A stretch of 64,000 bases of DNA from Turicibacter sanguinis (lineage in GTDB: Bacteria; Bacillota_I; Bacilli_A; MOL361; Turicibacteraceae), in assembly GCF_013046825.1 (NCBI RefSeq), contig NZ_CP053187.1, forward strand, positions 2,080,001-2,144,000, in the 5' to 3' direction. Numbering within the stretch: position 1 is the first letter of the stretch; each line of letters begins with the position of its first letter. Positions 1 through 64,000 of this stretch are shown here, in pieces. The notes under the pieces are model-generated. The model made no database searches, was not told the DNA's origin, and worked only from the letters and a program-made list of their open reading frames with translations. The position numbers and the translations under genes were made by a program.

Positions 1-1727
<1,727 letters not shown>

Positions 1728-1750
1728 AAGAAACTGAAGAAGATATCTAG

Positions 1751-1781
1751 TTTTGGAAGATTAACGAAAGAATCTCCAAAA
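1751..1781 (+). other. rRNA spacer hairpin between 23S and 5S
   Basis: The sequence TTTTGG-AGATT pairs with AATCT-CCAAAA, with one bulge, in the short spacer before 5S. Such stems in rRNA operons are usually sites of RNA processing; that role is inferred here. Confidence 0.45.
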
Positions 1782-1782
1782 G

Positions 1783-1892
1783 GTCTAGTGACGATGGCAA
1801 GGAGGGCACACCTGTTCCCATACCGAACACAGAAGTTAAGCTCCTTAGCGCCGAGGGTAGTACGCAAGTGCGAGAGTAGGACGTTGCTGGGC
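1783..1892 (+). rRNA. 5S ribosomal RNA
   Basis: The terminal helix forms from GTCTAGTGACG at 1783 and CGTTGCTGGGC ending at 1892, eleven pairs including G-U. The internal sequence CCGAACACAGAAGTTAAGCTC is characteristic of 5S. No tRNA gene follows it before the terminator. Confidence 0.96.
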
Positions 1893-1905
1893 CAAAAATT
1901 TATTA

Positions 1906-1931
1906 ACATCCTTATTAGGGTGTTTTTTTTT
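1906..1931 (+). terminator. rRNA operon terminator
   Basis: A seven-pair stem ACATCCT/AGGGTGT with a four-base loop is followed by a run of T's, directly after 5S. Confidence 0.75.
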
Positions 1932-1989
1932 ATTTTTTTAAATATAATTTTATTCTAATGATCAAAGTTTTCCTTTAAATGAAATGAAA

Positions 1990-2019
1990 TTTACAAATAA
2001 AGTTTACTTGGGGTATACT
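1990..2019 (+). promoter_or_regulatory. promoter of the hem operon
   Basis: TTTACA at 1990-1995 and TATACT at 2014-2019 are separated by 18 bases. They lie about 46 bases before the hemA start, after the rRNA terminator. Confidence 0.6.
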
Positions 2020-2065
2020 AGTATTGAACTTATTAAATAAGAGTACATACCAATGGAGGTTAGTT

Positions 2066-3301
2066 ATGGATGTAGCAGTTATAGGTGTCAATCATCACTT
2101 GGCTCCAATACAGATTAGGGAAAAAGTTTCATTTACAGATTCTCAAAAAATAGAAGCTATAAATGTTTTGTTGGATCAGGCTATCAATGAAATTGTTATT
2201 TTATCTACATGCAATAGAAGTGAAATTTACATTCATGCTAATACAATTGACGAAAAGATTAATGTTATTAAAAATTTTTATGAAGAATTCTTTCATGATG
2301 ATGAGATAAAAAATTTCCTATTTTCAAAAACGGGAGAACGGGCAATGGGTCATTTATTTGAGGTGGCATCTGGTCTAGATTCTATTGTTTTAGGTGAAGA
2401 TCAAATTTTAGGACAAGTAAAAAAAGCCCATGAATTTTCTATGCAACTTGGGGCAAGTAAAAAGTATTTTAATAAACTCTTTAGAGAAGCAATTATGACC
2501 GCTAAAGAAATTAAGAATACGACTAAAATCTCTGAGCAACCTTTATCAATTAGTTATATAGCTATAAAACTTTTAAAAGAAAAAATAGGTTCGTTAAAAG
2601 GAAAGAATGCTTTAGTTATTGGGTATGGAAAGATGAGTAAATTAGCGATTACTTATCTGAATGATGAGCAGGTTAATAAGATTTATGTGGCAAATAGAAG
2701 TCACGGCAAAGTTCAGGATATTGGCGATAGGTTTACTAATGTCATGCCTATTCTATATGAAAATCGATACGATGTATTGAATGATGTTGATTTAGTTATA
2801 ACAGCTACTGCCTCTCCTCATGTTATTTTAAAGCTAGAGCATATGCCAACGATTGATCATAAGATTTGCATGATGGATATTGCGCTTCCTCGCGATATTG
2901 ATCCAGCTATTAAAAAAATGAATAATATTGAACTTTATGATATTGATGACTTAAAGAAAATACACGAAGAGAATGATAATAAGCGAAATGAGTTAGCACT
3001 AATTGGACGTCAAATTATTAATCGTAAAATAGAAGAGTTTCTACAGTGGCTAGAGTTAGCTAACATTGACCCAACCATTCAATCATTAAATGAAAAATGT
3101 TTGGAAATTAAATCAGATAGTTTAGATTACTTATTTAAAAAAATAAATCTGGATGCAAAAGAGAGAAAATTGATTGATAGGATGATGGAATCGGCGTTAA
3201 AACGATTAATAAGAGAGCCTATTATTAATCTAAAACAAATTGATAATAAACATAAACGTGATGAGTATATTAAGTTAATTGAGGAATTATTTGATATCTA
3301 G
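2066..3301 (+). CDS. hemA: glutamyl-tRNA reductase HemA
   Basis: First committed enzyme of C5 tetrapyrrole synthesis: NADPH-dependent reduction of glutamyl-tRNA(Glu) to glutamate-1-semialdehyde in the cytosol. The 411-residue protein has the family motif STCNRSEIY at residues 47-55 with the nucleophile Cys49, and a Rossmann-type segment (VIGYGKMSK) near residue 180. The start at 2066 is preferred over an in-frame upstream ATG because GGAGGT at 2055-2060 is correctly spaced and the family begins with M-x-V-A-V-I-G. It is the first gene of a block ending at 8841, with hemL 17 bases downstream. Confidence 0.96.
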   Translation: MDVAVIGVNHHLAPIQIREKVSFTDSQKIEAINVLLDQAINEIVILSTCNRSEIYIHANTIDEKINVIKNFYEEFFHDDEIKNFLFSKTGERAMGHLFEVASGLDSIVLGEDQILGQVKKAHEFSMQLGASKKYFNKLFREAIMTAKEIKNTTKISEQPLSISYIAIKLLKEKIGSLKGKNALVIGYGKMSKLAITYLNDEQVNKIYVANRSHGKVQDIGDRFTNVMPILYENRYDVLNDVDLVITATASPHVILKLEHMPTIDHKICMMDIALPRDIDPAIKKMNNIELYDIDDLKKIHEENDNKRNELALIGRQIINRKIEEFLQWLELANIDPTIQSLNEKCLEIKSDSLDYLFKKINLDAKERKLIDRMMESALKRLIREPIINLKQIDNKHKRDEYIKLIEELFDI

Positions 3302-3318
3302 TATTAGGAGGCAACAGG

Positions 3319-4614
3319 ATGATAAATATAAAATCACAGAAAATTTTTGAAGAAGCAATTGAATATATACCTGGCGGAGTTAATAGTCCCGTAAGAGCAT
3401 TTAAATCAGTAGGTTTGAGTCCAATTTTTATTGATCATGCCCATGGTAGCAAGATATATGATGTAGATGGTAATGAATATATTGATTATATTTGTTCTTG
3501 GGGACCTCTAATGTTAGGCCATTCTCCGCAAGAATTAACTGATGGAATCGAAGACGTGATTAAAAAGGGGACAAGTTTTGGGGTACCAACACAAATCGAA
3601 GTTGAGATGGCCAAGATTATTGTAGATGCCTATCCAGCTATTGATCAGGTACGAATGGTTAATTCAGGAACTGAAGCGACAATGAGTGCGTTACGAGTTG
3701 CAAGAGGATATACCAATAGAAATAAGATCTTAAAGTTTGAGGGATGCTATCATGGTCATTCAGATGCACTATTAGTTCAATCTGGTTCTGGAACCATTAC
3801 TTATGGGGTGCCAACAAGTCCTGGAGTGCCTGAAGATGTGGTTAAACACACTTTAGTCTGCAAATATAATGATTTAGCAGCTGTTAGACGTATTTTTGAG
3901 GAACAAGGAAATGAGATAGCCGCTGTGATTGTAGAAACTATTTCTGGTAATATGGGACTAGTTAAAGGAAAACAAGAATTCATTGAATTATTACGCGAGG
4001 TATGTACTGAATATGGAGCTGTTTTAATTTTTGATGAGGTTATTACTGGATTTAGAATTGATTATCATAGTTCTCCTGCTTATTTTAACGTTGAACCTGA
4101 TATGGTTTGCTTTGGAAAAATTATTGGAGCAGGACTTCCTGTTGGTGCATACGGCGGAAAAAAAGAGATTATGAGTGTTGTATCTCCTGTCGGGCCAGTT
4201 TATCAAGCTGGAACTTTATCCGGTAACCCATTAGCTATGTATATGGGGAAAAAGAATTTAGAAATTTTAAGGGATAACCCGCAAATCTATACTGAATTAG
4301 ATCGAAAAGCTCTAAAACTTGAAGAGGGAATTAAAGCTAATTTAGAGAAGCTAGGATTAGATTATACGGTAACACGTGCGGGTTCATTAGTTTGTTTATT
4401 CTTTGCTAAAGGACCTATTGAAAATTATGATGATGCTAAGCGATGCGATATCGATAGATTTAATAAGTATTTTAAAGCGTTATTAAGTCAAGGAATTTTA
4501 ATTGGTCCTAGTCAATATGAAGCGATGTTCTTATCCAATGCTCATACGGATGAAGATATTGAAAAAACAATTGAAGCAAATTACGAAGCATTAAAATTGG
4601 CTCATCAAGAATGA
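3319..4614 (+). CDS. hemL: glutamate-1-semialdehyde 2,1-aminomutase HemL
   Basis: PLP enzyme that converts glutamate-1-semialdehyde to 5-aminolevulinate, the step after HemA. It has 431 residues, the usual length. The N-terminal PGGVNSPVRAF, GTEATMSA around 117-124, and the PLP lysine Lys267 within VCFGKIIGAGLPVGAYGG are visible. AGGAGG lies ten bases before the ATG. A hairpin follows the gene before cbiK. Confidence 0.97.
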   Translation: MINIKSQKIFEEAIEYIPGGVNSPVRAFKSVGLSPIFIDHAHGSKIYDVDGNEYIDYICSWGPLMLGHSPQELTDGIEDVIKKGTSFGVPTQIEVEMAKIIVDAYPAIDQVRMVNSGTEATMSALRVARGYTNRNKILKFEGCYHGHSDALLVQSGSGTITYGVPTSPGVPEDVVKHTLVCKYNDLAAVRRIFEEQGNEIAAVIVETISGNMGLVKGKQEFIELLREVCTEYGAVLIFDEVITGFRIDYHSSPAYFNVEPDMVCFGKIIGAGLPVGAYGGKKEIMSVVSPVGPVYQAGTLSGNPLAMYMGKKNLEILRDNPQIYTELDRKALKLEEGIKANLEKLGLDYTVTRAGSLVCLFFAKGPIENYDDAKRCDIDRFNKYFKALLSQGILIGPSQYEAMFLSNAHTDEDIEKTIEANYEALKLAHQE

Positions 4615-4630
4615 TTTATTATGTGATAAA

Positions 4631-4660
4631 AACCTAGTCCATTTGGCTAGGTTAATTTTT
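4631..4660 (+). terminator. hairpin between hemL and cbiK (weak terminator or attenuator)
   Basis: Seven-pair stem AACCTAG/CTAGGTT (4631-4637 with 4647-4653) followed by AATTTTTT. The T-run is interrupted and the hem genes continue downstream, so partial read-through is likely. Confidence 0.5.
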
Positions 4661-4680
4661 TAAAGGTTTCAAGGAGATAA

Positions 4681-5463
4681 ATGATGAAAAAAGCTGTATT
4701 AGTTGTAAGTTATGGAACAAGCTATAAAGAAACACGAGAAAAAACAATAGAGGCTTGTGAGAAAAAAATACATAAATCTTTTAAAGATTATGATTTTTAT
4801 AGGGCATATACATCTGATAAGATTATCAGTAAGATAAAAGAACGAGAAGGAGTAGAGATTCATAACCCAACTAAGGCTTTATCACAAATATTAGAAAAAG
4901 GATATGATGAAGTATTAGTGCAATCTTTGCATATTATTTGCGGAGATGAGTTTAATCAATTAAAAGAAGAGGTAGAAGCCTATCAACATAAATTCAAAAA
5001 AATTGTATTAGGGAGGCCTTTATTGTCAGTTGGTCATGATTACGAGGAGGTAGCAAAGGCTTTAGAAGATGAGTTGTTTGCCATGAATAAAGATGAGGCC
5101 GTTGTATTTATGGGACATGGGATGTCTCATAAATGTAATCAAGAGTATTTAGGAGTTGAGTCTGCTTTAAGATCGCATGGTATCAATGCTTATGTAGGAA
5201 CGATTGAAGGGACGCCTAGATTAGAAGAGGTGATACCGCGATTAAAGGCTGGTCAAGTAAAGACGGTTAATTTAATGCCTATGATGTTAGTAGTAGGGTA
5301 CCATGCTAAAAAAGAGATGATAGGCAATAGTCAAGATTCATGGAAAAATGTATTGGAGTCCGAAGGATTTGTTGTGAATGTTCAACTGAAAGGTCTAGGA
5401 GAGAATATTGGGATCCAAGATAAGTTTTTAAAACATGCGCAAGAGTGCTTAAAGGAGGTTTAG
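4681..5463 (+). CDS. cbiK: CbiK-type sirohydrochlorin chelatase
   Basis: Anaerobic-type class II chelatase that inserts Co2+ (for cobalamin) or Fe2+ (for siroheme) into sirohydrochlorin. The 260 residues match the CbiK length. Two metal-binding histidines are seen: His146 in FMGHGMSHK and His208 in VVGYHAKKEM; positions 145 and 207 are the known ligands of Salmonella CbiK. The usual GDHA is GYHA here. ATG at 4681 or 4684 is possible; 4684 has the better distance from AGGAG. Its place between hemL and hemC ties it to the pathway. The metal cannot be read from sequence. Confidence 0.9.
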   Translation: MMKKAVLVVSYGTSYKETREKTIEACEKKIHKSFKDYDFYRAYTSDKIISKIKEREGVEIHNPTKALSQILEKGYDEVLVQSLHIICGDEFNQLKEEVEAYQHKFKKIVLGRPLLSVGHDYEEVAKALEDELFAMNKDEAVVFMGHGMSHKCNQEYLGVESALRSHGINAYVGTIEGTPRLEEVIPRLKAGQVKTVNLMPMMLVVGYHAKKEMIGNSQDSWKNVLESEGFVVNVQLKGLGENIGIQDKFLKHAQECLKEV

Positions 5464-5464
5464 T

Positions 5465-6370
5465 ATGCGAGTAGTGGTCGGTACAAGAGGAAGTAAATTA
5501 GCGCTGACGCAAACGCAATGGGTGATTGATCAGTTAAGAAAATATCATCCTGAGGTGGAATTTGAAGTTAAAATCATCAAGACAAAAGGTGATTTGATTC
5601 AACATGTTTCGTTGGATAAAATAGGAGATAAAGGGTTATTTGTAAGAGAAATAGAGCAACAATTATTAGATAAAGAAATTGATATAGCTGTTCATAGTAT
5701 GAAAGATATGCCGTCAAAATTGCCCAAAGGGTTAAAGTTTGCAGCGGTTCCTAAACGCGAAGATCCACGAGATGTGCTAATCTTAAAAGATGGATATAAA
5801 ACGTTAGAGGATTTGCCTAAAGGGGCTAAAATAGGAACGGGAAGTAAAAGAAGAAAGTATCAATTATTAAAATATCGACCAGATTTAGATATTTTATCGA
5901 TTAGGGGAAATATTGATACGAGAATTAGAAAAATAGAGGATGAGAATTTAGATGGAATCGTACTTGCGGCTGCAGGGATATTAAGAGCGGGAATGAGTGA
6001 AATGATTAGTAGTTATATTCCAGTTGATATTATGGTGCCGGCTCCAGCTCAAGGAGCATTAGCGATTCAGATTAGGGAAGCAGATTTAGAGATTGAAGCG
6101 TTAATAGAGAGTATTAAAGATGTTGAAACTGAAATTAGGGTAGCAGCAGAAAGAGCCTTTTTAGCAGGTGTGAATGGTGGCTGTCATATTCCAATGGGAG
6201 CGTATTGTGAATTAGAAGGTGACAAGCTTAAGTTAACAGGCCTTTATGGAAGTGAGAATGGAAATTGTCTGGTGAGGAAGTGTTTAGAAGGTGGAATTGA
6301 GTCACCGATTGAGTTAGGATTAGAGGTTGCACAGTTTGTTTTAAAGGAGTATGACAATTATGAAAGGTAA
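5465..6370 (+). CDS. hemC: porphobilinogen deaminase (hydroxymethylbilane synthase) HemC
   Basis: Polymerises four porphobilinogen units into hydroxymethylbilane. The 301-residue protein starts with the family GTRGSKLALTQT. It has HSMKDMP near residue 77 and the dipyrromethane cofactor cysteine Cys240 in VNGGCHIPMGAY. AAAGGAGG precedes the start, which follows the cbiK stop by one base. The 3' end overlaps the start of the cobA-hemD gene by 11 bases, consistent with translational coupling. Confidence 0.97.
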   Translation: MRVVVGTRGSKLALTQTQWVIDQLRKYHPEVEFEVKIIKTKGDLIQHVSLDKIGDKGLFVREIEQQLLDKEIDIAVHSMKDMPSKLPKGLKFAAVPKREDPRDVLILKDGYKTLEDLPKGAKIGTGSKRRKYQLLKYRPDLDILSIRGNIDTRIRKIEDENLDGIVLAAAGILRAGMSEMISSYIPVDIMVPAPAQGALAIQIREADLEIEALIESIKDVETEIRVAAERAFLAGVNGGCHIPMGAYCELEGDKLKLTGLYGSENGNCLVRKCLEGGIESPIELGLEVAQFVLKEYDNYER

Positions 6371-7868
6371 GGTTTATCTTGTAGGAGCAGGGCCAGGTGA
6401 TTATAAGTTATTAACGTTAAAGGGACTAGAGTGTATTCAGCAGGCAGATGTTATTGTTTATGATCGATTAGCGAATGTTCATTATTTAAAGGAAGCTAAA
6501 CCCGATTGTGAGATTATTTATGTTGGCAAGGCATCTAGTGATCATACGCTACCTCAAGATGATATTAATCGTGTGATTGTTGAGAAAGCGAGGGAAGGTA
6601 AGATCGTGACACGATTAAAGGGTGGGGATCCTTATGTTTTTGGTCGTGGAGGTGAAGAGGGAGAAGCGTTAAAGTCTGAGGGAATTGAGTTTGAGGTAGT
6701 ACCAGGTATTACGTCTGCTATTGGAGGACTTTGTTATGCAGGGATTCCAATTACTCATCGTGATCATGCATCGTCATTTCATGTGGTGACGGGGCATTTA
6801 AGAGCAGATGATAAGGAAAATCCTGAGATTAATTGGAATGCTTTGGCGAATATAGGCGGAACGTTAGTCTTTTTAATGGGGGTGGCTAATTTGAAAAAAA
6901 TTAGCGACTGTTTAATGAGAGAAGGTAAAGATGGTAAAACACCGGTAGCGTTAATTAGTTGGGCAACACGTTTTAATCAGCGAGTGATTACTTCAACGCT
7001 TGATGAGGTTTACGATACGGCGATTAAGGAGAAGGTGAAGCCACCAACGTTGATTGTGGTGGGATCGGTTGTTGGATTGCGTGAGTCATTGAATTTCTTT
7101 GAGAATAAGCCGTTGTTTGGAAAAAATGTGATGGTGACACGTAGCCGAACTCAAAGTAGTTCGTTGGTTGAGAAGGTGATGGATTTAGGTGGAAATCCGA
7201 TTGAGGTGCCAACGATTAGGATTGAGAAGATTAAGGATAATGTTGAATTAGAGCAAGCGATTAAGGAGATACAAGATTATACGTATTTAATTTTGAGTAG
7301 TCAGAATGCGGTGGATATTTTCTTTGATCAGTTAGATGAATTAGGATTTGATGCAAGGGCATTGGCTCATTTGAAGGTGTGTGCGATAGGAAGTGCAACG
7401 GCCAAGGCGGTGAAAGACCGCGGGATTAAGGCTGACTTGATTCCATCTAAATTTGTTTCAGAGGCTCTTTGTGAGGAGTTAAGAGACGTATTAAAACCTG
7501 AGGATCGAGTGTTAATTCCAAGAGCTAAGAATGCACGAGATGTTTTGGTTGAGACGTTAGGTCAAATTTGTTCCGTTCATGAGGTTCATACGTATGAAAG
7601 TGTGATGGATACAAGTATGAAAGAGGATGTCACTGAGCTATTAACCAATCATCAGGTTGACTATGTGACGTTCGCTAGTTCGGCAACGGTTAAGAATTTT
7701 GTTAAGATGTTAGGGACTGATTATTTAGAAAAATTGAATCAGACAAAGGTCATATCAATAGGACCTGTGACCTCTAAAACATTGCAAGATTTAAAAATCG
7801 AAGTATACAAGGAAGCAAAGGAAGCAAGTATTGATGCGCTTGTTGAAGCGATGATTGGAGGCCATTAG
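6360..7868 (+). CDS. CobA-HemD fusion: uroporphyrinogen-III C-methyltransferase / uroporphyrinogen-III synthase
   Basis: Bifunctional enzyme. Residues 1 to about 245 are SUMT, which methylates uroporphyrinogen III to precorrin-2 with SAM (LVGAGPGD at 7-14, [13 protein letters not shown] at 88-100, VPGITSA). Residues from about 250 are HemD, which cyclises hydroxymethylbilane (KNVMVTRSR at the domain start, [21 protein letters not shown]). This fusion is common in Clostridia. The start at 6360 is chosen over an ATG at 6351 because AAGGAG ends at 6349, too close to the latter. The stop lies one base before the hemB start. Confidence 0.95.
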
Positions 7869-7869
7869 A

Positions 7870-8841
7870 ATGTTAAGAAGACCACGTCGATTAAGAACGA
7901 GTCAAGCAATTCGAAATTTAGTAAGAGAAACGAAGTTAAATGTTGAGGATTTAATTTATCCGTTATTTATTGTCGAAGGCGAAGGAATTAAACGTGAGAT
8001 TTCATCGTTACCAGATGTTTATCATTTTTCAGTAGATCAATTAGAGGCCGAAATTATAGAGTTAGGCGAACTTGGAATTGAGCATGTGATTTTATTTGGA
8101 ATTCCTCATGATGAGGATAAAGATGCATGTGGAAGTGAAGGATTTAATGAAAATGGAGTAATTCAACGTGCCATTCGAAAAATTAAAGAAGTGAATCCTG
8201 CTATGAATGTCATTACAGATGTTTGTATGTGCGAGTATACAAGTCATGGACACTGTGGAATTTTAAATGAGGAAGGGTATGTTAAGAATGATGTGACCCT
8301 TGAGTATTTAACGAAGATTGCCGTGAGTCATGCGTTGGCAGGAGCAGATATGATTGCACCATCTGATATGATGGATGGACGTATTAAAGCGATTCGTGAA
8401 GGATTAGATGCAGCAGGGTTTGAGAGTATTGCGATTATGTCATACAGTGTTAAATATGCGTCAACGTTTTATGGACCGTTTCGTGAGGCGGCTAACTCTG
8501 CGCCGGCTTTTGGAGATCGAAAAACGTATCAAATGGATCCGGCTAATTCAAATGAAGCCTTAATCGAAGCAGAACTAGATGTATTAGAAGGGGCTGATAT
8601 TTTAATGGTGAAGCCAGCCCTTTCTTATTTAGATGTCATTCGCCGTGTGAAGGATGAGTTTGATCTTCCATTAGCAGCCTATAATGTGAGTGGGGAGTAT
8701 GCCATGTTAAAATCGGCAGTTAAAAATGGGATTTTAGCAGAGGGAGCCATTTATGAATCGGTGATGTCGATTAAACGTGCGGGAGCAGATATTATTATTA
8801 CGTATTTCGCTAAAGATTTGGCAAAGATGTTAAAAAAATAA
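7870..8841 (+). CDS. hemB: porphobilinogen synthase (delta-aminolevulinate dehydratase) HemB
   Basis: Condenses two 5-aminolevulinates to porphobilinogen. The 323-residue protein carries the zinc-binding cysteines Cys119, Cys121 and Cys129 ([13 protein letters not shown]), so it is a zinc-type enzyme. The Schiff-base lysines are Lys195 (SYSVKYAS) and Lys248 (LMVKPALSY). The start at 7870 has TGGAGG at the right distance; a longer in-frame start within the previous gene is not needed. It ends the hem transcription unit at a strong hairpin. Confidence 0.97.
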
Positions 8842-8851
8842 ACATAAAAAG

Positions 8852-8886
8852 ACTGATGACGCTTGCGATAGTCATCAGTTTTTTTG
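8852..8886 (+). terminator. terminator after hemB
   Basis: Nine-pair stem ACTGATGAC/GTCATCAGT (8852-8860 with 8871-8879) followed by eight T's. Confidence 0.85.
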
Positions 8887-8927
8887 TGTTATAATGAGGC
8901 TATATGAAGAAATGAAGGTGATTTTTT

Positions 8928-9512
8928 TTGCTTTATCCGGTCAATTTAGAGTTGGATCAGTTTGAAATTGTGATTGTTGGAGGCGGTGAAGTAGCTTATC
9001 GAAAATGTAAGAACTTTCTTGAGTTTAATAAATCGGTTAAAGTCATAGCACCTCATTTTTTAGATAGTTTTTATGAGTTAGAGAATGTGGTGTTAGTGCA
9101 GGATAAGTATGATGAAAGATATATTGAAAGTAGTCAAATAGTGGTGGCAGCAACAGATAATCGGTTAGTTAATGAGGAGATTGCAAAGTATTGCCATCAA
9201 CATAAAAAACTTGTGAATGTGGTAGATAATCGGATGCTTTCAAATTATATCGTTCCATCTTATGTAAAAAGAGGTGATTTACTGTTAAGTGTTTCAACGG
9301 GGGGAAAGAGCCCCGCTTTAGCGAAGAAGATTAGCCGTGAGTTAGCGGTGGAGTATGATGATTCTTATGAGGAATATGTCAATCTTTTAGGGAGTTTACG
9401 AGAAGCTATTATGAAGAGGTATGAGGATGTTGGTGTGAGGCGAAAGCTAATTAAAGAGTTGATTTCATTAGATTATGAGGCATTAAAAGAAGAAAGTAGA
9501 AAGTATTTATAA
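8928..9512 (+). CDS. precorrin-2 dehydrogenase (SirC/YlnF/CysG N-terminal type)
   Basis: Oxidises precorrin-2 to sirohydrochlorin with NAD+, joining CobA to the chelatase CbiK. The 194-residue protein has the dinucleotide fold (EIVIVGGGEVAYRKCKNFL) at residues 13-31 and STGGKSPALAKK near 125, which is typical of the family. The start is TTG at 8928, preceded by AAGGTG; no in-frame ATG fits the family N-terminus. It is separated from hemB by a terminator, with TATAAT at 8890-8895 as its likely -10. Some relatives also chelate iron; with cbiK nearby that is not required. Confidence 0.9.
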   Translation: MLYPVNLELDQFEIVIVGGGEVAYRKCKNFLEFNKSVKVIAPHFLDSFYELENVVLVQDKYDERYIESSQIVVAATDNRLVNEEIAKYCHQHKKLVNVVDNRMLSNYIVPSYVKRGDLLLSVSTGGKSPALAKKISRELAVEYDDSYEEYVNLLGSLREAIMKRYEDVGVRRKLIKELISLDYEALKEESRKYL

Positions 9513-9623
9513 GATTAAATTTTATCAAAATTAGAGTAGTGTGTGAGCATTGTTTTGCTATATTCAGGTGCTAGAGATGAAGCTGCAGTTTAAAAATAAG
9601 TTTAAATTTTTTTAAAATTGTTC

Positions 9624-9652
9624 TTGATTTTTGAAATGAATTACCTTAAAAT
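9624..9652 (+). promoter_or_regulatory. promoter of the T-box leader
   Basis: TTGATT at 9624-9629 and TAAAAT at 9647-9652 with 17 bases between, about 30 bases upstream of the T-box Stem I. Confidence 0.55.
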
Positions 9653-9683
9653 GTATTTAACAATTTGATTTGAATAAATCCTT

Positions 9684-9919
9684 TGACGAAGAAAGTAGCC
9701 ATAAGTTAATTGCAAAGCGAGCTAGAGTAGGTGTGAGTCTAGCCAATGCTTATGTGTGAAACGCCCTTCTATGGAGATTATCACAAATATACCTCGTATA
9801 GAGTATGATAATCGGGTACTCCCCTTAATGAGCAGAGCGGATGCAAGTTTTTGTATCAATTAGAGTGGTAACGCGGTCAGTAGGTCGTCTCTTATGTTTA
9901 TAAGAGATGACCTTTTTTT
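9684..9919 (+). promoter_or_regulatory. T-box riboswitch (tRNA-sensing leader), likely arginine-specific
   Basis: Stem I starts near GAAGAAAGTAG at 9689, with the upper helix CATAAGT/GCTTATG at about 9700-9754. The specifier-loop 3' side is GTGAAACGCCC, which aligns with GAAAGGC of the Bacillus glyQS leader and puts the specifier CGC (Arg) at 9762-9764. The T-box sequence AGAGTGGTAACGCGG lies at 9862-9876. The terminator stem GGTCGTCTCTTA/TAAGAGATGACC (9883-9894 with 9901-9912) ends in T's. Uncharged cognate tRNA would prevent termination and allow expression of the transporter. The amino acid identity is inference. Confidence 0.9.
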
Positions 9920-9959
9920 ATAAACATAGCCACTATTAATTGATAAGATAAACTTGGAT

Positions 9960-10017
9960 CAATAAGAGTGGTACCGCGGTTGAAAGATCGCCTCTTGATG
10001 AAAGAGGCGGTCTTTTT
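9960..10017 (+). promoter_or_regulatory. second, truncated T-box module (antiterminator/terminator only)
   Basis: AGAGTGGTACCGCGG at 9965-9979 is an intact T-box element. It is followed by an 11-pair terminator stem GATCGCCTCTT/AAGAGGCGGTC (9986-9996 with 10002-10012) and T's. Only about 45 bases separate it from the first terminator, too few for a Stem I with a specifier loop. It therefore looks like a partial duplication of the first leader. Confidence 0.85.
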
Positions 10018-10069
10018 TAATTGTCAAAAAAAATCGATTCAAATCAATTTATACAAGGAGGAGAAAACG

Positions 10070-10843
10070 ATGAAAAAAATGTTAATGATTTTAGGTTTAA
10101 TGTTAGTGGGCGTGGTAGGATGTTCACAAAATGGTGTGAGTGTTGAAAGTATCGAAAAGAACGGAAGTTTATTAGTCGGGTTATCGGCAGATTATCCACC
10201 TTTTGAATCAGTAAAAATGATTGATGGAAAGGAGACGTTAGTTGGATTTGATGTCATGTTAGCAGAAGAAATTGCGAATGAGTTGGGTGTTAAAGTTGAG
10301 TTTAAGCAAATGGATTTTAGTGGTTTAGTAGGAGCTTTACAAGCGAGTCAGGTTGATATGGTTATTTCAGGGATGAGTCCTGATGAGGAGCGTCAAAAGC
10401 AAGTTGATTTCTCAGATCTTTATTATACAGGGGAAAATGCTGTGTTAATTAGAACTGAAAGTGTTGACTCAATTAAGTCGGAAGATGATTTAAAAGGGAT
10501 TAAAATTGGGACACAATTAGGAAGTGTACAGTCACCAATTGCTTATGAGTTAACTGAGAATGTTAAAGAGTTAGCAACAACTCAAGCGATTGTATTAGAG
10601 TTAAGTAATGGGAATCTTGATGCGGTGATTGTTGGAAAAGAAATTGCGAATCGTTACGCTGAGCAGTTTGAAAATGTAGAAGTGGCTGATTTAAAAGTTT
10701 CATCTGAGGAGTATATGGCAGTTGCGATGCCAAAAGGTTCAACAGATTTAGTTGAGAAAGTGAATGAGGTTATCGCGAGTTTAAAAGCGAACGGTAAGTT
10801 AGATGAGATGTTAGAAGAGGCGATTACAATTTCAAATCAATAA
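10070..10843 (+). CDS. amino acid ABC transporter, substrate-binding lipoprotein (likely arginine)
   Basis: Extracytoplasmic solute-binding protein of the polar amino acid family (SBP_bac_3). A 257-residue precursor begins MKKMLMILGLML with lipobox VVGCS. The family signatures LLVGLSADYPPFE, GFDVMLAEEIANELG, and the GALQASQVDMVISGMSPDEERQKQ segment are present. The start at 10070 is set by AAGGAGGAG; a longer frame reading back through the T-box is not coding. The Arg-type T-box upstream suggests arginine, as for YqiX/ArtP relatives; the ligand is not proven. Confidence 0.92.
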   Translation: MKKMLMILGLMLVGVVGCSQNGVSVESIEKNGSLLVGLSADYPPFESVKMIDGKETLVGFDVMLAEEIANELGVKVEFKQMDFSGLVGALQASQVDMVISGMSPDEERQKQVDFSDLYYTGENAVLIRTESVDSIKSEDDLKGIKIGTQLGSVQSPIAYELTENVKELATTQAIVLELSNGNLDAVIVGKEIANRYAEQFENVEVADLKVSSEEYMAVAMPKGSTDLVEKVNEVIASLKANGKLDEMLEEAITISNQ

Positions 10844-10870
10844 TGATTTTAGGGAGTGCAGGTGAGAAAA

Positions 10871-11557
10871 ATGAGTTTTGAATTTTTAGTTGATTATTAT
10901 CCGATGTTGTTAAAGGGAACGGGTGTGACGATTGCGTTAGCATTGATTACCGTATTCTTTGGAACGCTTATTGGAATTTTGGTTTCGTTGACAAAGTTTA
11001 ATGCTAAAGGGATGCTCGGAAAAGTTTTAAGTAAGCTAGCCGATGCCTATGTGGCCTTTTTTAGGGGAACACCATTAATGATTCAATTGTTTATTTTATG
11101 GTTTGGGGTGCCACAGTTATTGCATACACGTTATCCATCGTTTGGATGGATTTCAGCTGAGTTTTTAGTTGGAGCCATTGCTTTAGCGATTAATTCAGGG
11201 GCTTATGTATCAGAGATTTTTAGAGCTGGAATTCAAGCGGTTGATAAAGGGCAATTTGAAGCGGGGCGTTCACTTGGTTTAAGTGAGAAACAAACGTTAA
11301 AGCATGTCATTTTACCACAGGCAGTGAAAAATATTTTACCGGCACTTGGAAATGAATTTGTTGTCATTATTAAGGAATCAGCAATTGTGTCAGTGATCGG
11401 ACTACGCGATTTAATGTATAATTCAGATATGATTCAAGCGGCAACGTTTAATGCTTTTGGTGTTTATGTGGTCGCGGCGGTGATTTATTTTATTTTAACG
11501 GCGTCATGTTCAAAATTATTATCTGTTTTAGAAGGGAGATTACATCAAGATGCTTAA
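10871..11557 (+). CDS. amino acid ABC transporter, permease
   Basis: Inner-membrane HisM/ArtQ-type permease of 228 residues with about five hydrophobic segments. It carries the EAA loop motif [22 protein letters not shown] near the C-terminal half, where the ATPase docks. The start is uncertain: GTG at 10856 and 10862 are also in frame. ATG at 10871 gives the usual family N-terminus and has AGGTGAG before it. It overlaps the ATPase gene by eight bases. Confidence 0.92.
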
Positions 11558-12275
11558 AGTTTGTGGGTTATCAAAATCTTTTCATGGTAAAAAAATCCTC
11601 AACTCTATTAATTTAGAGATTAAAGAGGGAGAAATTATTGCGATTATCGGACCTTCTGGATCAGGAAAATCGACGTTATTACGTTGCTTAAATTTATTGG
11701 AGGTTCCTGAGGAAGGAGAAGTGTTATTTGAGGGAACAAATTTATTAGATCCAAAGACTGATTTAAATCAAGTTCGTGAACAAATCGGGATGGTCTTTCA
11801 AAACTTTCATTTATTCCCGCATATGACGGTTGGAAAAAATATTACATTAGCGTTAAAGTTATTAAAGAAAATGGATGATAAGTCAGCGGATGAGATTGCA
11901 CTTAATTTGTTAACACGTGTTGGACTTGCCGATAAGTTTGATGCGTATCCATCTAAGTTATCAGGTGGACAAAAGCAACGTGTGGCCATTGCGAGATCAC
12001 TAGCTTTAAATCCGAAGTTAATGTTATTTGATGAACCTACCTCAGCACTTGATCCTGAGATGGTGAAAGAAGTATTAGATGTCATGAAAGAACTAGGAGA
12101 AGGTGGCATGACAATGGCGATTGTCACTCATGAGATGGGATTTGCCAGAAATGTAGCAACACGTGCCATCTTTATTGATGAAGGTCAAATTCTAGAAGAT
12201 ACGAAGCCGGAAGTATTATTTACGTCACCAACTCATCCCCGTACAAAAGAGTTTTTAGCGAAAGTTATGTATTAA
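11550..12275 (+). CDS. amino acid ABC transporter, ATP-binding protein
   Basis: Energising subunit of the same importer, 241 residues. It has Walker [11 protein letters not shown]-loop [13 protein letters not shown], signature LSGGQKQRV, Walker [14 protein letters not shown] and the switch histidine in VTHEM. It belongs to the GlnQ/HisP group. Its start overlaps the permease end, so the two are probably coupled in translation. Confidence 0.96.
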
Positions 12276-12280
12276 GATGA

Positions 12281-12310
12281 AACCACCCGACTCAATCGGG
12301 TGGTTTTTTT
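12281..12310 (+). terminator. terminator of the amino acid transporter operon
   Basis: Perfect ten-pair stem AACCACCCGA/TCGGGTGGTT (12281-12290 with 12296-12305) followed by T's. Confidence 0.9.
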
Positions 12311-12320
12311 CATGCATAAA

Positions 12321-12346
12321 AAAAGAGTTGAACATTCAACTCTTTT
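12321..12346. terminator. second hairpin after the transporter operon
   Basis: Perfect eleven-pair stem AAAAGAGTTGA/TCAACTCTTTT with an ACAT loop, A- and T-rich at the ends. It could act on either strand as a back-up terminator. Confidence 0.5.
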
Positions 12347-12615
12347 GCATAGAGGAGCTATTTTAGAAATTTAATGAACTGTTAAAAGCTTTGGCCTAGG
12401 TTAAGGGATAAAGGGTAACGAGGAAGGCACAGACTCTATTTTTGATGAAAGGGTGAGAAGGTTGTGTAAAAAGGATGAGTGTATAAAATAAGAGGGCGTA
12501 AGTGCGGCATAGTAAAAAGATATCTCCTTAAGGAAATGGTTATTTAGGGTTATGACTAAGGTGGAGGAGATATTCTTAGAAGTGATATAATAGCAGTAGT
12601 TTAGGAGGTTTAGAG
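12347..12615 (+). promoter_or_regulatory. non-coding leader before the amino-sugar genes
   Basis: About 270 bases, purine-rich, without a supported gene. TATAAT at 12586-12591 is a likely -10, without a clear -35. An inverted repeat ATATCTCCT (12520-12528) and AGGAGATAT (12565-12573) lies just upstream and could be an operator or leader hairpin. The ribosome site TAGGAGG sits before the next gene. Confidence 0.4.
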
Positions 12616-13539
12616 ATGGAGACACAACAGCTATTAAAAACGTTAACGTTATATTTTGATGGAAAGTGTGAGATTTTGCATGGTTCATCTGGCATGAATA
12701 ATCTGACAAGGTTCATTCGCCAGGAGAGTGGAGAATATGTGATGCGGGTGTATCAAAATCATGCGGATGTTTCGAGGATTTTGGTTGAACAGGCAGTGCT
12801 TGATCAGCTTCAAGTGTTGCCAGTTCCTCGAATTGTTTTGACGAAGGATGGTCAAACGATGGCTAAGGTGGGGGAGAAATTAGCGGTTGTGTTTGAGTTT
12901 AAGAAGGGTCAGAATTTAAAGTTAGAGCGTATTGATCAGTATGTTGCGTATGGAAAAATGGTGGGACAACTGAGTGTGAAGCTACGGGATGTATTTGTAG
13001 GTGAGGGAGAGTATTTGCCATATTATGAGCTTGAGAAATCGTATCCTATGGTGAAGGCAACCGGGTTGGTACAGGAGTTGTTAGAAGAAGTGAAGGGATT
13101 GATGGCGCAATTTAAGGCGTTACCTCATCAGTTGATTCATGGGGATATTAATTGTTCGAATATGCTAATGGATGATTTGGGGATGCCATGTGCCATTTTG
13201 GATTTTGAGTTTGTAACATGGGATTTAAGAGCGATGGAAGTAGCGATTTGTTTATCGGAGTTATTGCAAGAGGATGATTATTTTAATGGATTAAAGGCAT
13301 TTTGTGAGGGGTATAAGTCAGTGGTTTCATTAACTGAAGCGGAGATTTTAATGATTCCATGGTTGATTAGGCTGAGAAGATTAGATGTGATGCTTCATTT
13401 TTTAGAGCGTCATGAGCGTGGGATTGAAACAGAGGCTATTGAGAGCGAGCTTTTTTTACAAAAACAGCTCTTATCCTTACAAAAGCAACATCAGTGGTTA
13501 GTTGATCATGGGGGCCTTTTAATGGAATATTTAAGATAG
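12616..13539 (+). CDS. APH-family small-molecule kinase, possibly for an amino sugar
   Basis: A 307-residue aminoglycoside-phosphotransferase-fold kinase. The catalytic loop is LIHGDINCSNML (HGD at 175-177, Asn182) and the Mg-binding motif is ILDFEF with Asp196. Related enzymes include homoserine kinase II, choline kinases and N-acetylhexosamine 1-kinase NahK. Its position before agaS and the aldolase, and in the same region as a galacto-N-biose phosphorylase, suggests phosphorylation of GalNAc or GlcNAc. This is inference; it is shorter than bifidobacterial NahK (about 360 residues). Confidence 0.75.
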   Translation: METQQLLKTLTLYFDGKCEILHGSSGMNNLTRFIRQESGEYVMRVYQNHADVSRILVEQAVLDQLQVLPVPRIVLTKDGQTMAKVGEKLAVVFEFKKGQNLKLERIDQYVAYGKMVGQLSVKLRDVFVGEGEYLPYYELEKSYPMVKATGLVQELLEEVKGLMAQFKALPHQLIHGDINCSNMLMDDLGMPCAILDFEFVTWDLRAMEVAICLSELLQEDDYFNGLKAFCEGYKSVVSLTEAEILMIPWLIRLRRLDVMLHFLERHERGIETEAIESELFLQKQLLSLQKQHQWLVDHGGLLMEYLR

Positions 13540-13713
13540 GAGTGCGCATAGTACTCCTATTTTTTTCATATAGTGAAGTGTGAGTTCATTTTAGCCTAAC
13601 CTTTAGGAATGGCTATCTTTTTTTATCTATATAGGAGTCAATTTTGTCTATATAAAGTTAAATGTTTAGCGATTACAATAAAGGGGAAGGTAAAGTTTGG
13701 AAGGAGAGTTGAG

Positions 13714-15743
<2,030 letters not shown>

Positions 15744-15750
15744 ATAGATT

Positions 15751-15785
15751 AAAAAGAGCATACAATGAGTTGTGCTCTTTTTTTT
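15751..15785 (+). terminator. terminator after the aldolase gene
   Basis: AAAAAGAGCA pairs with TGCTCTTTTT around a small interrupted loop, followed by more T's. Confidence 0.75.
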
Positions 15786-15880
15786 ATGTCATTCTTTTAG
15801 TAAAGACTAAGGTAATAAAATGGAAAATTTGTGCAGGTTATGATAAAATAAAGAAAGCGCTACTAAAAGAGGGGAGTCGA

Positions 15881-17650
15881 ATGAAAAAGTTAGAATGGGG
15901 AAGGCAATATTATATTGTCAGAGAGAAACTTGAACTTTTGTTTCGAAAGTTTAGTATTTATAAGCGGTTGATAACAGTTATGTTATTAGTCTCAATTGCG
16001 CCGATTGTGATGATTGGCAGTATTTCAATCCATATCATTTATGGATCGATTCGTTCTAATTATGTGAATCATATTGAGAGTACGAATGAGATTTTAGCAG
16101 ATAATTTATCCTTATTTATTCAAGATGTTGAAAGTTTTGGAACGCAACTTTTGTTTTCATCCACGATTCGCCAAGGGCTTCAAAAATCAGAGGGGATGAC
16201 TCTTAATGAGCAAGTTCAATTTATACGTGAAGTCGAACAAATCATCTCACAAAATTATTCTTTGTTGACGTTAGCGGCGGATATTTCAATTTTGAATGTA
16301 AATAAGGATTTTTTATATGCTCAAGGTTATCGATATGTTAATACGGATTTCATGATTAACTGTATCGAAGAACTTGAAGAGAGTGGAAAATCATCTCTGA
16401 AGAAAAGTTTTTATAGTCGAGATGGACGATATATCGGTATTATTTTGAAGATAACCAATGGCAATCCGCATACACCGATGGGATATTTATTCATTGCGAT
16501 TGATGAGATAAGGATGCAAAATATTTTAGAAAAAGGGATGATTAGTGGTGTAGGTGGTTTGATGTTGCTTGATTTAGAGGGGGATGTGGTAACCTCGATT
16601 GGGCAACCCACTCATTTTGATTTAGATGAGTTTTTGAAGCAATGCTATTTGAAGGGGGATTATAAGGGAACTAAGATGTTTACTTATAACCTCGTGAGTT
16701 ACAAGTATGTCAGTTATAATGATTGGTATTTGATTTCAAGTACACCAAATACGTATATTTTAAGTGAAGTTTTAAAAGTGGTAAAGTCACTTTTAATTGG
16801 CATTATAGTTTTGATTGTCATCGTAACTTTGATTTCGTTTTTGCTGTGGCAAAGTATTATTAGACCGTTGAATCGATTGATTATGACGATGAAAAGTATA
16901 AATACGATCGAACTGACAGACCCTCAACGTGAGGATGGAAATGACGAGATGACGTATTTGTACAAAGAGTTTAATATTATGATTCAATTTATTAAAGATT
17001 TGATTTCAGATATGAATGAGACGAATGAAAGTCAAAGGCGACTTGAACTTAAAATGTTACAGGCTCAGATTAACCCACACTTTTTATTTAATACGTTAAA
17101 TTCAATAAAGTGGATGGCAGAAATGTCGAATGTTAAGACCATTAGCAATACGATTGGGGCTTTAAGTCGATTGTTGCAGGCAACGATTAGTGATACCAAT
17201 GAATTGATTCCAATTAGTCAAGAACTTCAAAATGTAGAGGATTATATGACGATTCAAAGAAATCGTTATGGAGATACGTTTCATTTTACGGTGGATATTG
17301 AAGTAGATTGTTTAGATTATAAAATTACACGTTTTATCTTGCAGCCCATCGTTGAAAATAGTTTATTGCATGGTTTGAATGAGGAAGAGGATTTAAAAAT
17401 TACGATTAAGGTGCGAGATATGCTCAATTGGATTTATTTATATGTTGAAGATAATGGAGCAGGATTTGATGTAGAAAAGGTGTTAGAGAAGAAGTCGAAG
17501 GAGAAGTTAGACGGAAAATTATCTTCAATTGGAATGATTAATGTCATTGAACGAATTAATCTTTGTTATCAATCAGAGGGAGATATTAAGATTTTAAGTC
17601 GTTTAAATGAAGGCACGACAGTAGTTATTAAAATACCTAAGCAGTTATAA
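15881..17650 (+). CDS. YesM-type sensor histidine kinase
   Basis: Membrane sensor of 589 residues. Transmembrane segment 1 is at about 30-55, followed by an extracellular region of about 250 residues (Cache-like by size). Segment 2 is at about 303-323, then HAMP, then a His_kinase domain of the LytS/YesM type with the phospho-acceptor His400 in INPHFLFNTL. The ATPase N-box is QPIVENSLLHG and the G-box DNGAGFD. The start at 15881 is preceded by GAGGGG; a longer frame reads back into the terminator. It is paired with the regulator 17 bases downstream and probably senses sugar availability. Confidence 0.93.
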   Translation: MKKLEWGRQYYIVREKLELLFRKFSIYKRLITVMLLVSIAPIVMIGSISIHIIYGSIRSNYVNHIESTNEILADNLSLFIQDVESFGTQLLFSSTIRQGLQKSEGMTLNEQVQFIREVEQIISQNYSLLTLAADISILNVNKDFLYAQGYRYVNTDFMINCIEELEESGKSSLKKSFYSRDGRYIGIILKITNGNPHTPMGYLFIAIDEIRMQNILEKGMISGVGGLMLLDLEGDVVTSIGQPTHFDLDEFLKQCYLKGDYKGTKMFTYNLVSYKYVSYNDWYLISSTPNTYILSEVLKVVKSLLIGIIVLIVIVTLISFLLWQSIIRPLNRLIMTMKSINTIELTDPQREDGNDEMTYLYKEFNIMIQFIKDLISDMNETNESQRRLELKMLQAQINPHFLFNTLNSIKWMAEMSNVKTISNTIGALSRLLQATISDTNELIPISQELQNVEDYMTIQRNRYGDTFHFTVDIEVDCLDYKITRFILQPIVENSLLHGLNEEEDLKITIKVRDMLNWIYLYVEDNGAGFDVEKVLEKKSKEKLDGKLSSIGMINVIERINLCYQSEGDIKILSRLNEGTTVVIKIPKQL

Positions 17651-17666
17651 TTGGGGGGGGCTAGTC

Positions 17667-18902
17667 ATGTTAAATATTTTAATTGTTGATGATGAACAAA
17701 TTGTAAGGATTTATTTACAAAGTGTAATAAATTGGCAAGAAGAAGGATGTAAGGTGGTTGGGGTTTGCAAAAATGGAGCAGAGGCACTTGCATTCTTAAA
17801 AAACAATCAGGTTGACGTTGTCTTAACAGACTTAAAAATGCCAAAAATGAACGGCATAGAATTAATGGCAGAAATGAAGGCAAGAAATATGGAAACTAAG
17901 GTGATTGTATTGAGCAATCATAGCGATTATGATTTGGTCCGTCAGGCGATGAAATTAGGGGCAATGGATTATTTTATTAAGATTAATTTACGAACAGAGG
18001 ATTTAATTAACTTAATTAAACAGATTAAAGTTGAATTGAATGAGAAGCAGTTAAAAAAACGTAAATTAGAAGAAGATGAAAAAAATGAGGTTCATCATTT
18101 TAAAATAGGGAGAAAAAGTTTTTTAACAACCGTTTTAAAAGGGGACATTTATTATAGTGAGGATGAACTTGATCGGTATGTGAAGATGTATCATTTATTT
18201 GAACCGCAACTGAGTTTATATCGCTTAAGAGTGAAAGAAAATGACAAGATTGAAGATGATCAATTTCCGTATATTGATGCCATTATTAGGGAGCAATTTA
18301 GGGGATTTGATTTTGATGTGGTCCATATTAATCATGAGAAAGTACTTATTATTTTATATGAGCGAGAAGTGTTAGAAGATCTGATTATAACCGATCGTTG
18401 GATTAAGGTTGTGAGAAGTGTTCGTAATTATTTAAATACCGATTTACAAGCTTCAAAACGAGTCGTGATTGATTCGAGAGTTAAGTTGGCTGCTTGTACG
18501 AAGCTATTTCAAGATCAAGTAAGACCGGATCAACAGATTTCCCTTATTTCTGATGAGGAGTTGGCCCATTATCGACCTGAGGTCCAATTGGTCCTTGCGT
18601 ATATTCATGAACATTATGTCGAACGAATTACACTTCAGGAACTAGCAGATTATGCGTGTTTGAATGAGGCCTATTTGAGTCGTATTTTTAAGATTGAAAC
18701 ACATAAAACGCTGAATAATTATTTGAATGAACTAAGAATTTCTAAGGCAAAGCAGTTACTAAAAAAACGTGACATAAAAGTGAAAGAAGTTGCGCAGTTA
18801 GTTGGAATTAAGGATCAACTTTATTTTAATCGTGTGTTTAAGAAGTTTTGTGGAGAAAATCCCACCGAGTATCAAGAACGGGTCAAAAAAGTCCATTTCT
18901 AA
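17667..18902 (+). CDS. YesN-type response regulator with AraC DNA-binding domain
   Basis: A 411-residue partner of the kinase upstream. The receiver domain is at residues 1-120 with acidic pair DDE (8-10) and phosphorylation site Asp55 (LTDLKMP). The conserved lysine is present (YFIKINL), but the proline that normally follows it is replaced by Ile. A linker of about 180 residues leads to a C-terminal AraC-type domain (about 308-408) with two helix-turn-helices, the second ending in NPTEYQERVKK. The gene is followed by a sugar-binding lipoprotein gene, a likely target. Confidence 0.94.
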   Translation: MLNILIVDDEQIVRIYLQSVINWQEEGCKVVGVCKNGAEALAFLKNNQVDVVLTDLKMPKMNGIELMAEMKARNMETKVIVLSNHSDYDLVRQAMKLGAMDYFIKINLRTEDLINLIKQIKVELNEKQLKKRKLEEDEKNEVHHFKIGRKSFLTTVLKGDIYYSEDELDRYVKMYHLFEPQLSLYRLRVKENDKIEDDQFPYIDAIIREQFRGFDFDVVHINHEKVLIILYEREVLEDLIITDRWIKVVRSVRNYLNTDLQASKRVVIDSRVKLAACTKLFQDQVRPDQQISLISDEELAHYRPEVQLVLAYIHEHYVERITLQELADYACLNEAYLSRIFKIETHKTLNNYLNELRISKAKQLLKKRDIKVKEVAQLVGIKDQLYFNRVFKKFCGENPTEYQERVKKVHF

Positions 18903-18949
18903 GTCAGTTTAAGTTATTTTAATTTTTGGGGATTAATCTTAGAATAATG

Positions 18950-18966
18950 ATGTAAGCGATTTTAAT
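18950..18966 (+). promoter_or_regulatory. cre-like element upstream of the sugar-binding protein gene
   Basis: ATGTAAGCGATTTTAAT fits the CcpA catabolite-response consensus (TGNAANCGNWNNCW) at all but one position. It lies about 30 bases before the start and just after a possible -10 (TAGAAT at 18940-18945). A near-identical copy precedes the permease genes. Confidence 0.6.
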
Positions 18967-18992
18967 CTATCTTAAATAAGGGGGATTTAGAA

Positions 18993-20390
18993 ATGAAGAA
19001 AAAGCTATTGGGTGCATTATCTGCTAGTTTGATGATGTCATTATTGTTAGTCGGATGTTCAGGATCAAACGATGCAACGACGACAAAACCTGAGGGAGAA
19101 ACATCAGAGCAAACACCAACACAAGAGGAAACAACATCAACAGATGAGAAGCAAGAAGTTTTAAAAGTCGCAGTATTTGAAGGGGGCTATGGTAAAGCGT
19201 TTTGGGAAGAAGTTGCCAAACGTTTTGAAGCCGATTATCCAGATGTAACCGTTGAGTTAACTGCAAGTCCAAAAATCGGAGATGTGATTCGTCCTCAATT
19301 AGCGGCTGGAAATGCTCCAGATTTCATTTATTTTGCCTCAACAAATGAATCAGGTGTTGCACAAGCGTTAATTAAAGACAAAAAGTTAGCAGATTTAAGT
19401 GACGTATTTTCACAACCAGCACCTGGGGAATCAACACCAATTAAAGATAAAATGTTACCAGGATTCTTAGATAATAAATTAACAGCCCCTTATGGAGATG
19501 GAACCGTTTATTTAGCTCCCCTTTATTACAATGTAACAGGCCTTTGGTATAACAGTGCATTATTTGCAGAAAAAGGATGGGAAGCTCCAAATACTTGGGA
19601 TGAGTTCTTTGCTTTAGGAGATGCTGCTGCATTAGAAGGATTAAGCTTATTTACATACCAAGGGATGTATCCAGGATATAATGAATCCATTGTATGGCCA
19701 GCCATTGCGGGAGCAGCAGGCACAGAAGCAGTTGAGAATATTTTCTCTTATGCTGATGGAGCATGGGAAGATGAAAATGTCGTAAAAGCTCTAGAAATTT
19801 TCCAACAAATTGCTGAAGGTGATTATTTATTAAAAGGGACGGTTGCCATGAATCATACCCAAGCACAAACCGAACATTTAAAAGGTAGTGCTCTATTCTT
19901 GCCAAATGGTAACTGGTATGAAGATGAAATGAAAGATGCCATTCAAGAAGGTTGGGAATGGGGATTCATGACATATCCAGTGTTTAATGAAGGAGATACT
20001 CGCTATGTTGCGACCGGGATTGAAGAAATGTATATTCCATCTGATGCTGCTAATGTTGAATTAGCAAAAGAGTTCATGCGTTATTTATATAAAGATGAAA
20101 TTGTTGCATTAAATGCCGAGTTGAATCATGCAGTTGTTCCAATTGAAGGTGCAGTGGAAATGGCTAAAGAATATGTTCCAGCATCTAACTATAGTAGTTT
20201 TAAAATTTTTGATGAATCAGATGTGTTGCCAATTATGGTTGGATTTGAAGTGGCGACTAATACTGAAATTAATATGAAAAATGAAGTGTTCCAACCGATT
20301 AGTTCAATTATGAATAAAGAGTTAACAGCATCTGATTGGGCTGCTAATCTAGAGGTTGCTTCAGATAAAGTACGCGAAAGCCAAGAATAA
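18993..20390 (+). CDS. carbohydrate ABC transporter, substrate-binding lipoprotein
   Basis: Extracytoplasmic sugar-binding protein of 465 residues. Signal MKKKLLGALSASLMMSLLLV leads to a lipobox cysteine, Cys22. An acidic Thr/Glu-rich linker (about 26-53) precedes the SBP_bac_1 fold. It resembles the N-acetylglucosamine/oligosaccharide group by overall pattern (WYNSALFAEKGWEAPNTWDEF, LFLPNGNWYEDEM). It follows the YesMN pair and has a cre-like site. The matching permeases are probably those at 24631-26432, next to the GH112 phosphorylase, so galacto-N-biose or lacto-N-biose is a plausible ligand; this is inference. Confidence 0.9.
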   Translation: MKKKLLGALSASLMMSLLLVGCSGSNDATTTKPEGETSEQTPTQEETTSTDEKQEVLKVAVFEGGYGKAFWEEVAKRFEADYPDVTVELTASPKIGDVIRPQLAAGNAPDFIYFASTNESGVAQALIKDKKLADLSDVFSQPAPGESTPIKDKMLPGFLDNKLTAPYGDGTVYLAPLYYNVTGLWYNSALFAEKGWEAPNTWDEFFALGDAAALEGLSLFTYQGMYPGYNESIVWPAIAGAAGTEAVENIFSYADGAWEDENVVKALEIFQQIAEGDYLLKGTVAMNHTQAQTEHLKGSALFLPNGNWYEDEMKDAIQEGWEWGFMTYPVFNEGDTRYVATGIEEMYIPSDAANVELAKEFMRYLYKDEIVALNAELNHAVVPIEGAVEMAKEYVPASNYSSFKIFDESDVLPIMVGFEVATNTEINMKNEVFQPISSIMNKELTASDWAANLEVASDKVRESQE

Positions 20391-20401
20391 TTCTAATGAA
20401 A

Positions 20402-20434
20402 AACCATTCTCAATAGTTGAGAGTGGTTTTTTTA
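20402..20434 (+). terminator. terminator after the sugar-binding protein gene
   Basis: Thirteen-pair stem AAACCATTCTCAA/TTGAGAGTGGTTT with one wobble and a TAG loop, then T's. Confidence 0.9.
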
Positions 20435-20544
20435 GGAAAGCTTATTTTTTAGTAGAGATTTTTTCTAGCAACGTTCTTTTTTATTTTAAGGTTCATATTT
20501 GTCGAATGATATGATTAAAATGATAGTAGGAGGGGGGATGTTGC

Positions 20545-20943
20545 TTGAAGAGATGGATTGTGTTGTTGTGCTTTTTGGGTTTGATAGGTTGTCAGGAGCA
20601 GTTTAATTTGTTGCAAGTTGATGAGGTGGATAAGATTGAGGTGTTGTTGGCAAGTGATGAGGACGTGTCTCGTACAGAGGTGATCACAATCACAGAACCT
20701 GATGAGCTTAGAGGAATGATGAGGATTCTTCGCAGTGGAAAGTTAGGGAGACGGATAGCCGATCGAGACATGTATTTGGTGCAGTCTAGTTATTATGTGT
20801 TGTATAAAGATGATGAAGTGGTGCAAATGATTTCTTTTAACGGCAATGATTCGCGTCATGTTTGGCGTGGAGTGGAATGTTTTGAGGTGAAGTATAGTGG
20901 GATGACGCCTTATGAGTTTGTTGAGTCGTTAGATAATAAGTAA
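20545..20943 (+). CDS. small lipoprotein of unknown function
   Basis: A 132-residue protein with start TTG at 20545, set by a strong AGGAGGGGGG ribosome site; no in-frame ATG gives a signal peptide. MKRWIVLLCFLGLIGC is a lipoprotein signal with Cys16. The mature part is rich in charged residues and has no motif recognised here. It lies between two terminators and is transcribed alone. Confidence 0.75.
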   Translation: MKRWIVLLCFLGLIGCQEQFNLLQVDEVDKIEVLLASDEDVSRTEVITITEPDELRGMMRILRSGKLGRRIADRDMYLVQSSYYVLYKDDEVVQMISFNGNDSRHVWRGVECFEVKYSGMTPYEFVESLDNK

Positions 20944-20946
20944 GAT

Positions 20947-20974
20947 AACAGCGAATTATTTTTCGCTGTTTTTT
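20947..20974 (+). terminator. terminator after the small lipoprotein gene
   Basis: Nine-pair stem AACAGCGAA/TTCGCTGTT (20947-20955 with 20962-20970) and T's. Confidence 0.85.
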
Positions 20975-21067
20975 CATCTTAAGAAAAAATTAAGAATTCA
21001 CCTGACCTTTTTTTAAGATTTATTAGTTATAATGACATCATGATTTTAAGGAAAGGTGGTGTTGAGT

Positions 21068-22735
21068 ATGAGCTCAACTATTTTAAATAGTCTGAAGCGG
21101 GGACTTGGTTATCTCTTGATGACCGGATTGATTATTTCGGGTGGAAATTTTGTATATATTCAGTATCCGAAGATGACAGAGCAAGTTAAAAAAATGCAAA
21201 CGCCATATTTTGAAAGCTATCAATTTATTAGGCGATTGGCAAATAGTAGTTTGTATCTTGCATACGAATTTCAAGAGATATCGGGTGATGAAACAGGAAC
21301 GAATGAGGGGAATTTTTATGATGAGTTATCATATTGGGAATATACGTTAGACCGCTATCCGGCTGAATTAGATTATTACGCTGTGAATACAGATGGATCA
21401 CATGAGGAGGCACGTGAAGCTGATCTATTAAAGCAGTTAGTGACGACATCAGACGAGTTGTTATGGAATGAATTACAATCACGTTATCAGTTTGTGACAA
21501 CCGTAACGTTTGATTCGGAAGGGAATGTATCAATTGGTGACGTTTACGGGGCGGATCGTTTTGATTTTGAACGTTTAATGCAGCAAGAGTTTGACTCATA
21601 TTATGACCACCAATATGATATTAAAAATATGACGTTTGTCTTTGGAGTTCCACAGGATTTACCGATGAATGGACCGATTTATTACGAGTTAAATGATTTT
21701 GGGATGGAGAATTATGTGATGGTTAGCATTCCTTATTTAATCGTGATGGCGCTGGTGACGATTTTAGTTATTTTTGTTTTACCCTTTAGATGGATTAAAG
21801 AATCAGGATTAGTTAAGGGATTATTATTTGTACCACTTGAAGTTAGATTTTTATTTGTGATTGCAACTTGCTTTGCCATCATGGGGGCACCATTTTTAAT
21901 CATTGCGACGCAAACTGGCGCATTAGCTGAGATAGTGCAGTGGAGTGTTAATACCGATTATGTAGCGGGAATTGTTCATTTAATGAATGTGTTCTGTTGG
22001 AGTGCTTTTATTGCTGTCATAGCCATTCATGCGCTTTATGTGAAAGAGTTCTTTATCATTGGTCCTTGGAAAATGTTACGCCGCCATACGATGATTGGCC
22101 AGCTGTTTGGTTTGTTCAAAAAGACATCAGACGTTGAAACTGTGATTGAGGAACGAGTCGTGTATCAGGAATCTCCTGCGTTTGCTTTGATGAAGGAAAG
22201 GGTGTCTTCTTTAAGTCATCGTCTTTCGAACTTACAACATCAGCTTCAAGAAGCGATGTCTTGTGAGACTGATGTGGCATTACTTGAAGAAATGAAGTCA
22301 GTTCAGGAAGAACTCCAGTTGCTACTTCATTTAAGTGAAAGTCAAAGTATGAAAACAGAAGTTAATTTTTCGAAGTTAATGGCAGATGTTTTAGCTAAGA
22401 TGCCAGAATCATTTAATGAGTTTGAATTAAAAACTAAACTGCCGACGTCTTCAGTGACGGTCTTAGCTCATCAAAATCAGTTATCTTCCGTGATGGAACA
22501 ATTATTTACGACGATTGCCACTGATGCTTTAGCAAATTCTCGTGTTTATTTAGAAGTAGACGAGATGAATGAGTTCGTGCAGATGACGTTACGTTATGTG
22601 ACGAGTCATGAAGCAAAGATTTCCTCAGAGTTAGTGACATGGATCCAGATGACGCTTGAAAATCAAGAGGGATGTTTTGAAATGGTGGATGATGGTGATT
22701 TAGTGAAGTTTATTTTAAGCGTACCAATGAAATAA
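21068..22735 (+). CDS. membrane protein with a degenerate histidine-kinase-like C-terminus
   Basis: A 555-residue protein. Segment 1 (about 10-30) is followed by an extracellular domain of about 190 residues. Three more hydrophobic stretches then lie at about 217-330, and a cytoplasmic tail of about 200 residues carries heptad-like Leu/Gln-rich helices. Tail segments such as VNFSKLMADVLAKMPE and QLSSVMEQLFTTIATDALANS resemble the phosphotransfer-to-ATPase part of sensor kinases. No H-box histidine, N-box Asn or glycine-rich ATP lid is visible. Start ATG 21068 follows AAAGGTGG; GTG at 21056 is also in frame. TATAAT at 21028-21033 is a likely -10. Function unknown. Confidence 0.7.
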   Translation: MSSTILNSLKRGLGYLLMTGLIISGGNFVYIQYPKMTEQVKKMQTPYFESYQFIRRLANSSLYLAYEFQEISGDETGTNEGNFYDELSYWEYTLDRYPAELDYYAVNTDGSHEEAREADLLKQLVTTSDELLWNELQSRYQFVTTVTFDSEGNVSIGDVYGADRFDFERLMQQEFDSYYDHQYDIKNMTFVFGVPQDLPMNGPIYYELNDFGMENYVMVSIPYLIVMALVTILVIFVLPFRWIKESGLVKGLLFVPLEVRFLFVIATCFAIMGAPFLIIATQTGALAEIVQWSVNTDYVAGIVHLMNVFCWSAFIAVIAIHALYVKEFFIIGPWKMLRRHTMIGQLFGLFKKTSDVETVIEERVVYQESPAFALMKERVSSLSHRLSNLQHQLQEAMSCETDVALLEEMKSVQEELQLLLHLSESQSMKTEVNFSKLMADVLAKMPESFNEFELKTKLPTSSVTVLAHQNQLSSVMEQLFTTIATDALANSRVYLEVDEMNEFVQMTLRYVTSHEAKISSELVTWIQMTLENQEGCFEMVDDGDLVKFILSVPMK

Positions 22736-22740
22736 TTTGA

Positions 22741-22771
22741 GTTGTCTGGTCAGGGCCAGGCAACTTTTTTT
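22741..22771 (+). terminator. terminator after the kinase-like gene
   Basis: Nine-pair stem GTTGTCTGG/CCAGGCAAC (22741-22749 with 22756-22764), then seven T's. Confidence 0.88.
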
Positions 22772-22857
22772 ATGGAATCATGTCGTCTTTGTGTCAATAG
22801 ATTGGGGGGAGGTGAATATATATGTAATGTAAGGGGTTTAAAAAAGGGGGGTTAACA

Positions 22858-23121
22858 ATGGATATTTTGTATGCATTAGGATTAATTTTAGGACTGAATG
22901 TGTATATTGGATTAGTGATTTATTTGTCCAAGCAAAAACAAGTATTTTGGGGACTTTTGTTACCCTTTTTGATGAGTGGAGTCAGTGTTTGGCGTGTGAT
23001 AGAATATGTGCGATGTGGTTCATACTATTTAAATAGTGAAGTAGGAGTATCGATGATTTGTTCATTTATTTTAGCGGTATTTGGATGGGTTTTATTTACA
23101 GTTGTGAGATATGGTGAATAA
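22858..23121 (+). CDS. small three-helix membrane protein, unknown
   Basis: An 87-residue protein with hydrophobic segments at about 4-23, 30-47 and 63-83 and only short loops. The ribosome site GGGGGG is seven bases before the ATG. No recognised family. It is followed 70 bases later by a 49-residue membrane peptide gene, which may be its operon partner. Confidence 0.6.
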   Translation: MDILYALGLILGLNVYIGLVIYLSKQKQVFWGLLLPFLMSGVSVWRVIEYVRCGSYYLNSEVGVSMICSFILAVFGWVLFTVVRYGE

Positions 23122-23191
23122 AACGAATAAGGGATTTATTGTATAAAAATAGATTAATTTGGAATAATAAGAAGTGGAAGGAGTGGGATTG

Positions 23192-23341
23192 ATGGAATAT
23201 CAGCAACTCATTATGACACTTGTACAAGTATTAATATGGGGAGGATTAATCGGATTATCAATTTTTGGAGTTTTATATAAAAAAGGACAGGCAACAGATG
23301 AGGAAGAAGTTGAGCAATATCCAAAAAAACGACAAGTTTAA
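23192..23341 (+). CDS. 49-residue single-pass membrane peptide
   Basis: Short frame starting MEYQQLIMTLVQVLIWGG and ending with charged KKRQV. It has one hydrophobic helix (about 6-28) and an acidic stretch DEEEVEQ. GGAAGGAG lies at a suitable distance from the ATG. The stop codon lies in the 5' arm of a terminator. The size and layout (one helix, acidic tail) resemble the 48-residue frame at 46764, but the sequences differ. Confidence 0.55.
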   Translation: MEYQQLIMTLVQVLIWGGLIGLSIFGVLYKKGQATDEEEVEQYPKKRQV

Positions 23342-23362
23342 GATGAACTTGTCGTTTTTTAT
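23326..23362 (+). terminator. terminator overlapping the 49-residue gene end
   Basis: AAAACGACAAGTT pairs with AACTTGTCGTTTT around a short loop, followed by T's. Confidence 0.85.
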
Positions 23363-23386
23363 TTCATTTTAACGTTAAAATGAAAT
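23361..23386. repeat. perfect 26-bp palindrome
   Basis: ATTTCATTTTAAC is followed immediately by its exact reverse complement GTTAAAATGAAAT. It sits directly after the terminator and overlaps the end of a minus-strand fragment. Confidence 0.8.
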
Positions 23387-23494
23387 AAGCGCCCCTGTTA
23401 AGCGGGTGATGAGTGATTTATATTTAGTTTGTTTTGCTCCTAAATAAACACGATTTTGATAGTATTTTAAAATAGCTTGAATGAGAATTGCCAC
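23375..23494 (-). pseudogene. short coding remnant, 39 codons
   Basis: On the minus strand a frame reads VAILIQAILKYYQNRVYLGA then KQTKYKSLITRLTGALISF and stops. A stop lies just upstream and there is no ribosome site before its GTG. The composition looks protein-like, so it is probably the C-terminal remnant of a lost gene. The family was not recognised. Confidence 0.35.
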
Positions 23495-23615
23495 TAATTA
23501 TGCCTATTTAAGGTTGTTATTTCTATCTATTTGTAATCTTTTATTTTCAAAATAGTAAACTATTCCATTTAGTGATGTGGTTTTATTACAGTAAACAGAA
23601 TAGGGGAGGATAGGG

Positions 23616-23945
23616 ATGCGATATTATGTGAAAGGGTGAGCCTTAACGGAAACAACCTTTTTTATTTTATTAGCTGTGTTTGAGCCGAATCACGGTTATG
23701 GAATGATGCAATTTATTGAAGAACGAACAGAGGGACGTTTAGTTTTGGGAGCGTAAACCTTGTACGGGGCGATTAAAACATTAGATAAAAAAGGATGGAT
23801 TCAAGAAGCTTTAGATGACGGTGAATCCTTACGAAAGAAGGTATACATCATCACTGAACTTGAACGAAAAATTGCAGTGCAAGAATTGAATCGTCTAGAA
23901 TCACTTTACCACACAGCGAAAAAAATCATGAAGGGTAGAGAGTAG
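23616..23945 (+). pseudogene. PadR-family transcriptional regulator, inactivated
   Basis: One frame of 110 codons encodes a PadR winged-helix protein: TETTFFILLAVFEPNHGYGMMQFIEERT, shown here as two parts TETTFFILLAVF and EPNHGYGMMQFIEERT, then TLYGAIKTLDKKGWI. It is broken by TGA at 23637-23639 and TAA at 23754-23756. The second stop replaces the glycine of the conserved G-TLYG turn. PadR proteins repress neighbouring genes, often a DUF2812 membrane protein, and a broken DUF2812 gene follows directly. Confidence 0.85.
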
Positions 23946-23946
23946 A

Positions 23947-24469
23947 ATAAGTAAAAAAGTATATAAAATCTTGTTGAATCCGTTTGAACCACAAGAAGAT
24001 TGGTTGAATAAAATGGCAGAAGAAGGATGGAAATTAGTTAAGACGAGTCGTTGGGGTTATAAATTTGAAGCCTGTCAACGAGGAGCTGTCTGTTAGGAGG
24101 TAGACTTTGTAGCAGATAAGTCGTTCGCTGAGTTAAAAGAGTATGAAGCATTTTTAGAGGGACTAGGCATGAAGGTTTTCACTAAAAACTTGAATCTTGG
24201 CAAGTACTCGATTGGGGAAGTTCGTTTGCGTGAAAAAACATCAGGATGAAAAAGCATTTAAGTTACAGACAGATTATGAAGATTTTATTCTATATGTCAA
24301 AACAATTTGTAATGCATACATTGTAGCGGGGGTTTTATTAACGATCACGCTGATGATGAATCTTGGCAATCACTTACTGCTCAACTTCGTGTCAGTTGGA
24401 TTTATCCTATATTTATTAAAATTGGTTCGGTTGTTTAAGCGTGAACGTAGAGTTTATAAAAAACAATAA
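23947..24469 (+). pseudogene. DUF2812-like membrane protein, inactivated
   Basis: The frame opens with ATA at 23947 where an ATG is expected and reads KKVYKILLNPFEPQEDWLNK and MAEEGWKLVKTSRWGYKFE, the pattern of DUF2812 N-termini. It has TAG at 24094-24096 and ends at TGA 24247. The C-terminal membrane part (residues KKHQDEKAFKLQTDYEDF onward, with two hydrophobic helices) continues in a different frame to 24469, so there is also a frameshift near 24230. It was probably co-transcribed with the broken padR. Confidence 0.75.
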
Positions 24470-24485
24470 AAAATTTAAGAATCGT

Positions 24486-24517
24486 AAAAGTGACTTCACC
24501 ATGAAGTCACTTTTTTT
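24486..24517 (+). terminator. terminator after the decayed PadR/DUF2812 pair
   Basis: Twelve-pair stem AAAAGTGACTTC/GAAGTCACTTTT (24486-24497 with 24503-24514) and T's. The terminator is intact although the genes are not. Confidence 0.88.
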
Positions 24518-24522
24518 AGTGG

Positions 24523-24536
24523 GGACAAATTTGTCC
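24523..24536. promoter_or_regulatory. palindromic operator-like site GGACAAATTTGTCC
   Basis: A perfect 14-bp palindrome about 14 bases upstream of the -10 of the permease operon. It occupies the -35 region, a typical place for a regulator site. The protein that binds is unknown. Confidence 0.5.
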
Positions 24537-24549
24537 ATATGAACGTCAA

Positions 24550-24574
24550 TATAATAAATTTTAATCGCTTACAT
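24550..24574 (+). promoter_or_regulatory. promoter -10 and overlapping cre-like element of the permease/phosphorylase operon
   Basis: TATAAT lies at 24550-24555. Bases 24558-24574, read on the minus strand, give ATGTAAGCGATTAAAAT, which matches the element at 18950 in 15 of 17 positions and resembles a CcpA cre. A cre just past the -10 would block transcription when preferred sugars are present. No good -35 is seen, which suggests an activator (for example the YesN-type regulator). Confidence 0.6.
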
Positions 24575-24630
24575 TGCTTGTTAAAATAGGGGTGTATTAT
24601 AAATCAAGATTAAGAAGGGATGGGAGTGTC

Positions 24631-25587
24631 TTGGAGGCTTTAAAAAAATCAAAAGCAATGAAAGTTGGGGGGACACAAAAAGAAAAAGGGATGAGCCGTA
24701 AAGGGAAAGATCGGTTGTTTATTGCGGTTTGTGTTTTACCTGCTGTGTTGTTATTTAGTTTATTTATTTTATATCCGATGGCAAAAGGATTTATGATGTC
24801 TTTTTATCAATATAGTGGACTCGGGGGGGAAGCAACGTTTATCGGGCTAAAAAATTTTCAAACGTTATTTGCGGATCCAATCTTTCTCACTGCTATGAAA
24901 AACATGGTGTTTGTACTGGTATTCTTCCCATTAATGACAATGGTGCTCGCCATGTTATTTGCAGTAATGTTAACTCAGGGAAGACTTCATCAGTTTGAGC
25001 AGAAGTTTTTTAAAATGATTATTTTCTTTCCTAATATTTTATCAATGGTTGTGATTGGGGTGTTATTCCTTTATTTATACGACTATAATTTAGGATTACT
25101 TAATGGATTTTTAGATGTGGTGGGATTTGAGGTCTTAAAGCAGACGTGGCTTGGACAAAAGAGCACCGTACTGTGGTGCTTAGTTGCGACGATGGTTTGG
25201 CAAGCCACGGGTTATTACATGGTGATGTATATTGCAGGGATTAATCAAATTCCAGTCGATTTATATGAAGCGGCTGATATTGATGGTGCTAGCAAACGCG
25301 TCCAATTTTTCAAAATCACGCTTCCTTTACTTTGGCAAATCTTACGTGTCACCTTAGTGTTCTTTATTACAGGGGCATTTAACTTAACGTTCACATTTGT
25401 GACGGTAATGACAAGTGGTGGACCGAATAATGCCTCACAAGTTCCACTGACTTACATGTATTCACAGGCGTTCTCGAATGCGAATTACGGTTATGCGATG
25501 GCGATTGCAGTGGTGGTGTTTATTTTAGCGATTACGTTGTCATTCATGATTCAAAAATTAACAGATAAAGATGCGATTGAATTTTAA
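24631..25587 (+). CDS. carbohydrate ABC transporter permease 1 (MalF/UgpA type)
   Basis: Membrane permease of the CUT1 family, 318 residues from the proposed start. A hydrophobic segment near residue 30 (CVLPAVLLFSLFILYP) is followed by five more. The EAA loop is YEAADIDGASKRVQFFKITLP. The start is uncertain: TTG 24631 has GGGAG before it, ATG 24658 and 24694 are alternatives. It is followed 14 bases later by its partner permease. No ATPase gene is present, so a shared MsmX-type ATPase elsewhere is expected. Confidence 0.9.
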   Translation: MEALKKSKAMKVGGTQKEKGMSRKGKDRLFIAVCVLPAVLLFSLFILYPMAKGFMMSFYQYSGLGGEATFIGLKNFQTLFADPIFLTAMKNMVFVLVFFPLMTMVLAMLFAVMLTQGRLHQFEQKFFKMIIFFPNILSMVVIGVLFLYLYDYNLGLLNGFLDVVGFEVLKQTWLGQKSTVLWCLVATMVWQATGYYMVMYIAGINQIPVDLYEAADIDGASKRVQFFKITLPLLWQILRVTLVFFITGAFNLTFTFVTVMTSGGPNNASQVPLTYMYSQAFSNANYGYAMAIAVVVFILAITLSFMIQKLTDKDAIEF

Positions 25588-25601
25588 GGGGAGGTGTAAC
25601 G

Positions 25602-26432
25602 ATGAAAAAGTTTTTATCGGGAACAGTACTTCGATTGATTTTATGGTTGGTGTCAATTTTAATTATTATTCCACTCGGATGGACTATTGTTCAATCGTTT
25701 AAAACGACACAGGAATTTTTCGGGGATGTTTGGGCGCTTCCAGCGTCACTCCATATTGAAAATTATGCGAATGCTTGGTCAACCGCCAACATGGGGTCGT
25801 ATTTTTTTAACTCCATTTTGGTGAGTGTCATGGGGGTTTTATTCTCACTTTGCTTAGCCGTACCGGCTGCTTACTGTTTGTCACGCTATCGATTCTTTGC
25901 TTCAAAATTCATAATGTTTGTATTTAGCGCTGGTTTATTTATTCAAGCAACGTATGTGTTAGTTCCATTATTCTCATTATTAAAAGATTTAAATTTACTT
26001 GATAACTTAGTCGTTTTAGCCCTTATTTATGCGACTTCAAGTTTGCCATTTACGATTTTCTTGTTATCAAGCTTTATTCGAGGTGTGTCAAGAAGTTATG
26101 AAGAAGCAGCAGTGATGGATGGAGCCAATCGTTTCCAAATCATGACGAAAGTGATTATGCCACTCATTCAACCAGGAATCGTCACAATTGTTATTTTTAA
26201 CTTTATGGCTTATTGGAACGAGTTCCCGATGGCATTTACGTTTATTTTAGATGACGCCAAAAAGACGTTACCAATTGGGCTTCAAAATTTAATGGAAGTT
26301 CAACGATTCTCAACAGACTGGGGAGCTTTATTTGCGGGGATGGTCATTGTATTAATTCCAATTGTGATTATCTATGCGATTTTAAATGAAAAATTAACTG
26401 AAGGTGTTAATGTCGGTGGAATTAAAGGATAA
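25602..26432 (+). CDS. carbohydrate ABC transporter permease 2 (MalG/UgpE type)
   Basis: Second CUT1 permease, 276 residues with six hydrophobic segments. The EAA motif YEEAAVMDGANRFQIMTKVI lies in the ATPase-docking loop. GGGGAGG precedes the ATG. Together with the previous gene it forms the channel, and it is followed after 15 bases by the phosphorylase that would process the imported disaccharide. Confidence 0.93.
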   Translation: MKKFLSGTVLRLILWLVSILIIIPLGWTIVQSFKTTQEFFGDVWALPASLHIENYANAWSTANMGSYFFNSILVSVMGVLFSLCLAVPAAYCLSRYRFFASKFIMFVFSAGLFIQATYVLVPLFSLLKDLNLLDNLVVLALIYATSSLPFTIFLLSSFIRGVSRSYEEAAVMDGANRFQIMTKVIMPLIQPGIVTIVIFNFMAYWNEFPMAFTFILDDAKKTLPIGLQNLMEVQRFSTDWGALFAGMVIVLIPIVIIYAILNEKLTEGVNVGGIKG

Positions 26433-26447
26433 GAAAGGGGAATTTAA

Positions 26448-28598
26448 ATGTCAGGATTTACATTACCAATTGATAACGTAGAATATGAAAGATTAAGAGA
26501 GGTGATGACGCGTTGGCATGCCGATGCGATTCGAGATTCAGATGGAACAAAACTAGATGATCGTATTTTAGAACTTGGTTTAAAAGTGTATAAAACGTAC
26601 TTAACAACACGTAATGACCAACAGTGGGCAAAAGATCACAAAGAAGAATTACAACAACTTTATATGATGAGTGAACCAACGATTGCTTTTCATAAGTATT
26701 TAATCATTGATCTGATGAAAGGAATTTTTAAAGAACAATTTAAAGTCAATCCCAAAGATTATCATCGTTATTGGCAAGTCATTGACCGAACAACGGGTAA
26801 GGAAGTCGGTCATGAGAAGTGGTTTTATGATGATGAAAAAGAAGTTGTTGTATTAGTTGATGCTATTCTTTATCATGAGTACACGGTTAACTTCTTAATG
26901 TATCAAATTTGGGATCCAACTCAAATGTACAATCATTTAACGAATGATTGGGGGGATCGTGAGCATGAAATGCCGTATGATATGAGACATCCTCTGACGA
27001 ATTCCCATATTAAAGGCTATTTAAATGAGTGGTTAAGCGAGCATCCTGAAGTAGATGTGGTTCGGTTTACAACGTTTTTCTATCATTTTACACTCATTTA
27101 TAATGAAATGAAAAAAGAAAAGTTTGTGGATTGGTTCGGTTATAGTTCAACACTTAGCCACGAAGCCATTCAAGCATTTGAAAAAGCTAAAGGATATCCC
27201 TTAAAAGCTGAATATGTCGTAGATGAAGGATATTTTAATAATCCATTCCGAATTCCAACTAAAGAGTTTTTAGACTTTTTAGATTTTCAATCGGAGTTTG
27301 TGTGTCGTGAGGCGAAGGTCCTCGTGGATATGACGCATGATCATAAAAAAGAAGCCATGATGTTTTTAGGTGATAACTGGATTGGAACAGAGCCTTATGG
27401 AAAATATTTTGAAGCGATAGGCATTGATTCAGTGGTTGGATCAGTTGGAAATGGAACCACACTTCGTATGATTTCTGATATTCCAGGCGTCAAGTATACA
27501 GAAGGACGTTTCTTACCTTATTTCTTCCCTGATGTATTTTGTGAAGAGGGGGATCCTGTTACTGAAGCGAAGGAAAACTGGATCCAAGGACGACGTGCCA
27601 TTATGCAAAGCTCTCTTGATCGGATTGGATATGGTGGGTATCTGTCACTGGCTTTACAGTTCCCTGAGTTTGTTGACGTGGTGGAGCGAATTTCAAATGA
27701 GTTTCATACGTTTCATGAAATGGTGCAAGGTACGAAAGGATATAAGGCTCCCTTTAAAGTGGCGATTTTAAATTGCTTTGGTAAACTTCGTTCTTGGCAA
27801 ACAAATCAAGTCGCGCATGCGCTTTGGTATAAAGAGATTTATTCGTATGTTGGAGTACTTGAGGCATTGTCGGGGATGACGTTTGACGTGGAGTTTATTA
27901 ATTTTGAGGATATTAAGCAGAATGGAATTTCTGAGGAGATCGGGATTATGATTAACTCTGGAGATGCGATGACGGCTTGGAGTGGTGGTGAAAATTGGTT
28001 AGATGAAACAGTGATTACAACGATTCGTGAGTGGGTTTATAATGGGGGTGGATTTATCGGAATTGGAGAACCAACAGCTATTCAACATCAAGGGAAGTAC
28101 TTCCAATTGTTCGATGTACTCGGAGTTGATAAAGATATTACGTATGGACTTAGCTATCGTAAGTATCATGAGTTAACAAAGGAACATTTCATTCTTGAGG
28201 ATATAAAGACGGAGATTGATTTTGGTCGTGGGATGAGGGGCGTATTTAAAAAAGGTGAACATACGACGATTTTAGCGATGGATCAAAATGATATTTTATT
28301 ATCAGTCAATGAGTATGGACGCGGACGTGGCGTTTACATCGCAGGGTTACCTTATAGCGCTCAAAATGCAAGACTTTTACAACGTGCGATTTATTATGCG
28401 GCTCATCAAGAATCAGAACTAATGACTTATTATGTGGATAGCTGTGAAGTGGAGTGTACTTACTTCCCTGAAGTGAAAAAGCTAGCGGTATACAATAATA
28501 GCTTTGAGGTTCAAGAGGCACAAATTTATGTGCGTGGAGAAGTGAAGCATCGTGTTACATTAAATGAAATGGATTTAATTTGGTTAGACGTTGAATAG
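26448..28598 (+). CDS. 1,3-beta-galactosyl-N-acetylhexosamine phosphorylase (GH112)
   Basis: Cytosolic enzyme that splits galacto-N-biose (mucin core 1) or lacto-N-biose with phosphate into galactose-1-phosphate and GalNAc or GlcNAc. The 716-residue length fits the GNBP/LNBP family. The whole pattern matches: RWHADAIRDSDGTKL at the N-terminus, FTTFFYHFTLIYNE, MFLGDNWIGTEPYG with Asp309 as the likely general acid, and the C-terminal INSGDAMTAWSGG and YIAGLPYS. It lacks a signal peptide. It is the last gene of the permease operon. Preference between the two substrates cannot be read. Confidence 0.93.
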   Translation: MSGFTLPIDNVEYERLREVMTRWHADAIRDSDGTKLDDRILELGLKVYKTYLTTRNDQQWAKDHKEELQQLYMMSEPTIAFHKYLIIDLMKGIFKEQFKVNPKDYHRYWQVIDRTTGKEVGHEKWFYDDEKEVVVLVDAILYHEYTVNFLMYQIWDPTQMYNHLTNDWGDREHEMPYDMRHPLTNSHIKGYLNEWLSEHPEVDVVRFTTFFYHFTLIYNEMKKEKFVDWFGYSSTLSHEAIQAFEKAKGYPLKAEYVVDEGYFNNPFRIPTKEFLDFLDFQSEFVCREAKVLVDMTHDHKKEAMMFLGDNWIGTEPYGKYFEAIGIDSVVGSVGNGTTLRMISDIPGVKYTEGRFLPYFFPDVFCEEGDPVTEAKENWIQGRRAIMQSSLDRIGYGGYLSLALQFPEFVDVVERISNEFHTFHEMVQGTKGYKAPFKVAILNCFGKLRSWQTNQVAHALWYKEIYSYVGVLEALSGMTFDVEFINFEDIKQNGISEEIGIMINSGDAMTAWSGGENWLDETVITTIREWVYNGGGFIGIGEPTAIQHQGKYFQLFDVLGVDKDITYGLSYRKYHELTKEHFILEDIKTEIDFGRGMRGVFKKGEHTTILAMDQNDILLSVNEYGRGRGVYIAGLPYSAQNARLLQRAIYYAAHQESELMTYYVDSCEVECTYFPEVKKLAVYNNSFEVQEAQIYVRGEVKHRVTLNEMDLIWLDVE

Positions 28599-28600
28599 TA

Positions 28601-28630
28601 AAAAGCGATATCTAAAAGGATATCGCTTTT
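28601..28630 (+). terminator. terminator after the GH112 gene
   Basis: Perfect twelve-pair stem AAAAGCGATATC/GATATCGCTTTT with a TAAAAG loop. The T-run is short but the stem is strong. The next 260 bases hold no gene I can support. Confidence 0.8.
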
Positions 28631-28891
28631 AAATGAATAGAGTAAAAGGAAAAACCTTTATGGCCATTTTTTAAGGGGGATCAAAAACTTTAGCATCATC
28701 AATTACTGTTAAGGGATTAATAAAGCTTTAGAGATCGTACGTCCTAATTAATCTAGTAAAAATGAACCCCTCTAATGAAAAGAGTCTTGTTTTTTAGATA
28801 ATACCCTAAATACTAGATAGTGTTAATTGATTAGAGTATATGATCTTTTATGAATTTAATTTTTTTGATATTAATTTTAAAAAGTGACTCA

Positions 28892-29563
28892 TTACATCCC
28901 AAGATACTTAAGGTAGTCATTAATTGTCATCAGAGGCATATCTAGTTTTAACTTCGTCTCTTTCGTTATAGCTCTTTGTGTTGCCATTTCAAATCCTGCT
29001 AGTTCTACAGCAGCCAAGTATTCATCAACGATTGGCTTAATGTGGATATCTTTACTTTTTAACAGTTTGCCACAGTTCCTGTAAATTTCTAAAACAGGAT
29101 GACAGGGAGAAAAAACAGCTTTCATTGTTTCAAAATTATTGTTTCCAGGGAAACCAGAATTTGAGATGACAACGAATTGTTGTGTTTTTTGTACGGTATC
29201 GACAAGGTCAAAATTTTCATTTTGCTGAACGATTAATGGACTTTTCAATGGGATAAGACGGTCGACAAAGTTTTTTAGTACAGCTGTCATATTCCAAGTA
29301 TAAATTGGAGTTGCAAAGCAGACAACATCAGCAACCTTATATTTTGGAAGTAATGCTTCCATATCATCTTGCAGTATACATTTTCCTGGAGTTTTAAACC
29401 AACAGGTAAAGCAACCTTTACAGTGACCGATTTTTTTGTCAATGAGGAATATATTTTCAGTATCTGCACCGCCTCGTTTAGCACCACGTAAAAAAGCTTC
29501 TGCTATTACATTCGTGTGACTATTAGCTCCTGCAGGGCTACCATTAAAGATAATAAATTTCAT
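28892..29563 (-). CDS. flavodoxin-fold NAD(P)H reductase with iron-sulfur-flavoprotein cysteine motif
   Basis: A 223-residue protein starting MKFIIFNGSPAGANSHT, the FMN-binding start of the NADPH-dependent FMN reductase family. It has a compact cysteine motif C48-x2-C51-x2-C54-x7-C62 (HCKGCFTCWF...GKC), as in archaeal and clostridial iron-sulfur flavoproteins that bind a 4Fe-4S cluster. ATPIYTWNMTAVLKNFVDRL is a conserved family segment. The gene stands alone on the minus strand with GGAGATGATTT before the ATG. A role in redox or oxygen defence is likely but not shown. Confidence 0.85.
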   Translation of the reverse strand: MKFIIFNGSPAGANSHTNVIAEAFLRGAKRGGADTENIFLIDKKIGHCKGCFTCWFKTPGKCILQDDMEALLPKYKVADVVCFATPIYTWNMTAVLKNFVDRLIPLKSPLIVQQNENFDLVDTVQKTQQFVVISNSGFPGNNNFETMKAVFSPCHPVLEIYRNCGKLLKSKDIHIKPIVDEYLAAVELAGFEMATQRAITKETKLKLDMPLMTINDYLKYLGM

Positions 29564-29704
29564 AGGGAAATCATCTCCTTCTCTTAGCTGATGACTTTAT
29601 TATAAAGACGACAATAGATATGTTCAATCGACGCTCCGTAGAGTTAAAGATAGAAATGGTCATTCCTTCTTATAAAATATCCTCAATTTCGGTCAATGCA
29701 ATAA

Positions 29705-29730
29705 ATAAAAAAAGGCCTAGGGCCCTTTTT
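29705..29730 (-). terminator. terminator of the lipoprotein gene at 29729
   Basis: On the minus strand AAAAGGGCC, a CTA loop and GGCCTTTTTTT form a hairpin with T's, directly at the stop codon. Confidence 0.7.
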
Positions 29731-30457
29731 ATTCAATTGTTAAAAGATAGCTTTTCCAGTTTTCATAGGTTAAATCAGTTGCTTGGTTAATTAAATATTC
29801 TCCTTTTCCTGCATAGCTGTAAATTTGGTAACACATGCGGCTTTCACCTGGCAATAATTTAGTGTTTTCAGAACATGGAAGTACTTTTTCATTGTTGTAT
29901 TCAACGTGATAGTTTGCTAAATAATCGTTGTTCTCAACCCCCATGATGTAAGGAGTCGTTGAAAGTGGTTTAAGTTCTTGATCATCTTTAAAGACAGTCA
30001 TTAGAGTTAGAGGATGTTGCCCATATAGCCCAACTTCAAGTGTCTCATTGGTTGTATTTGTTTCGGTAAACCATAGTACTAACCCTTTTTTTGAACTTCC
30101 AAGTTCATCATCGACAATTTCAGCTTTGTCAAATGAGACCAATCCAAGGATTTGGTCGTCATTTTGAATGGTGATTTGATCACCGATAGTTAAGTGAGGG
30201 AGTGTTTCGTAGTCATGGCGTGATAATCCATTTTCAAGATAGAGTTGTGCTTCATTTACGATATAATCACTACTATCTATCAGTGTATTAACGGATGGTT
30301 CTTCTTCCTCTTCAATCGCAATATTTTCTTCGGCTGTTTCAATTTTTGTTGGGGATTCTTCTATGATTTCCGGCTGTGGTTGTGCATCTTCCATGACATT
30401 TTGTTTTTGATGACAGGCAGTTAAGAATAGTAAACTTAAGAGTAGTATTTTTTTCAT
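29729..30457 (-). CDS. lipoprotein, paralogue A
   Basis: A 242-residue secreted lipoprotein: MKKILLLSLLFLTACHQ with Cys15, an acidic linker (EEEEEPSV), then a domain of about 170 residues. The domain includes YLENGLSRHDYETLPHL, GSSKKGLVLWFTETN and CYQIYSYAGKGEYLINQATD. The upstream gene encodes the same domain. The start at 30457 follows GAAAGGG; a TTG at 30475 is less likely. Extended -10 TGCTATAAT (30490-30498 minus) lies upstream. No family name is assigned; it may bind cell-wall or extracellular ligands. Confidence 0.8.
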   Translation of the reverse strand: MKKILLLSLLFLTACHQKQNVMEDAQPQPEIIEESPTKIETAEENIAIEEEEEPSVNTLIDSSDYIVNEAQLYLENGLSRHDYETLPHLTIGDQITIQNDDQILGLVSFDKAEIVDDELGSSKKGLVLWFTETNTTNETLEVGLYGQHPLTLMTVFKDDQELKPLSTTPYIMGVENNDYLANYHVEYNNEKVLPCSENTKLLPGESRMCYQIYSYAGKGEYLINQATDLTYENWKSYLLTIE

Positions 30458-30489
30458 GTTGGTAATCCCTTTCAATTCTATGATATGAA

Positions 30490-30498
30490 ATTATAGCA
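30490..30498 (-). promoter_or_regulatory. extended -10 promoter of lipoprotein A
   Basis: TGCTATAAT on the minus strand, 33 bases before the start codon. No good -35 is seen. Confidence 0.45.
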
Positions 30499-30574
30499 TA
30501 TTGATAGATGATTAAGGTTAAATTTACAATATTAATAATAAAATTCCATAACTTTGTTATAATTTGGCGAAAAA

Positions 30575-30605
30575 AAATAAGGTCACCGTTAGGGTGGCCT
30601 TATTT
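30575..30605 (-). terminator. terminator of lipoprotein B
   Basis: On the minus strand AATAAGG-CACC pairs with GGTG-CCTTATT, with one mismatch, and then runs into T's. The 5' arm contains the stop codon. Confidence 0.8.
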
Positions 30606-31445
30606 TACTTCAATCAAAAAGCTTTGATAGTTACTATAAGTGTTATCTAGCGCTTGATTGATGAGATATTCTCCCTTCCCAGCATAGCTATAATGGTTAT
30701 AGCACAGACGACTTTTTCCTGGCTCTAGCGTATTAGGGGTAGAACAAGCTTCTACCTTTGCTTGTTGTTGAGTGAACTCGACATGCTGTGTTTGAAGATA
30801 ATCTTCATCTGCAAATTTTAGGTTTAGTTCATCTGCAGGCATCAGTTTAAGTTCATCTTCTCCATAGAAAACACTTGTATTGACAACTGGATCTAACACG
30901 CGTCCTGCTAATCCAACGTGAATTTCCTGATCACTAATATTAGTTTCTTTGTAGTAAAAGGCAATGCCTTTACGTCCACTTTTTTGATGGTCATCAATAA
31001 TTTCATAATGATCAAATTGAACGGTTGCATAATCTGTTTCACCATTATTAAGGGTGATGACATCATTAGAATTTAGATAGGGTAGTGTTTCATAATAGGC
31101 ACGTCCCACTCCGTTTTCTAAATAAAGTGAAGGGGTATTTTGATTAGGAGATTCAAGGGAGGGTTGGATGGAATGTGTTGAAGGATTGTCCTCATTATTT
31201 GATGGTTTTTCTTCATCTGATAAAAGAGGAGAGTCGAATTCTTCTTCTTTGTTTGGAAGAGTCATTTGACTAGGATTTTGTAGGGAAACTGAGGTAGATT
31301 GGGGTTCCTCAGTTGGGAATTCAATCTGCGTGAGTTTCAGTGGCATGCCTGGGGTGTTGAGTAAGACAAGTTCGGGTACAGGGGTAGAACAAGCACTGAG
31401 TAGGGATAGCTCACAGATTAAAAATAGAATGCCTAGAGGTTTCAT
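30600..31445 (-). CDS. lipoprotein, paralogue B
   Basis: A 281-residue lipoprotein: MKPLGILFLICELSLLSACS with Cys19, a Pro/Ser/Asn-rich linker of about 85 residues, then the same domain as paralogue A. Matching parts are YLENGVGRAYYETLPYL, SGRKGIAFYYKETN and CYNHYSYAGKGEYLINQALD. The linker is longer and unlike that of A, whereas the domain is close, so the pair arose by tandem duplication and then diverged in the linker. AAAGGGGG precedes the ATG. It has its own promoter and terminator. Confidence 0.8.
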   Translation of the reverse strand: MKPLGILFLICELSLLSACSTPVPELVLLNTPGMPLKLTQIEFPTEEPQSTSVSLQNPSQMTLPNKEEEFDSPLLSDEEKPSNNEDNPSTHSIQPSLESPNQNTPSLYLENGVGRAYYETLPYLNSNDVITLNNGETDYATVQFDHYEIIDDHQKSGRKGIAFYYKETNISDQEIHVGLAGRVLDPVVNTSVFYGEDELKLMPADELNLKFADEDYLQTQHVEFTQQQAKVEACSTPNTLEPGKSRLCYNHYSYAGKGEYLINQALDNTYSNYQSFLIEVK

Positions 31446-31471
31446 AATTGCCCCCTTTCATAACGAATTTA

Positions 31472-31500
31472 ATTATAGCGGTTAAAAGGGCACCTGACAA
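31472..31500 (-). promoter_or_regulatory. promoter of lipoprotein B
   Basis: On the minus strand TTGTCA (31500-31495) and TATAAT (31477-31472) are 17 bases apart. Strong match. Confidence 0.75.
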
Positions 31501-31695
31501 TTGGAAGTATTGAAAGAAAAGATATTTTTTTGAAGAAAACGTCTAAAAAAATAAACGAAGTATGACGAGCTGTCATAAGCTATAGTAAGAAAGTTTAGTA
31601 GGAGATGATGAGATTCATTAGAAGTAAAAATTTTGAGAAATAATAAAAATTATGGCTTAGAATGGATATTTTAGCAATATAATGACGATAATAAA

Positions 31696-31711
31696 AAGTA
31701 AGCGTTTAAAT
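31696..31711 (+). promoter_or_regulatory. weak cre-like element
   Basis: AAGTAAGCGTTTAAAT shares GTAAGCG with the two cre-like sites at 18950 and 24558 and lies 21 bases before the next gene start. The match to the cre consensus is weaker. Confidence 0.3.
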
Positions 31712-31731
31712 CTCGTAAAAAGGAGGTGAAA

Positions 31732-32451
31732 ATGATGAAGTGGTTAGTGAACGAAAGTGATCATTATGTGTTTCATGTACATGCGGGCAGTTTGGCGCAG
31801 AAGGATATTGAAGAGATTATGGAGTATCAAGAGCATTGCCTGAAGTATGTGTTACAGGTTTTAAGACTTGAGTTGGAAGAGAAAATTCATTATTTTTTAT
31901 GTGATAGTTTAGATGAGGTTGGAATGTATTATGGTGATTATGTTCCGTGTAGTAGTTTTTTTCGTGATCCATTTGAGATTTATGCAGTCTATAGTCGGAA
32001 ACAAAAAGCGATTGGCTTTCATCAAGATGTGTTGTTGTTAGCTAATTTAATTAATCGACCAAATGCAGTGGCCATTCGAGAAGGGTTAGCGATGTTTTTT
32101 AATAAGAAATGGTTTGGTGTTCATAATTTTGAGTGGGTTCTTTATTGGTTAGAGAATGACCAGTATGTTTCATTACAACGTTTGATGAAAGACGAGTATT
32201 TTTATGATTATCCCCCTTATTTAACGTATCCTGTCGTCGGTGCTTTTACGCAATATCTCATTATGACATACGGAATGGATAAATATTTATCATTTTATCG
32301 ATTAAATGAATCAACGGTTAATAAACGATTTAAGGAAATGTACGGGGAGGGAATTAAGACGATTGAAAAAGAGTTTTTAGATTATGTGAGATTATTTAAA
32401 TTGGATTATGCGATGAAAGAGCGGATTATCGAATTAATCAGTGAAATGTAA
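31732..32451 (+). CDS. peptidase-MA-like protein without the HExxH motif
   Basis: A 239-residue cytosolic protein. The pattern VAIREGLAMFFNKKWFG, then YPVVGAFTQYLIMTYGMDKYLSFYRL (given here in parts YPVVGAFTQYLI and TYGMDKYLSFYRL), resembles the EGLA region and following helices of MA-clan metallopeptidases. The position that should hold HExxH reads HQDVLL, so the zinc site is incomplete. It may be a non-catalytic relative. Starts at 31732 or 31735 both fit AGGAGG. A strong terminator follows. Confidence 0.6.
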   Translation: MMKWLVNESDHYVFHVHAGSLAQKDIEEIMEYQEHCLKYVLQVLRLELEEKIHYFLCDSLDEVGMYYGDYVPCSSFFRDPFEIYAVYSRKQKAIGFHQDVLLLANLINRPNAVAIREGLAMFFNKKWFGVHNFEWVLYWLENDQYVSLQRLMKDEYFYDYPPYLTYPVVGAFTQYLIMTYGMDKYLSFYRLNESTVNKRFKEMYGEGIKTIEKEFLDYVRLFKLDYAMKERIIELISEM

Positions 32452-32489
32452 GATGTCATCTCTTAAGAGGAAGAGATGACATCTTTTAT
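32451..32489 (+). terminator. terminator after the peptidase-like gene
   Basis: Perfect fourteen-pair stem AGATGTCATCTCTT/AAGAGATGACATCT (32451-32464 with 32471-32484) and T's. Confidence 0.88.
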
Positions 32490-32496
32490 GTTTTGA

Positions 32497-32525
32497 TTGA
32501 CAGTAGATAAAAAATGAATTACAAT
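32497..32525 (+). promoter_or_regulatory. promoter of ohrR
   Basis: TTGACA at 32497-32502 and TACAAT at 32520-32525, 17 bases apart. The -35 is a perfect consensus. Confidence 0.75.
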
Positions 32526-32542
32526 GACTATAATATTGATTT

Positions 32543-32565
32543 TATACAATTAAATTTCATAAAAT
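32543..32565 (+). promoter_or_regulatory. OhrR operator-like site 1
   Basis: Contains TACAATTAAATTTCA, which matches the Bacillus OhrR box TACAATTAAATTGTA at 13 of 15 positions. It lies between the predicted transcription start and the ohrR start codon. It is nearly identical to a site before the peroxidase gene. Confidence 0.7.
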
Positions 32566-32581
32566 CATATGAGGTGAAATG

Positions 32582-33013
32582 ATGAACAAATATGAAGCAT
32601 TAAAATTAGAGAATCAGTTGTGCTTTGCTTTATATGCGACATCTCGTGAAGTCATTAAGTTATATAAACCATTTTTAGATGCGTTTGGCTTAACGTATAC
32701 GCAATATATTACATTGCTTGTTTTATGGGAAAAGGAAGCTATCTCATTTAAGGATTTAGGACAGGCTTTGCATTTAGATTCAGGTACGTTAACGCCGCTC
32801 ATTAAAAAATTAGAAGCGATGAAATTAGTCATCAAATATCGTGATCCACAAGATGACCGTGTCGTGATTGTGGAATTAACCGAAGATGGGCGTGTGTTAA
32901 AAGATGAAATGGTAGATATTCCAAATCAATTATTCTGTCGTGTTGGTGGCGAGGTAGAAGAGTACGCTAGCTTGAAATCATCACTGGAATCTTTATTAAA
33001 GAAATTGAGTTAA
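32582..33013 (+). CDS. ohrR: OhrR-type organic peroxide-sensing MarR regulator
   Basis: A 143-residue winged-helix repressor. The N-terminal LCFALYATSREVIKLY contains Cys14 at the place of the peroxide-reactive Cys15 of Bacillus OhrR. GLTYTQYITLLVLWE and the wing DPQDDRVVIVELTEDG follow. Oxidation of the cysteine would release DNA and induce peroxide defence. Start 32582 is preferred over 32579 by distance from GAGGTGA. The target is probably its own gene and the glutathione peroxidase 78 bases downstream, since both carry the same site. Confidence 0.9.
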   Translation: MNKYEALKLENQLCFALYATSREVIKLYKPFLDAFGLTYTQYITLLVLWEKEAISFKDLGQALHLDSGTLTPLIKKLEAMKLVIKYRDPQDDRVVIVELTEDGRVLKDEMVDIPNQLFCRVGGEVEEYASLKSSLESLLKKLS

Positions 33014-33050
33014 ATCACGGATTTAACTTTAATTTTTTCTAAATTAATTG

Positions 33051-33073
33051 TATAAAATTAAATTTGATAAAAT
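33051..33073 (+). promoter_or_regulatory. OhrR operator-like site 2
   Basis: Bases 33051-33073 match 32543-32565 at 21 of 23 positions, ending 18 bases before the peroxidase start. Confidence 0.65.
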
Positions 33074-33091
33074 TAGAAAGAAGGAATGAAA

Positions 33092-33568
33092 ATGAATTTT
33101 TATCATTTAGAAGCGAAGAAAATGAATGGACAAATGGTTCGAATGGATGAATATCAAGGAAAAGTGGTATTGATTGTCAATACAGCGAGTAAGTGTGGAT
33201 TAACACCTCAATTTAAAGAATTAGAAGCTCTTTATCAAGATTATAAACCTCAAGGGTTTGAAGTACTTGGCTTTCCATGTAATCAATTTGCAAAACAAGA
33301 TTCAGGAAGTAATAAAGAGATTCATGAGTTTTGCCAACTGAATTATGGCGTGAGTTTTACAATGTTTGAAAAAATAGAAGTGAATGGGGAAGGAGCACAT
33401 CCACTTTATCGATTTTTAAAAAAGGAAGCAAAAGGACTGTTTAGCTCAGAGATTAAGTGGAATTTTACGAAGTTTTTAATTGATCAAAATGGTCGTGTCA
33501 TTAGACGATATGCCCCAACGGTAAAACCTTCAAAGATTGAAGCAGATATTCAAAAATTATTAAAGTAA
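33092..33568 (+). CDS. glutathione-peroxidase-family thiol peroxidase (BsaA/Gpx)
   Basis: A 158-residue cytosolic peroxidase that reduces organic and hydrogen peroxides. The peroxidatic residue is Cys35 in [12 protein letters not shown], not selenocysteine. [13 protein letters not shown] and [12 protein letters not shown] hold the Gln and Trp of the active site. Most bacterial members use thioredoxin. The start at 33092 fits AAGGA at 33081; 33086 is too close. Regulation by the neighbouring OhrR is suggested by the shared operator. Confidence 0.92.
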
Positions 33569-33637
33569 GGAAAAATTAGATGAAGCGTCAAATGGTTTAT
33601 AGGCTAAATTTTTTCAACAGGATTTGAAACGGTAACA

Positions 33638-33745
33638 GGGGATACTAAATGGTTACTAGTGGATCGTGTAGGAAATGTTGTGGTGCGTTTTACACCGATA
33701 ATGAAACGAGAATAATTAGAAGATGCCATTAAAGAATTAATTTAA
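33638..33745 (+). pseudogene. C-terminal remnant of a second glutathione peroxidase
   Basis: The frame reads GDTKWLLVDRVGNVVVRFTP then a TAA at 33713-33715 and LEDAIKELI. This is the end of a Gpx protein (KW-x-LVDR-GNVV-RF-P ... L-x2-AIKELI) with a stop inside. The sequence between the intact gene and this remnant (33569-33637) shows no clear coding. It is either a duplicated gene mostly lost or an older copy beside a newer one. Confidence 0.7.
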
Positions 33746-33766
33746 TGAGTCGTAATAAGTAAGATT

Positions 33767-33803
33767 AAAAAAGATTGAGTTTTCTAAAGACTCAATCTTT
33801 TTT
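33767..33803 (+). terminator. terminator after the peroxidase region
   Basis: AAAAAGATTGAGT pairs with ACTCAATCTTTTT, followed by T's. Confidence 0.85.
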
Positions 33804-33884
33804 ATGACGATTATTTAAAACAAAAGACTGGTTCTACAAATGGTGGCTTAGGTATAGCATTTAATAAAGAAGGAGTTGATTTAA

Positions 33885-34415
33885 ATGTTACAAACAGAGC
33901 GATTAATCATTAGGAGATTTACGAAAGAAGATTGGCAGGATTTGTATGAATACTTGCGTGATGAGGAAGTTGTTCAATTTGAGCCTTATGAGGTTTATAC
34001 TGAAGAGCAAGCCAAACAAGAGACGCTCAAACGAGTAAATGACGATTGTTTTTTTGCAGTTTGTTTGAAAGCAGATGGAACAGTCATTGGGAATTTAACG
34101 TTAATTGAAGGAGCATTTCAAACATGGGAAGTAGGGTTTGTTTTTAATCGTCAGTATCAACGTAAAGGTTACGCAACAGAAAGTGTCAAAGCGTTAATGA
34201 ATTATGCTTTTACTCATTTAGGTGCTAGACGAATTGTTGCGATGTGTAGTCCATTAAATGAACCATCTTGGAAGTTGTTAGAACGAATTGGGATGCGTTA
34301 TGAGGGGACATTGTTACAAAATGTGTACTTTAAGAAGGATGAAGAAGGAAAGCCGATTTGGTTAGATACCTACGAGTATGCCATCTTAAAATCTGAATGG
34401 ATAAAACAGGGATAA
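33885..34415 (+). CDS. GNAT-family N-acetyltransferase (RimJ/RimL type)
   Basis: A 176-residue acetyl-CoA-dependent transferase. It starts LQTERLIIRRFTKEDW, the common beginning of the RimJ group. The acetyl-CoA binding motif QYQRKGYATESVKALMNYAF is near the middle, and the C-terminal NEPSWKLLERIGMRYEG is typical. AAGGAG lies 12 bases before the ATG. The substrate is unknown: protein N-terminus or small amine. A hairpin overlapping the stop ends the unit. Confidence 0.9.
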   Translation: MLQTERLIIRRFTKEDWQDLYEYLRDEEVVQFEPYEVYTEEQAKQETLKRVNDDCFFAVCLKADGTVIGNLTLIEGAFQTWEVGFVFNRQYQRKGYATESVKALMNYAFTHLGARRIVAMCSPLNEPSWKLLERIGMRYEGTLLQNVYFKKDEEGKPIWLDTYEYAILKSEWIKQG

Positions 34416-34430
34416 CCTGTTTTTTTTATG
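34403..34430 (+). terminator. terminator of the acetyltransferase gene
   Basis: Eight-pair stem AAAACAGG/CCTGTTTT (34403-34410 with 34416-34423) then T's. The stop codon is in the loop. Confidence 0.8.
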
Positions 34431-34460
34431 GGGTTGTTTCGTTTAAAATAGAAATAATAA

Positions 34461-34499
34461 AACATTGTTACGTTAAAGTATTCACAACGAAACAATGTT
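34461..34499. promoter_or_regulatory. inverted repeat around the bactofilin promoter
   Basis: AACATTGTT (34461-34469) and AACAATGTT (34491-34499) are exact reverse complements. Inner arms CGTT and AACG extend the symmetry with one A-A mismatch. The repeat encloses the -35 and ends just before the -10, so a bound regulator would cover the promoter. Confidence 0.55.
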
Positions 34500-34509
34500 A
34501 TGCTATATT
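34481..34509 (+). promoter_or_regulatory. promoter of the bactofilin operon
   Basis: TTCACA at 34481-34486 and TATATT at 34504-34509, 17 bases apart, 42 bases before the first start codon. Confidence 0.65.
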
Positions 34510-34550
34510 AATAGTATGATGAAACAAACCCTATTCAAAGGATGATTAAA

Positions 34551-35402
34551 ATGGACCATAAAAAACAAAATTTAAATATAAGTTCAAAGCTTCATTTAGT
34601 AGGTGGAGATTATAAGAAAGTTCATATTTCTGGTAGTGGCACGTTTAGTGGGGATTTAAACTGCGATACTTTTCAAACGAGCGGCAAAGCAAACCTAGAA
34701 GGAAATTTGCTAACCAATCAGTTTTATAGTAGTGGGAAGGTATTATCAACTGGAGCTCTAAGTTGCCAAGAAGAAATTAAAGTGAGTGGAAAAGCTTGTT
34801 TTGAGAAATCTGTTACGGCAAAAGAAATCATTGTATCGGGAATATTGGAATCATTTGAACAGATAAGCGGTGAGAAAGTAAAAGTGTCGGGACGTGTGCG
34901 TGCTAAGTCGATGAAAGCTGATGAGGTTTTTATCTCAGGTTCAATGAATGTTCAAGAGTTACTTCAAGCACAAGAGTTAACAGTAAGTGGTTGGTTGAAC
35001 GTATCAGGAGGGATCGAAGTGGAACAGATTAAAGTAGCCGGCCATGTCAGTTGTGAAGGATTACTAAGTGGTGAGAGCGTTAGGCTTGAGGCAATGAGTG
35101 GTTCAACATTTAAAGAAATTGGGGCAACAGAAGTTGAAATCATGCGTTCATCGATGGAGAGTGGCATGACCCAGATGGTTGGGTCACTTTTAAATACGCT
35201 GATGGGAGGATTATCGCCACTTAAAAAAGTAAGTGGAGAGTTAATTGAGGCGGATACAATCAGCGTAGAATATGCAAAAATTTCAAAAATTAGTGGGCAT
35301 GATATCATCATTGGACCTAATTGTGTGATTGATGAGATTGAGTATAGTGGCAGTTTGAGTATTGATGAATCGTCAGTTGTTCATCATCAAGTAATGGTAT
35401 AG
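34551..35402 (+). CDS. bactofilin-like polymer-forming protein 1
   Basis: A 283-residue protein made of short beta-helix repeats of the type SG-x-G-x-(hydrophobic)-x-G, as in bactofilins and Bacillus YhbE/YhbF. Near residues 195-225 a hydrophobic insertion (GMTQMVGSLLNTLMGGLSPL) separates the repeat body from a conserved end, VEYAKISKISGHDIIIGPNC and VIDEIEYSG. Bactofilins polymerise as cytoskeletal scaffolds at the membrane. The start is 34551, because AAAGG adjoins the earlier ATG at 34542. It is the first of four genes spaced by 8-13 bases. Confidence 0.85.
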   Translation: MDHKKQNLNISSKLHLVGGDYKKVHISGSGTFSGDLNCDTFQTSGKANLEGNLLTNQFYSSGKVLSTGALSCQEEIKVSGKACFEKSVTAKEIIVSGILESFEQISGEKVKVSGRVRAKSMKADEVFISGSMNVQELLQAQELTVSGWLNVSGGIEVEQIKVAGHVSCEGLLSGESVRLEAMSGSTFKEIGATEVEIMRSSMESGMTQMVGSLLNTLMGGLSPLKKVSGELIEADTISVEYAKISKISGHDIIIGPNCVIDEIEYSGSLSIDESSVVHHQVMV

Positions 35403-35412
35403 GAGGTAAAAA

Positions 35413-36078
35413 ATGATGAGAAGTTTAAAAATGAATGGTGCAGGAAGTAGTGGCGGTGGTGTTTTTAAAGAGGTTATGTTAGAAGGTGCTCATAAAATTA
35501 CAGGAGATATCGACTGTGAGAATTTTCATACGGCAGGAACGTGCAAGGCTTTAGGTCACATTTCTTGTTTAACGTTTAACGGAGCAGGAGCTATGACGCT
35601 TCAGGGCATTAAGACAAAAGAGATGTCGGTAGTGGGATCTTGTACCTGTCATGGAACAGTTGATGGTGAAGTGTTACAGGTGGAAGGGTATTTAAGTGCA
35701 GATGAAGAAATAAATGCTGAAGACATTCGAATCGAAGGAAAGTTTAAAGTATTAGGTGTGATGAATGCAGAAAAGGTAACCTTGTTATTGCATGAACCAT
35801 CAAGTGTAATGGAAATTGGAGCCGGAAAGATTGAGGTTAGAAAATTAACGAAAAAATCTAAATCATGGAATATCTTTACGATGTTTAAAATAAAGAAAGT
35901 GGCGTTAGAGGCAAATCTGATGGAGGCTGATGAGATTTATTTAGAGTATGGTCATGTTAAAAAGGTATGTGGCGATCAGGTGGTGATTGGACCTCATTGT
36001 ATGATTGAGGAAGTGGAGTACCGAGGAGAGATTGATATCCATCCGACTTCGAAAGTTAAGCGTCAAAAACAAATTTAA
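35413..36078 (+). CDS. bactofilin-like polymer-forming protein 2
   Basis: A 221-residue paralogue with the same beta-helix repeats (GGGVFKEVMLEGAHKITGDI) and the same ending, LEYGHVKKVCGDQVVIGPHC and MIEEVEY. In place of the hydrophobic insertion of protein 1 it has a basic-aromatic stretch SKSWNIFTMFKIKK, which could be an amphipathic membrane-binding helix. AGGAGG lies six bases before the ATG. In Bacillus subtilis two such proteins are encoded beside yhbD and affect flagellar motility; whether this organism is motile is unknown. Confidence 0.85.
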   Translation: MMRSLKMNGAGSSGGGVFKEVMLEGAHKITGDIDCENFHTAGTCKALGHISCLTFNGAGAMTLQGIKTKEMSVVGSCTCHGTVDGEVLQVEGYLSADEEINAEDIRIEGKFKVLGVMNAEKVTLLLHEPSSVMEIGAGKIEVRKLTKKSKSWNIFTMFKIKKVALEANLMEADEIYLEYGHVKKVCGDQVVIGPHCMIEEVEYRGEIDIHPTSKVKRQKQI

Positions 36079-36091
36079 GGAGGTTTGAAAG

Positions 36092-36880
36092 ATGGCGGAG
36101 CATTTAAAGATATATGGTGATGCAACCGTTGGTGGAGGAACCTTTGATAAGGTTCGTATTTATGGTGATGGATTGATTACAACAGATCTTATAGCTAACA
36201 GTATTAAAGTTTATGGTGATGCGACGTTTGAGGGACGTGTTGAGGCCAATTTGATTAAGGTCATGGGGGATTGTGAGTTTAAAGGGCATGTGACGTGTCA
36301 GACGGTTGCAATTTATGGTGATACGACGTTTGAAGGAAGTGTTGCAATTAAGTTGTTAAAGATTCGTGGGATGGCGACACTTAATGAATCAAGTGTGATT
36401 GAAAGTATTCAAAGTATGGGAGCTTGCGTGGTCAATGGGACATTAAAAGGTGAACGTTTGACGAGCTATGGATCACTTGATGGGGATGGAACGATAAAGG
36501 TTCATACCTTAATGTCACAAGGTGAGATTCGAACACGAGGTGAACTTGAGGGTGAGTATTTAAATATTTATGGTGCGATTCATAATGCGAAGTTAATTAA
36601 TGGTGAAGAAATTCATATTGTGTTAAATGAACATTGTCGCTGTGAAAGTATTGGGGCAACGAAGTTAACGGTGAGTCCGTCTAAGAAAAAACGAGTTCGT
36701 AAGACGTTGACGGTGAATCAAATTGAAGGTGATGAGATAAATCTGACGTATACGAAAGCGAAAAAGGTTCACGGTGATAAGGTGATGATTGGAGCGGAGT
36801 GTACGGTTGATTATGTGGAGTATTCAACTGATTTAACAACACATCCTACAGCAAAGATTAAACAACAAGATAGAAATTAG
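36092..36880 (+). CDS. bactofilin-like polymer-forming protein 3
   Basis: A 262-residue paralogue with regular repeats built around IYGDATVGGGTFDKVRIYGD and KVYGDATFEGRVEANLIKV; YGD recurs about every 18 residues. The linker before the conserved end is strongly basic (SPSKKKRVRKTL), again different from the other two. The end reads LTYTKAKKVHGDKVMIGAEC and TVDYVEYS. AAGGAGG precedes the ATG. The three proteins probably co-assemble. Confidence 0.85.
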   Translation: MAEHLKIYGDATVGGGTFDKVRIYGDGLITTDLIANSIKVYGDATFEGRVEANLIKVMGDCEFKGHVTCQTVAIYGDTTFEGSVAIKLLKIRGMATLNESSVIESIQSMGACVVNGTLKGERLTSYGSLDGDGTIKVHTLMSQGEIRTRGELEGEYLNIYGAIHNAKLINGEEIHIVLNEHCRCESIGATKLTVSPSKKKRVRKTLTVNQIEGDEINLTYTKAKKVHGDKVMIGAECTVDYVEYSTDLTTHPTAKIKQQDRN

Positions 36881-36889
36881 GTGATGAGT

Positions 36890-37519
36890 ATGGAAGAATC
36901 TTTAATCTCTAAAAAAGAATTATTGCAGTTAACGAATATTTCATATGGACAACTGTACAGATGGAAGCGTAAAAACTTAATTCCTGAAGAATGGTTTATT
37001 AAGAAGTCTGTTTCAACCGGACAAGAAACATTTTTCCCAAGAAAAGAAATTCTTGAGCGAATTGAACGGATTCTTGAACTTAAGGATACAGTGTCGTTAG
37101 ATGAGTTGTCAGAAATTTTCTCACCCCATGTAGCGGAACCAACATTTGATAGTTCGGAGTTAATAAATAAGAAGATTGTGTCACAGCAGGCAATGCAGTT
37201 GTATCAAAGTATGACAGGGGCTTCAGCTAATTTATCAGATTTAAAAGAGGTGTTGATGTTAAAAATTTTACAAGATTATGTGGCATCAGGGGTTATTACA
37301 TTTGATGAAGGAAAAATGATTCAAGCTTTTTTAAATCAGCATTTTATGAAGTTAACACAGGAAAAATCAAGTCTTTTTTTGATGCGGCATTTAGGCCTGC
37401 CGTTTGTTATTGGTGCGATTGATAAGGAGATGTTGCTGATTGATGAGCAGGATCGAATTGTGTTAGAAATTGCAGTGGCGAAGGAACTAAGTCAGATTAA
37501 GTTAGCGAGTTTGCAATAA
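36890..37519 (+). CDS. yhbD: YhbD-like protein (DUF4004) with MerR-like helix-turn-helix
   Basis: A 209-residue protein whose N-terminus ESLISKKELLQLTNISYGQL followed by YRWKRKNLIPEEWF matches Bacillus YhbD. That region looks like a MerR-type winged helix, so DNA binding is plausible. The rest is helical (ASANLSDLKEVLMLKILQDY) and unassigned. Start ATG 36890 follows AGGTGAT; GTG 36881 and ATG 36884 are alternatives. The same association of YhbD with bactofilin genes in Bacillus supports a common role; it could regulate the operon. Confidence 0.85.
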   Translation: MEESLISKKELLQLTNISYGQLYRWKRKNLIPEEWFIKKSVSTGQETFFPRKEILERIERILELKDTVSLDELSEIFSPHVAEPTFDSSELINKKIVSQQAMQLYQSMTGASANLSDLKEVLMLKILQDYVASGVITFDEGKMIQAFLNQHFMKLTQEKSSLFLMRHLGLPFVIGAIDKEMLLIDEQDRIVLEIAVAKELSQIKLASLQ

Positions 37520-37546
37520 ATTTTAAAATATCGGGGGGGACTGTTT

Positions 37547-39253
37547 ATGAGACAGTACATGTTTAAACACAAATTTTTACTGGTTACAACAGTTTTAGTT
37601 CGTTGTATTGGGGCAGCGATGCAAGTCTATATTGCGCTTTTAATTCAACAATTGATTGATTATGTAGTGGGCGGGGACATGAATGGTTTTGTGAAGGCTA
37701 TTCTCTTCGCGGCGGTTTATTTTTCACTGATGGGACTGGTTGACTATTTAACAAGTGCGACTCAGGCGATTTATTTGAAAAAAACGTTGATTGCGCTAAA
37801 ACGTGATGTGTTTAAAGGGATTTTAGCAAAAGACTATGAAGATTTTAATAAGAGTAATACGGCTGATTATTTATCAAATTTGACGAATGATATGAATTTG
37901 ATTGAGGCCAATTACATTACACCGTTTTTAATGATGATTGGAGATGTGGTGATTTTTGTAGGGACCACGGCTGTTTTACTCTGGATTAATCCCTGGGTGA
38001 CACTTGCGATGTTTTTGATGGCCGCTTTATTAATGATTGTGCCATCGCTTTTTGGGAAGGTGCTTGAGAAAAGACAAAATAAAGTATCGGATAAGCAAGG
38101 GATGTTTACCTCAAAGATTAAAGATATTTTTCAAGGCTATGAAGTCGTGAAGTCTTATCGAATGATTCCATCCGTCACCCATGAATTTAACGTTGTGAAT
38201 GATGAGTTAGAGGATGCAAAATTTAAGAGTACACATCTAAAAGGGGTGGCTCAAGCTGTTTCGATGATTTTTGCCATTGGTACACAAATTGCTGGAATGG
38301 CGATTGCGGGATACTTTGTCCTTCTTGGGCAAATGACAGTCGGAAATTTATTTGCGGTCGTTCAACTGGGGAATGGAATTCAAGGTCCGATTATGTGGAT
38401 TATGCAGAAAGTGACTCAAATTAAAGGAATGAGCGGTGTGAATGAAAAAATCATGGCGCTGATTGAGGTAGGAAAACGTGAATCTAACGAAGTAGCATTA
38501 TCAGAATTTAAGGAATCAATTAGATTAGAGAATGTGCATTTTGCTTATGAAGAAACACCGGTTTTAAATGGTATTTCTTATACGTTTTCAAAAAATAAAA
38601 AGTATGCGATTGTCGGTGAAAGTGGTTGTGGGAAATCGACGCTGATTAAATTAATGATGGGATATTACCGTGATTATGAAGGTCAGATTTTGGTGGATGG
38701 TCAAGATGTTAAGAATCCAATCCCATTATCGATGACAGAACTCGCTTCTATGATTCATCAAAATATTTATTTATTTGATAAAACGATTGCAGATAATATT
38801 TTCTTAGATCAAACCTTTGCAGATATTCAAATAAAACGTGCTTTAACTCAAAGTGGTGTAACAAAATTTATCAAGCTGTTACCTGAGGCTTTAAAAACTG
38901 CTGTTGGTGAAAATGGGAAGAATTTATCAGGAGGGCAAAAGCAACGTGTGGCGATTGCGCGCGCCTTAATTCAGGAGATGCCTATTTTAATGTTGGATGA
39001 GGGAACCTCAGCACTTGATTTACAGACGGCGTATGATATTGAAAAGACGTTGCTTGCAATCGATGAGTTAACAGTCATTACCATTACTCATAAGTTAAGT
39101 GAGGAAATTTTATCAGATTATGATGAAATCATCGTGATGGATCAAGGTCAGATTGTTGAATCTGGAAGTTTTAATCATTTATTAACTCAAAAAGGTGCAT
39201 TTTATCAGTTATATACACTTAAAAAAGACGACGATTTTTCTGTTGCTAGTTAA
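37547..39253 (+). CDS. ABC exporter, fused membrane and ATPase domains
   Basis: A 568-residue half-transporter. Six hydrophobic helices lie in residues 1-290 and the ATPase in 320-568. Walker A is GESGCGKST, the signature LSGGQKQRV, and Walker B LMLDEGTSALD, where Gly replaces the usual Pro. The H-loop is ITHKLSEE. It may work as a homodimer exporting a peptide, lipid or drug. It starts 28 bases after yhbD, so read-through from the bactofilin operon is possible. A short hairpin follows. Confidence 0.92.
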   Translation: MRQYMFKHKFLLVTTVLVRCIGAAMQVYIALLIQQLIDYVVGGDMNGFVKAILFAAVYFSLMGLVDYLTSATQAIYLKKTLIALKRDVFKGILAKDYEDFNKSNTADYLSNLTNDMNLIEANYITPFLMMIGDVVIFVGTTAVLLWINPWVTLAMFLMAALLMIVPSLFGKVLEKRQNKVSDKQGMFTSKIKDIFQGYEVVKSYRMIPSVTHEFNVVNDELEDAKFKSTHLKGVAQAVSMIFAIGTQIAGMAIAGYFVLLGQMTVGNLFAVVQLGNGIQGPIMWIMQKVTQIKGMSGVNEKIMALIEVGKRESNEVALSEFKESIRLENVHFAYEETPVLNGISYTFSKNKKYAIVGESGCGKSTLIKLMMGYYRDYEGQILVDGQDVKNPIPLSMTELASMIHQNIYLFDKTIADNIFLDQTFADIQIKRALTQSGVTKFIKLLPEALKTAVGENGKNLSGGQKQRVAIARALIQEMPILMLDEGTSALDLQTAYDIEKTLLAIDELTVITITHKLSEEILSDYDEIIVMDQGQIVESGSFNHLLTQKGAFYQLYTLKKDDDFSVAS

Positions 39254-39257
39254 GATT

Positions 39258-39282
39258 AAAGTCGACCTTCTAGGTCGGCTTT
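39258..39282 (+). terminator. hairpin after the first ABC exporter gene
   Basis: Eleven-pair stem AAAGTCGACCT/AGGTCGGCTTT with one wobble and a TCT loop. The T-run after it is poor. Confidence 0.6.
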
Positions 39283-39347
39283 AAAAATAATTTTTCTATA
39301 TGGTAATAAATGGTTTTTTAGGGGCGGGGAGTTAAGGGAAAATAAAA

Positions 39348-39376
39348 AAAGCTATTGATTATATTCAATAGCTTCA
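39348..39376 (-). terminator. terminator of the SH3-like gene
   Basis: On the minus strand AAGCTATTGA pairs with TCAATAGCTT and runs into seven T's. Confidence 0.75.
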
Positions 39377-39389
39377 GTTTAAAACAAAT

Positions 39390-39821
39390 TTAGTAACGTC
39401 GACATCCTCGTTTAGTAATGAAATCACCTGTTTCTAATTGGTAGAAATCTTCTGACTCTCCAATGACACGACGTAAATCACCTGGACGGAGGACGGTTGT
39501 CGCATGAGCATCAGGAGATGCTTCGGTTAAAACTGGGATATTACTGATGACTTTAACAACAAATGGGTCTTCTAATGTGATGACTTCATTCGTTGCTGCA
39601 ACTAACACCTCACAAAATTCTTTACTAATCCACCCCGGTTTAATTCGATACATGTCATTGACAACGGACGAAACAGAATAGACTTGCCCAACCTTTGCAC
39701 AAACCATCATTTTTGAGGTGTTTGAAGGATCTTTGTGAATGGTGGCATGATCTAAAACAGCAATTAAAAACTTGTCATTTGGAACATAATACGTGTTTTC
39801 GTTATATTTCACATTAGCCAT
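39390..39821 (-). CDS. two-domain SH3-like protein, unknown
   Basis: A 143-residue protein without a signal peptide. Two similar halves (about 10-75 and 80-143) have the beta-strand pattern of bacterial SH3 domains: FLIAVLDHATIHKDPSNTSKMMVCAKVGQVYSV, noted here as IAVLDHATIHKDPSNTSKM, and VKVISNIPVLTEASPDAHAT. Each ends with an R-I or Y-Q strand. Such domains bind peptidoglycan or proteins. The start at 39821 follows AAAGGGAGA. It stands alone on the minus strand. Confidence 0.65.
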   Translation of the reverse strand: MANVKYNENTYYVPNDKFLIAVLDHATIHKDPSNTSKMMVCAKVGQVYSVSSVVNDMYRIKPGWISKEFCEVLVAATNEVITLEDPFVVKVISNIPVLTEASPDAHATTVLRPGDLRRVIGESEDFYQLETGDFITKRGCRRY

Positions 39822-39983
39822 CTTTATCAATCTCCCTTTAGGTGAATATCATCTTTCTCTATCAGTATATGTTTGAATTTTTTATATTTTCCCATGATTC
39901 GTCTAATTTTCGAAAGAAATGAATAAGTTTGTTAAGGGATGATGCGTAATTAGGCTTTAGATCATAAGTGGTAGGGGGAGAGA

Positions 39984-40142
39984 ATGGATTTTATGAAGTA
40001 TCAGGTGATAGATGAGGCGTAAAAGACGTTTAATAGTCCTCGAACTTTAGAGAAATTTTTAAACAAGAAGGTTTGTTTATCGAAAGAATATGAAGTTTTA
40101 GGGGCTATTTTGTTAACGATGGATAGAAAAATGAGGATTTAA
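39984..40142 (+). pseudogene. short gene remnant, 52 codons with an internal stop
   Basis: The frame begins MDFMKYQVIDEA after a good GTAGGGGGAG ribosome site, meets TAA at 40020-40022, then continues KTFNSPRTLEKFLNKKVCLS and EYEVLGAILLTMDRKMRI to a stop. The protein-like composition on both sides suggests a small gene inactivated by one mutation. No family is recognised. The rest of the gap 39831-40160 shows nothing else. Confidence 0.45.
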
Positions 40143-40160
40143 CTAGGGGAGGCATTAATC

Positions 40161-41999
40161 ATGAATGAGAAATCATCAAAGGATGTTAATCGAAGGGATT
40201 TAAATCATTTAAAGTATTTGATTTCACACGCTTGGAAATGGGATAAGTTATTATTTGTTTATTATGGTTTATTTACATTATTAACAGCCGTGCAACCCTT
40301 TATCAGTTTGTTTTCGATTAAGTGGCTGATTGATGAGTTGACGACAGAAATGAATGTGATAGTGTTAGCTTGTATTTTAGGATTCTTTTTGCTCGGTGGG
40401 GTAATGGTTAATGCCCTTGTTACATTCATTAAAAATTTATATATGCCCCGTCTCATTTTACTGCGTTTTAAGTTTATAAATCAGATGCAACGTAAAGCTA
40501 TGAAGATGGATTTTAGATATACAGAAGATCCCAAAACATTGGATGATTTAGAAAATGCCGGGCAAGCTGTTTCTTCAAATCATGTGGGAATTGAAGGGGT
40601 TTTTCATAAGTTGTTTGAGGTATCGGGGAGTTTAGTGTCGTTACTGACATATATGAGTTTATTATTTATGCTCAGTCCATGGGTTCTTTTATACTTATTT
40701 TTGAATATGCTGTTTGTTTACTATTTAACATCTAGAGCGAAAAAATATGAATTCTCTAAAAAAGATGAAAATGCAGCGTTAAATCGCCGGTCGAGCTATT
40801 TGTATAATACGATGTCAGATTTTAAATTTGGAAAAGAGATTCGCATTTATCAATTAGGGATTTGGCTTTGTGAAAAATTTAGAGGGATAAAAGGAGAACA
40901 CTTACAGTTAACGAAAAAAATTCAAAAGCGTTATTTGGGCGTGAGTTTAGTGGATGCAATCTTGATTTTAATTCGAGAAGGAATTGTGTACGCCTATTTA
41001 ATTTATTGTGTCTTAGCAAAGGGATTAAGCCTTGGAAGTTTCTCCATGTATTTTACGAGTATTAGTCATTTCACGACGACCTTGCAAAGCGTAATGGAAG
41101 ATTTAGCTCATCTTCGTTTGCAATTATTGTATGTCAATCATTTTAGAACTTTTTTAGAGATTCAAGATGAGCTACCATTAGAAGAACCAACCCCTATTCC
41201 GTTGCTTAAACCGTATACGATTGAGTTTAAAAAGGTGAGTTTTAAATATCCAAACAGTGAACGTTATATCTTTAAAGATTTATCGTTTAAAATTAAGGCA
41301 GGAGAACGCTTGGCCATTGTTGGCATAAACGGAGCAGGAAAAACAACGTTGGTTAAATTAATAACTCGTTTATATGAACCAACAGATGGTGAAATATTAT
41401 TAGACGGGATTAATGTTAAAAATTTGGACCGCGCCAAGTATTTCGACTTATTCTCAGTCGTGTTTCAAGATATTAAAGTGTTGGCGTTTACGGTTGGTGA
41501 AAATGTAGCGATTCAAAATCGTGATGTCCTTGACCGTGCAAGAGTGATGGAATGTTTAGAGCAGGCAGGGATTAAAGATAAAATTGCATCCTTAAAGCAT
41601 GGCATTGAGACGCCGATGTTAAAAGGTCTTGAAGAAGAGGGAATTGAGTTATCGGGAGGTCAAAATCAAAAATTAGCATTAGCGCGGGCACTCTATAAAA
41701 ATGGAGACATTGTCATTTTAGATGAACCCACTTCAGCGCTTGATCCGTTAGCAGAGTATGAAATTTATCAAAACTTTGATGCCTTGATTGGAGATAAGAC
41801 TGCCATTTATATTTCTCACCGATTATCAAGTACACGTTTTTGTGATACGATTGCTTTTTTTGAAAATGGGGAGATTTTAGAGTATGGTACTCATGAGGAA
41901 CTGTTAGCGAAAAAGGGGCGTTATGCGGAAATGTTTAATATTCAAGCACAGTATTATCAGTTAGAGTCAGTAGAGGAGATGGCAGCATGCGCAAATTAA
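40161..41999 (+). CDS. ABC exporter half 1 of a likely heterodimer
   Basis: A 612-residue protein with six membrane helices (about 35-330) and an ATPase from about 355. Walker A is GINGAGKTT, signature ELSGGQNQKLALARAL and Walker [14 protein letters not shown], with H-loop ISHRLSS. The INGAGKTT form with GGQNQK is typical of one exporter subgroup associated with peptides and antimicrobials. It overlaps the next gene by 13 bases, and the two proteins are clearly related, so they probably form one transporter. Confidence 0.92.
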   Translation: MNEKSSKDVNRRDLNHLKYLISHAWKWDKLLFVYYGLFTLLTAVQPFISLFSIKWLIDELTTEMNVIVLACILGFFLLGGVMVNALVTFIKNLYMPRLILLRFKFINQMQRKAMKMDFRYTEDPKTLDDLENAGQAVSSNHVGIEGVFHKLFEVSGSLVSLLTYMSLLFMLSPWVLLYLFLNMLFVYYLTSRAKKYEFSKKDENAALNRRSSYLYNTMSDFKFGKEIRIYQLGIWLCEKFRGIKGEHLQLTKKIQKRYLGVSLVDAILILIREGIVYAYLIYCVLAKGLSLGSFSMYFTSISHFTTTLQSVMEDLAHLRLQLLYVNHFRTFLEIQDELPLEEPTPIPLLKPYTIEFKKVSFKYPNSERYIFKDLSFKIKAGERLAIVGINGAGKTTLVKLITRLYEPTDGEILLDGINVKNLDRAKYFDLFSVVFQDIKVLAFTVGENVAIQNRDVLDRARVMECLEQAGIKDKIASLKHGIETPMLKGLEEEGIELSGGQNQKLALARALYKNGDIVILDEPTSALDPLAEYEIYQNFDALIGDKTAIYISHRLSSTRFCDTIAFFENGEILEYGTHEELLAKKGRYAEMFNIQAQYYQLESVEEMAACAN

Positions 42000-43771
42000 T
42001 AGAACCCTTGATGAAAGATTTGAACGTGATTTTCTTTTTATTTCGATTGGCCTATCAGATTTCAAAGACCTATCTTCCCATTGTCATCACCTCATCTATT
42101 GTGACGGCCTTGATGCCATTTTTGAATTTGGTGATGATGAAGCTAGTCATTGATGAGTTGACCGGTTCTAGAAGGATTGAGGTTTTTATCTGGTTGGTTG
42201 GAATCGTGGTGCTTGGAAATTTGGTGTTAAATGTGACATCGCGTTGTTTGAAAACGAAGGTGGAGATTAAAAATGAGGAGTTGTTAAATGGATTTGACGC
42301 GATGGTGGGTGAAAAAATCATGAGCCTTGATTTTCAAATGATTGAGGATCCAAAGATTCTAGATTTGAAAGAGCGTGCGTTATTTCCGATTCATAATCAG
42401 GGGGCAATGTATCGGGTCATGGAATATTCGATGACGTTATTTTCAACCATCTTAACGATGATTGGATTGATTGCCATGATTTCGATGTTAAATCCGTTGA
42501 TGATTCTATTTTTGTTTTTAATGGCAATTTTATCAGCGTTCATTAATAAGAAGGCACAACAAGTGATGTTTAAATTTTATCAACTCTTGATTCCAGTTAA
42601 TCGTAAGTTTAGTTATTTTGGAAACTTAACGAGCGATTTTAGTTATGGAAAAGAGATTCGTTTATATAAAATGGACGATTTAATCATGGATCGTATTGAG
42701 GATTATAATCACACGACGTTAACGGTCTTTACTGATTTATATGAAGTGCTTGGGAGATATGCAGCTTATAGTGAAGTGATGATGCAGATTCAGATAGTGT
42801 TCGTGTATCTTTATATGGTATATAAAGTCATTGTTAAATCGATTGGACTGGGTGATTTTACGATGTATGCCTCAGCTGCAACACAGTTTGGTCAGTGTTT
42901 ATCACAAATTTTAAATACCTACATGGAGCTATCTCAAATGTGTCGATACATGGAATCGTATATAGAATTTGATGCATTAAAACCAAGTGTTTTAAGTGGG
43001 AAAGAGACAGATGTACCGATGGATAATCTGACACTTGAGTTTAAAAATGTGTCATTTAAATATCCAAAAAGTGAAGTTAATGTGCTAAATAACGTTAATG
43101 TGACGATTCTGCCAGGTGAGAAATTATCCATTGTTGGACTCAATGGTGCGGGGAAAACAACCTTTATTAAATTATTAACGCGTTTGTATGAACCAACAGA
43201 AGGAGCCATTTATTTAAATGGGGTTAATATTTTAGAGTATGATTTAAAAGAGTATTTAGCTTTAATGTCTGTCGTTTTCCAAGATTTTAAATTGTTCGCT
43301 TTCTCGGTTAAAGATAACATTGTGTTTAATCAAGTGGAGAAAGATGAAACGATTATTGAAGTATTAAGAGAAGCGGGATTTGAAAAAGATTTGGCTAATC
43401 TTCCAAAAGGAATCGAAACGCCTATTTATAAAACATTTGAAGAAGATGGTGTCGAATTTTCAGGTGGACAAAGTCAAAAAATTGCGATTTCCCGGGCAAT
43501 ATACAAAAATTCCCCGATTGTCATTTTAGATGAACCGACATCTGCTCTTGATCCGATGACTGAGTATGATATTTATCACCGTTTTAATGAATTAGTGGGA
43601 GCTAAAACAACGATTTATATTTCTCATCGTTTATCGAGTTGTTTATTTTGCGATCGAATTGCAGTTTTTAAGGATGGACAGATTGTTGAACTTGGAACAC
43701 ATGATGATCTGATGAAAGAAGGAGGCTTATATCAAGAAATGTATCAAGCACAAGCACAATATTATATATAA
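41987..43771 (+). CDS. ABC exporter half 2 of a likely heterodimer
   Basis: A 594-residue partner with the same layout: helices in about 20-310, Walker A GLNGAGKTT, signature EFSGGQSQKIAISRAI, Walker [14 protein letters not shown] and H-loop ISHRLSS. Both halves keep intact catalytic motifs, so neither ATP site is obviously degenerate. The substrate is unknown; no precursor-peptide or modification gene is seen beside it. Confidence 0.92.
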   Translation: MRKLIEPLMKDLNVIFFLFRLAYQISKTYLPIVITSSIVTALMPFLNLVMMKLVIDELTGSRRIEVFIWLVGIVVLGNLVLNVTSRCLKTKVEIKNEELLNGFDAMVGEKIMSLDFQMIEDPKILDLKERALFPIHNQGAMYRVMEYSMTLFSTILTMIGLIAMISMLNPLMILFLFLMAILSAFINKKAQQVMFKFYQLLIPVNRKFSYFGNLTSDFSYGKEIRLYKMDDLIMDRIEDYNHTTLTVFTDLYEVLGRYAAYSEVMMQIQIVFVYLYMVYKVIVKSIGLGDFTMYASAATQFGQCLSQILNTYMELSQMCRYMESYIEFDALKPSVLSGKETDVPMDNLTLEFKNVSFKYPKSEVNVLNNVNVTILPGEKLSIVGLNGAGKTTFIKLLTRLYEPTEGAIYLNGVNILEYDLKEYLALMSVVFQDFKLFAFSVKDNIVFNQVEKDETIIEVLREAGFEKDLANLPKGIETPIYKTFEEDGVEFSGGQSQKIAISRAIYKNSPIVILDEPTSALDPMTEYDIYHRFNELVGAKTTIYISHRLSSCLFCDRIAVFKDGQIVELGTHDDLMKEGGLYQEMYQAQAQYYI

Positions 43772-43782
43772 GAGACGATGTG

Positions 43783-43917
43783 ATGACGGTTTTTGAAAGT
43801 GCTGGATTTGAATAGGAGGGAATGACGTATAAAGCCATGAATCATGATCGCGATAGATTCGTGGATTTACTTTATGATTCACTTGAAAAGTTATTAAAGA
43901 TAGCTATCTCGATTTGA
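43783..43917 (+). pseudogene. small coding remnant or peptide after the exporter
   Basis: A frame of 45 codons reads MTVFESAGFE, a TAG at 43813-43815, then EGMTYKAMNHDRDRF and VDLLYDSLEKLLKIAISI. The part after the TAG has its own AGGAGGGA and ATG (43824), so a 30-residue peptide could be made. It ends inside a terminator. It is more likely a remnant than a gene. The rest of the 43772-44108 gap holds two hairpins and nothing else. Confidence 0.3.
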
Positions 43918-43929
43918 GATAGCCTTTTT
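43903..43929 (+). terminator. terminator after the exporter operon
   Basis: Eight-pair stem GCTATCTC/GAGATAGC (43903-43910 with 43916-43923) and T's. Confidence 0.82.
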
Positions 43930-43936
43930 AGTTTAC

Positions 43937-43967
43937 TCAGCCCTTTTGAGGGTTAAGTTTTTTTGAC
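43937..43967 (+). terminator. second terminator-like hairpin
   Basis: AGCCCT, a TTTG loop and AGGGTT, followed within three bases by seven T's. Confidence 0.5.
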
Positions 43968-44108
43968 TTGATAAGCAAAATCGAAATGACATAAAACCGA
44001 TAGATATGATTATTGATTGATGAAGTGAAATCAGTAAATTAAGGGAGATGAATTGTTTTTTTAGTGAAAATATTTTAAGATATTAATTAGAAAGTTAGGT
44101 GTTTTTAG

Positions 44109-44909
44109 ATGAAGTTATTTGCATCAGATTACGATGGGACGTATTGTAAACATACAAAGCTTGGACGTCAACAATTAAAGGAAAATATTAAAGCAACTAA
44201 AGAGTGGCAAGAGATGGGGAATTTATTTATTTTCGCGACCGGTCGACCGATTTCATTAATGAAAATTGAACAGAAAATACATGGTCTAGTGTATGATTAT
44301 ATCGTGGGTTTAAATGGAGCAGTTATTGTCTCAAGTGATGGACAAGTTGTCTTTCGTCAGACGATAAAAAATGAAATAGCTAAACAAATTGTTGAGCTTA
44401 TTCAAGAAAAAAAAATAACACAATATATGGTCACAGATGGATTAAATGGCCATTATTATACGACGTTTCATTTATTTAAAAGGGAATACTACCTATTTAA
44501 GATTTTGAAATGGACACATCGTTTGTTTAACTTAACGTTAACACAGGCACTTGAGCAACCAGTGGCCCAGATTGCAGTGAAAACGAACAGTCATGAAGAG
44601 GCTATTCAATTTGCCAAGATTATTAATGAAACGTTTGGTCATGAAGTAGTGGCCTATGCCAATTTACTACATGTCGATATTTGTGCCAAAAACTTATCAA
44701 AAGCAAGTGGGGTTTTTGAGGTGGCTAAGCGTCATCGAATTGAAACAGATGCGATTTATTGTATTGGTGATAGTTTTAATGATTTACCGATGATTGAGGC
44801 CTATCATGGCTTAACCATGATTGAAGCCGTTGATGATCTTAAGAAGCAAGCAGAAGCCGTTTTTAAAACGGTAAGTGAAGCATTTATCTATGCAAAAGAA
44901 AAGGTTTAG
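44109..44909 (+). CDS. HAD-superfamily phosphatase, Cof/YidA type
   Basis: A 266-residue cytosolic phosphatase with Asp7 and Asp9 in ASDYDGTY (motif I), IFATGRP (motif II), and CIGDSFNDLPMIEA (motif IV). A type II cap lies between. Members hydrolyse sugar phosphates or FMN-type substrates; this one is not assigned. The second catalytic Asp followed by Gly-Thr is normal. A terminator overlaps the stop. Confidence 0.9.
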   Translation: MKLFASDYDGTYCKHTKLGRQQLKENIKATKEWQEMGNLFIFATGRPISLMKIEQKIHGLVYDYIVGLNGAVIVSSDGQVVFRQTIKNEIAKQIVELIQEKKITQYMVTDGLNGHYYTTFHLFKREYYLFKILKWTHRLFNLTLTQALEQPVAQIAVKTNSHEEAIQFAKIINETFGHEVVAYANLLHVDICAKNLSKASGVFEVAKRHRIETDAIYCIGDSFNDLPMIEAYHGLTMIEAVDDLKKQAEAVFKTVSEAFIYAKEKV

Positions 44910-44934
44910 TCCAGGAGTGGGCTAAACCTTTTTC
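44899..44934 (+). terminator. terminator of the HAD phosphatase gene
   Basis: AAAAGGTTTAGTCC pairs with GGGCTAAACCTTTT; the stop codon lies in the 5' arm. Confidence 0.82.
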
Positions 44935-44954
44935 AATGGAGTCAAGATGACTTT

Positions 44955-44982
44955 TTGAAATATCATCATTTTACGGTATAAA
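44955..44982 (+). promoter_or_regulatory. promoter of the gene at 45033
   Basis: TTGAAA at 44955-44960 and TATAAA at 44977-44982, 16 bases apart. Confidence 0.55.
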
Positions 44983-45032
44983 ATCAAGTCAAATATCACT
45001 ACACTAAAAGAACGAAGAAAGGATGACTGACT

Positions 45033-45827
45033 ATGATTATAATTGATTCAAAAACCCCACTCGATCTCTTTGAATTTGGTGTTATTTGTTATTGTCCAGA
45101 TGCCAAGGAACTATCTGAACATGGACTGGTGATTAACCGAATGAATGAGTTTGAGTATTTAATTGGAAGGATCGATTTTATGCCGGATGAAACCCCATCA
45201 ACAAAAGACTGGTTATTTGATAGATATCATCCAGGTATGATTTGGAGATGTCCAGAGGTATTAAAAGAGGCCTTGCTTGATCAAACCTTATTATTTCAAG
45301 ATATCATCAGTCATTGGCTTCGAGCAGATGAATCCATTGGATTAATTAATACAGCTTTTAAAGTGGCATCCCTAACGTTATTAAATGATTACTTTCCACG
45401 AAAGGACTTAGTGATTCAATCATTAAATACGATTTTTTTAACGGAATCTCAACTCCTTAAAGAGATTCCCCTTCGTCAATCTGCCTTTTTTAAAGATCAA
45501 TATGAGGGACAGTGGATTATTAGTCGAATTAATGTTTCACTATTATGTTTGGTTCAAGTTTTCTATGAGGCAACAAATTCGACTTTAAAGCTAATATCAG
45601 AAGCTTTTATGATTAACGAACTCGCTCTTTTGGTGAAGAAAGATCAGTTTAATGAGATGGAATGGGAAGAACTGACTTTAGCACAAGTACTTCTATTGAA
45701 AAACGTCATGCAACAGTCTTGCTCGCATCAAGAATTAAGTGAGCCTTTTAAACAAGCATTTCGAGTTTATCCGATGACAGACGTTCAAAACTGGATGAGT
45801 CCTCTTAAATTAAACCTAAATAAGTAA
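45033..45827 (+). CDS. conserved-looking protein of unknown function
   Basis: A 264-residue soluble protein without signal peptide or membrane helices. It starts MIIIDSKTPLDLFEFGVICY, has an aromatic-rich segment TKDWLFDRYHPGMIWRCPEV, and a long helical C-terminal half rich in Leu (LTLAQVLLLKNVMQQSC). No motif is recognised. AGAAAGGATG lies before the ATG and it has its own promoter. No operon partner is apparent. Confidence 0.7.
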   Translation: MIIIDSKTPLDLFEFGVICYCPDAKELSEHGLVINRMNEFEYLIGRIDFMPDETPSTKDWLFDRYHPGMIWRCPEVLKEALLDQTLLFQDIISHWLRADESIGLINTAFKVASLTLLNDYFPRKDLVIQSLNTIFLTESQLLKEIPLRQSAFFKDQYEGQWIISRINVSLLCLVQVFYEATNSTLKLISEAFMINELALLVKKDQFNEMEWEELTLAQVLLLKNVMQQSCSHQELSEPFKQAFRVYPMTDVQNWMSPLKLNLNK

Positions 45828-45925
45828 CGATTAGGTTAAATTTAAAAAGATAGGGCATAGGCACTCAACTATTAACTCGTTGTTGGATATAATAACGTGA
45901 CACAGTAGAAGAAGGAGGGGAGTTT

Positions 45926-46654
45926 ATGTTCTATCGAAATTTAGCACCGGTGATTCCAATGATTTTGATGTCCAATCAGTTCCATCGACGTCCTGAACAT
46001 CAAAATCATTCAAATTATGGAAGTGGTCAATTTAATTCAAGTCATGAAGAAGATGGATTTTTTGAAAATGACGAGATGTTTGGAGGTGGAGTTGTGGGAC
46101 CATTATTAGTGGGAGGATTAACCGGCGTAGCACTAGCCAGTCTTTTTGGAAACAAACAAGCATATGCAGCGACACCATATCCAACACAAAGTGCATACCC
46201 AATGCAAAGTGCATACCCAATGCAAAGTACGTACCCAATGCAAAGTGGGTATGCGTACCCAGTATCAACTTACCAACCACCTATTCAAGCAAGTGCCCCC
46301 TATTATCAACAGGTACCGATGGTAACTCAATCGATGCCAACTCAAGCACAAATTGTGAAGCCAAATACCGTTTCACAAGTGCAAGGGGGGGAACCTAAAA
46401 TGCCGGCCATTCAAAATATGCCAAATGATATTACGATTCAAAAGCTAGGACAAGCTTATGTAACAAATCCACCGATGCCAAGCAATCAAGTCACGAATTC
46501 GATGCCTTATTACATGTTTTCAATTCGTAAAGAGCTACCCGATGAGATGAGAGGAATCATGCCTTTGCAAGGAAATATGATGTATCGTGTGATAGCTAGT
46601 CAACAGATTTGGACTGTGATCCCAAGTTATACATCTGTCAGTTATTTAGGATGA
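45926..46654 (+). CDS. low-complexity protein with YPMQS repeats
   Basis: A 242-residue protein. N-terminal MFYRNLAPVIPMILMSNQFH and a His/Asn/Ser-rich stretch lead to a glycine-rich hydrophobic segment (GGGVVGPLLVGGLTGVALAS, about 54-73) and four repeats of S-A/T-YPMQ. A Pro/Gln-rich region and a compact end follow (IRKELPDEMRGIMPLQGNMM). The composition resembles surface, coat or membrane-associated structural proteins, but no family is recognised. AAGGAGGGG precedes the ATG, and TATAAT lies at 45888-45893. Confidence 0.65.
   Translation: MFYRNLAPVIPMILMSNQFHRRPEHQNHSNYGSGQFNSSHEEDGFFENDEMFGGGVVGPLLVGGLTGVALASLFGNKQAYAATPYPTQSAYPMQSAYPMQSTYPMQSGYAYPVSTYQPPIQASAPYYQQVPMVTQSMPTQAQIVKPNTVSQVQGGEPKMPAIQNMPNDITIQKLGQAYVTNPPMPSNQVTNSMPYYMFSIRKELPDEMRGIMPLQGNMMYRVIASQQIWTVIPSYTSVSYLG
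46175..46246 (+). repeat. tandem 18-bp repeats inside the YPMQS protein gene
   Basis: Four 18-base units. Units at 46193-46210 and 46211-46228 are identical (GCATACCCAATGCAAAGT), 46229-46246 differs at two or three bases, and 46175-46192 is diverged. They encode six-residue repeats. Confidence 0.85.
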
Positions 46655-46662
46655 ATGAGGCA

Positions 46663-46692
46663 AACCGACGAAGTTACTTCTTCGGTTTTTTT
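46663..46692 (+). terminator. terminator of the YPMQS protein gene
   Basis: AACCGACGAAGT pairs with ACTTCTTCGGTT with one mismatch, then eight T's. Confidence 0.82.
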
Positions 46693-46763
46693 TATTGTTT
46701 TCGTATATTGATTAGGTACGCAAGGAATACTAAATGATATACAAAAAAAAGGTAGTGAGAGCT

Positions 46764-46910
46764 ATGACAGTCACATTAATGATTCAAATTGCATTAATTC
46801 TTTGTGTAATCAGCATCAGTATTCTAGGAGTTTTTGAAGTGATGATGTATGATGCTTTTGAACAGGAAATAACAGAAATCCGTGATGAACTCGAATCCTT
46901 AGAGGAATAA
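46764..46910 (+). CDS. 48-residue membrane peptide
   Basis: The frame starts MTVTLMIQIALILCVISISI with one membrane helix (about 4-26) and ends in an acidic helix (EQEITEIRDELESLEE). A weak GTGAG ribosome site is present. Small single-pass proteins of this layout are often overlooked. It is followed by a hairpin shared with the convergent gene. Function unknown. Confidence 0.5.
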   Translation: MTVTLMIQIALILCVISISILGVFEVMMYDAFEQEITEIRDELESLEE

Positions 46911-46938
46911 AAAAAGTAATCTCGATAGATTACCTTTT
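46911..46938. terminator. bidirectional terminator between convergent genes
   Basis: GTAATCT pairs with AGATTAC, with A's before and T's after, so it can serve both strands. Confidence 0.7.
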
Positions 46939-47539
46939 AATGAGGAGAAATAGTGAAGTAAATTTGGTTGAAAATCGGAAGACCGTTGTTCCAAAGCTTA
47001 AGGAAATAATCCGTCGTTATCGTCCGATTGCCAGGGTGCCCATTATTTTCATCGAATGATTTAAGGGAGTCAAAAAAGTACATTTCATTTGTCGTGTCAT
47101 CATATCCAACCAGTGTCATATAATGCTGCCAATTTAAAGAGTTTCCAATTAGGACGATAATTGGAGTTCCGGCCGTTAGTCGTGTTTTTAATGTTTCAAG
47201 GCTCCCCGTAAACATTTCAATGTTGTAGGCAGAATCCTTAAAATAGTTCAGGATTCCTTTGGGAAGAACATATCCTGAGACTGGAATTTTATAGTTGAGT
47301 TGATGATAGATATTCAGACCTGTTTGGCTTTCATGATAATGGCGAAGAACGTAAGCAATCGAGAAGGCGGAACATTCATTTATGATTTGTGTTTCAAAGG
47401 AATTCTCTTGCTCAATTGAAAAAGAAGAAGGAAAGGATATAGGAATTTTATCGTGTTTTGGAAAGGGGGATAAAAAATATAGAGTTAATAAGAGCATCAT
47501 CATCAAAATGCCTAAGCTTGTATAAATGAATTTTTTCAA
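46937..47539 (-). CDS. membrane-anchored C39-like cysteine peptidase
   Basis: A 200-residue protein with an N-terminal signal-anchor MKKFIYTSLGILMMMLLLTL. The papain-like domain has Cys56 (NECSAFSIAYVL), His139 (NWQHYMTLVGYDD) and Asp157 (MYFFDSLK), in the order of the C39_2 family. The domain should face outside the membrane. The start TTG at 47539 fits AAGGAG eight bases upstream; GTG 47548 lies inside that ribosome site. Target unknown; it is not fused to an ABC transporter. Confidence 0.82.
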   Translation of the reverse strand: MKKFIYTSLGILMMMLLLTLYFLSPFPKHDKIPISFPSSFSIEQENSFETQIINECSAFSIAYVLRHYHESQTGLNIYHQLNYKIPVSGYVLPKGILNYFKDSAYNIEMFTGSLETLKTRLTAGTPIIVLIGNSLNWQHYMTLVGYDDTTNEMYFFDSLKSFDENNGHPGNRTITTDYFLKLWNNGLPIFNQIYFTISPH

Positions 47540-47621
47540 TAAAATCACTCCTTTTTATTTAAATTATACTATAATTCTGTAAAAAAGGAAAATAAAGTAA
47601 TTTAATCGAATTATGTCTAAA

Positions 47622-47665
47622 AAACATCACTCTAAAGGCTTATAACCAGTGATGTTTTTTTTCTT
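47622..47665. terminator. hairpin with T-runs between divergent genes
   Basis: Ten-pair stem AAACATCACT/AGTGATGTTT (47622-47631 with 47648-47657), with T's on the plus strand and also on the minus strand. It lies between two divergent genes rather than after one. Confidence 0.55.
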
Positions 47666-47742
47666 TAATTTAATAATCGGTATGTAATAAAATGAATGGT
47701 AGAAGTGGCAATTAATGTTAGTCAAAAGGTAGGTGATTTGCG

Positions 47743-48102
47743 ATGATTCGATGGATAGTAGGGGCTATTCCGAGTGCTTTACTCATTATTTTTACTCATT
47801 TTATTATATGGTTAAATGAAGATCCAACCCTGTATCCGAGTAGGACATACTCTCTTGTATTTATCCTCACAAATTTACTTTTATTTTTCATTCAAGCTGT
47901 TACTTGCTCGGCATTACATCTTTCTAAATGTTTAATGTTAGGGATTTATTGTTTTATCACCATTCTATTGATTCTCTTTAATTTACTTTTCATTAAATTT
48001 CAATGGGTTTTGGAGTACCTCATCTTGCTGACGGTACTTTATTTCATTTATTGTTTGTTTGAGCATAGAAAGCGAATAAAAAAAGATTATGAGCTGTTGT
48101 AA
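47743..48102 (+). CDS. small integral membrane protein, unknown
   Basis: A 119-residue protein with four hydrophobic helices (about 5-24, 37-56, 61-81, 88-106) and a basic C-terminal tail (EHRKRIKKDYELL). AAAGGTAGGTGA lies before the ATG. No family is recognised. It lies upstream of the interrupted HTH-TPR regulator, about 100 bases away. Confidence 0.65.
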   Translation: MIRWIVGAIPSALLIIFTHFIIWLNEDPTLYPSRTYSLVFILTNLLLFFIQAVTCSALHLSKCLMLGIYCFITILLILFNLLFIKFQWVLEYLILLTVLYFIYCLFEHRKRIKKDYELL

Positions 48103-48200
48103 TTCATGAGTTAAATTGAGCACTTACCAGGCTAATAGAAGTTTAAGAAGTAGATAATGAAATAAAAATAGTTTAGAATGGATTGTAAGATAAACGCTAG

Positions 48201-49460
48201 ATGGAGTGGGTAGAGTTGTTTTTAGGAATAGGTGATAAAGTAAAGAAATGTCGTACAGTATATGCTTTAAAACAAGCTTCGTTTTCTAAATTTGGGATTA
48301 GTCAGCATTATTTAAGTATGATTGAAAGCCAAAAACGGCAACCTACACTCGAAATGATTGATCAAATTTATGATGCATTTTATATATTAACTAATGGGGA
48401 AATTAAAAATTTATATACAAAAGAAACGTTTAGATACACAGAGGAAGAACAAGCCTTTGCTTATTTAACAAAAAAATGTCAAACTGAAAGAATCCCACTG
48501 CATTATCACGAGTCATTAAAAATTGCACAGCAATTTAATTTATGTGATCTTTTATACCGTTTAAATGTTGGAATGGGTGAACATTACCAATCTATTCTAC
48601 AATATGAAGTGTCGACTAATTATTTTATGAAAGCCATTCATGTTGCAAATGGTATCCATTGTAATTTAGCCTACTGTTATCATCAATTAGGTCATAATAT
48701 GAAAGAAACCGATAATTATAAAGTTGCCTTAATGTACTATTCATTGGCTGCCCAGTATACAGATGATAAGATGACTGCCTATTACTACCGTTTACGATAT
48801 AATATGGCTTGAATAAATTTAGAACTTGAGAAGTATGCAGAAGGTTTGGAAGAAATAGAATCAATTTTAATTCAGTGTCAGGACAGTGAGACCCTCGCTG
48901 GAACATTAATGTTAAAATATTATGCTTTTATCAAAATGAAGAGATATCAAGAAGCTTATGAGTTGATAATTGACTTTATAAATAGGGAAAAATATGAGTA
49001 TTATAAGGGAATGGCTTATCATAACTTAGGAGGGGTATTAATGCTAAATCAGAATTATGAAGAAGCCTTAGTTACAGTTCAAAAAGCTATTAAAATCAGA
49101 AAAACGCTCTTCCAACGTCAATTATCTAGACTTTTAGAGGGTAAAATTTATTTTTTATTAGATCAATATGAAGAAGCTAAGCAATGTTTTCTTGAATCGA
49201 AAGAAGAAATTATGGAAGGGGGAAATCAACGCTATGTAAAGGAGTGGTATGAATTCTCACTGAAGTTAGCTTATTCAATGAGTGACAAATCGCAACTCTC
49301 AATGTTGTTAGGTGAAATGAGAGATTTGGTGAAAAAAGGATGTTTAAGCGAAGCATTTTTAAATGGGCTTAAATTGGAGCTAATTAGATGGTATTGCCAA
49401 AGCGAATGCGATGAACTAGATGAAATGAAACGAGATTGTCTAACGATGATTTCAATCTAG
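48201..49460 (+). pseudogene. HTH-TPR (RRNPP-like) regulator interrupted by an in-frame TGA
   Basis: One frame of 420 codons contains an N-terminal XRE-type helix-turn-helix (KVKKCRTVYALKQASFSK and YLSMIESQKRQPTLEMI, about 12-60). A helical repeat region of TPR type follows, with LAYCYHQLGHNMKETDNYKVAL and YHNLGGVLMLNQNYEEALVT as clear units. TGA at 48810-48812 (codon 204) cuts it after YRLRYNMA; the frame resumes with INLELEKYAEGLEEIESILI. Proteins of this kind (Rap, Rgg, PlcR) bind small signal peptides. The start is uncertain (ATG 48201 or TTG 48216). The truncated protein keeps the DNA-binding part. Confidence 0.8.
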
Positions 49461-49487
49461 ACCATGATGAGAGTCATGGTCTTTTTG
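49460..49487 (+). terminator. terminator after the HTH-TPR gene
   Basis: Nine-pair stem GACCATGAT/GTCATGGTC (49460-49468 with 49473-49481) with a GAGA loop and T's. It overlaps the stop codon. Confidence 0.82.
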
Positions 49488-49539
49488 CGTACAATTTGAT
49501 ACAATAGATGAGTACTTTAAAAACGTGGAGGATGAACTC

Positions 49540-51705
49540 ATGAGCAAACAATTAGTGTTAGCTGAAAAACCATCCGTTGGACGCGATATTGCACGCGTGC
49601 TAAACTGCCAAAAACAAGGCAATGGTTATTTAGAAGGAAAAGATTATATCGTAACGTGGGCGCTTGGACATTTGGTGACGCTTGCTGATCCTGAAGCTTA
49701 CGATGTGAAATATAAATCATGGAATTTAGAAGATTTACCGATGTTACCTAAGCATTTTAAATTAGTGGTGATGCCAAAAACTTCAAAACAATTTAAAGCG
49801 GTTAAAGAACAGATGTTAAGAAAAGATGTGTCTGCTATTGTTATTGCAACAGATGCAGGACGTGAAGGAGAATTAGTCGCGCGTTGGATCATTGAAAAAG
49901 TTGGGGTTAAAAAGCCGATTAAACGTTTATGGATTTCATCTGTAACGGATAAAGCAATTAAAGAGGGATTTAAATCATTAAAAGATGGACATCTTTATGA
50001 TAATTTATATGCTTCAGCCATCGCCCGTTCAGAAGCGGATTGGATTGTTGGAATGAATGCAACACGCGCTTTGACAACGAAACATAATGCTTCTTTATCA
50101 TGTGGACGTGTTCAAACCCCAACGCTTGCCATGATTGCTAAACGTGAAGATGAAATTAAACAATTTAAATCAAAACCTTTCTTTGGAATCAGTGCGATTA
50201 GTCATGGATTAAAGTTAACGTGGCAAGATAGTAAGTCAAAAGATGTTAAAACGTTTGATGAAGATAAAGTGACAGCCCTATTAACGACCTTAAATCAGCA
50301 ACCAGCCATCATTGAGAAGGTAACGAAAGTTGAGAAAAAAGAGTATGCTAAAGGATTGTATGATTTAACAGAATTACAACGTGATGCGAACCGTTTATTT
50401 GGTTTCTCAGCGAAAGAAACGTTATCAATTATGCAAAAATTATATGAGCAACATAAAGCTCTGACGTATCCTCGTACCGATTCTCGTTATATCTCAAGTG
50501 ATATTGTTGAAACGTTACCGGATCGTTTAAAAGCGGTGGCCATTGGTCCTTATCGTGGGGCAGCTAACGGATTATTAAAATCAAAAATCGTAGCCAATAA
50601 ATCGTTTGTAGATGACAAAAAAGTAAGTGATCACCATGCCATTATTCCAACGGAACAAACGGTGTTATTAACGGATTTAAGTGATAAAGAACGTAAAATT
50701 TTCGACCTCGTCGTGAAACGATTCTTAGCGGTGTTATCAAAACCATTTGTATACGAGCAAACGACGCTTTTAGCTAAAATTGGGTCTGAGAACTTTACGG
50801 CAAAAGGAAAACGTGTGATTTCTGCGGGATATAAGGAAGTGTACGGCTTTGATGAAGATTCAGATGATGACCAAGTACTTCCGATTGTAGAAGAGGGCAT
50901 GAAATTACCAATCTCAAGATTAATTAAGACACAAGGAAAGACACAACCACCGGCTTACTTTAATGAAGGAACCCTGTTATCAGCCATGGAAAATCCAGCA
51001 CGCTTTATGAATTCAAGTGATAAAGAAATCGCGAAAACATTAAGTCAGACAGGTGGACTTGGAACGGTTGCAACACGTGCGGATATCATTGAAAAATTAT
51101 TTAATGGTTTCATGATCGAGAAACGTGGTCAAGAGATTCATTTAACATCAAAGGGACGCCAATTACTTGAGCTGGCGCCAGCCGATTTAAAATCACCTGA
51201 GTTAACCGGGCAGTGGGAACAAAAGTTGAGTGATATTGCAAACGGTAAATTAAAACGTCAAGTTTTTGTTGGACAAATGCGTGAGTATGCGGTAGCAATC
51301 GTTGAAGAAATAAAAGGGAGCGACGCTAAATATAAGCACGATAATTTAACAACTACTAAATGTCCTGAGTGTGGGAAGCCCATGTTAGCGGTAAATGGAA
51401 AACGCGGTAAGATGTTAGTTTGCCAAGATCGCGAATGTGGAACGCGTAAAACAGTGTCTCAAGTGACAAATTCTCGTTGTCCAAACTGCCATAAAAAACT
51501 TGAGCTTCGTGGAGAAGGAGAAGGGCGCATCTTTGCTTGTACTTGTGGTTATCGTGAAAAGCTAAGCAACTTTAATAAACGTAAGCAAGAACAGAAAAAA
51601 CAAGGAAGTAAACGTGATGTTCAAAAGTATTTACGTGAACAAGAAAAACAAGCAGAACCATTAAATTCAGCCTTTGCAGATGCATTTGCCAATTTAAAAT
51701 TCTAA
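49540..51705 (+). CDS. topB: DNA topoisomerase III (type IA)
   Basis: A 721-residue type IA topoisomerase that passes single strands and resolves replication and recombination intermediates. The TOPRIM start is QLVLAEKPSVGRDIA, with IATDAGREGELVARWI. The catalytic Tyr310 is in ALTYPRTDSRY. The C-terminus has CPECGKPM...CQDRECG and CPNCHKK...CTCGY zinc-ribbon-like motifs. The start at 49540 follows GTGGAGGATG; an ATG at 49525 has none. It stands alone with terminators on both sides and may be chromosomal housekeeping or, in other contexts, carried on elements; no element is seen here. Confidence 0.96.
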   Translation: MSKQLVLAEKPSVGRDIARVLNCQKQGNGYLEGKDYIVTWALGHLVTLADPEAYDVKYKSWNLEDLPMLPKHFKLVVMPKTSKQFKAVKEQMLRKDVSAIVIATDAGREGELVARWIIEKVGVKKPIKRLWISSVTDKAIKEGFKSLKDGHLYDNLYASAIARSEADWIVGMNATRALTTKHNASLSCGRVQTPTLAMIAKREDEIKQFKSKPFFGISAISHGLKLTWQDSKSKDVKTFDEDKVTALLTTLNQQPAIIEKVTKVEKKEYAKGLYDLTELQRDANRLFGFSAKETLSIMQKLYEQHKALTYPRTDSRYISSDIVETLPDRLKAVAIGPYRGAANGLLKSKIVANKSFVDDKKVSDHHAIIPTEQTVLLTDLSDKERKIFDLVVKRFLAVLSKPFVYEQTTLLAKIGSENFTAKGKRVISAGYKEVYGFDEDSDDDQVLPIVEEGMKLPISRLIKTQGKTQPPAYFNEGTLLSAMENPARFMNSSDKEIAKTLSQTGGLGTVATRADIIEKLFNGFMIEKRGQEIHLTSKGRQLLELAPADLKSPELTGQWEQKLSDIANGKLKRQVFVGQMREYAVAIVEEIKGSDAKYKHDNLTTTKCPECGKPMLAVNGKRGKMLVCQDRECGTRKTVSQVTNSRCPNCHKKLELRGEGEGRIFACTCGYREKLSNFNKRKQEQKKQGSKRDVQKYLREQEKQAEPLNSAFADAFANLKF

Positions 51706-51712
51706 TACATGA

Positions 51713-51740
51713 GGAGTTGTCAGACGACAACTCCTTTTTT
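51713..51740 (+). terminator. terminator after topB
   Basis: Nine-pair stem GGAGTTGTC/GACAACTCC (51713-51721 with 51726-51734) and six T's. Confidence 0.88.
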
Positions 51741-51857
51741 AATAGGGGGAAAGTGTAAAAGGGAGGGGGATTTTTTTTTGTGAATTAATGAATGAAATAA
51801 TCCTTTTATGAAATACTAAGAAATAGAATCGTTTACTTTTTAAAAGGAGTGAAGCTG

Positions 51858-52394
51858 ATGAGAAGTTTTAGATGGGCATTCATGATGAGTTTCATCGTGT
51901 TTATTGCTTTAAGTCTTGTGGGATGGGGGCAACCCTCACCCTCGTTAATTGTAGAATCTTATTTTAGTGAAATCCAAAAAGGGACAGAAGGAGATTTTCT
52001 TAGTTTATTTAATGATGCTAAAATGAAAAAAACAGATCAGTTAACGGATGTTGATCAACGAATTTTTGAGTTAATAAAAGATATTCAATTTGAAGTTTTG
52101 TCACAGAAAATGAATAAAGAAGTCGCGTATGTTAAGGTGAGTGTCACGGGACCAGATATAGCAGCAGAACTCATGCAGTATCAATCTGCTTTTATTCAAG
52201 AAAGTCAAGATCACTCATCTCCTGTTTCTTTTGATGAGAGTTTGATGCTATCTTGTTTAGAGGAGGTAACTTATACAGAGCGTTCGGCTGAGATTCGCTT
52301 AATAAAAAAAGATAGCACATGGAAAATTACAGATAGTCGTGAAAGTATTTTATATCTATTGTTTAACTTACAATCAGCAACCTTTAATCAATGA
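51858..52394 (+). CDS. exported or membrane-anchored DUF4878/DUF5105-like protein
   Basis: A 178-residue protein with an N-terminal hydrophobic helix (FMMSFIVFIALSLVGWG). The domain SLIVESYFSEIQKGTEGDFL and the ending STWKITDSRESILYL fit the NTF2-like lipoprotein domain group common in Bacillota. The place of the lipobox reads LVGWG, with Trp where Cys is usual, so it is probably anchored by its helix or secreted. The start at 51858 follows AAAAGGAG. Confidence 0.65.
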   Translation: MRSFRWAFMMSFIVFIALSLVGWGQPSPSLIVESYFSEIQKGTEGDFLSLFNDAKMKKTDQLTDVDQRIFELIKDIQFEVLSQKMNKEVAYVKVSVTGPDIAAELMQYQSAFIQESQDHSSPVSFDESLMLSCLEEVTYTERSAEIRLIKKDSTWKITDSRESILYLLFNLQSATFNQ

Positions 52395-52401
52395 ATTTAA
52401 A

Positions 52402-52435
52402 AAACGAAGTTCGATAATCAGAACTTCGTTTTTTA
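52402..52435. terminator. bidirectional terminator between convergent genes
   Basis: AAAACGAAGTTC pairs with GAACTTCGTTTT, with A's before and T's after. Confidence 0.88.
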
Positions 52436-52705
52436 AATGTATATTTCATTTTTTTCCATTCGGTTATAGACAAAATTATCAACGTAATGTCCAGTATAGG
52501 CATCTTGAAAAATAATATAAAGATTGCCAAATTCATCGAAGGAAACATCATCAATCGTCACGGTTGTTTCACCATAAATTCTTCCATCTTGTTCTGTTTC
52601 ACGTTGAACTCGTTCAATACTTTCAGTGATAGTATATTGTTGTTTTTTATTGTCCGCGGAAATAATTTCCCAACCGAGGAGTTTTAAAATTTCAAGAATA
52701 TTCAT
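52433..52705 (-). CDS. small soluble protein, unknown
   Basis: A 90-residue protein without signal peptide. It starts MNILEILKLLGWEIISADNK and has a predicted beta-rich centre (ETTVTIDDVSFDEFGNLYII). AGAGGTGA precedes the ATG at 52705. No family is recognised. It is convergent with the gene at 51858. Confidence 0.6.
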   Translation of the reverse strand: MNILEILKLLGWEIISADNKKQQYTITESIERVQRETEQDGRIYGETTVTIDDVSFDEFGNLYIIFQDAYTGHYVDNFVYNRMEKNEIYI

Positions 52706-52714
52706 GCAAATCAC

Positions 52715-53128
52715 CTCTTATCGATTTCATTATGGAATAAAGTGGAGAGATTTATTCAAAAGTGAGTCTATTTCAATTCAGATTCTTTTTTAAAGATGAT
52801 GAACAAATTTTTAAAAATAATGAAGTGAAAAGATGGGTCATCAGTTTAAGATTTGAATTTCATTTCAAGGCATTTGAGGCGATAGGAGGATCACTAGACG
52901 TAAGCCTAATTTTATCAAGGGATCTGTTCCCTCTTAATTCAAGTGATGGTTCAATGATAACTTTGGTTTAAGAGGGCAAGAAGGTCCCTAAAAAATAAGT
53001 CATAATGTAGGAGTCATTGTATTTTTTAACCTATTTAATGAGTATTTTCAATTAAACTGTGAATGATGAGAGACACTTTATGGGCTTTTAACATAAGATA
53101 TACTAGTCTGAAAAAAAGGAGTGATAAC
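52715..53128. other. intergenic stretch without a supported gene
   Basis: A 69-codon frame on the plus strand (52762-52971) starts with GTG and has no ribosome site or recognisable product; it may be a remnant. TATACT at 53099-53104 could be the -10 for the next gene. A small hairpin AAGGGA/TCCCTC lies near 52918. Confidence 0.4.
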
Positions 53129-53770
53129 ATGGCTCAAACGTTGTTAGATATTCAGTATGGGGATGTATTTGGCAATGTCAAATGTGAGAAAGTTGTGCTT
53201 TATGGAGATTCAGAAGATGATGGACTTTTTATGAATCAGTTGAAATTAGTAGTGGCTGGAAAAGAAATCGCGCCATTAAGTTGTGAGTTACCATTCGGTG
53301 GATATGCGATGCATTTATATTTAGGGGATTTTTTATCATTAGGAAAAGATCAAATTTTGGTGGTTGGTCAATCAGGTGGTAGTGGAGATTATACAGTTTT
53401 AGGATTGGTTGAGGTAGAAAAAAATCAGTTGAAGTTGGTATGTCGTGATGATGAGATTTCAAAGCAGTTGGTATTTAGCACACAACTTGTAAATGATGAG
53501 CAGGCCTTTGTTCTTTGTGATCAAACCCAAATGATATTTTTAGTAGAGATAGACGATGAAAACTCATTGCCACAAGTTTTGGCACCGAATGTGATTTATC
53601 CGATTAAGCAACCGTATCAAGATGCGTTTAGTTTATTAGTTCAACAGCGAATTATAGGACAGACAAATTCTCAAACACTTGGTATGATCCAATCTATTCT
53701 AGTTTTTAATGATCAAGGAAAGTTAGTGATTCAGAATCAATATTTGCTTGAACCAGGATATGAAAAGTGA
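53129..53770 (+). CDS. cytosolic VCBS/FG-GAP-like repeat protein, unknown
   Basis: A 213-residue protein. The segment DQILVVGQSGGSGDYTVLGL and the regular strand pattern suggest beta-propeller-type repeats. There is no signal peptide. The start at 53129 follows AAAGGAG eight bases upstream; a longer frame is not supported. It stands alone. Function unknown. Confidence 0.6.
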   Translation: MAQTLLDIQYGDVFGNVKCEKVVLYGDSEDDGLFMNQLKLVVAGKEIAPLSCELPFGGYAMHLYLGDFLSLGKDQILVVGQSGGSGDYTVLGLVEVEKNQLKLVCRDDEISKQLVFSTQLVNDEQAFVLCDQTQMIFLVEIDDENSLPQVLAPNVIYPIKQPYQDAFSLLVQQRIIGQTNSQTLGMIQSILVFNDQGKLVIQNQYLLEPGYEK

Positions 53771-53825
53771 GGTTTTAACTCGCTTTTTATTTTACTAAAA
53801 TTTATGAAATCGATACCATTCTATA

Positions 53826-53854
53826 TTTACCTCTTTTTCATTTAATGCTATAAT
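53826..53854 (+). promoter_or_regulatory. promoter of the GH13 gene
   Basis: TTTACC at 53826-53831 and TATAAT at 53849-53854, 17 bases apart. Confidence 0.65.
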
Positions 53855-53889
53855 TCATCTTAAATAGGAATAATAATAATGGAAAGGAG

Positions 53890-53995
53890 CGTAGCGACTT
53901 TTCATGTGACGGGGATTTGGGGACGGAGAATTAAATAGTTATTGATTGTGTGGGAAGGTTCCCTTATTTGGTGTGAGTTTTCATGAAAAGTAGCG
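53890..53995 (+). promoter_or_regulatory. structured leader of the GH13 gene
   Basis: A leader of about 145 bases runs from the promoter to the start codon. ACTTTTCATG (53897-53906) and CATGAAAAGT (53982-53991) are exact reverse complements, 75 bases apart, and TAGCG flanks both arms. The arms could close a large RNA fold that includes AAGGTTCCCTT. No known riboswitch is recognised. Confidence 0.35.
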
Positions 53996-54005
53996 ATAGA
54001 ATAGG

Positions 54006-55859
54006 ATGGGAAGAAGAGATGAGTTTGAACAACGGTTAGCGAAGCATTATGATGACTTAAAGTGGACGTATCATTATGTCTATGATCAATTTGGAGCGAG
54101 TGATGAAGATTTTGAGTCGCTGATGAGGGTGATTGAAAAAAAATATCAGGAACGTCAAGCAGAACTTAAAGCATTAGATCAGCGTGATTCACATTGGTTT
54201 ATGGCCCAGGATATGATTGGAATGATGCTTTATGTGGATTTATTTGCGGGGGATTTGAAAAATTTAAGTCAAAAAATTCCGTATTTGAAAGAGTTAGGGG
54301 TGACGTATGTTCATTTGATGCCTCTTTTAAAGCCTCGTGAAGGGGAAAATGATGGAGGGTATGCGGTAGAAGATTACCGTGATATTGATCCACGCATTGG
54401 AACGATGAATGATTTTATTCAGATGTTAAGCGAGTTTCGGGAAGCGGGGATTTCGGTTTGCATCGACTACGTGTTAAATCACACGGCGAAGGAACATGAG
54501 TGGGCGAAACGTGCGCTTGAGGGGAATTATTTTTATCAGAGCATGTATATGATGTATGAGCATTATGATATTCCAGCTCTTTATAATAAGACGGTGCCTG
54601 AGGTTTTACCGGATAAGTGCCCGGGGAATTTTACTTATTATGAAGAAATTAATCATCATGTCTTTACGTCGTTTAGTGATTTTCAGTGGGATTTGAATTT
54701 TAAGAATCCTTATGTGTTTGAGCAAATGGTTGATATTATGTTGTTTTTAGCAAATACAGGGGTTAATATTATTCGGTTAGATGCGATTCCGTTTATGTGG
54801 AAAGAGCTTGGAACGTCGTGCCGTAATTTACCGATGATTCATGAATTGATGCATCTGCTACATCTGATTAAAGAAATTGCGTGTCCATCCCTTGTTTTAC
54901 TTGGAGAAGCGATTGTTGAGCCTTATGAGATTGTAAAGTATTTTGGAGATGAGCACAAAGTCGAGTGCGAGTTAATGTATAATGCGAATTTTATGGTGAA
55001 TATTTGGAATTCGTTAGCGACTCGGGATACTCGTGTCATGCGTTTGGATAGTGAGAGGTACACGACACCAAAATCGGGAACTTGGATTAATTATGCACGT
55101 TGTCACGATGATATTGGATGGGGATTTAGTGAGGATGCGATTTGGTTAACGGGCTCAAATCCAGTGGATCATAAGCAATTTATGATTGATTTTTATAGCG
55201 GAAAGTTCCCGGGAAGTTTTGCAACAGGAGAAATTTATCAATATAATCCAGTGACGCGTGATGCAAGAATTAATGGAACACTTGCAAGTTTAGCTGGACT
55301 TGAGCAGGCGTTAAGATATGATAATAGTGCCATGATTGAAACAGCCATTGCTCGTATTAATCTCATACACGCCTTATTACTAGGATCACAAGGAATCCCG
55401 CTTCTTTATAGTTGTGATGAATTAGCAACGATTAATGATTATTCTTACTTAGAAGATGAACATAAATGCCGTGAAGGGCGTTGGGTTCACCGACCAGCAA
55501 TGGACTGGGATCGTGCGAAAAAACGTCATGATTTAACGACACCAGTGGGTCAAGTTTTCCAAATGCTAAAGCATCTCATTAACATTCGCAAAAATGAGCC
55601 ATTATTTGCTGGGGATGTGAAAAATGAGATCCTCCGCTTGTCAAATCACCATGTTTATGGAATCGGCAAATTCCAAGATGATGCCAAAATGTTATTATTA
55701 TTTAACTTCTCCGAACATAAATTGTATCTTCCAACAACTGAAATGAAACAGTGTGGATTTAGTGGGATGATGTCAGACCTTGTCAGTGATAAAAGGATTC
55801 ATTTAGAAGATGAAGTGATTGTTGTTGAACCTTATGAATTTTTATGGTTTAAAAATTAG
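54006..55859 (+). CDS. GH13 enzyme, amylosucrase-like
   Basis: A 617-residue cytosolic alpha-amylase-family enzyme, close to the usual amylosucrase length. An N-terminal helical region (about 1-75) precedes the barrel. The nucleophile is Asp259 (IIRLDAIPF), the acid/base Glu301 (LLGEAIV), and the third acidic residue Asp368 (CHDDIGWGF). Family pieces LMPLLKPREGENDGGYAVEDY and DYVLNHTAKEHEWA are seen, the first given as LMPLLKPREGENDGGYAV. Such enzymes split sucrose or alpha-glucans. The start at 54006 is forced by a stop just upstream; its ribosome site is weak. Confidence 0.9.
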   Translation: MGRRDEFEQRLAKHYDDLKWTYHYVYDQFGASDEDFESLMRVIEKKYQERQAELKALDQRDSHWFMAQDMIGMMLYVDLFAGDLKNLSQKIPYLKELGVTYVHLMPLLKPREGENDGGYAVEDYRDIDPRIGTMNDFIQMLSEFREAGISVCIDYVLNHTAKEHEWAKRALEGNYFYQSMYMMYEHYDIPALYNKTVPEVLPDKCPGNFTYYEEINHHVFTSFSDFQWDLNFKNPYVFEQMVDIMLFLANTGVNIIRLDAIPFMWKELGTSCRNLPMIHELMHLLHLIKEIACPSLVLLGEAIVEPYEIVKYFGDEHKVECELMYNANFMVNIWNSLATRDTRVMRLDSERYTTPKSGTWINYARCHDDIGWGFSEDAIWLTGSNPVDHKQFMIDFYSGKFPGSFATGEIYQYNPVTRDARINGTLASLAGLEQALRYDNSAMIETAIARINLIHALLLGSQGIPLLYSCDELATINDYSYLEDEHKCREGRWVHRPAMDWDRAKKRHDLTTPVGQVFQMLKHLINIRKNEPLFAGDVKNEILRLSNHHVYGIGKFQDDAKMLLLFNFSEHKLYLPTTEMKQCGFSGMMSDLVSDKRIHLEDEVIVVEPYEFLWFKN

Positions 55860-55861
55860 AT

Positions 55862-55895
55862 AAAAAAGCAGTTCGAATCAGTCGAACTGCTTTTT
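55862..55895 (+). terminator. terminator after the GH13 gene
   Basis: Fourteen-pair stem AAAAAGCAGTTCGA/TCGAACTGCTTTTT with an ATCAG loop. Confidence 0.88.
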
Positions 55896-56019
55896 CTTTG
55901 GGGGAGTAGCGTGAAGGAAAGATTCCTTATTCTATGGGTGGTTTTAAAGGTAAATATGACAGGATGTCACATTTCTTTAAAAAAGAGTTTAGGTCAGTTG
56001 ATTATGGGGGATTACCTTG

Positions 56020-56028
56020 TGCTATAAT
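56020..56028 (+). promoter_or_regulatory. extended -10 promoter of the gene at 56058
   Basis: TGCTATAAT with TTGATT 19 bases further upstream (55998-56003). Confidence 0.55.
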
Positions 56029-56057
56029 AGAGCGTAACGCTGTTAGGAGGTTTTAAG

Positions 56058-56321
56058 ATGGATCAAATGTATTTAGTCATGTTTTTACGTGAAGGTGGGT
56101 ATATCGAATCAAATGTTGACTTATTAGAACTTGACCGTTCAACGCTTGAACAAGTCATTGAACGTTTAGTAGATTATCATAATAGTGAAGAATTAGAAGA
56201 TGAATTAAGAGGATGTGGCCTAAATGCTCGTGCGATTATTCGCACGTACTTAAATCATGTCGGGGATTATGGATACGAAGATTTCTATCATTTAGAATTA
56301 GTGAGTCCAAAATCATTATAG
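56058..56321 (+). CDS. small acidic protein, unknown
   Basis: An 87-residue soluble protein rich in Glu, Leu and Asp. It starts MDQMYLVMFLREGGYIESNV and has a helical centre (LEQVIERLVDYHNSEELEDE). TAGGAGG is eight bases before the ATG and it has a good promoter. No family is recognised. It is convergent with the phosphoribosyltransferase gene. Confidence 0.65.
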   Translation: MDQMYLVMFLREGGYIESNVDLLELDRSTLEQVIERLVDYHNSEELEDELRGCGLNARAIIRTYLNHVGDYGYEDFYHLELVSPKSL

Positions 56322-56358
56322 TTGTCTTTAATGATCAAGGATAAAAAGATACAAAAGT

Positions 56359-57051
56359 TCAGCAAATTAAATAAAAAGCCTTATCCAGTGGGATAAGGCT
56401 TTTTACATGATGATGGACCTTTTTTAGGTCTTCTAAGTAATAGGACATTTGCTCTTCTGTGACTTGAGGAAACGTCTCATAATAGGCTCCTACTGAGGTG
56501 AAGTGATCGATTGAATGAAGACAAATAATCTCATCTACAAATTGACGGAGGGCTTCAATCGTTTCTGTTGGTCCAACAGGAACCGCTAAAATCAATTTTT
56601 TGGGTTGATGAGCTTTAATCGATTTAATGGCAGCTAAAAGAGTAAATCCTGTCGCTATTCCATCATCGACTAAAATGACCACTTTATGTTGAACGTTTGG
56701 AAAGGAATCATGGCCACGATATGTGATTAATCGTCGCTTGATTTCACGTAATTCTTTTTCAATCTCTTGCTCAATATAGCCAGTCGGAACGTGGAGGTGT
56801 TCAATATATTCTTCATACAATAAATATTGTCCATCGACAGTTACGGCTCCAATCGCTATTTCTTTATGATGAGGAGCTCCAATTTTTCGAGTAATTATCA
56901 AATCCCATTCAAATTGAAAATGTTTAATTGAAGGAAGGCCCACTTCAACTCCACCTCTAGGGACTAAAAGCATGATTATCTCTTTATCATGGTAGAGTTT
57001 TAAATGTTGACTTAATAATTCACCTGCATCAAAACGGTTTTTAAATAACAA
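56359..57051 (-). CDS. phosphoribosyltransferase-family protein
   Basis: A 230-residue protein with the PRPP-binding motif VVILVDDGIATGFTLLAA in the C-terminal half and LLVPRGGVEVGL near the N-terminus, as in the uncharacterised phosphoribosyltransferase group annotated beside dienelactone hydrolases. The last 15 residues (VKSLIPLDKAFYLIC) are encoded by a terminator-like hairpin. Substrate unknown. The start at 57051 has no strong ribosome site. Confidence 0.85.
   Translation of the reverse strand: MLFKNRFDAGELLSQHLKLYHDKEIIMLLVPRGGVEVGLPSIKHFQFEWDLIITRKIGAPHHKEIAIGAVTVDGQYLLYEEYIEHLHVPTGYIEQEIEKELREIKRRLITYRGHDSFPNVQHKVVILVDDGIATGFTLLAAIKSIKAHQPKKLILAVPVGPTETIEALRQFVDEIICLHSIDHFTSVGAYYETFPQVTEEQMSYYLEDLKKVHHHVKSLIPLDKAFYLIC
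56372..56404. terminator. terminator-like hairpin inside the end of the phosphoribosyltransferase gene
   Basis: AAAAAGCCTTATCC pairs with GGATAAGGCTTTTT around AGTG, perfect stem. It may serve both convergent genes although the minus-strand frame runs through it. Confidence 0.8.
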
Positions 57052-57190
57052 TTTTCATCACCACTTTTTCTAAATTATTTTTAGTATGGACGAAATAGAA
57101 TAGGTTATTGGCTACATACTAAAGAAAGATATAGACGCTTTAAAATAGAAAAATTTTTAAAAAAGCAATATAGTAAATTTTAGAATTTTT

Positions 57191-57229
57191 TGAAAGCGTG
57201 TATACAAAAGATGTAACCGGTGTTATAAT
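57191..57229 (+). promoter_or_regulatory. promoter of the glycerate operon with a possible cre
   Basis: Extended -10 TGTTATAAT ends at 57229, and TATACA at 57201-57206 is a -35 at 17 bases. TGAAAGCGTGTATA (57191-57204) resembles a CcpA cre at 12 of 14 positions and overlaps the -35. The leader to the start codon is about 100 bases. Confidence 0.5.
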
Positions 57230-57337
57230 AGCTTTCGCTCGTCATTTTTTGACGAAAAGTGAAATGTCAAATCATATGCTTAAGTCTAGAGTTAGGTTTA
57301 GATTAATTATTAATGTATTTAAAGGAGAGCTGACACC

Positions 57338-58471
57338 ATGAAAGTCGTTGTAGTTATTGACTCATTAAAAGGAAGTTTAAGTTCAATAGAAGCAGGTGAA
57401 GCAGCAAAAGTAGGTATCTTAGCTGCTAATTCTAATGCGACGGTTGTTGTAAAACCATTAGCTGATGGTGGAGAAGGAACAACAGAAGCGTTAGTAGCTG
57501 GAATGAATGGTGAGTTAAAAAATGTAGAAGTGTGTGGACCACTACATGAAAAAGTTTGTGCCCAAATTGGGATGATTGGTGAAACAGCTGTGATTGAAAT
57601 GGCCCAAGCAGCAGGACTTCCATTAGTAGCAGTAGAAAATCGTAATCCATTAGTGACAACAACCTATGGTGTTGGAGAGATGATTAAAAATTGCATCGAG
57701 GCTGGATGTAAAAAATTTATTGTTGGAATTGGTGGATCATCAACAAATGATGCCGGGCTTGGGATGTTAATGGCTTTAGGATTTAAATTCTTAGATGCTA
57801 ATGGACAAGAAGTGATGCAAGGGGGCCAAGGTCTTAGCCAAGTGGTTTCAATTGATGAAACAAATGTGTTACCTGAATTAGCGTCATGTGACTTTAAAAT
57901 TGCTTGCGATGTTAATAATCCTTTATATGGAACACTTGGTGCTGCGTATATTTATGCACCACAAAAAGGAGCAAATCCTGAAATGGTAGAAGCATTAGAT
58001 GCAGGATTAAAGCATTTTGCAGATGTTGTCGCAAAGCATAAAGGACAAGATTTTGCTCATTTACCAGGTGCTGGAGCGGCAGGTGGACTTGGATTTGCGT
58101 TCACCGCATTCTTAGGCGGAACATTAGAATCTGGTGTTAAAATTATTTTAGAAGAAACGAAGTTAGAAGAAGAATTAAAAGACGCTGATTTTGTTATGAC
58201 GGGAGAAGGTCGTATTGATCATCAAACGGCAATGGGGAAAGCTCCAATTGGAGTTGCCAAGCTTGCAAAAAAATATAATTGTAAAGTCATTGGAGTAGCG
58301 GGAGCTACAACAAATGATGCGAAAAAATGCAATGAAGAAGGAATGGATGCTTACTTCTCAATCGTTAATAGTGCGATGTCTTTAGAAGAAGCAATGAAGC
58401 CAGAAGTTGCTTACGAAAATATGAAGCAAACAACGCAGCAAATCTTTAATTTAATTCAAGCCATTAACTAA
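57338..58471 (+). CDS. glycerate 2-kinase (GarK/GlxK family)
   Basis: A 377-residue ATP-dependent kinase that makes 2-phosphoglycerate from D-glycerate. The start MKVVVVIDSLKGSLSSIEAG, LADGGEGTTEALV near 46, and IGGSSTNDAGLGMLMALG near 130 are family signatures, as is VMTGEGRIDHQTAMGKAP. AAGGAG is present before the ATG. It is followed after 29 bases by a GntP permease, forming an uptake and phosphorylation pair. Confidence 0.95.
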   Translation: MKVVVVIDSLKGSLSSIEAGEAAKVGILAANSNATVVVKPLADGGEGTTEALVAGMNGELKNVEVCGPLHEKVCAQIGMIGETAVIEMAQAAGLPLVAVENRNPLVTTTYGVGEMIKNCIEAGCKKFIVGIGGSSTNDAGLGMLMALGFKFLDANGQEVMQGGQGLSQVVSIDETNVLPELASCDFKIACDVNNPLYGTLGAAYIYAPQKGANPEMVEALDAGLKHFADVVAKHKGQDFAHLPGAGAAGGLGFAFTAFLGGTLESGVKIILEETKLEEELKDADFVMTGEGRIDHQTAMGKAPIGVAKLAKKYNCKVIGVAGATTNDAKKCNEEGMDAYFSIVNSAMSLEEAMKPEVAYENMKQTTQQIFNLIQAIN

Positions 58472-58500
58472 ATGACAATTTCATAAAGGAGAGTAACCAC

Positions 58501-59757
58501 ATGGATTTACAGATTACAACGTTTGGTGCGCTACTTGGGTTAGCTGTAGCCATTTTCTTAATTATTAAAAAGGGACATCCAGCTTACAGCTTAATTTTAG
58601 GAGCTTTAATTGGTGGACTTGTTGGAGGAGCAGGACTTGATGGAACTGTTTCAACGATGATTGATGGGGCCAAAGGAATGATGCCGGCCATTATTCGTAT
58701 CATTACGTCTGGAGTTTTAGCTGGAGTTTTAATCAAAACGGGATCAGCAGCTAAAATTGCAGAACAGATTGTTAAAGTATTAGGAGAAAAACGCGCGTTA
58801 TTCGCTTTAGCTTTAGCGACAATGATTTTAACAGCAGCTGGGGTATTTATTGATATCGCAGTTATTACAGTAGCACCGATTGCTTTAGCATTAGGTAAAA
58901 AATTAAACTATTCAAAAATGGCAATCTTACTTGCGATGATTGGTGGAGGAAAATGTGGAAATGTTATCTCTCCAAATCCAAACACGATTGCAGCTTCTGA
59001 AAACTTTGGTGTTGAATTATCAAGTTTAATGGGAGCAAACGTGATTGCGGCCATTTGTGGTTTAATTGTGACGGTTTTCTTAGTTAAGTTATTAATTAAT
59101 AAAGGTGAAAAAGTAACAGAAATCGTTGTAGAAGAAAATCAAGACGACTTACCAAGCTTCTTTGCAGCGGTTATTGGACCAGTTGTTGCCATTCTTTTAT
59201 TAGCTTTACGTCCATTGGCTGGAATTACAGTAGACCCATTAATTGCTTTACCAGTAGGTGGAATCATCGGCGTGATTGCTTGTGGAAAATGGAAACATAC
59301 TAATGAGTATATTACATTTGGATTAACAAAAATGATGCCAGTTGCAGTTCTTTTAGTTGGAACGGGAGCAGTAGCAGGTATTATTAAAGCATCAACGTTA
59401 CAAACAACAACCATTGCTTTATTAAATGGATTAAGTATTCCAGAATTCTTATTAGCTCCAATTGCAGGGATTTTAATGGGAGCGGCGACTGCTTCAACAA
59501 CAGCAGGAACAACGATTGCTTCGGCAACATTTGGACCGGCTATTATGGCTGCAGGTGTATCTCCACTTGGTGGAGCGGCAATGGTTCATGCAGGGGCAAC
59601 TGTACTTGACCACTTACCACATGGATCATTCTTTCATGCAACAGCAGGAGCAACAAATGTTAGCATCAATGAACGTTTAAAATTAATCCCTTACGAGTCA
59701 TTAGTTGGGTTAACCATTACGATTGTGACAACGATTATTTGGGGGATTATACTTTAA
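58501..59757 (+). CDS. GntP-family permease, likely for glycerate
   Basis: A 418-residue membrane transporter with about 12 hydrophobic segments. GGGKCGNVISPNPNTIA is the GntP-type substrate region, and LGGAAMVHAGATVLDHLPHG occurs near the end. GntP members carry gluconate or related acids with protons; pairing with glycerate kinase points to glycerate. AAAGGAGAG lies before the ATG. Confidence 0.93.
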   Translation: MDLQITTFGALLGLAVAIFLIIKKGHPAYSLILGALIGGLVGGAGLDGTVSTMIDGAKGMMPAIIRIITSGVLAGVLIKTGSAAKIAEQIVKVLGEKRALFALALATMILTAAGVFIDIAVITVAPIALALGKKLNYSKMAILLAMIGGGKCGNVISPNPNTIAASENFGVELSSLMGANVIAAICGLIVTVFLVKLLINKGEKVTEIVVEENQDDLPSFFAAVIGPVVAILLLALRPLAGITVDPLIALPVGGIIGVIACGKWKHTNEYITFGLTKMMPVAVLLVGTGAVAGIIKASTLQTTTIALLNGLSIPEFLLAPIAGILMGAATASTTAGTTIASATFGPAIMAAGVSPLGGAAMVHAGATVLDHLPHGSFFHATAGATNVSINERLKLIPYESLVGLTITIVTTIIWGIIL

Positions 59758-59764
59758 TATGATT

Positions 59765-59791
59765 AAACCACCCATTATGGGTGGTTTTTTA
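59765..59791 (+). terminator. terminator of the glycerate operon
   Basis: Nine-pair stem AAACCACCC/GGGTGGTTT (59765-59773 with 59779-59787) and T's. Confidence 0.88.
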
Positions 59792-59954
59792 TATGAGTTG
59801 AAGAATTGTGGAATCTAATTATACGGTAATTATACAAGTGAGTAATTGACGAGATGTTTTTATAGCAGTAAAATATTGATTAAACTTAATGAGATAAATA
59901 TTTTTCGGGTTAATGTCATATAATTTAAGCGTTAAGATGATGAGGAGTGAGGTT

Positions 59955-60671
59955 ATGTCCATTTTAAAAAGATTTACCGATATTATGTCAGCTAATATGA
60001 ATGCCTTATTAGATAAGTGTGAGGATCCTAGTAAAATGGTGGATCAGATTTTACGTAATCTAAATGAGGATTTAGGAAAAGTAAAAGCAGAAACCGCAGC
60101 AGTTATGGCTGAAGAAATACGTTCTAAACGTGAATTAGCTGAATGCACACAAGAAGTAAATAAGTTATTAACGTATGCTAAACGTGCAGTTGAGGCAGGA
60201 AATGATGACGATGCCCGTTTATTTTTATCTAAAAAAGCAACCTTAGTGGAGAAACAACAAACCCTTGAACAAAAAGTTCAAATGGCTTCTGAAAATGCTA
60301 GAAAAATGCGCCAAATGCATGATAAACTAGTCAGTGAAATTAATGATTTAAATACACGTCGTGAAACCATTAAGGCAAAAGTAGCAGCTGCGAATATGCA
60401 ATCGCGCTTAAATGAAATTGGAAGCTCTGTAGGAGCAGCTAAAACGAACTTAGGAGCATTTGCCCGTATGGAGGAAAAAGCCAACCGTATGCTTGATGAA
60501 GCGAATGCGATGGCAGATTTAAATGCGTCACCGGTTGATGAAGTCGAGTCGTTAATGAGCAAATACGATGCCCCCTCTTCGGCTGTTGAAGATGAGCTAG
60601 CAGCCCTCAAAGGTGGAAGTTCATCGGTGATTGATGATGAATTAGCCGCTTTAAAGAATGAATTAAACTAA
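59955..60671 (+). CDS. pspA: PspA/IM30-family membrane-stress protein
   Basis: A 238-residue coiled-coil protein of the ESCRT-III-related PspA family that binds and stabilises stressed membranes. It starts MSILKRFTDIMSANMNALLD (amphipathic helix) and continues with DPSKMVDQILRNLNEDLGKV and long helices. The tail has two copies of VxDELAALK. The start at 59955 follows GAGGAGTGAGG. It is followed by zinc-ribbon and SPFH genes, as in the Bacillus ydjFGHI cluster, where ydjF encodes PspA. Confidence 0.94.
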   Translation: MSILKRFTDIMSANMNALLDKCEDPSKMVDQILRNLNEDLGKVKAETAAVMAEEIRSKRELAECTQEVNKLLTYAKRAVEAGNDDDARLFLSKKATLVEKQQTLEQKVQMASENARKMRQMHDKLVSEINDLNTRRETIKAKVAAANMQSRLNEIGSSVGAAKTNLGAFARMEEKANRMLDEANAMADLNASPVDEVESLMSKYDAPSSAVEDELAALKGGSSSVIDDELAALKNELN

Positions 60672-60732
60672 AGAGTAATCAGGTTGTGGCTAGTCTACTA
60701 GTTGCAACCTTTTTTAGAGAGGGAGTGAAAAG

Positions 60733-61806
60733 ATGGATGGGCACCAAAAAGAAGAGGTCGAAGTTTTTACATGTGAAAACTGTGGCGGAAATATGATTTT
60801 TGATATTAAATCCCAATCATTAAAGTGTCCCTATTGTGAGACAGAAGTAAAAATTGATAATAGTGGGGATGTTTTAGAATACGATTTTTCCAACGTGTCA
60901 CGCCTTGAAGCACAATCTGATTGGAATGAGGAAGCAGAAGTTATTAAATGTGAAAGCTGTGGAGCCGAAACGGTTGTTGATAGACAGTCAACGGCTATCC
61001 ATTGTTCATATTGTGGCTCTTCTCATGTTCTTAAAACAAAGCAATCAGCAGGGATTAAGCCAGAAGGCGTTTTACCCTTTAAAATAGATAAACATCAGGC
61101 CATGGAAGAAATGAGTCGTTGGATGAAAAGACGTTGGTTAGCGCCAAATGATTTAAAGTTATTGTATCAAAGTGATAAGTTACAAGCGGTTTATGTACCA
61201 TATTGGACCTATGATGCTCAAACTTATAGTACGTATACAGGCCAAGGCGGTCGTTATTATTATGAGACACGTGAAGTGAATGGGAAAAAAGAGACGATTC
61301 AAAAGATAAGATGGTATCCGGTCAATGGACAGTTGCATGAATTTTTTGATGATGTTTTGGTGAACGCCTCGGCCCATTACTCCGATCAAATCATGAGTGG
61401 GGTAGAGCCTTATAATACCGATCGCATAGAACCCTATAAACCAGAATATTTATCAGGTTATCTAGCGGAACGGTATTATCTAGGGGTAAGTGAAGGTTTC
61501 TCATGTGCTAAACAAAAAATGGTTCGAGAACTAGAATCAATGGCGCATCATGAGATTATGTGTCGTTTCGATACCGCAAGAAATGTTGTTGTCAGAACGC
61601 AGTATCAGAATGTGACGTTTAAGCATGTGTTATTACCGATTTGGTGTGCTAATTATGATTATAAAGGAAAAAACTATCAATATATTATTAATGGTGAAAC
61701 AGGCCGTGTGCACGGGACGTATCCTTATAGCTTGGTTAAAATTACGATACTCATTATACTAGGAGCACTTGCTCTTTATTTATTCTTTGTTTATTTTAAT
61801 AGTTAG
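60733..61806 (+). CDS. double zinc-ribbon membrane protein (YdjG-like)
   Basis: A 357-residue protein with two zinc ribbons: CENCGGNM with CPYCETE near residues 14-37, and CESCGAET with CSYCGSSH near 75-96. A middle domain follows (VYVPYWTYDAQTYSTYTGQG), then one C-terminal membrane helix (ITILIILGALALYLFFVYF). The counterpart YdjG in Bacillus recruits partners of PspA to the membrane. GAGGGAGTG precedes the ATG. It lies 61 bases after pspA and 11 bases before the SPFH gene. Confidence 0.88.
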   Translation: MDGHQKEEVEVFTCENCGGNMIFDIKSQSLKCPYCETEVKIDNSGDVLEYDFSNVSRLEAQSDWNEEAEVIKCESCGAETVVDRQSTAIHCSYCGSSHVLKTKQSAGIKPEGVLPFKIDKHQAMEEMSRWMKRRWLAPNDLKLLYQSDKLQAVYVPYWTYDAQTYSTYTGQGGRYYYETREVNGKKETIQKIRWYPVNGQLHEFFDDVLVNASAHYSDQIMSGVEPYNTDRIEPYKPEYLSGYLAERYYLGVSEGFSCAKQKMVRELESMAHHEIMCRFDTARNVVVRTQYQNVTFKHVLLPIWCANYDYKGKNYQYIINGETGRVHGTYPYSLVKITILIILGALALYLFFVYFNS

Positions 61807-61817
61807 GAGCGAATGGT

Positions 61818-62864
61818 ATGGGTTTATTTAATAATCAATTTGCAAATGTTGTAGAATGGAATGAGACACGTGATGATGTCATTTTTTGGATGTGGCGAAA
61901 TAAAGAAATTAAACGTGGCAGTCGTTTAGTGATTCGTCCCGGACAAGATGCTATTTTCTTATTTAATGGCAAGATTGAAGGGGTATTTAAAGACGAAGGA
62001 AATTATGAAATTGAATCGGAAATTGTTCCATTTTTAACGACGTTAAAAGGCTTTAAATTTGGATTTAATACGCCTTTACGTGCTGAGGTTTTGTTTGTGA
62101 ATACGAAAGAGTTCTTAGTTCGATGGGGAACTAAAAATGCCATTAACATGCAAAATCCAAATTTAAAGGGTGGATTACCGATTAGAAGTTTTGGAACATT
62201 TACGGTGAAGGTAGATGATTATTTAGCGCTAATTGATCGTATGGCAGGTGTGAAACAACAGGTTACAGTGGATGATGTCAAGGAGCGTGTATTATCAAGA
62301 CTCGATCAACTCTTAATGCGTTGGATTTCAAAAGAAGGAAAAGATTTATTTAATTTACAAGCCAATGCATATGAAATTGCTCGTGGGATTAAAATGGATT
62401 TAGATATGGAACTGTTAAAGCTTGGATTAACTGTAACAGAGTTTACAATCTCAAGTTTTACTTATCCTGAAAATGTTCAAAAAATGATTGAAAAAACAGC
62501 TTCATATGAAATGGTTGGCGATATGAATCAATATCAAAAAATGGCGATGTTAGATTCGATGACGCAAAATCCTGGTACTCAAATGGCGTCGATGGCGCAA
62601 GCTGGAGTAGGAATGGCGATGGGAATGGAAATGATGAAGCAAATGGGTTCAATAGCCTCAACACAGGCCCAACAAGCGACTGAAAAATCAACTGAAGTGT
62701 CTTGTCAAGGATGTGGGTATCATTTGCAAAAAGAGGCAAAGTTTTGTCCTGAATGTGGAATGAAAGTTTCAGAGAGCGTCAGTAAAAAATTCTGTCCTGA
62801 GTGTGGAATGAAAGTAGCACAGGGAGCGAAGTTTTGTAATGAGTGTGGATTTAAATTAAATTAA
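61818..62864 (+). CDS. SPFH-domain protein with C-terminal zinc ribbons (YdjI-like)
   Basis: A 348-residue protein with an SPFH/virion-core-like domain at about 25-235 (NKEIKRGSRLVIRPGQDAIF). A Met/Gln/Ala-rich linker leads to three CxxC pairs, CQGCGYHL, CPECGMKV twice and CNECGFKLN. No membrane helix is obvious. SPFH proteins scaffold membrane domains; the Bacillus YdjI protein works with PspA. The zinc ribbons may mediate pairing with the zinc-ribbon protein upstream. Confidence 0.9.
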   Translation: MGLFNNQFANVVEWNETRDDVIFWMWRNKEIKRGSRLVIRPGQDAIFLFNGKIEGVFKDEGNYEIESEIVPFLTTLKGFKFGFNTPLRAEVLFVNTKEFLVRWGTKNAINMQNPNLKGGLPIRSFGTFTVKVDDYLALIDRMAGVKQQVTVDDVKERVLSRLDQLLMRWISKEGKDLFNLQANAYEIARGIKMDLDMELLKLGLTVTEFTISSFTYPENVQKMIEKTASYEMVGDMNQYQKMAMLDSMTQNPGTQMASMAQAGVGMAMGMEMMKQMGSIASTQAQQATEKSTEVSCQGCGYHLQKEAKFCPECGMKVSESVSKKFCPECGMKVAQGAKFCNECGFKLN

Positions 62865-62867
62865 AAA

Positions 62868-62897
62868 AGACTGAGCATTGATGCTCAGTCTTTTTTT
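62868..62897. terminator. bidirectional terminator between the SPFH gene and the LtaS-like gene
   Basis: AAAAGACTGAGCA pairs with TGCTCAGTCTTTT around TTGA, with T's after and A's before. Confidence 0.9.
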
Positions 62898-64000
62898 ATT
62901 GAACGTCTTCAGTTGTGGTATCCGTTGGTTGTGTTTCATCTGTTTGTTGAGGCATTAAGATTGATTCAATCGAAATACCATCTAATTGAAGGTTGTTAAT
63001 ATCATATCCAAGTACCTCAAGAGCAGCCTGAACACCAGCAGAATATCCTTCTGTATATCCTTGTTCAAAGTGTTCAGATTGTTCTTCTTCTAATCCGATT
63101 TTGAATTTTTCAGAAGTACTTAAAACATGGTTTGTAACTGTTACTTGTTGAATATAGAATGATTCTGATTCATCCATTGTATAGTTTGGAACAATTAATG
63201 TTTCAGGATCAACATAAGTCGTATCATAAGCAGTTTTATTGATTCGAACACGGCTATAGTCTGTAAAGTTTTGACCTTGAACAATTAAGTTTCCTTCTTC
63301 ATCATTATAGACGTTTGTAATGATAATATCTTTAACTCCCATTTGCATTTTTGTGGGTTCAAATGGGTTAATACCATCATAAATGTATTGGTCTCCATAA
63401 AGCATATCATACTGTAATAACTTTAGATTATCTTGGTAGTCTTCACTATCTTGGAATTGTTGATGATAGTTAACAAGTGTTCCTGTATGGATGTCTAATT
63501 GGTTTAAAACGTGAGCCCCTAATTGGTAGGCCTCGATATCTGCATCTTCTTTTGGTAAGTTGAAGTTGTTCCAAATGACATATTCTGTTTGGAAGATGTC
63601 TCCATTTGATAACTCTTCATCCGTAATATCAAGCGTTGGTAAGTGATCGCCATACATCACAAGGACGGTATCTTCAGGAATCATCGATAGGGCATTGATT
63701 AACTCTCCAATGAATTGGTCCATTTCATGAATTTCGTTGACAAAGTATTCAAATGACGTTAAACGAGCTGGATCATCTAAACCAGATAACGTGATGGTTG
63801 AATGATTCTCAACAGGTGTATCAGGATAATCCCCATGTCCTTGAACCGAAATCGTATAAATATAATCTTGATTTTCAGTGGCATTTAAGGCATCTACGAT
63901 GGATTGTGTTAAGTATTTATCTTTTGCCCAACCAAGTGGTGTTGTTTCCTCAATGTTCATGTATTCAATTGACGTAAAGGTATCAAACCCTAACATTTTA
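62896..64000 (-). CDS. LTA-synthase/sulfatase-family protein, C-terminal part (5' end outside window)
   Basis: At least 366 residues of a membrane glycerophosphate transferase of the LtaS type. The visible part has LGFDTFTSIEYM, TISVQGHGDYPDTP and VLVMYGDHLPTLDI, the last with the metal-binding Asp-His. The catalytic Thr and the membrane helices would lie upstream, beyond the window. After the domain (about residue 215 on) there is an extension with a TIG-like strand pattern (IIITNVYNDEEGNLIVQGQN) and a Gln/Thr-rich acidic tail. The frame stays open to the window edge. Confidence 0.85.
   Translation of the reverse strand, partial: KMLGFDTFTSIEYMNIEETTPLGWAKDKYLTQSIVDALNATENQDYIYTISVQGHGDYPDTPVENHSTITLSGLDDPARLTSFEYFVNEIHEMDQFIGELINALSMIPEDTVLVMYGDHLPTLDITDEELSNGDIFQTEYVIWNNFNLPKEDADIEAYQLGAHVLNQLDIHTGTLVNYHQQFQDSEDYQDNLKLLQYDMLYGDQYIYDGINPFEPTKMQMGVKDIIITNVYNDEEGNLIVQGQNFTDYSRVRINKTAYDTTYVDPETLIVPNYTMDESESFYIQQVTVTNHVLSTSEKFKIGLEEEQSEHFEQGYTEGYSAGVQAALEVLGYDINNLQLDGISIESILMPQQTDETQPTDTTTEDVQ

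Follow-up and report, generated by a model that had tools for sequence, protein, structure and literature searches.

A T-box class with a "duplicated terminator-antiterminator" was reportedly described by Vitreschak et al. in 2008 (RNA 14:717). The mode of action of "partially tandem" T-boxes was called unknown in a 2020 review, which also gives the aminoacylation sensor as RRRxG-Stem III-AA-antiterminator, with Stem III and the purines indispensable for binding of the tRNA 3′ end (PMC7583486). A 2025 survey covers tandem units that each have a complete sensor and expression platform, as well as tandem aptamers with one platform (PMC12452182).

The leader considered here is found in Turicibacter sanguinis, within a 64,000-nucleotide stretch (G000:C1:2080001-2144000 of a 3.0-Mb genome) that is referred to as the window and whose numbering is used below. 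It is located upstream of an amino-acid ABC-transporter operon on the forward strand, composed of genes for a lysine/arginine/ornithine-like substrate-binding lipoprotein (10070-10843; TIGR01096, 1e-41, below the curated cut-off), a polar amino-acid permease (10856-11557; TIGR01726, above the cut-off) and an ABC ATPase of the polar amino-acid type (11550-12275). A Shine-Dalgarno-like sequence, AGGAGGAG (10056-10063), resides ahead of the lipoprotein gene, and the product of the operon as a whole (10070-12275) is close to the lysine/arginine/ornithine type of polar amino-acid ABC transporter. On the 5′ side of the leader is a promoter-like sequence, TTGATT-17-TAAAAT (9624-9652, forward strand), which matches the consensus weakly, does not stand out clearly from shuffled sequence and is mostly retained in an alignment of five Turicibacter species. 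Far upstream, an rRNA operon ends within positions 1-1892 of the window (23S to 1728; 5S at 1784-1892).

The first module of the leader (9674-9895, forward strand) is a full class I T-box, with Stem I, a Stem II region, Stem III, the T-box and the antiterminator. It scores 116.1 bits against RF00230 (gathering score 93) with all 219 model positions matched, in agreement with the original prediction of a full-length first T-box, although its start falls about 10 nt before the 9684 given there. A purine string that supplies the RRRxG motif of the discriminator, as that motif is defined in the literature (PMC7583486), occupies 9830-9839 and lies 5′ to Stem III (9840-9857), which consists of a 5′ arm (9840-9846), a loop (9847-9850) and a 3′ arm (9851-9857). 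These elements are followed by the T-box 1 core, AGAGTGGTAACGCGG (9862-9876), with its tRNA-binding UGGU at 9866-9869, and by terminator 1 (9882-9919), a 14-bp stem (9882-9913) succeeded by seven T residues. An inverted-repeat search also returned an alternative hairpin, TATGTTTATAA/TTATAAACATA (9893-9928), with a perfect 11-bp stem that shares bases with the 3′ side of terminator 1. In the five species 83.6% of its alignment cells are paired, and its covariation among them is not above shuffles; this hairpin might hold terminator 1 open once the polymerase has read through. A scan for terminators yielded three terminator-like sites, compared with 0.2 in shuffles, the third being a weak site of 6 pairs.

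In the register of the genome's other T-boxes, the putative specifier codon of module 1 is CGC (9762-9764, forward strand), in the context GUGAAA-CGC-C, and the specifier region, GUGAAACGCCC, is invariant in the five species. The assignment to CGC, and thus to arginine, is probable rather than firm because the C that follows is unusual at a place where a purine is common. The genome carries at least four genes for tRNA-Arg(ACG), whose acceptor end, G-CCA, can pair with UGGU via a U-G wobble, and the operon downstream of the leader is probably devoted to arginine uptake. Elsewhere in the same genome, on the reverse strand (G000:C1:238290-238820; loci L007, L011 and L047), two near-identical CGC (Arg) T-boxes form a full tandem before a second gene for an amino-acid substrate-binding protein (SBP), with the specifier context GAAG-CGC-A. 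The genome thus uses both a full and a partial tandem for what is probably arginine uptake.

Downstream of module 1 is a second T-box core, AGAGTGGTACCGCGG (9965-9979, forward strand), 45 nt past the first T-run. As had been predicted, it has a strong terminator of its own, formed by a 15-bp stem (9982-10016) and a T-run (terminator 2, 9982-10018). The canonical 7-nt bulge, UGGUACC (9969-9975), is present, as is a full antiterminator (9965-9995) in which AGAG (9965-9968) pairs with CTCT (9992-9995) and GCG (9976-9978) with CGC (9989-9991), in competition with the terminator. The stretch 9896-10020 folds with a z-score of −6.75. Among the 16 T-box cores of the genome (at most one mismatch), this is the only one outside any full T-box match; an Rfam search over module 2 returned no T-box even at E<=10. 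The linker (9920-9964) displays no Stem I features and no conserved local fold among the five Turicibacter species, in two of which its local folding energy is only −1.1 and 0.0 kcal/mol. The observation that the second module has no Stem I holds, and the idea of a compact Stem I concealed in the linker was rejected on the Rfam result, the fold and the alignment. A PyrR site at 9892-10020 was also considered and rejected (25.6 bits against a cut-off of 54, a chance match). With one Stem I, two terminator-antiterminator units and no second complete T-box, the leader is a partially tandem rather than a fully tandem T-box.

Both modules occur in all five Turicibacter genomes examined, so that the second element has not been lost among relatives. 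T-box 2 and its flank are invariant, with ATCAATAAGAGTGGTACCGCGG identical in all five, whereas the linker between the modules is variable. Of a complete discriminator, module 2 itself supplies just the 3′ arm, AA and the antiterminator; RRRxG is lacking, and module 1 would have to provide the 5′ half. This bears on the suggestion, made in the original prediction, that module 2 binds the acceptor end of a tRNA without codon reading. A codon-independent starvation sensor of this kind, responsive to any free uncharged tRNA with a matching NCCA end, would be in keeping with the complete UGGUACC bulge and antiterminator. However, an antiterminator that lacks Stem III and the purines has no appreciable tRNA binding (PMC7583486), module 2 has neither the 5′ half of Stem III nor the RRRxG purines unless these are borrowed, and its complementarity to module 1, described next, would be left unexplained. 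We regard such a sensor as highly improbable.

Directly 5′ to T-box 2 lies a segment, AAACTTGGATC (9950-9960, forward strand), that is complementary to the 5′ arm and loop of Stem III (9840-9850). In the resulting helix, termed III*, 10 of 11 positions pair (91% of 11 nt), the single exception being a G-G mismatch (9843/9957). The preceding part of the linker (9929-9945, forward strand) is complementary to the 3′ arm of Stem III, the spacer and T-box 1, including its UGGU (9854-9869; z −4.7), and contains a perfect 9-nt inverted repeat (9854-9862/9937-9945); pairing of the linker with T-box 1 is significant in just 29 of 90 loci. When the window leader is folded without constraints, 9840-9869 pairs with 9929-9960 (10 + 16 bp), an arrangement that covers the UGGU of T-box 1 and leaves terminator 1 at the tip. 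Helix III* appears in the unconstrained minimum-energy folds of all five Turicibacter leaders, and pairs between the modules number 11.1, compared with 3.0 when the linkers are shuffled. For leaders transcribed as far as T-box 2, predicted energies favor III* over the original Stem III by 3.6-11.5 kcal/mol in 12 of 12 cases; these are energies of equilibrium folds without tRNA or polymerase.

It could be argued that the linker instead targets T-box 2, with GCCACU..AAUUGAU sequestering AUCAAU..AGUGGU in a local anti-antiterminator, so that termination would be the default state. Indeed, GCCACU pairs with AGUGGU when 9896-10020 is folded alone. In longer folds, however, the linker pairs with module 1, and the local hairpin is missing from two of the five species, so this arrangement seems quite unlikely.

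Within Turicibacter alone (five sequences), covariation in III* is modest: on the cell-based measures, 7-13 of 500 shuffles score as high, and controls in which the arm was slid are far lower. About 120 leaders of similar build were also compared. Left out of this set were L115, L155 and L157 (doubtful or chance matches), L131 (incomplete) and L074 (the same locus as L039). In a position-fixed test, which involves no optimisation, pairing is counted from the base of Stem III and the spacing of the new arm to T-box 2 is set equal to that of the old arm to T-box 1. Across 47 non-redundant loci, 322 of 470 pairs are formed at the first 10 positions, whereas permuted arms give 212 (sd 10; maximum 248 in 2000 permutations). 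The loop positions of Stem III taken by themselves show the same tendency, with 106 of 182 pairs compared with 79.7 (sd 6.4) and none of 2000 permutations reaching this value. Relative to dinucleotide shuffles, the duplex energy of III* has a Stouffer z of 9.2. Single T-boxes treated alike (n=25) display no exchange complementarity, with a Stouffer value of −0.45 compared with 15.3 in partial tandems.

Two clades provide independent evidence for covariation. In the first (22 sequences from Peptostreptococcaceae, Clostridium and Turicibacter), 86.4% of III* cells are paired, compared with 67.9% in shuffled and 35-47% in slid alignments. Double changes occur in all 11 pairs and amount to 43 cells, where 15.3 are expected from shuffles, and the covariation score is 0.607 rather than 0.269 (0 of 500 shuffles). 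Along the helix, the numbers of paired sequences out of 22 are 22, 22, 22, 21, 21, 21, 16, 18, 14, 14 and 18; III* thus extends over 11 positions, compared with about 5-7 for the original Stem III. In the second clade (12 sequences of Veillonella/Megasphaera), 79.6% of cells are paired, compared with 63.9% when shuffled and 18-44% when slid, and covariation is 0.527 compared with 0.254 (0 of 500). The anatomy, the complementarity between the modules and the conservation and covariation of that complementarity are thus all established from sequence.

Since module 2 duplicates part of module 1, some of the complementarity of the arm could simply reflect this ancestry: a copied 3′ arm would still match the old 5′ arm. 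Pairing of the loop and the linker is not explained in this way. In the first clade, 80 of 110 loop pairs are formed, whereas a pure copy of module 1 would give 44 of 110, and where exchange arms differ, pairing is kept 14 times and broken twice, with 5.3 kept expected at random. Because the loop is complementary, the arm differences mostly preserve pairing and the linker of the window is complementary to T-box 1, the pairing of the arm appears to be selected rather than merely inherited. We consider it very probable that III* is a real helix under selection.

The same observations weigh on the notion that module 2 merely reduces read-through as a passive second intrinsic terminator, with a T-box and arm left over from a partial duplication of module 1. 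Terminator 2 is strong, module 2 is without a sensor of its own and is similar in sequence to the 3′ portion of module 1 (TTGTATCAATTAGAGTG/TTGGATCAATAAGAGTG, 88%), all of which would suit such a role. Nonetheless, T-box 2, its bulge and the antiterminator pairing are retained in all five species while the linker diverges, the exchange arm is conserved and covaries, loop complementarity is not inherited by copying, and related arrays of three or four modules retain their T-box cores. A constitutive terminator, as had been proposed for this leader, does not account for the retention of the exchange arm, of the UGGU bulge or of pairing in the antiterminator, and we judge this reading unlikely.

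Leaders of this layout are by no means confined to the window. When sequences were scanned for a pair of T-box cores separated by a T-run, at least 119 DNA stretches were returned; Negativicutes, Clostridia, Bacilli, Synergistota, Chloroflexi and others are represented among the matches listed, and most of the leaders checked among these have a full RF00230 match at module 1. Given how many leaders share the layout, it constitutes a class and not an accident. On viral contigs, the arrangement of one Stem I with two T-boxes was not found. Leaders without a local Stem III usually have the purine motif in module 1 (57 of 75) and seldom in module 2 (6 of 75). In Lysinibacillus, Paenibacillus and Priestia, three or four modules occur in series, the later ones repeating the 3′ arm alone (TCTTCAC/TTTTCAT) while GTGAAG is found in the first module only; such a ratio, with one 5′ arm to several 3′ arms, is expected if Stem III is shared. 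Nine loci (L066, L078, L108, L122, L125, L152, L153, L163 and L169) have 3-4 antiterminator-terminator modules, spaced by ~86-93 nt, with one Stem I.

In a minority of partial tandems (L106, L134, L158 and L176 among them), Stem III is present locally in full, so that no exchange is needed. These raise the question of whether module 2 of the window leader has a complete discriminator of its own and shares only the nearby Stem I. Such an arrangement does hold for relatives with both a local Stem III and the purine motif (such as L106 and L134), and a weak local hairpin is possible in module 2 of the window, as it is in L038. A conserved local Stem III was nevertheless rejected for Turicibacter: the hairpin is not conserved there and module 2 has no RRRxG. 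Moreover, III* is stabler than any local hairpin in 92 of 97 leaders and stabler than the original Stem III in 90 of 97, which renders an independent discriminator in the window very unlikely.

Other variations were seen as well. In what looks like a second subtype (L106, L083, L088, L112, L130, L134, L098 and L176), module 2 appears with its own purine motif and Stem III, as though the discriminator had been duplicated whole. In about two dozen leaders, mostly of the Dialister type, Stem III was not called by the script. In Veillonella/Megasphaera-type leaders (L061, L065, L085, L095, L099, L105, L110, L113, L144 and L167), the sequence of T-box 1 itself seemingly goes into building terminator 1 (AGGGTGGTAC with GTGCCACCC-TTTTT), in contrast to ordinary terminators. 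At L004 1760-1980 (G000:C1 near 1291362), repeats ending in GGGGCTTTTTTT or AGGGGATTTT follow a single T-box and look like serial terminators without T-box cores.

Leaders of the same build in Peptostreptococcaceae have AGA (Arg) as specifier by the same register and, judging from the translations, precede argG, argC, ornithine carbamoyltransferase and SBP genes; the SBPs of Romboutsia (L139) and of the window share 45% identity. Among 392 genomes of the phylum set, the layout was not found outside Turicibacter. This restricted distribution, together with the Arg leaders of Peptostreptococcaceae, makes it likely that the whole Arg element has been exchanged between gut Firmicutes.

We favor, as the better-supported account, a scheme in which one Stem I and its tRNA are read twice through strand exchange in Stem III, with a single decoding domain serving two discriminators in turn. 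Module 1 would first act as an ordinary Arg T-box. Once the polymerase has moved past terminator 1 and module 2 has been made, the arm at 9950-9960 would pair with 9840-9850 and displace the old 3′ arm, the loop of Stem III probably acting as a toehold. Because transcription reaches the exchange arm only beyond terminator 1, the first decision has already fallen by then and the arm can do no more than set up the second. The linker (9929-9945) would then mask both T-box 1 and the old 3′ arm; discriminator 1 would thereby be dismantled, with terminator 1 forming harmlessly at the tip, while the purine string, III* and T-box 2 would compose a new discriminator beside the same Stem I. There, the tRNA held by Stem I would be re-tested: if uncharged, antiterminator 2 would form and the transport genes would be expressed; if charged, terminator 2 would form. 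Formation of III* during transcription and transfer of the same tRNA are inferred, as is the benefit, a tighter off-state in which leak is multiplied down and no second tRNA is needed. Weighing against the scheme, bound uncharged tRNA stabilises discriminator 1 and could block the exchange. Of the three roles originally offered for module 2, cooperation with the upstream Stem I is thus the best supported, although the route, strand exchange in Stem III, had not been foreseen.

By extension, we lean slightly toward the view that most partially tandem T-boxes are relays, in which the strand of each added module would invade the single Stem III loop and 5′ arm, dismantle the previous discriminator and rebuild it downstream. 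One tRNA would then be re-tested two to four times per transcription event, a form of proofreading by RNA alone. The breadth of the family suggests that a relay with one Stem I and two terminators is a widespread design. What is new here is the exchange complementarity between the 5′ arm and loop of Stem III and the bases 5′ to T-box 2; strand exchange in Stem III of T-boxes was not mentioned in the literature surveyed, outside which Vitreschak et al. 2008 lies. Helix III* thus offers a base-level prediction for how partially tandem T-boxes work. If it is borne out, serial decisions would be made by an RNA switch that uses the same sensor several times through toehold strand exchange, which would add stringency without a second tRNA and offer a natural template for multi-stage riboswitches. 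Annotation tools that count complete T-boxes alone would then miss widespread control of amino-acid genes, such as those for arginine in Peptostreptococcaceae and Turicibacter and for tryptophan in Sporomusa.

With respect to known systems, the window leader belongs among the partially tandem T-boxes, in which a single Stem I likewise precedes two units of antiterminator and terminator (PMC7583486). Fully tandem T-boxes, such as the Arg pair at G000:C1 238290-238820 and those of trp, thrS and others (PMC12452182), also place serial T-box terminators before amino-acid genes, but each of their units has its own Stem I and its own tRNA, whereas in the window one Stem I serves both. Relative to class I T-boxes (RF00230), module 1 is a full member, while module 2 alone amounts to the 3′ half of a discriminator. 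Finally, the purine and ZTP riboswitches likewise operate through cotranscriptional displacement of one helix strand (PMC10907184); in those RNAs the exchange sets the on or off state within one unit, whereas here it would shift the sensor to the next expression platform.
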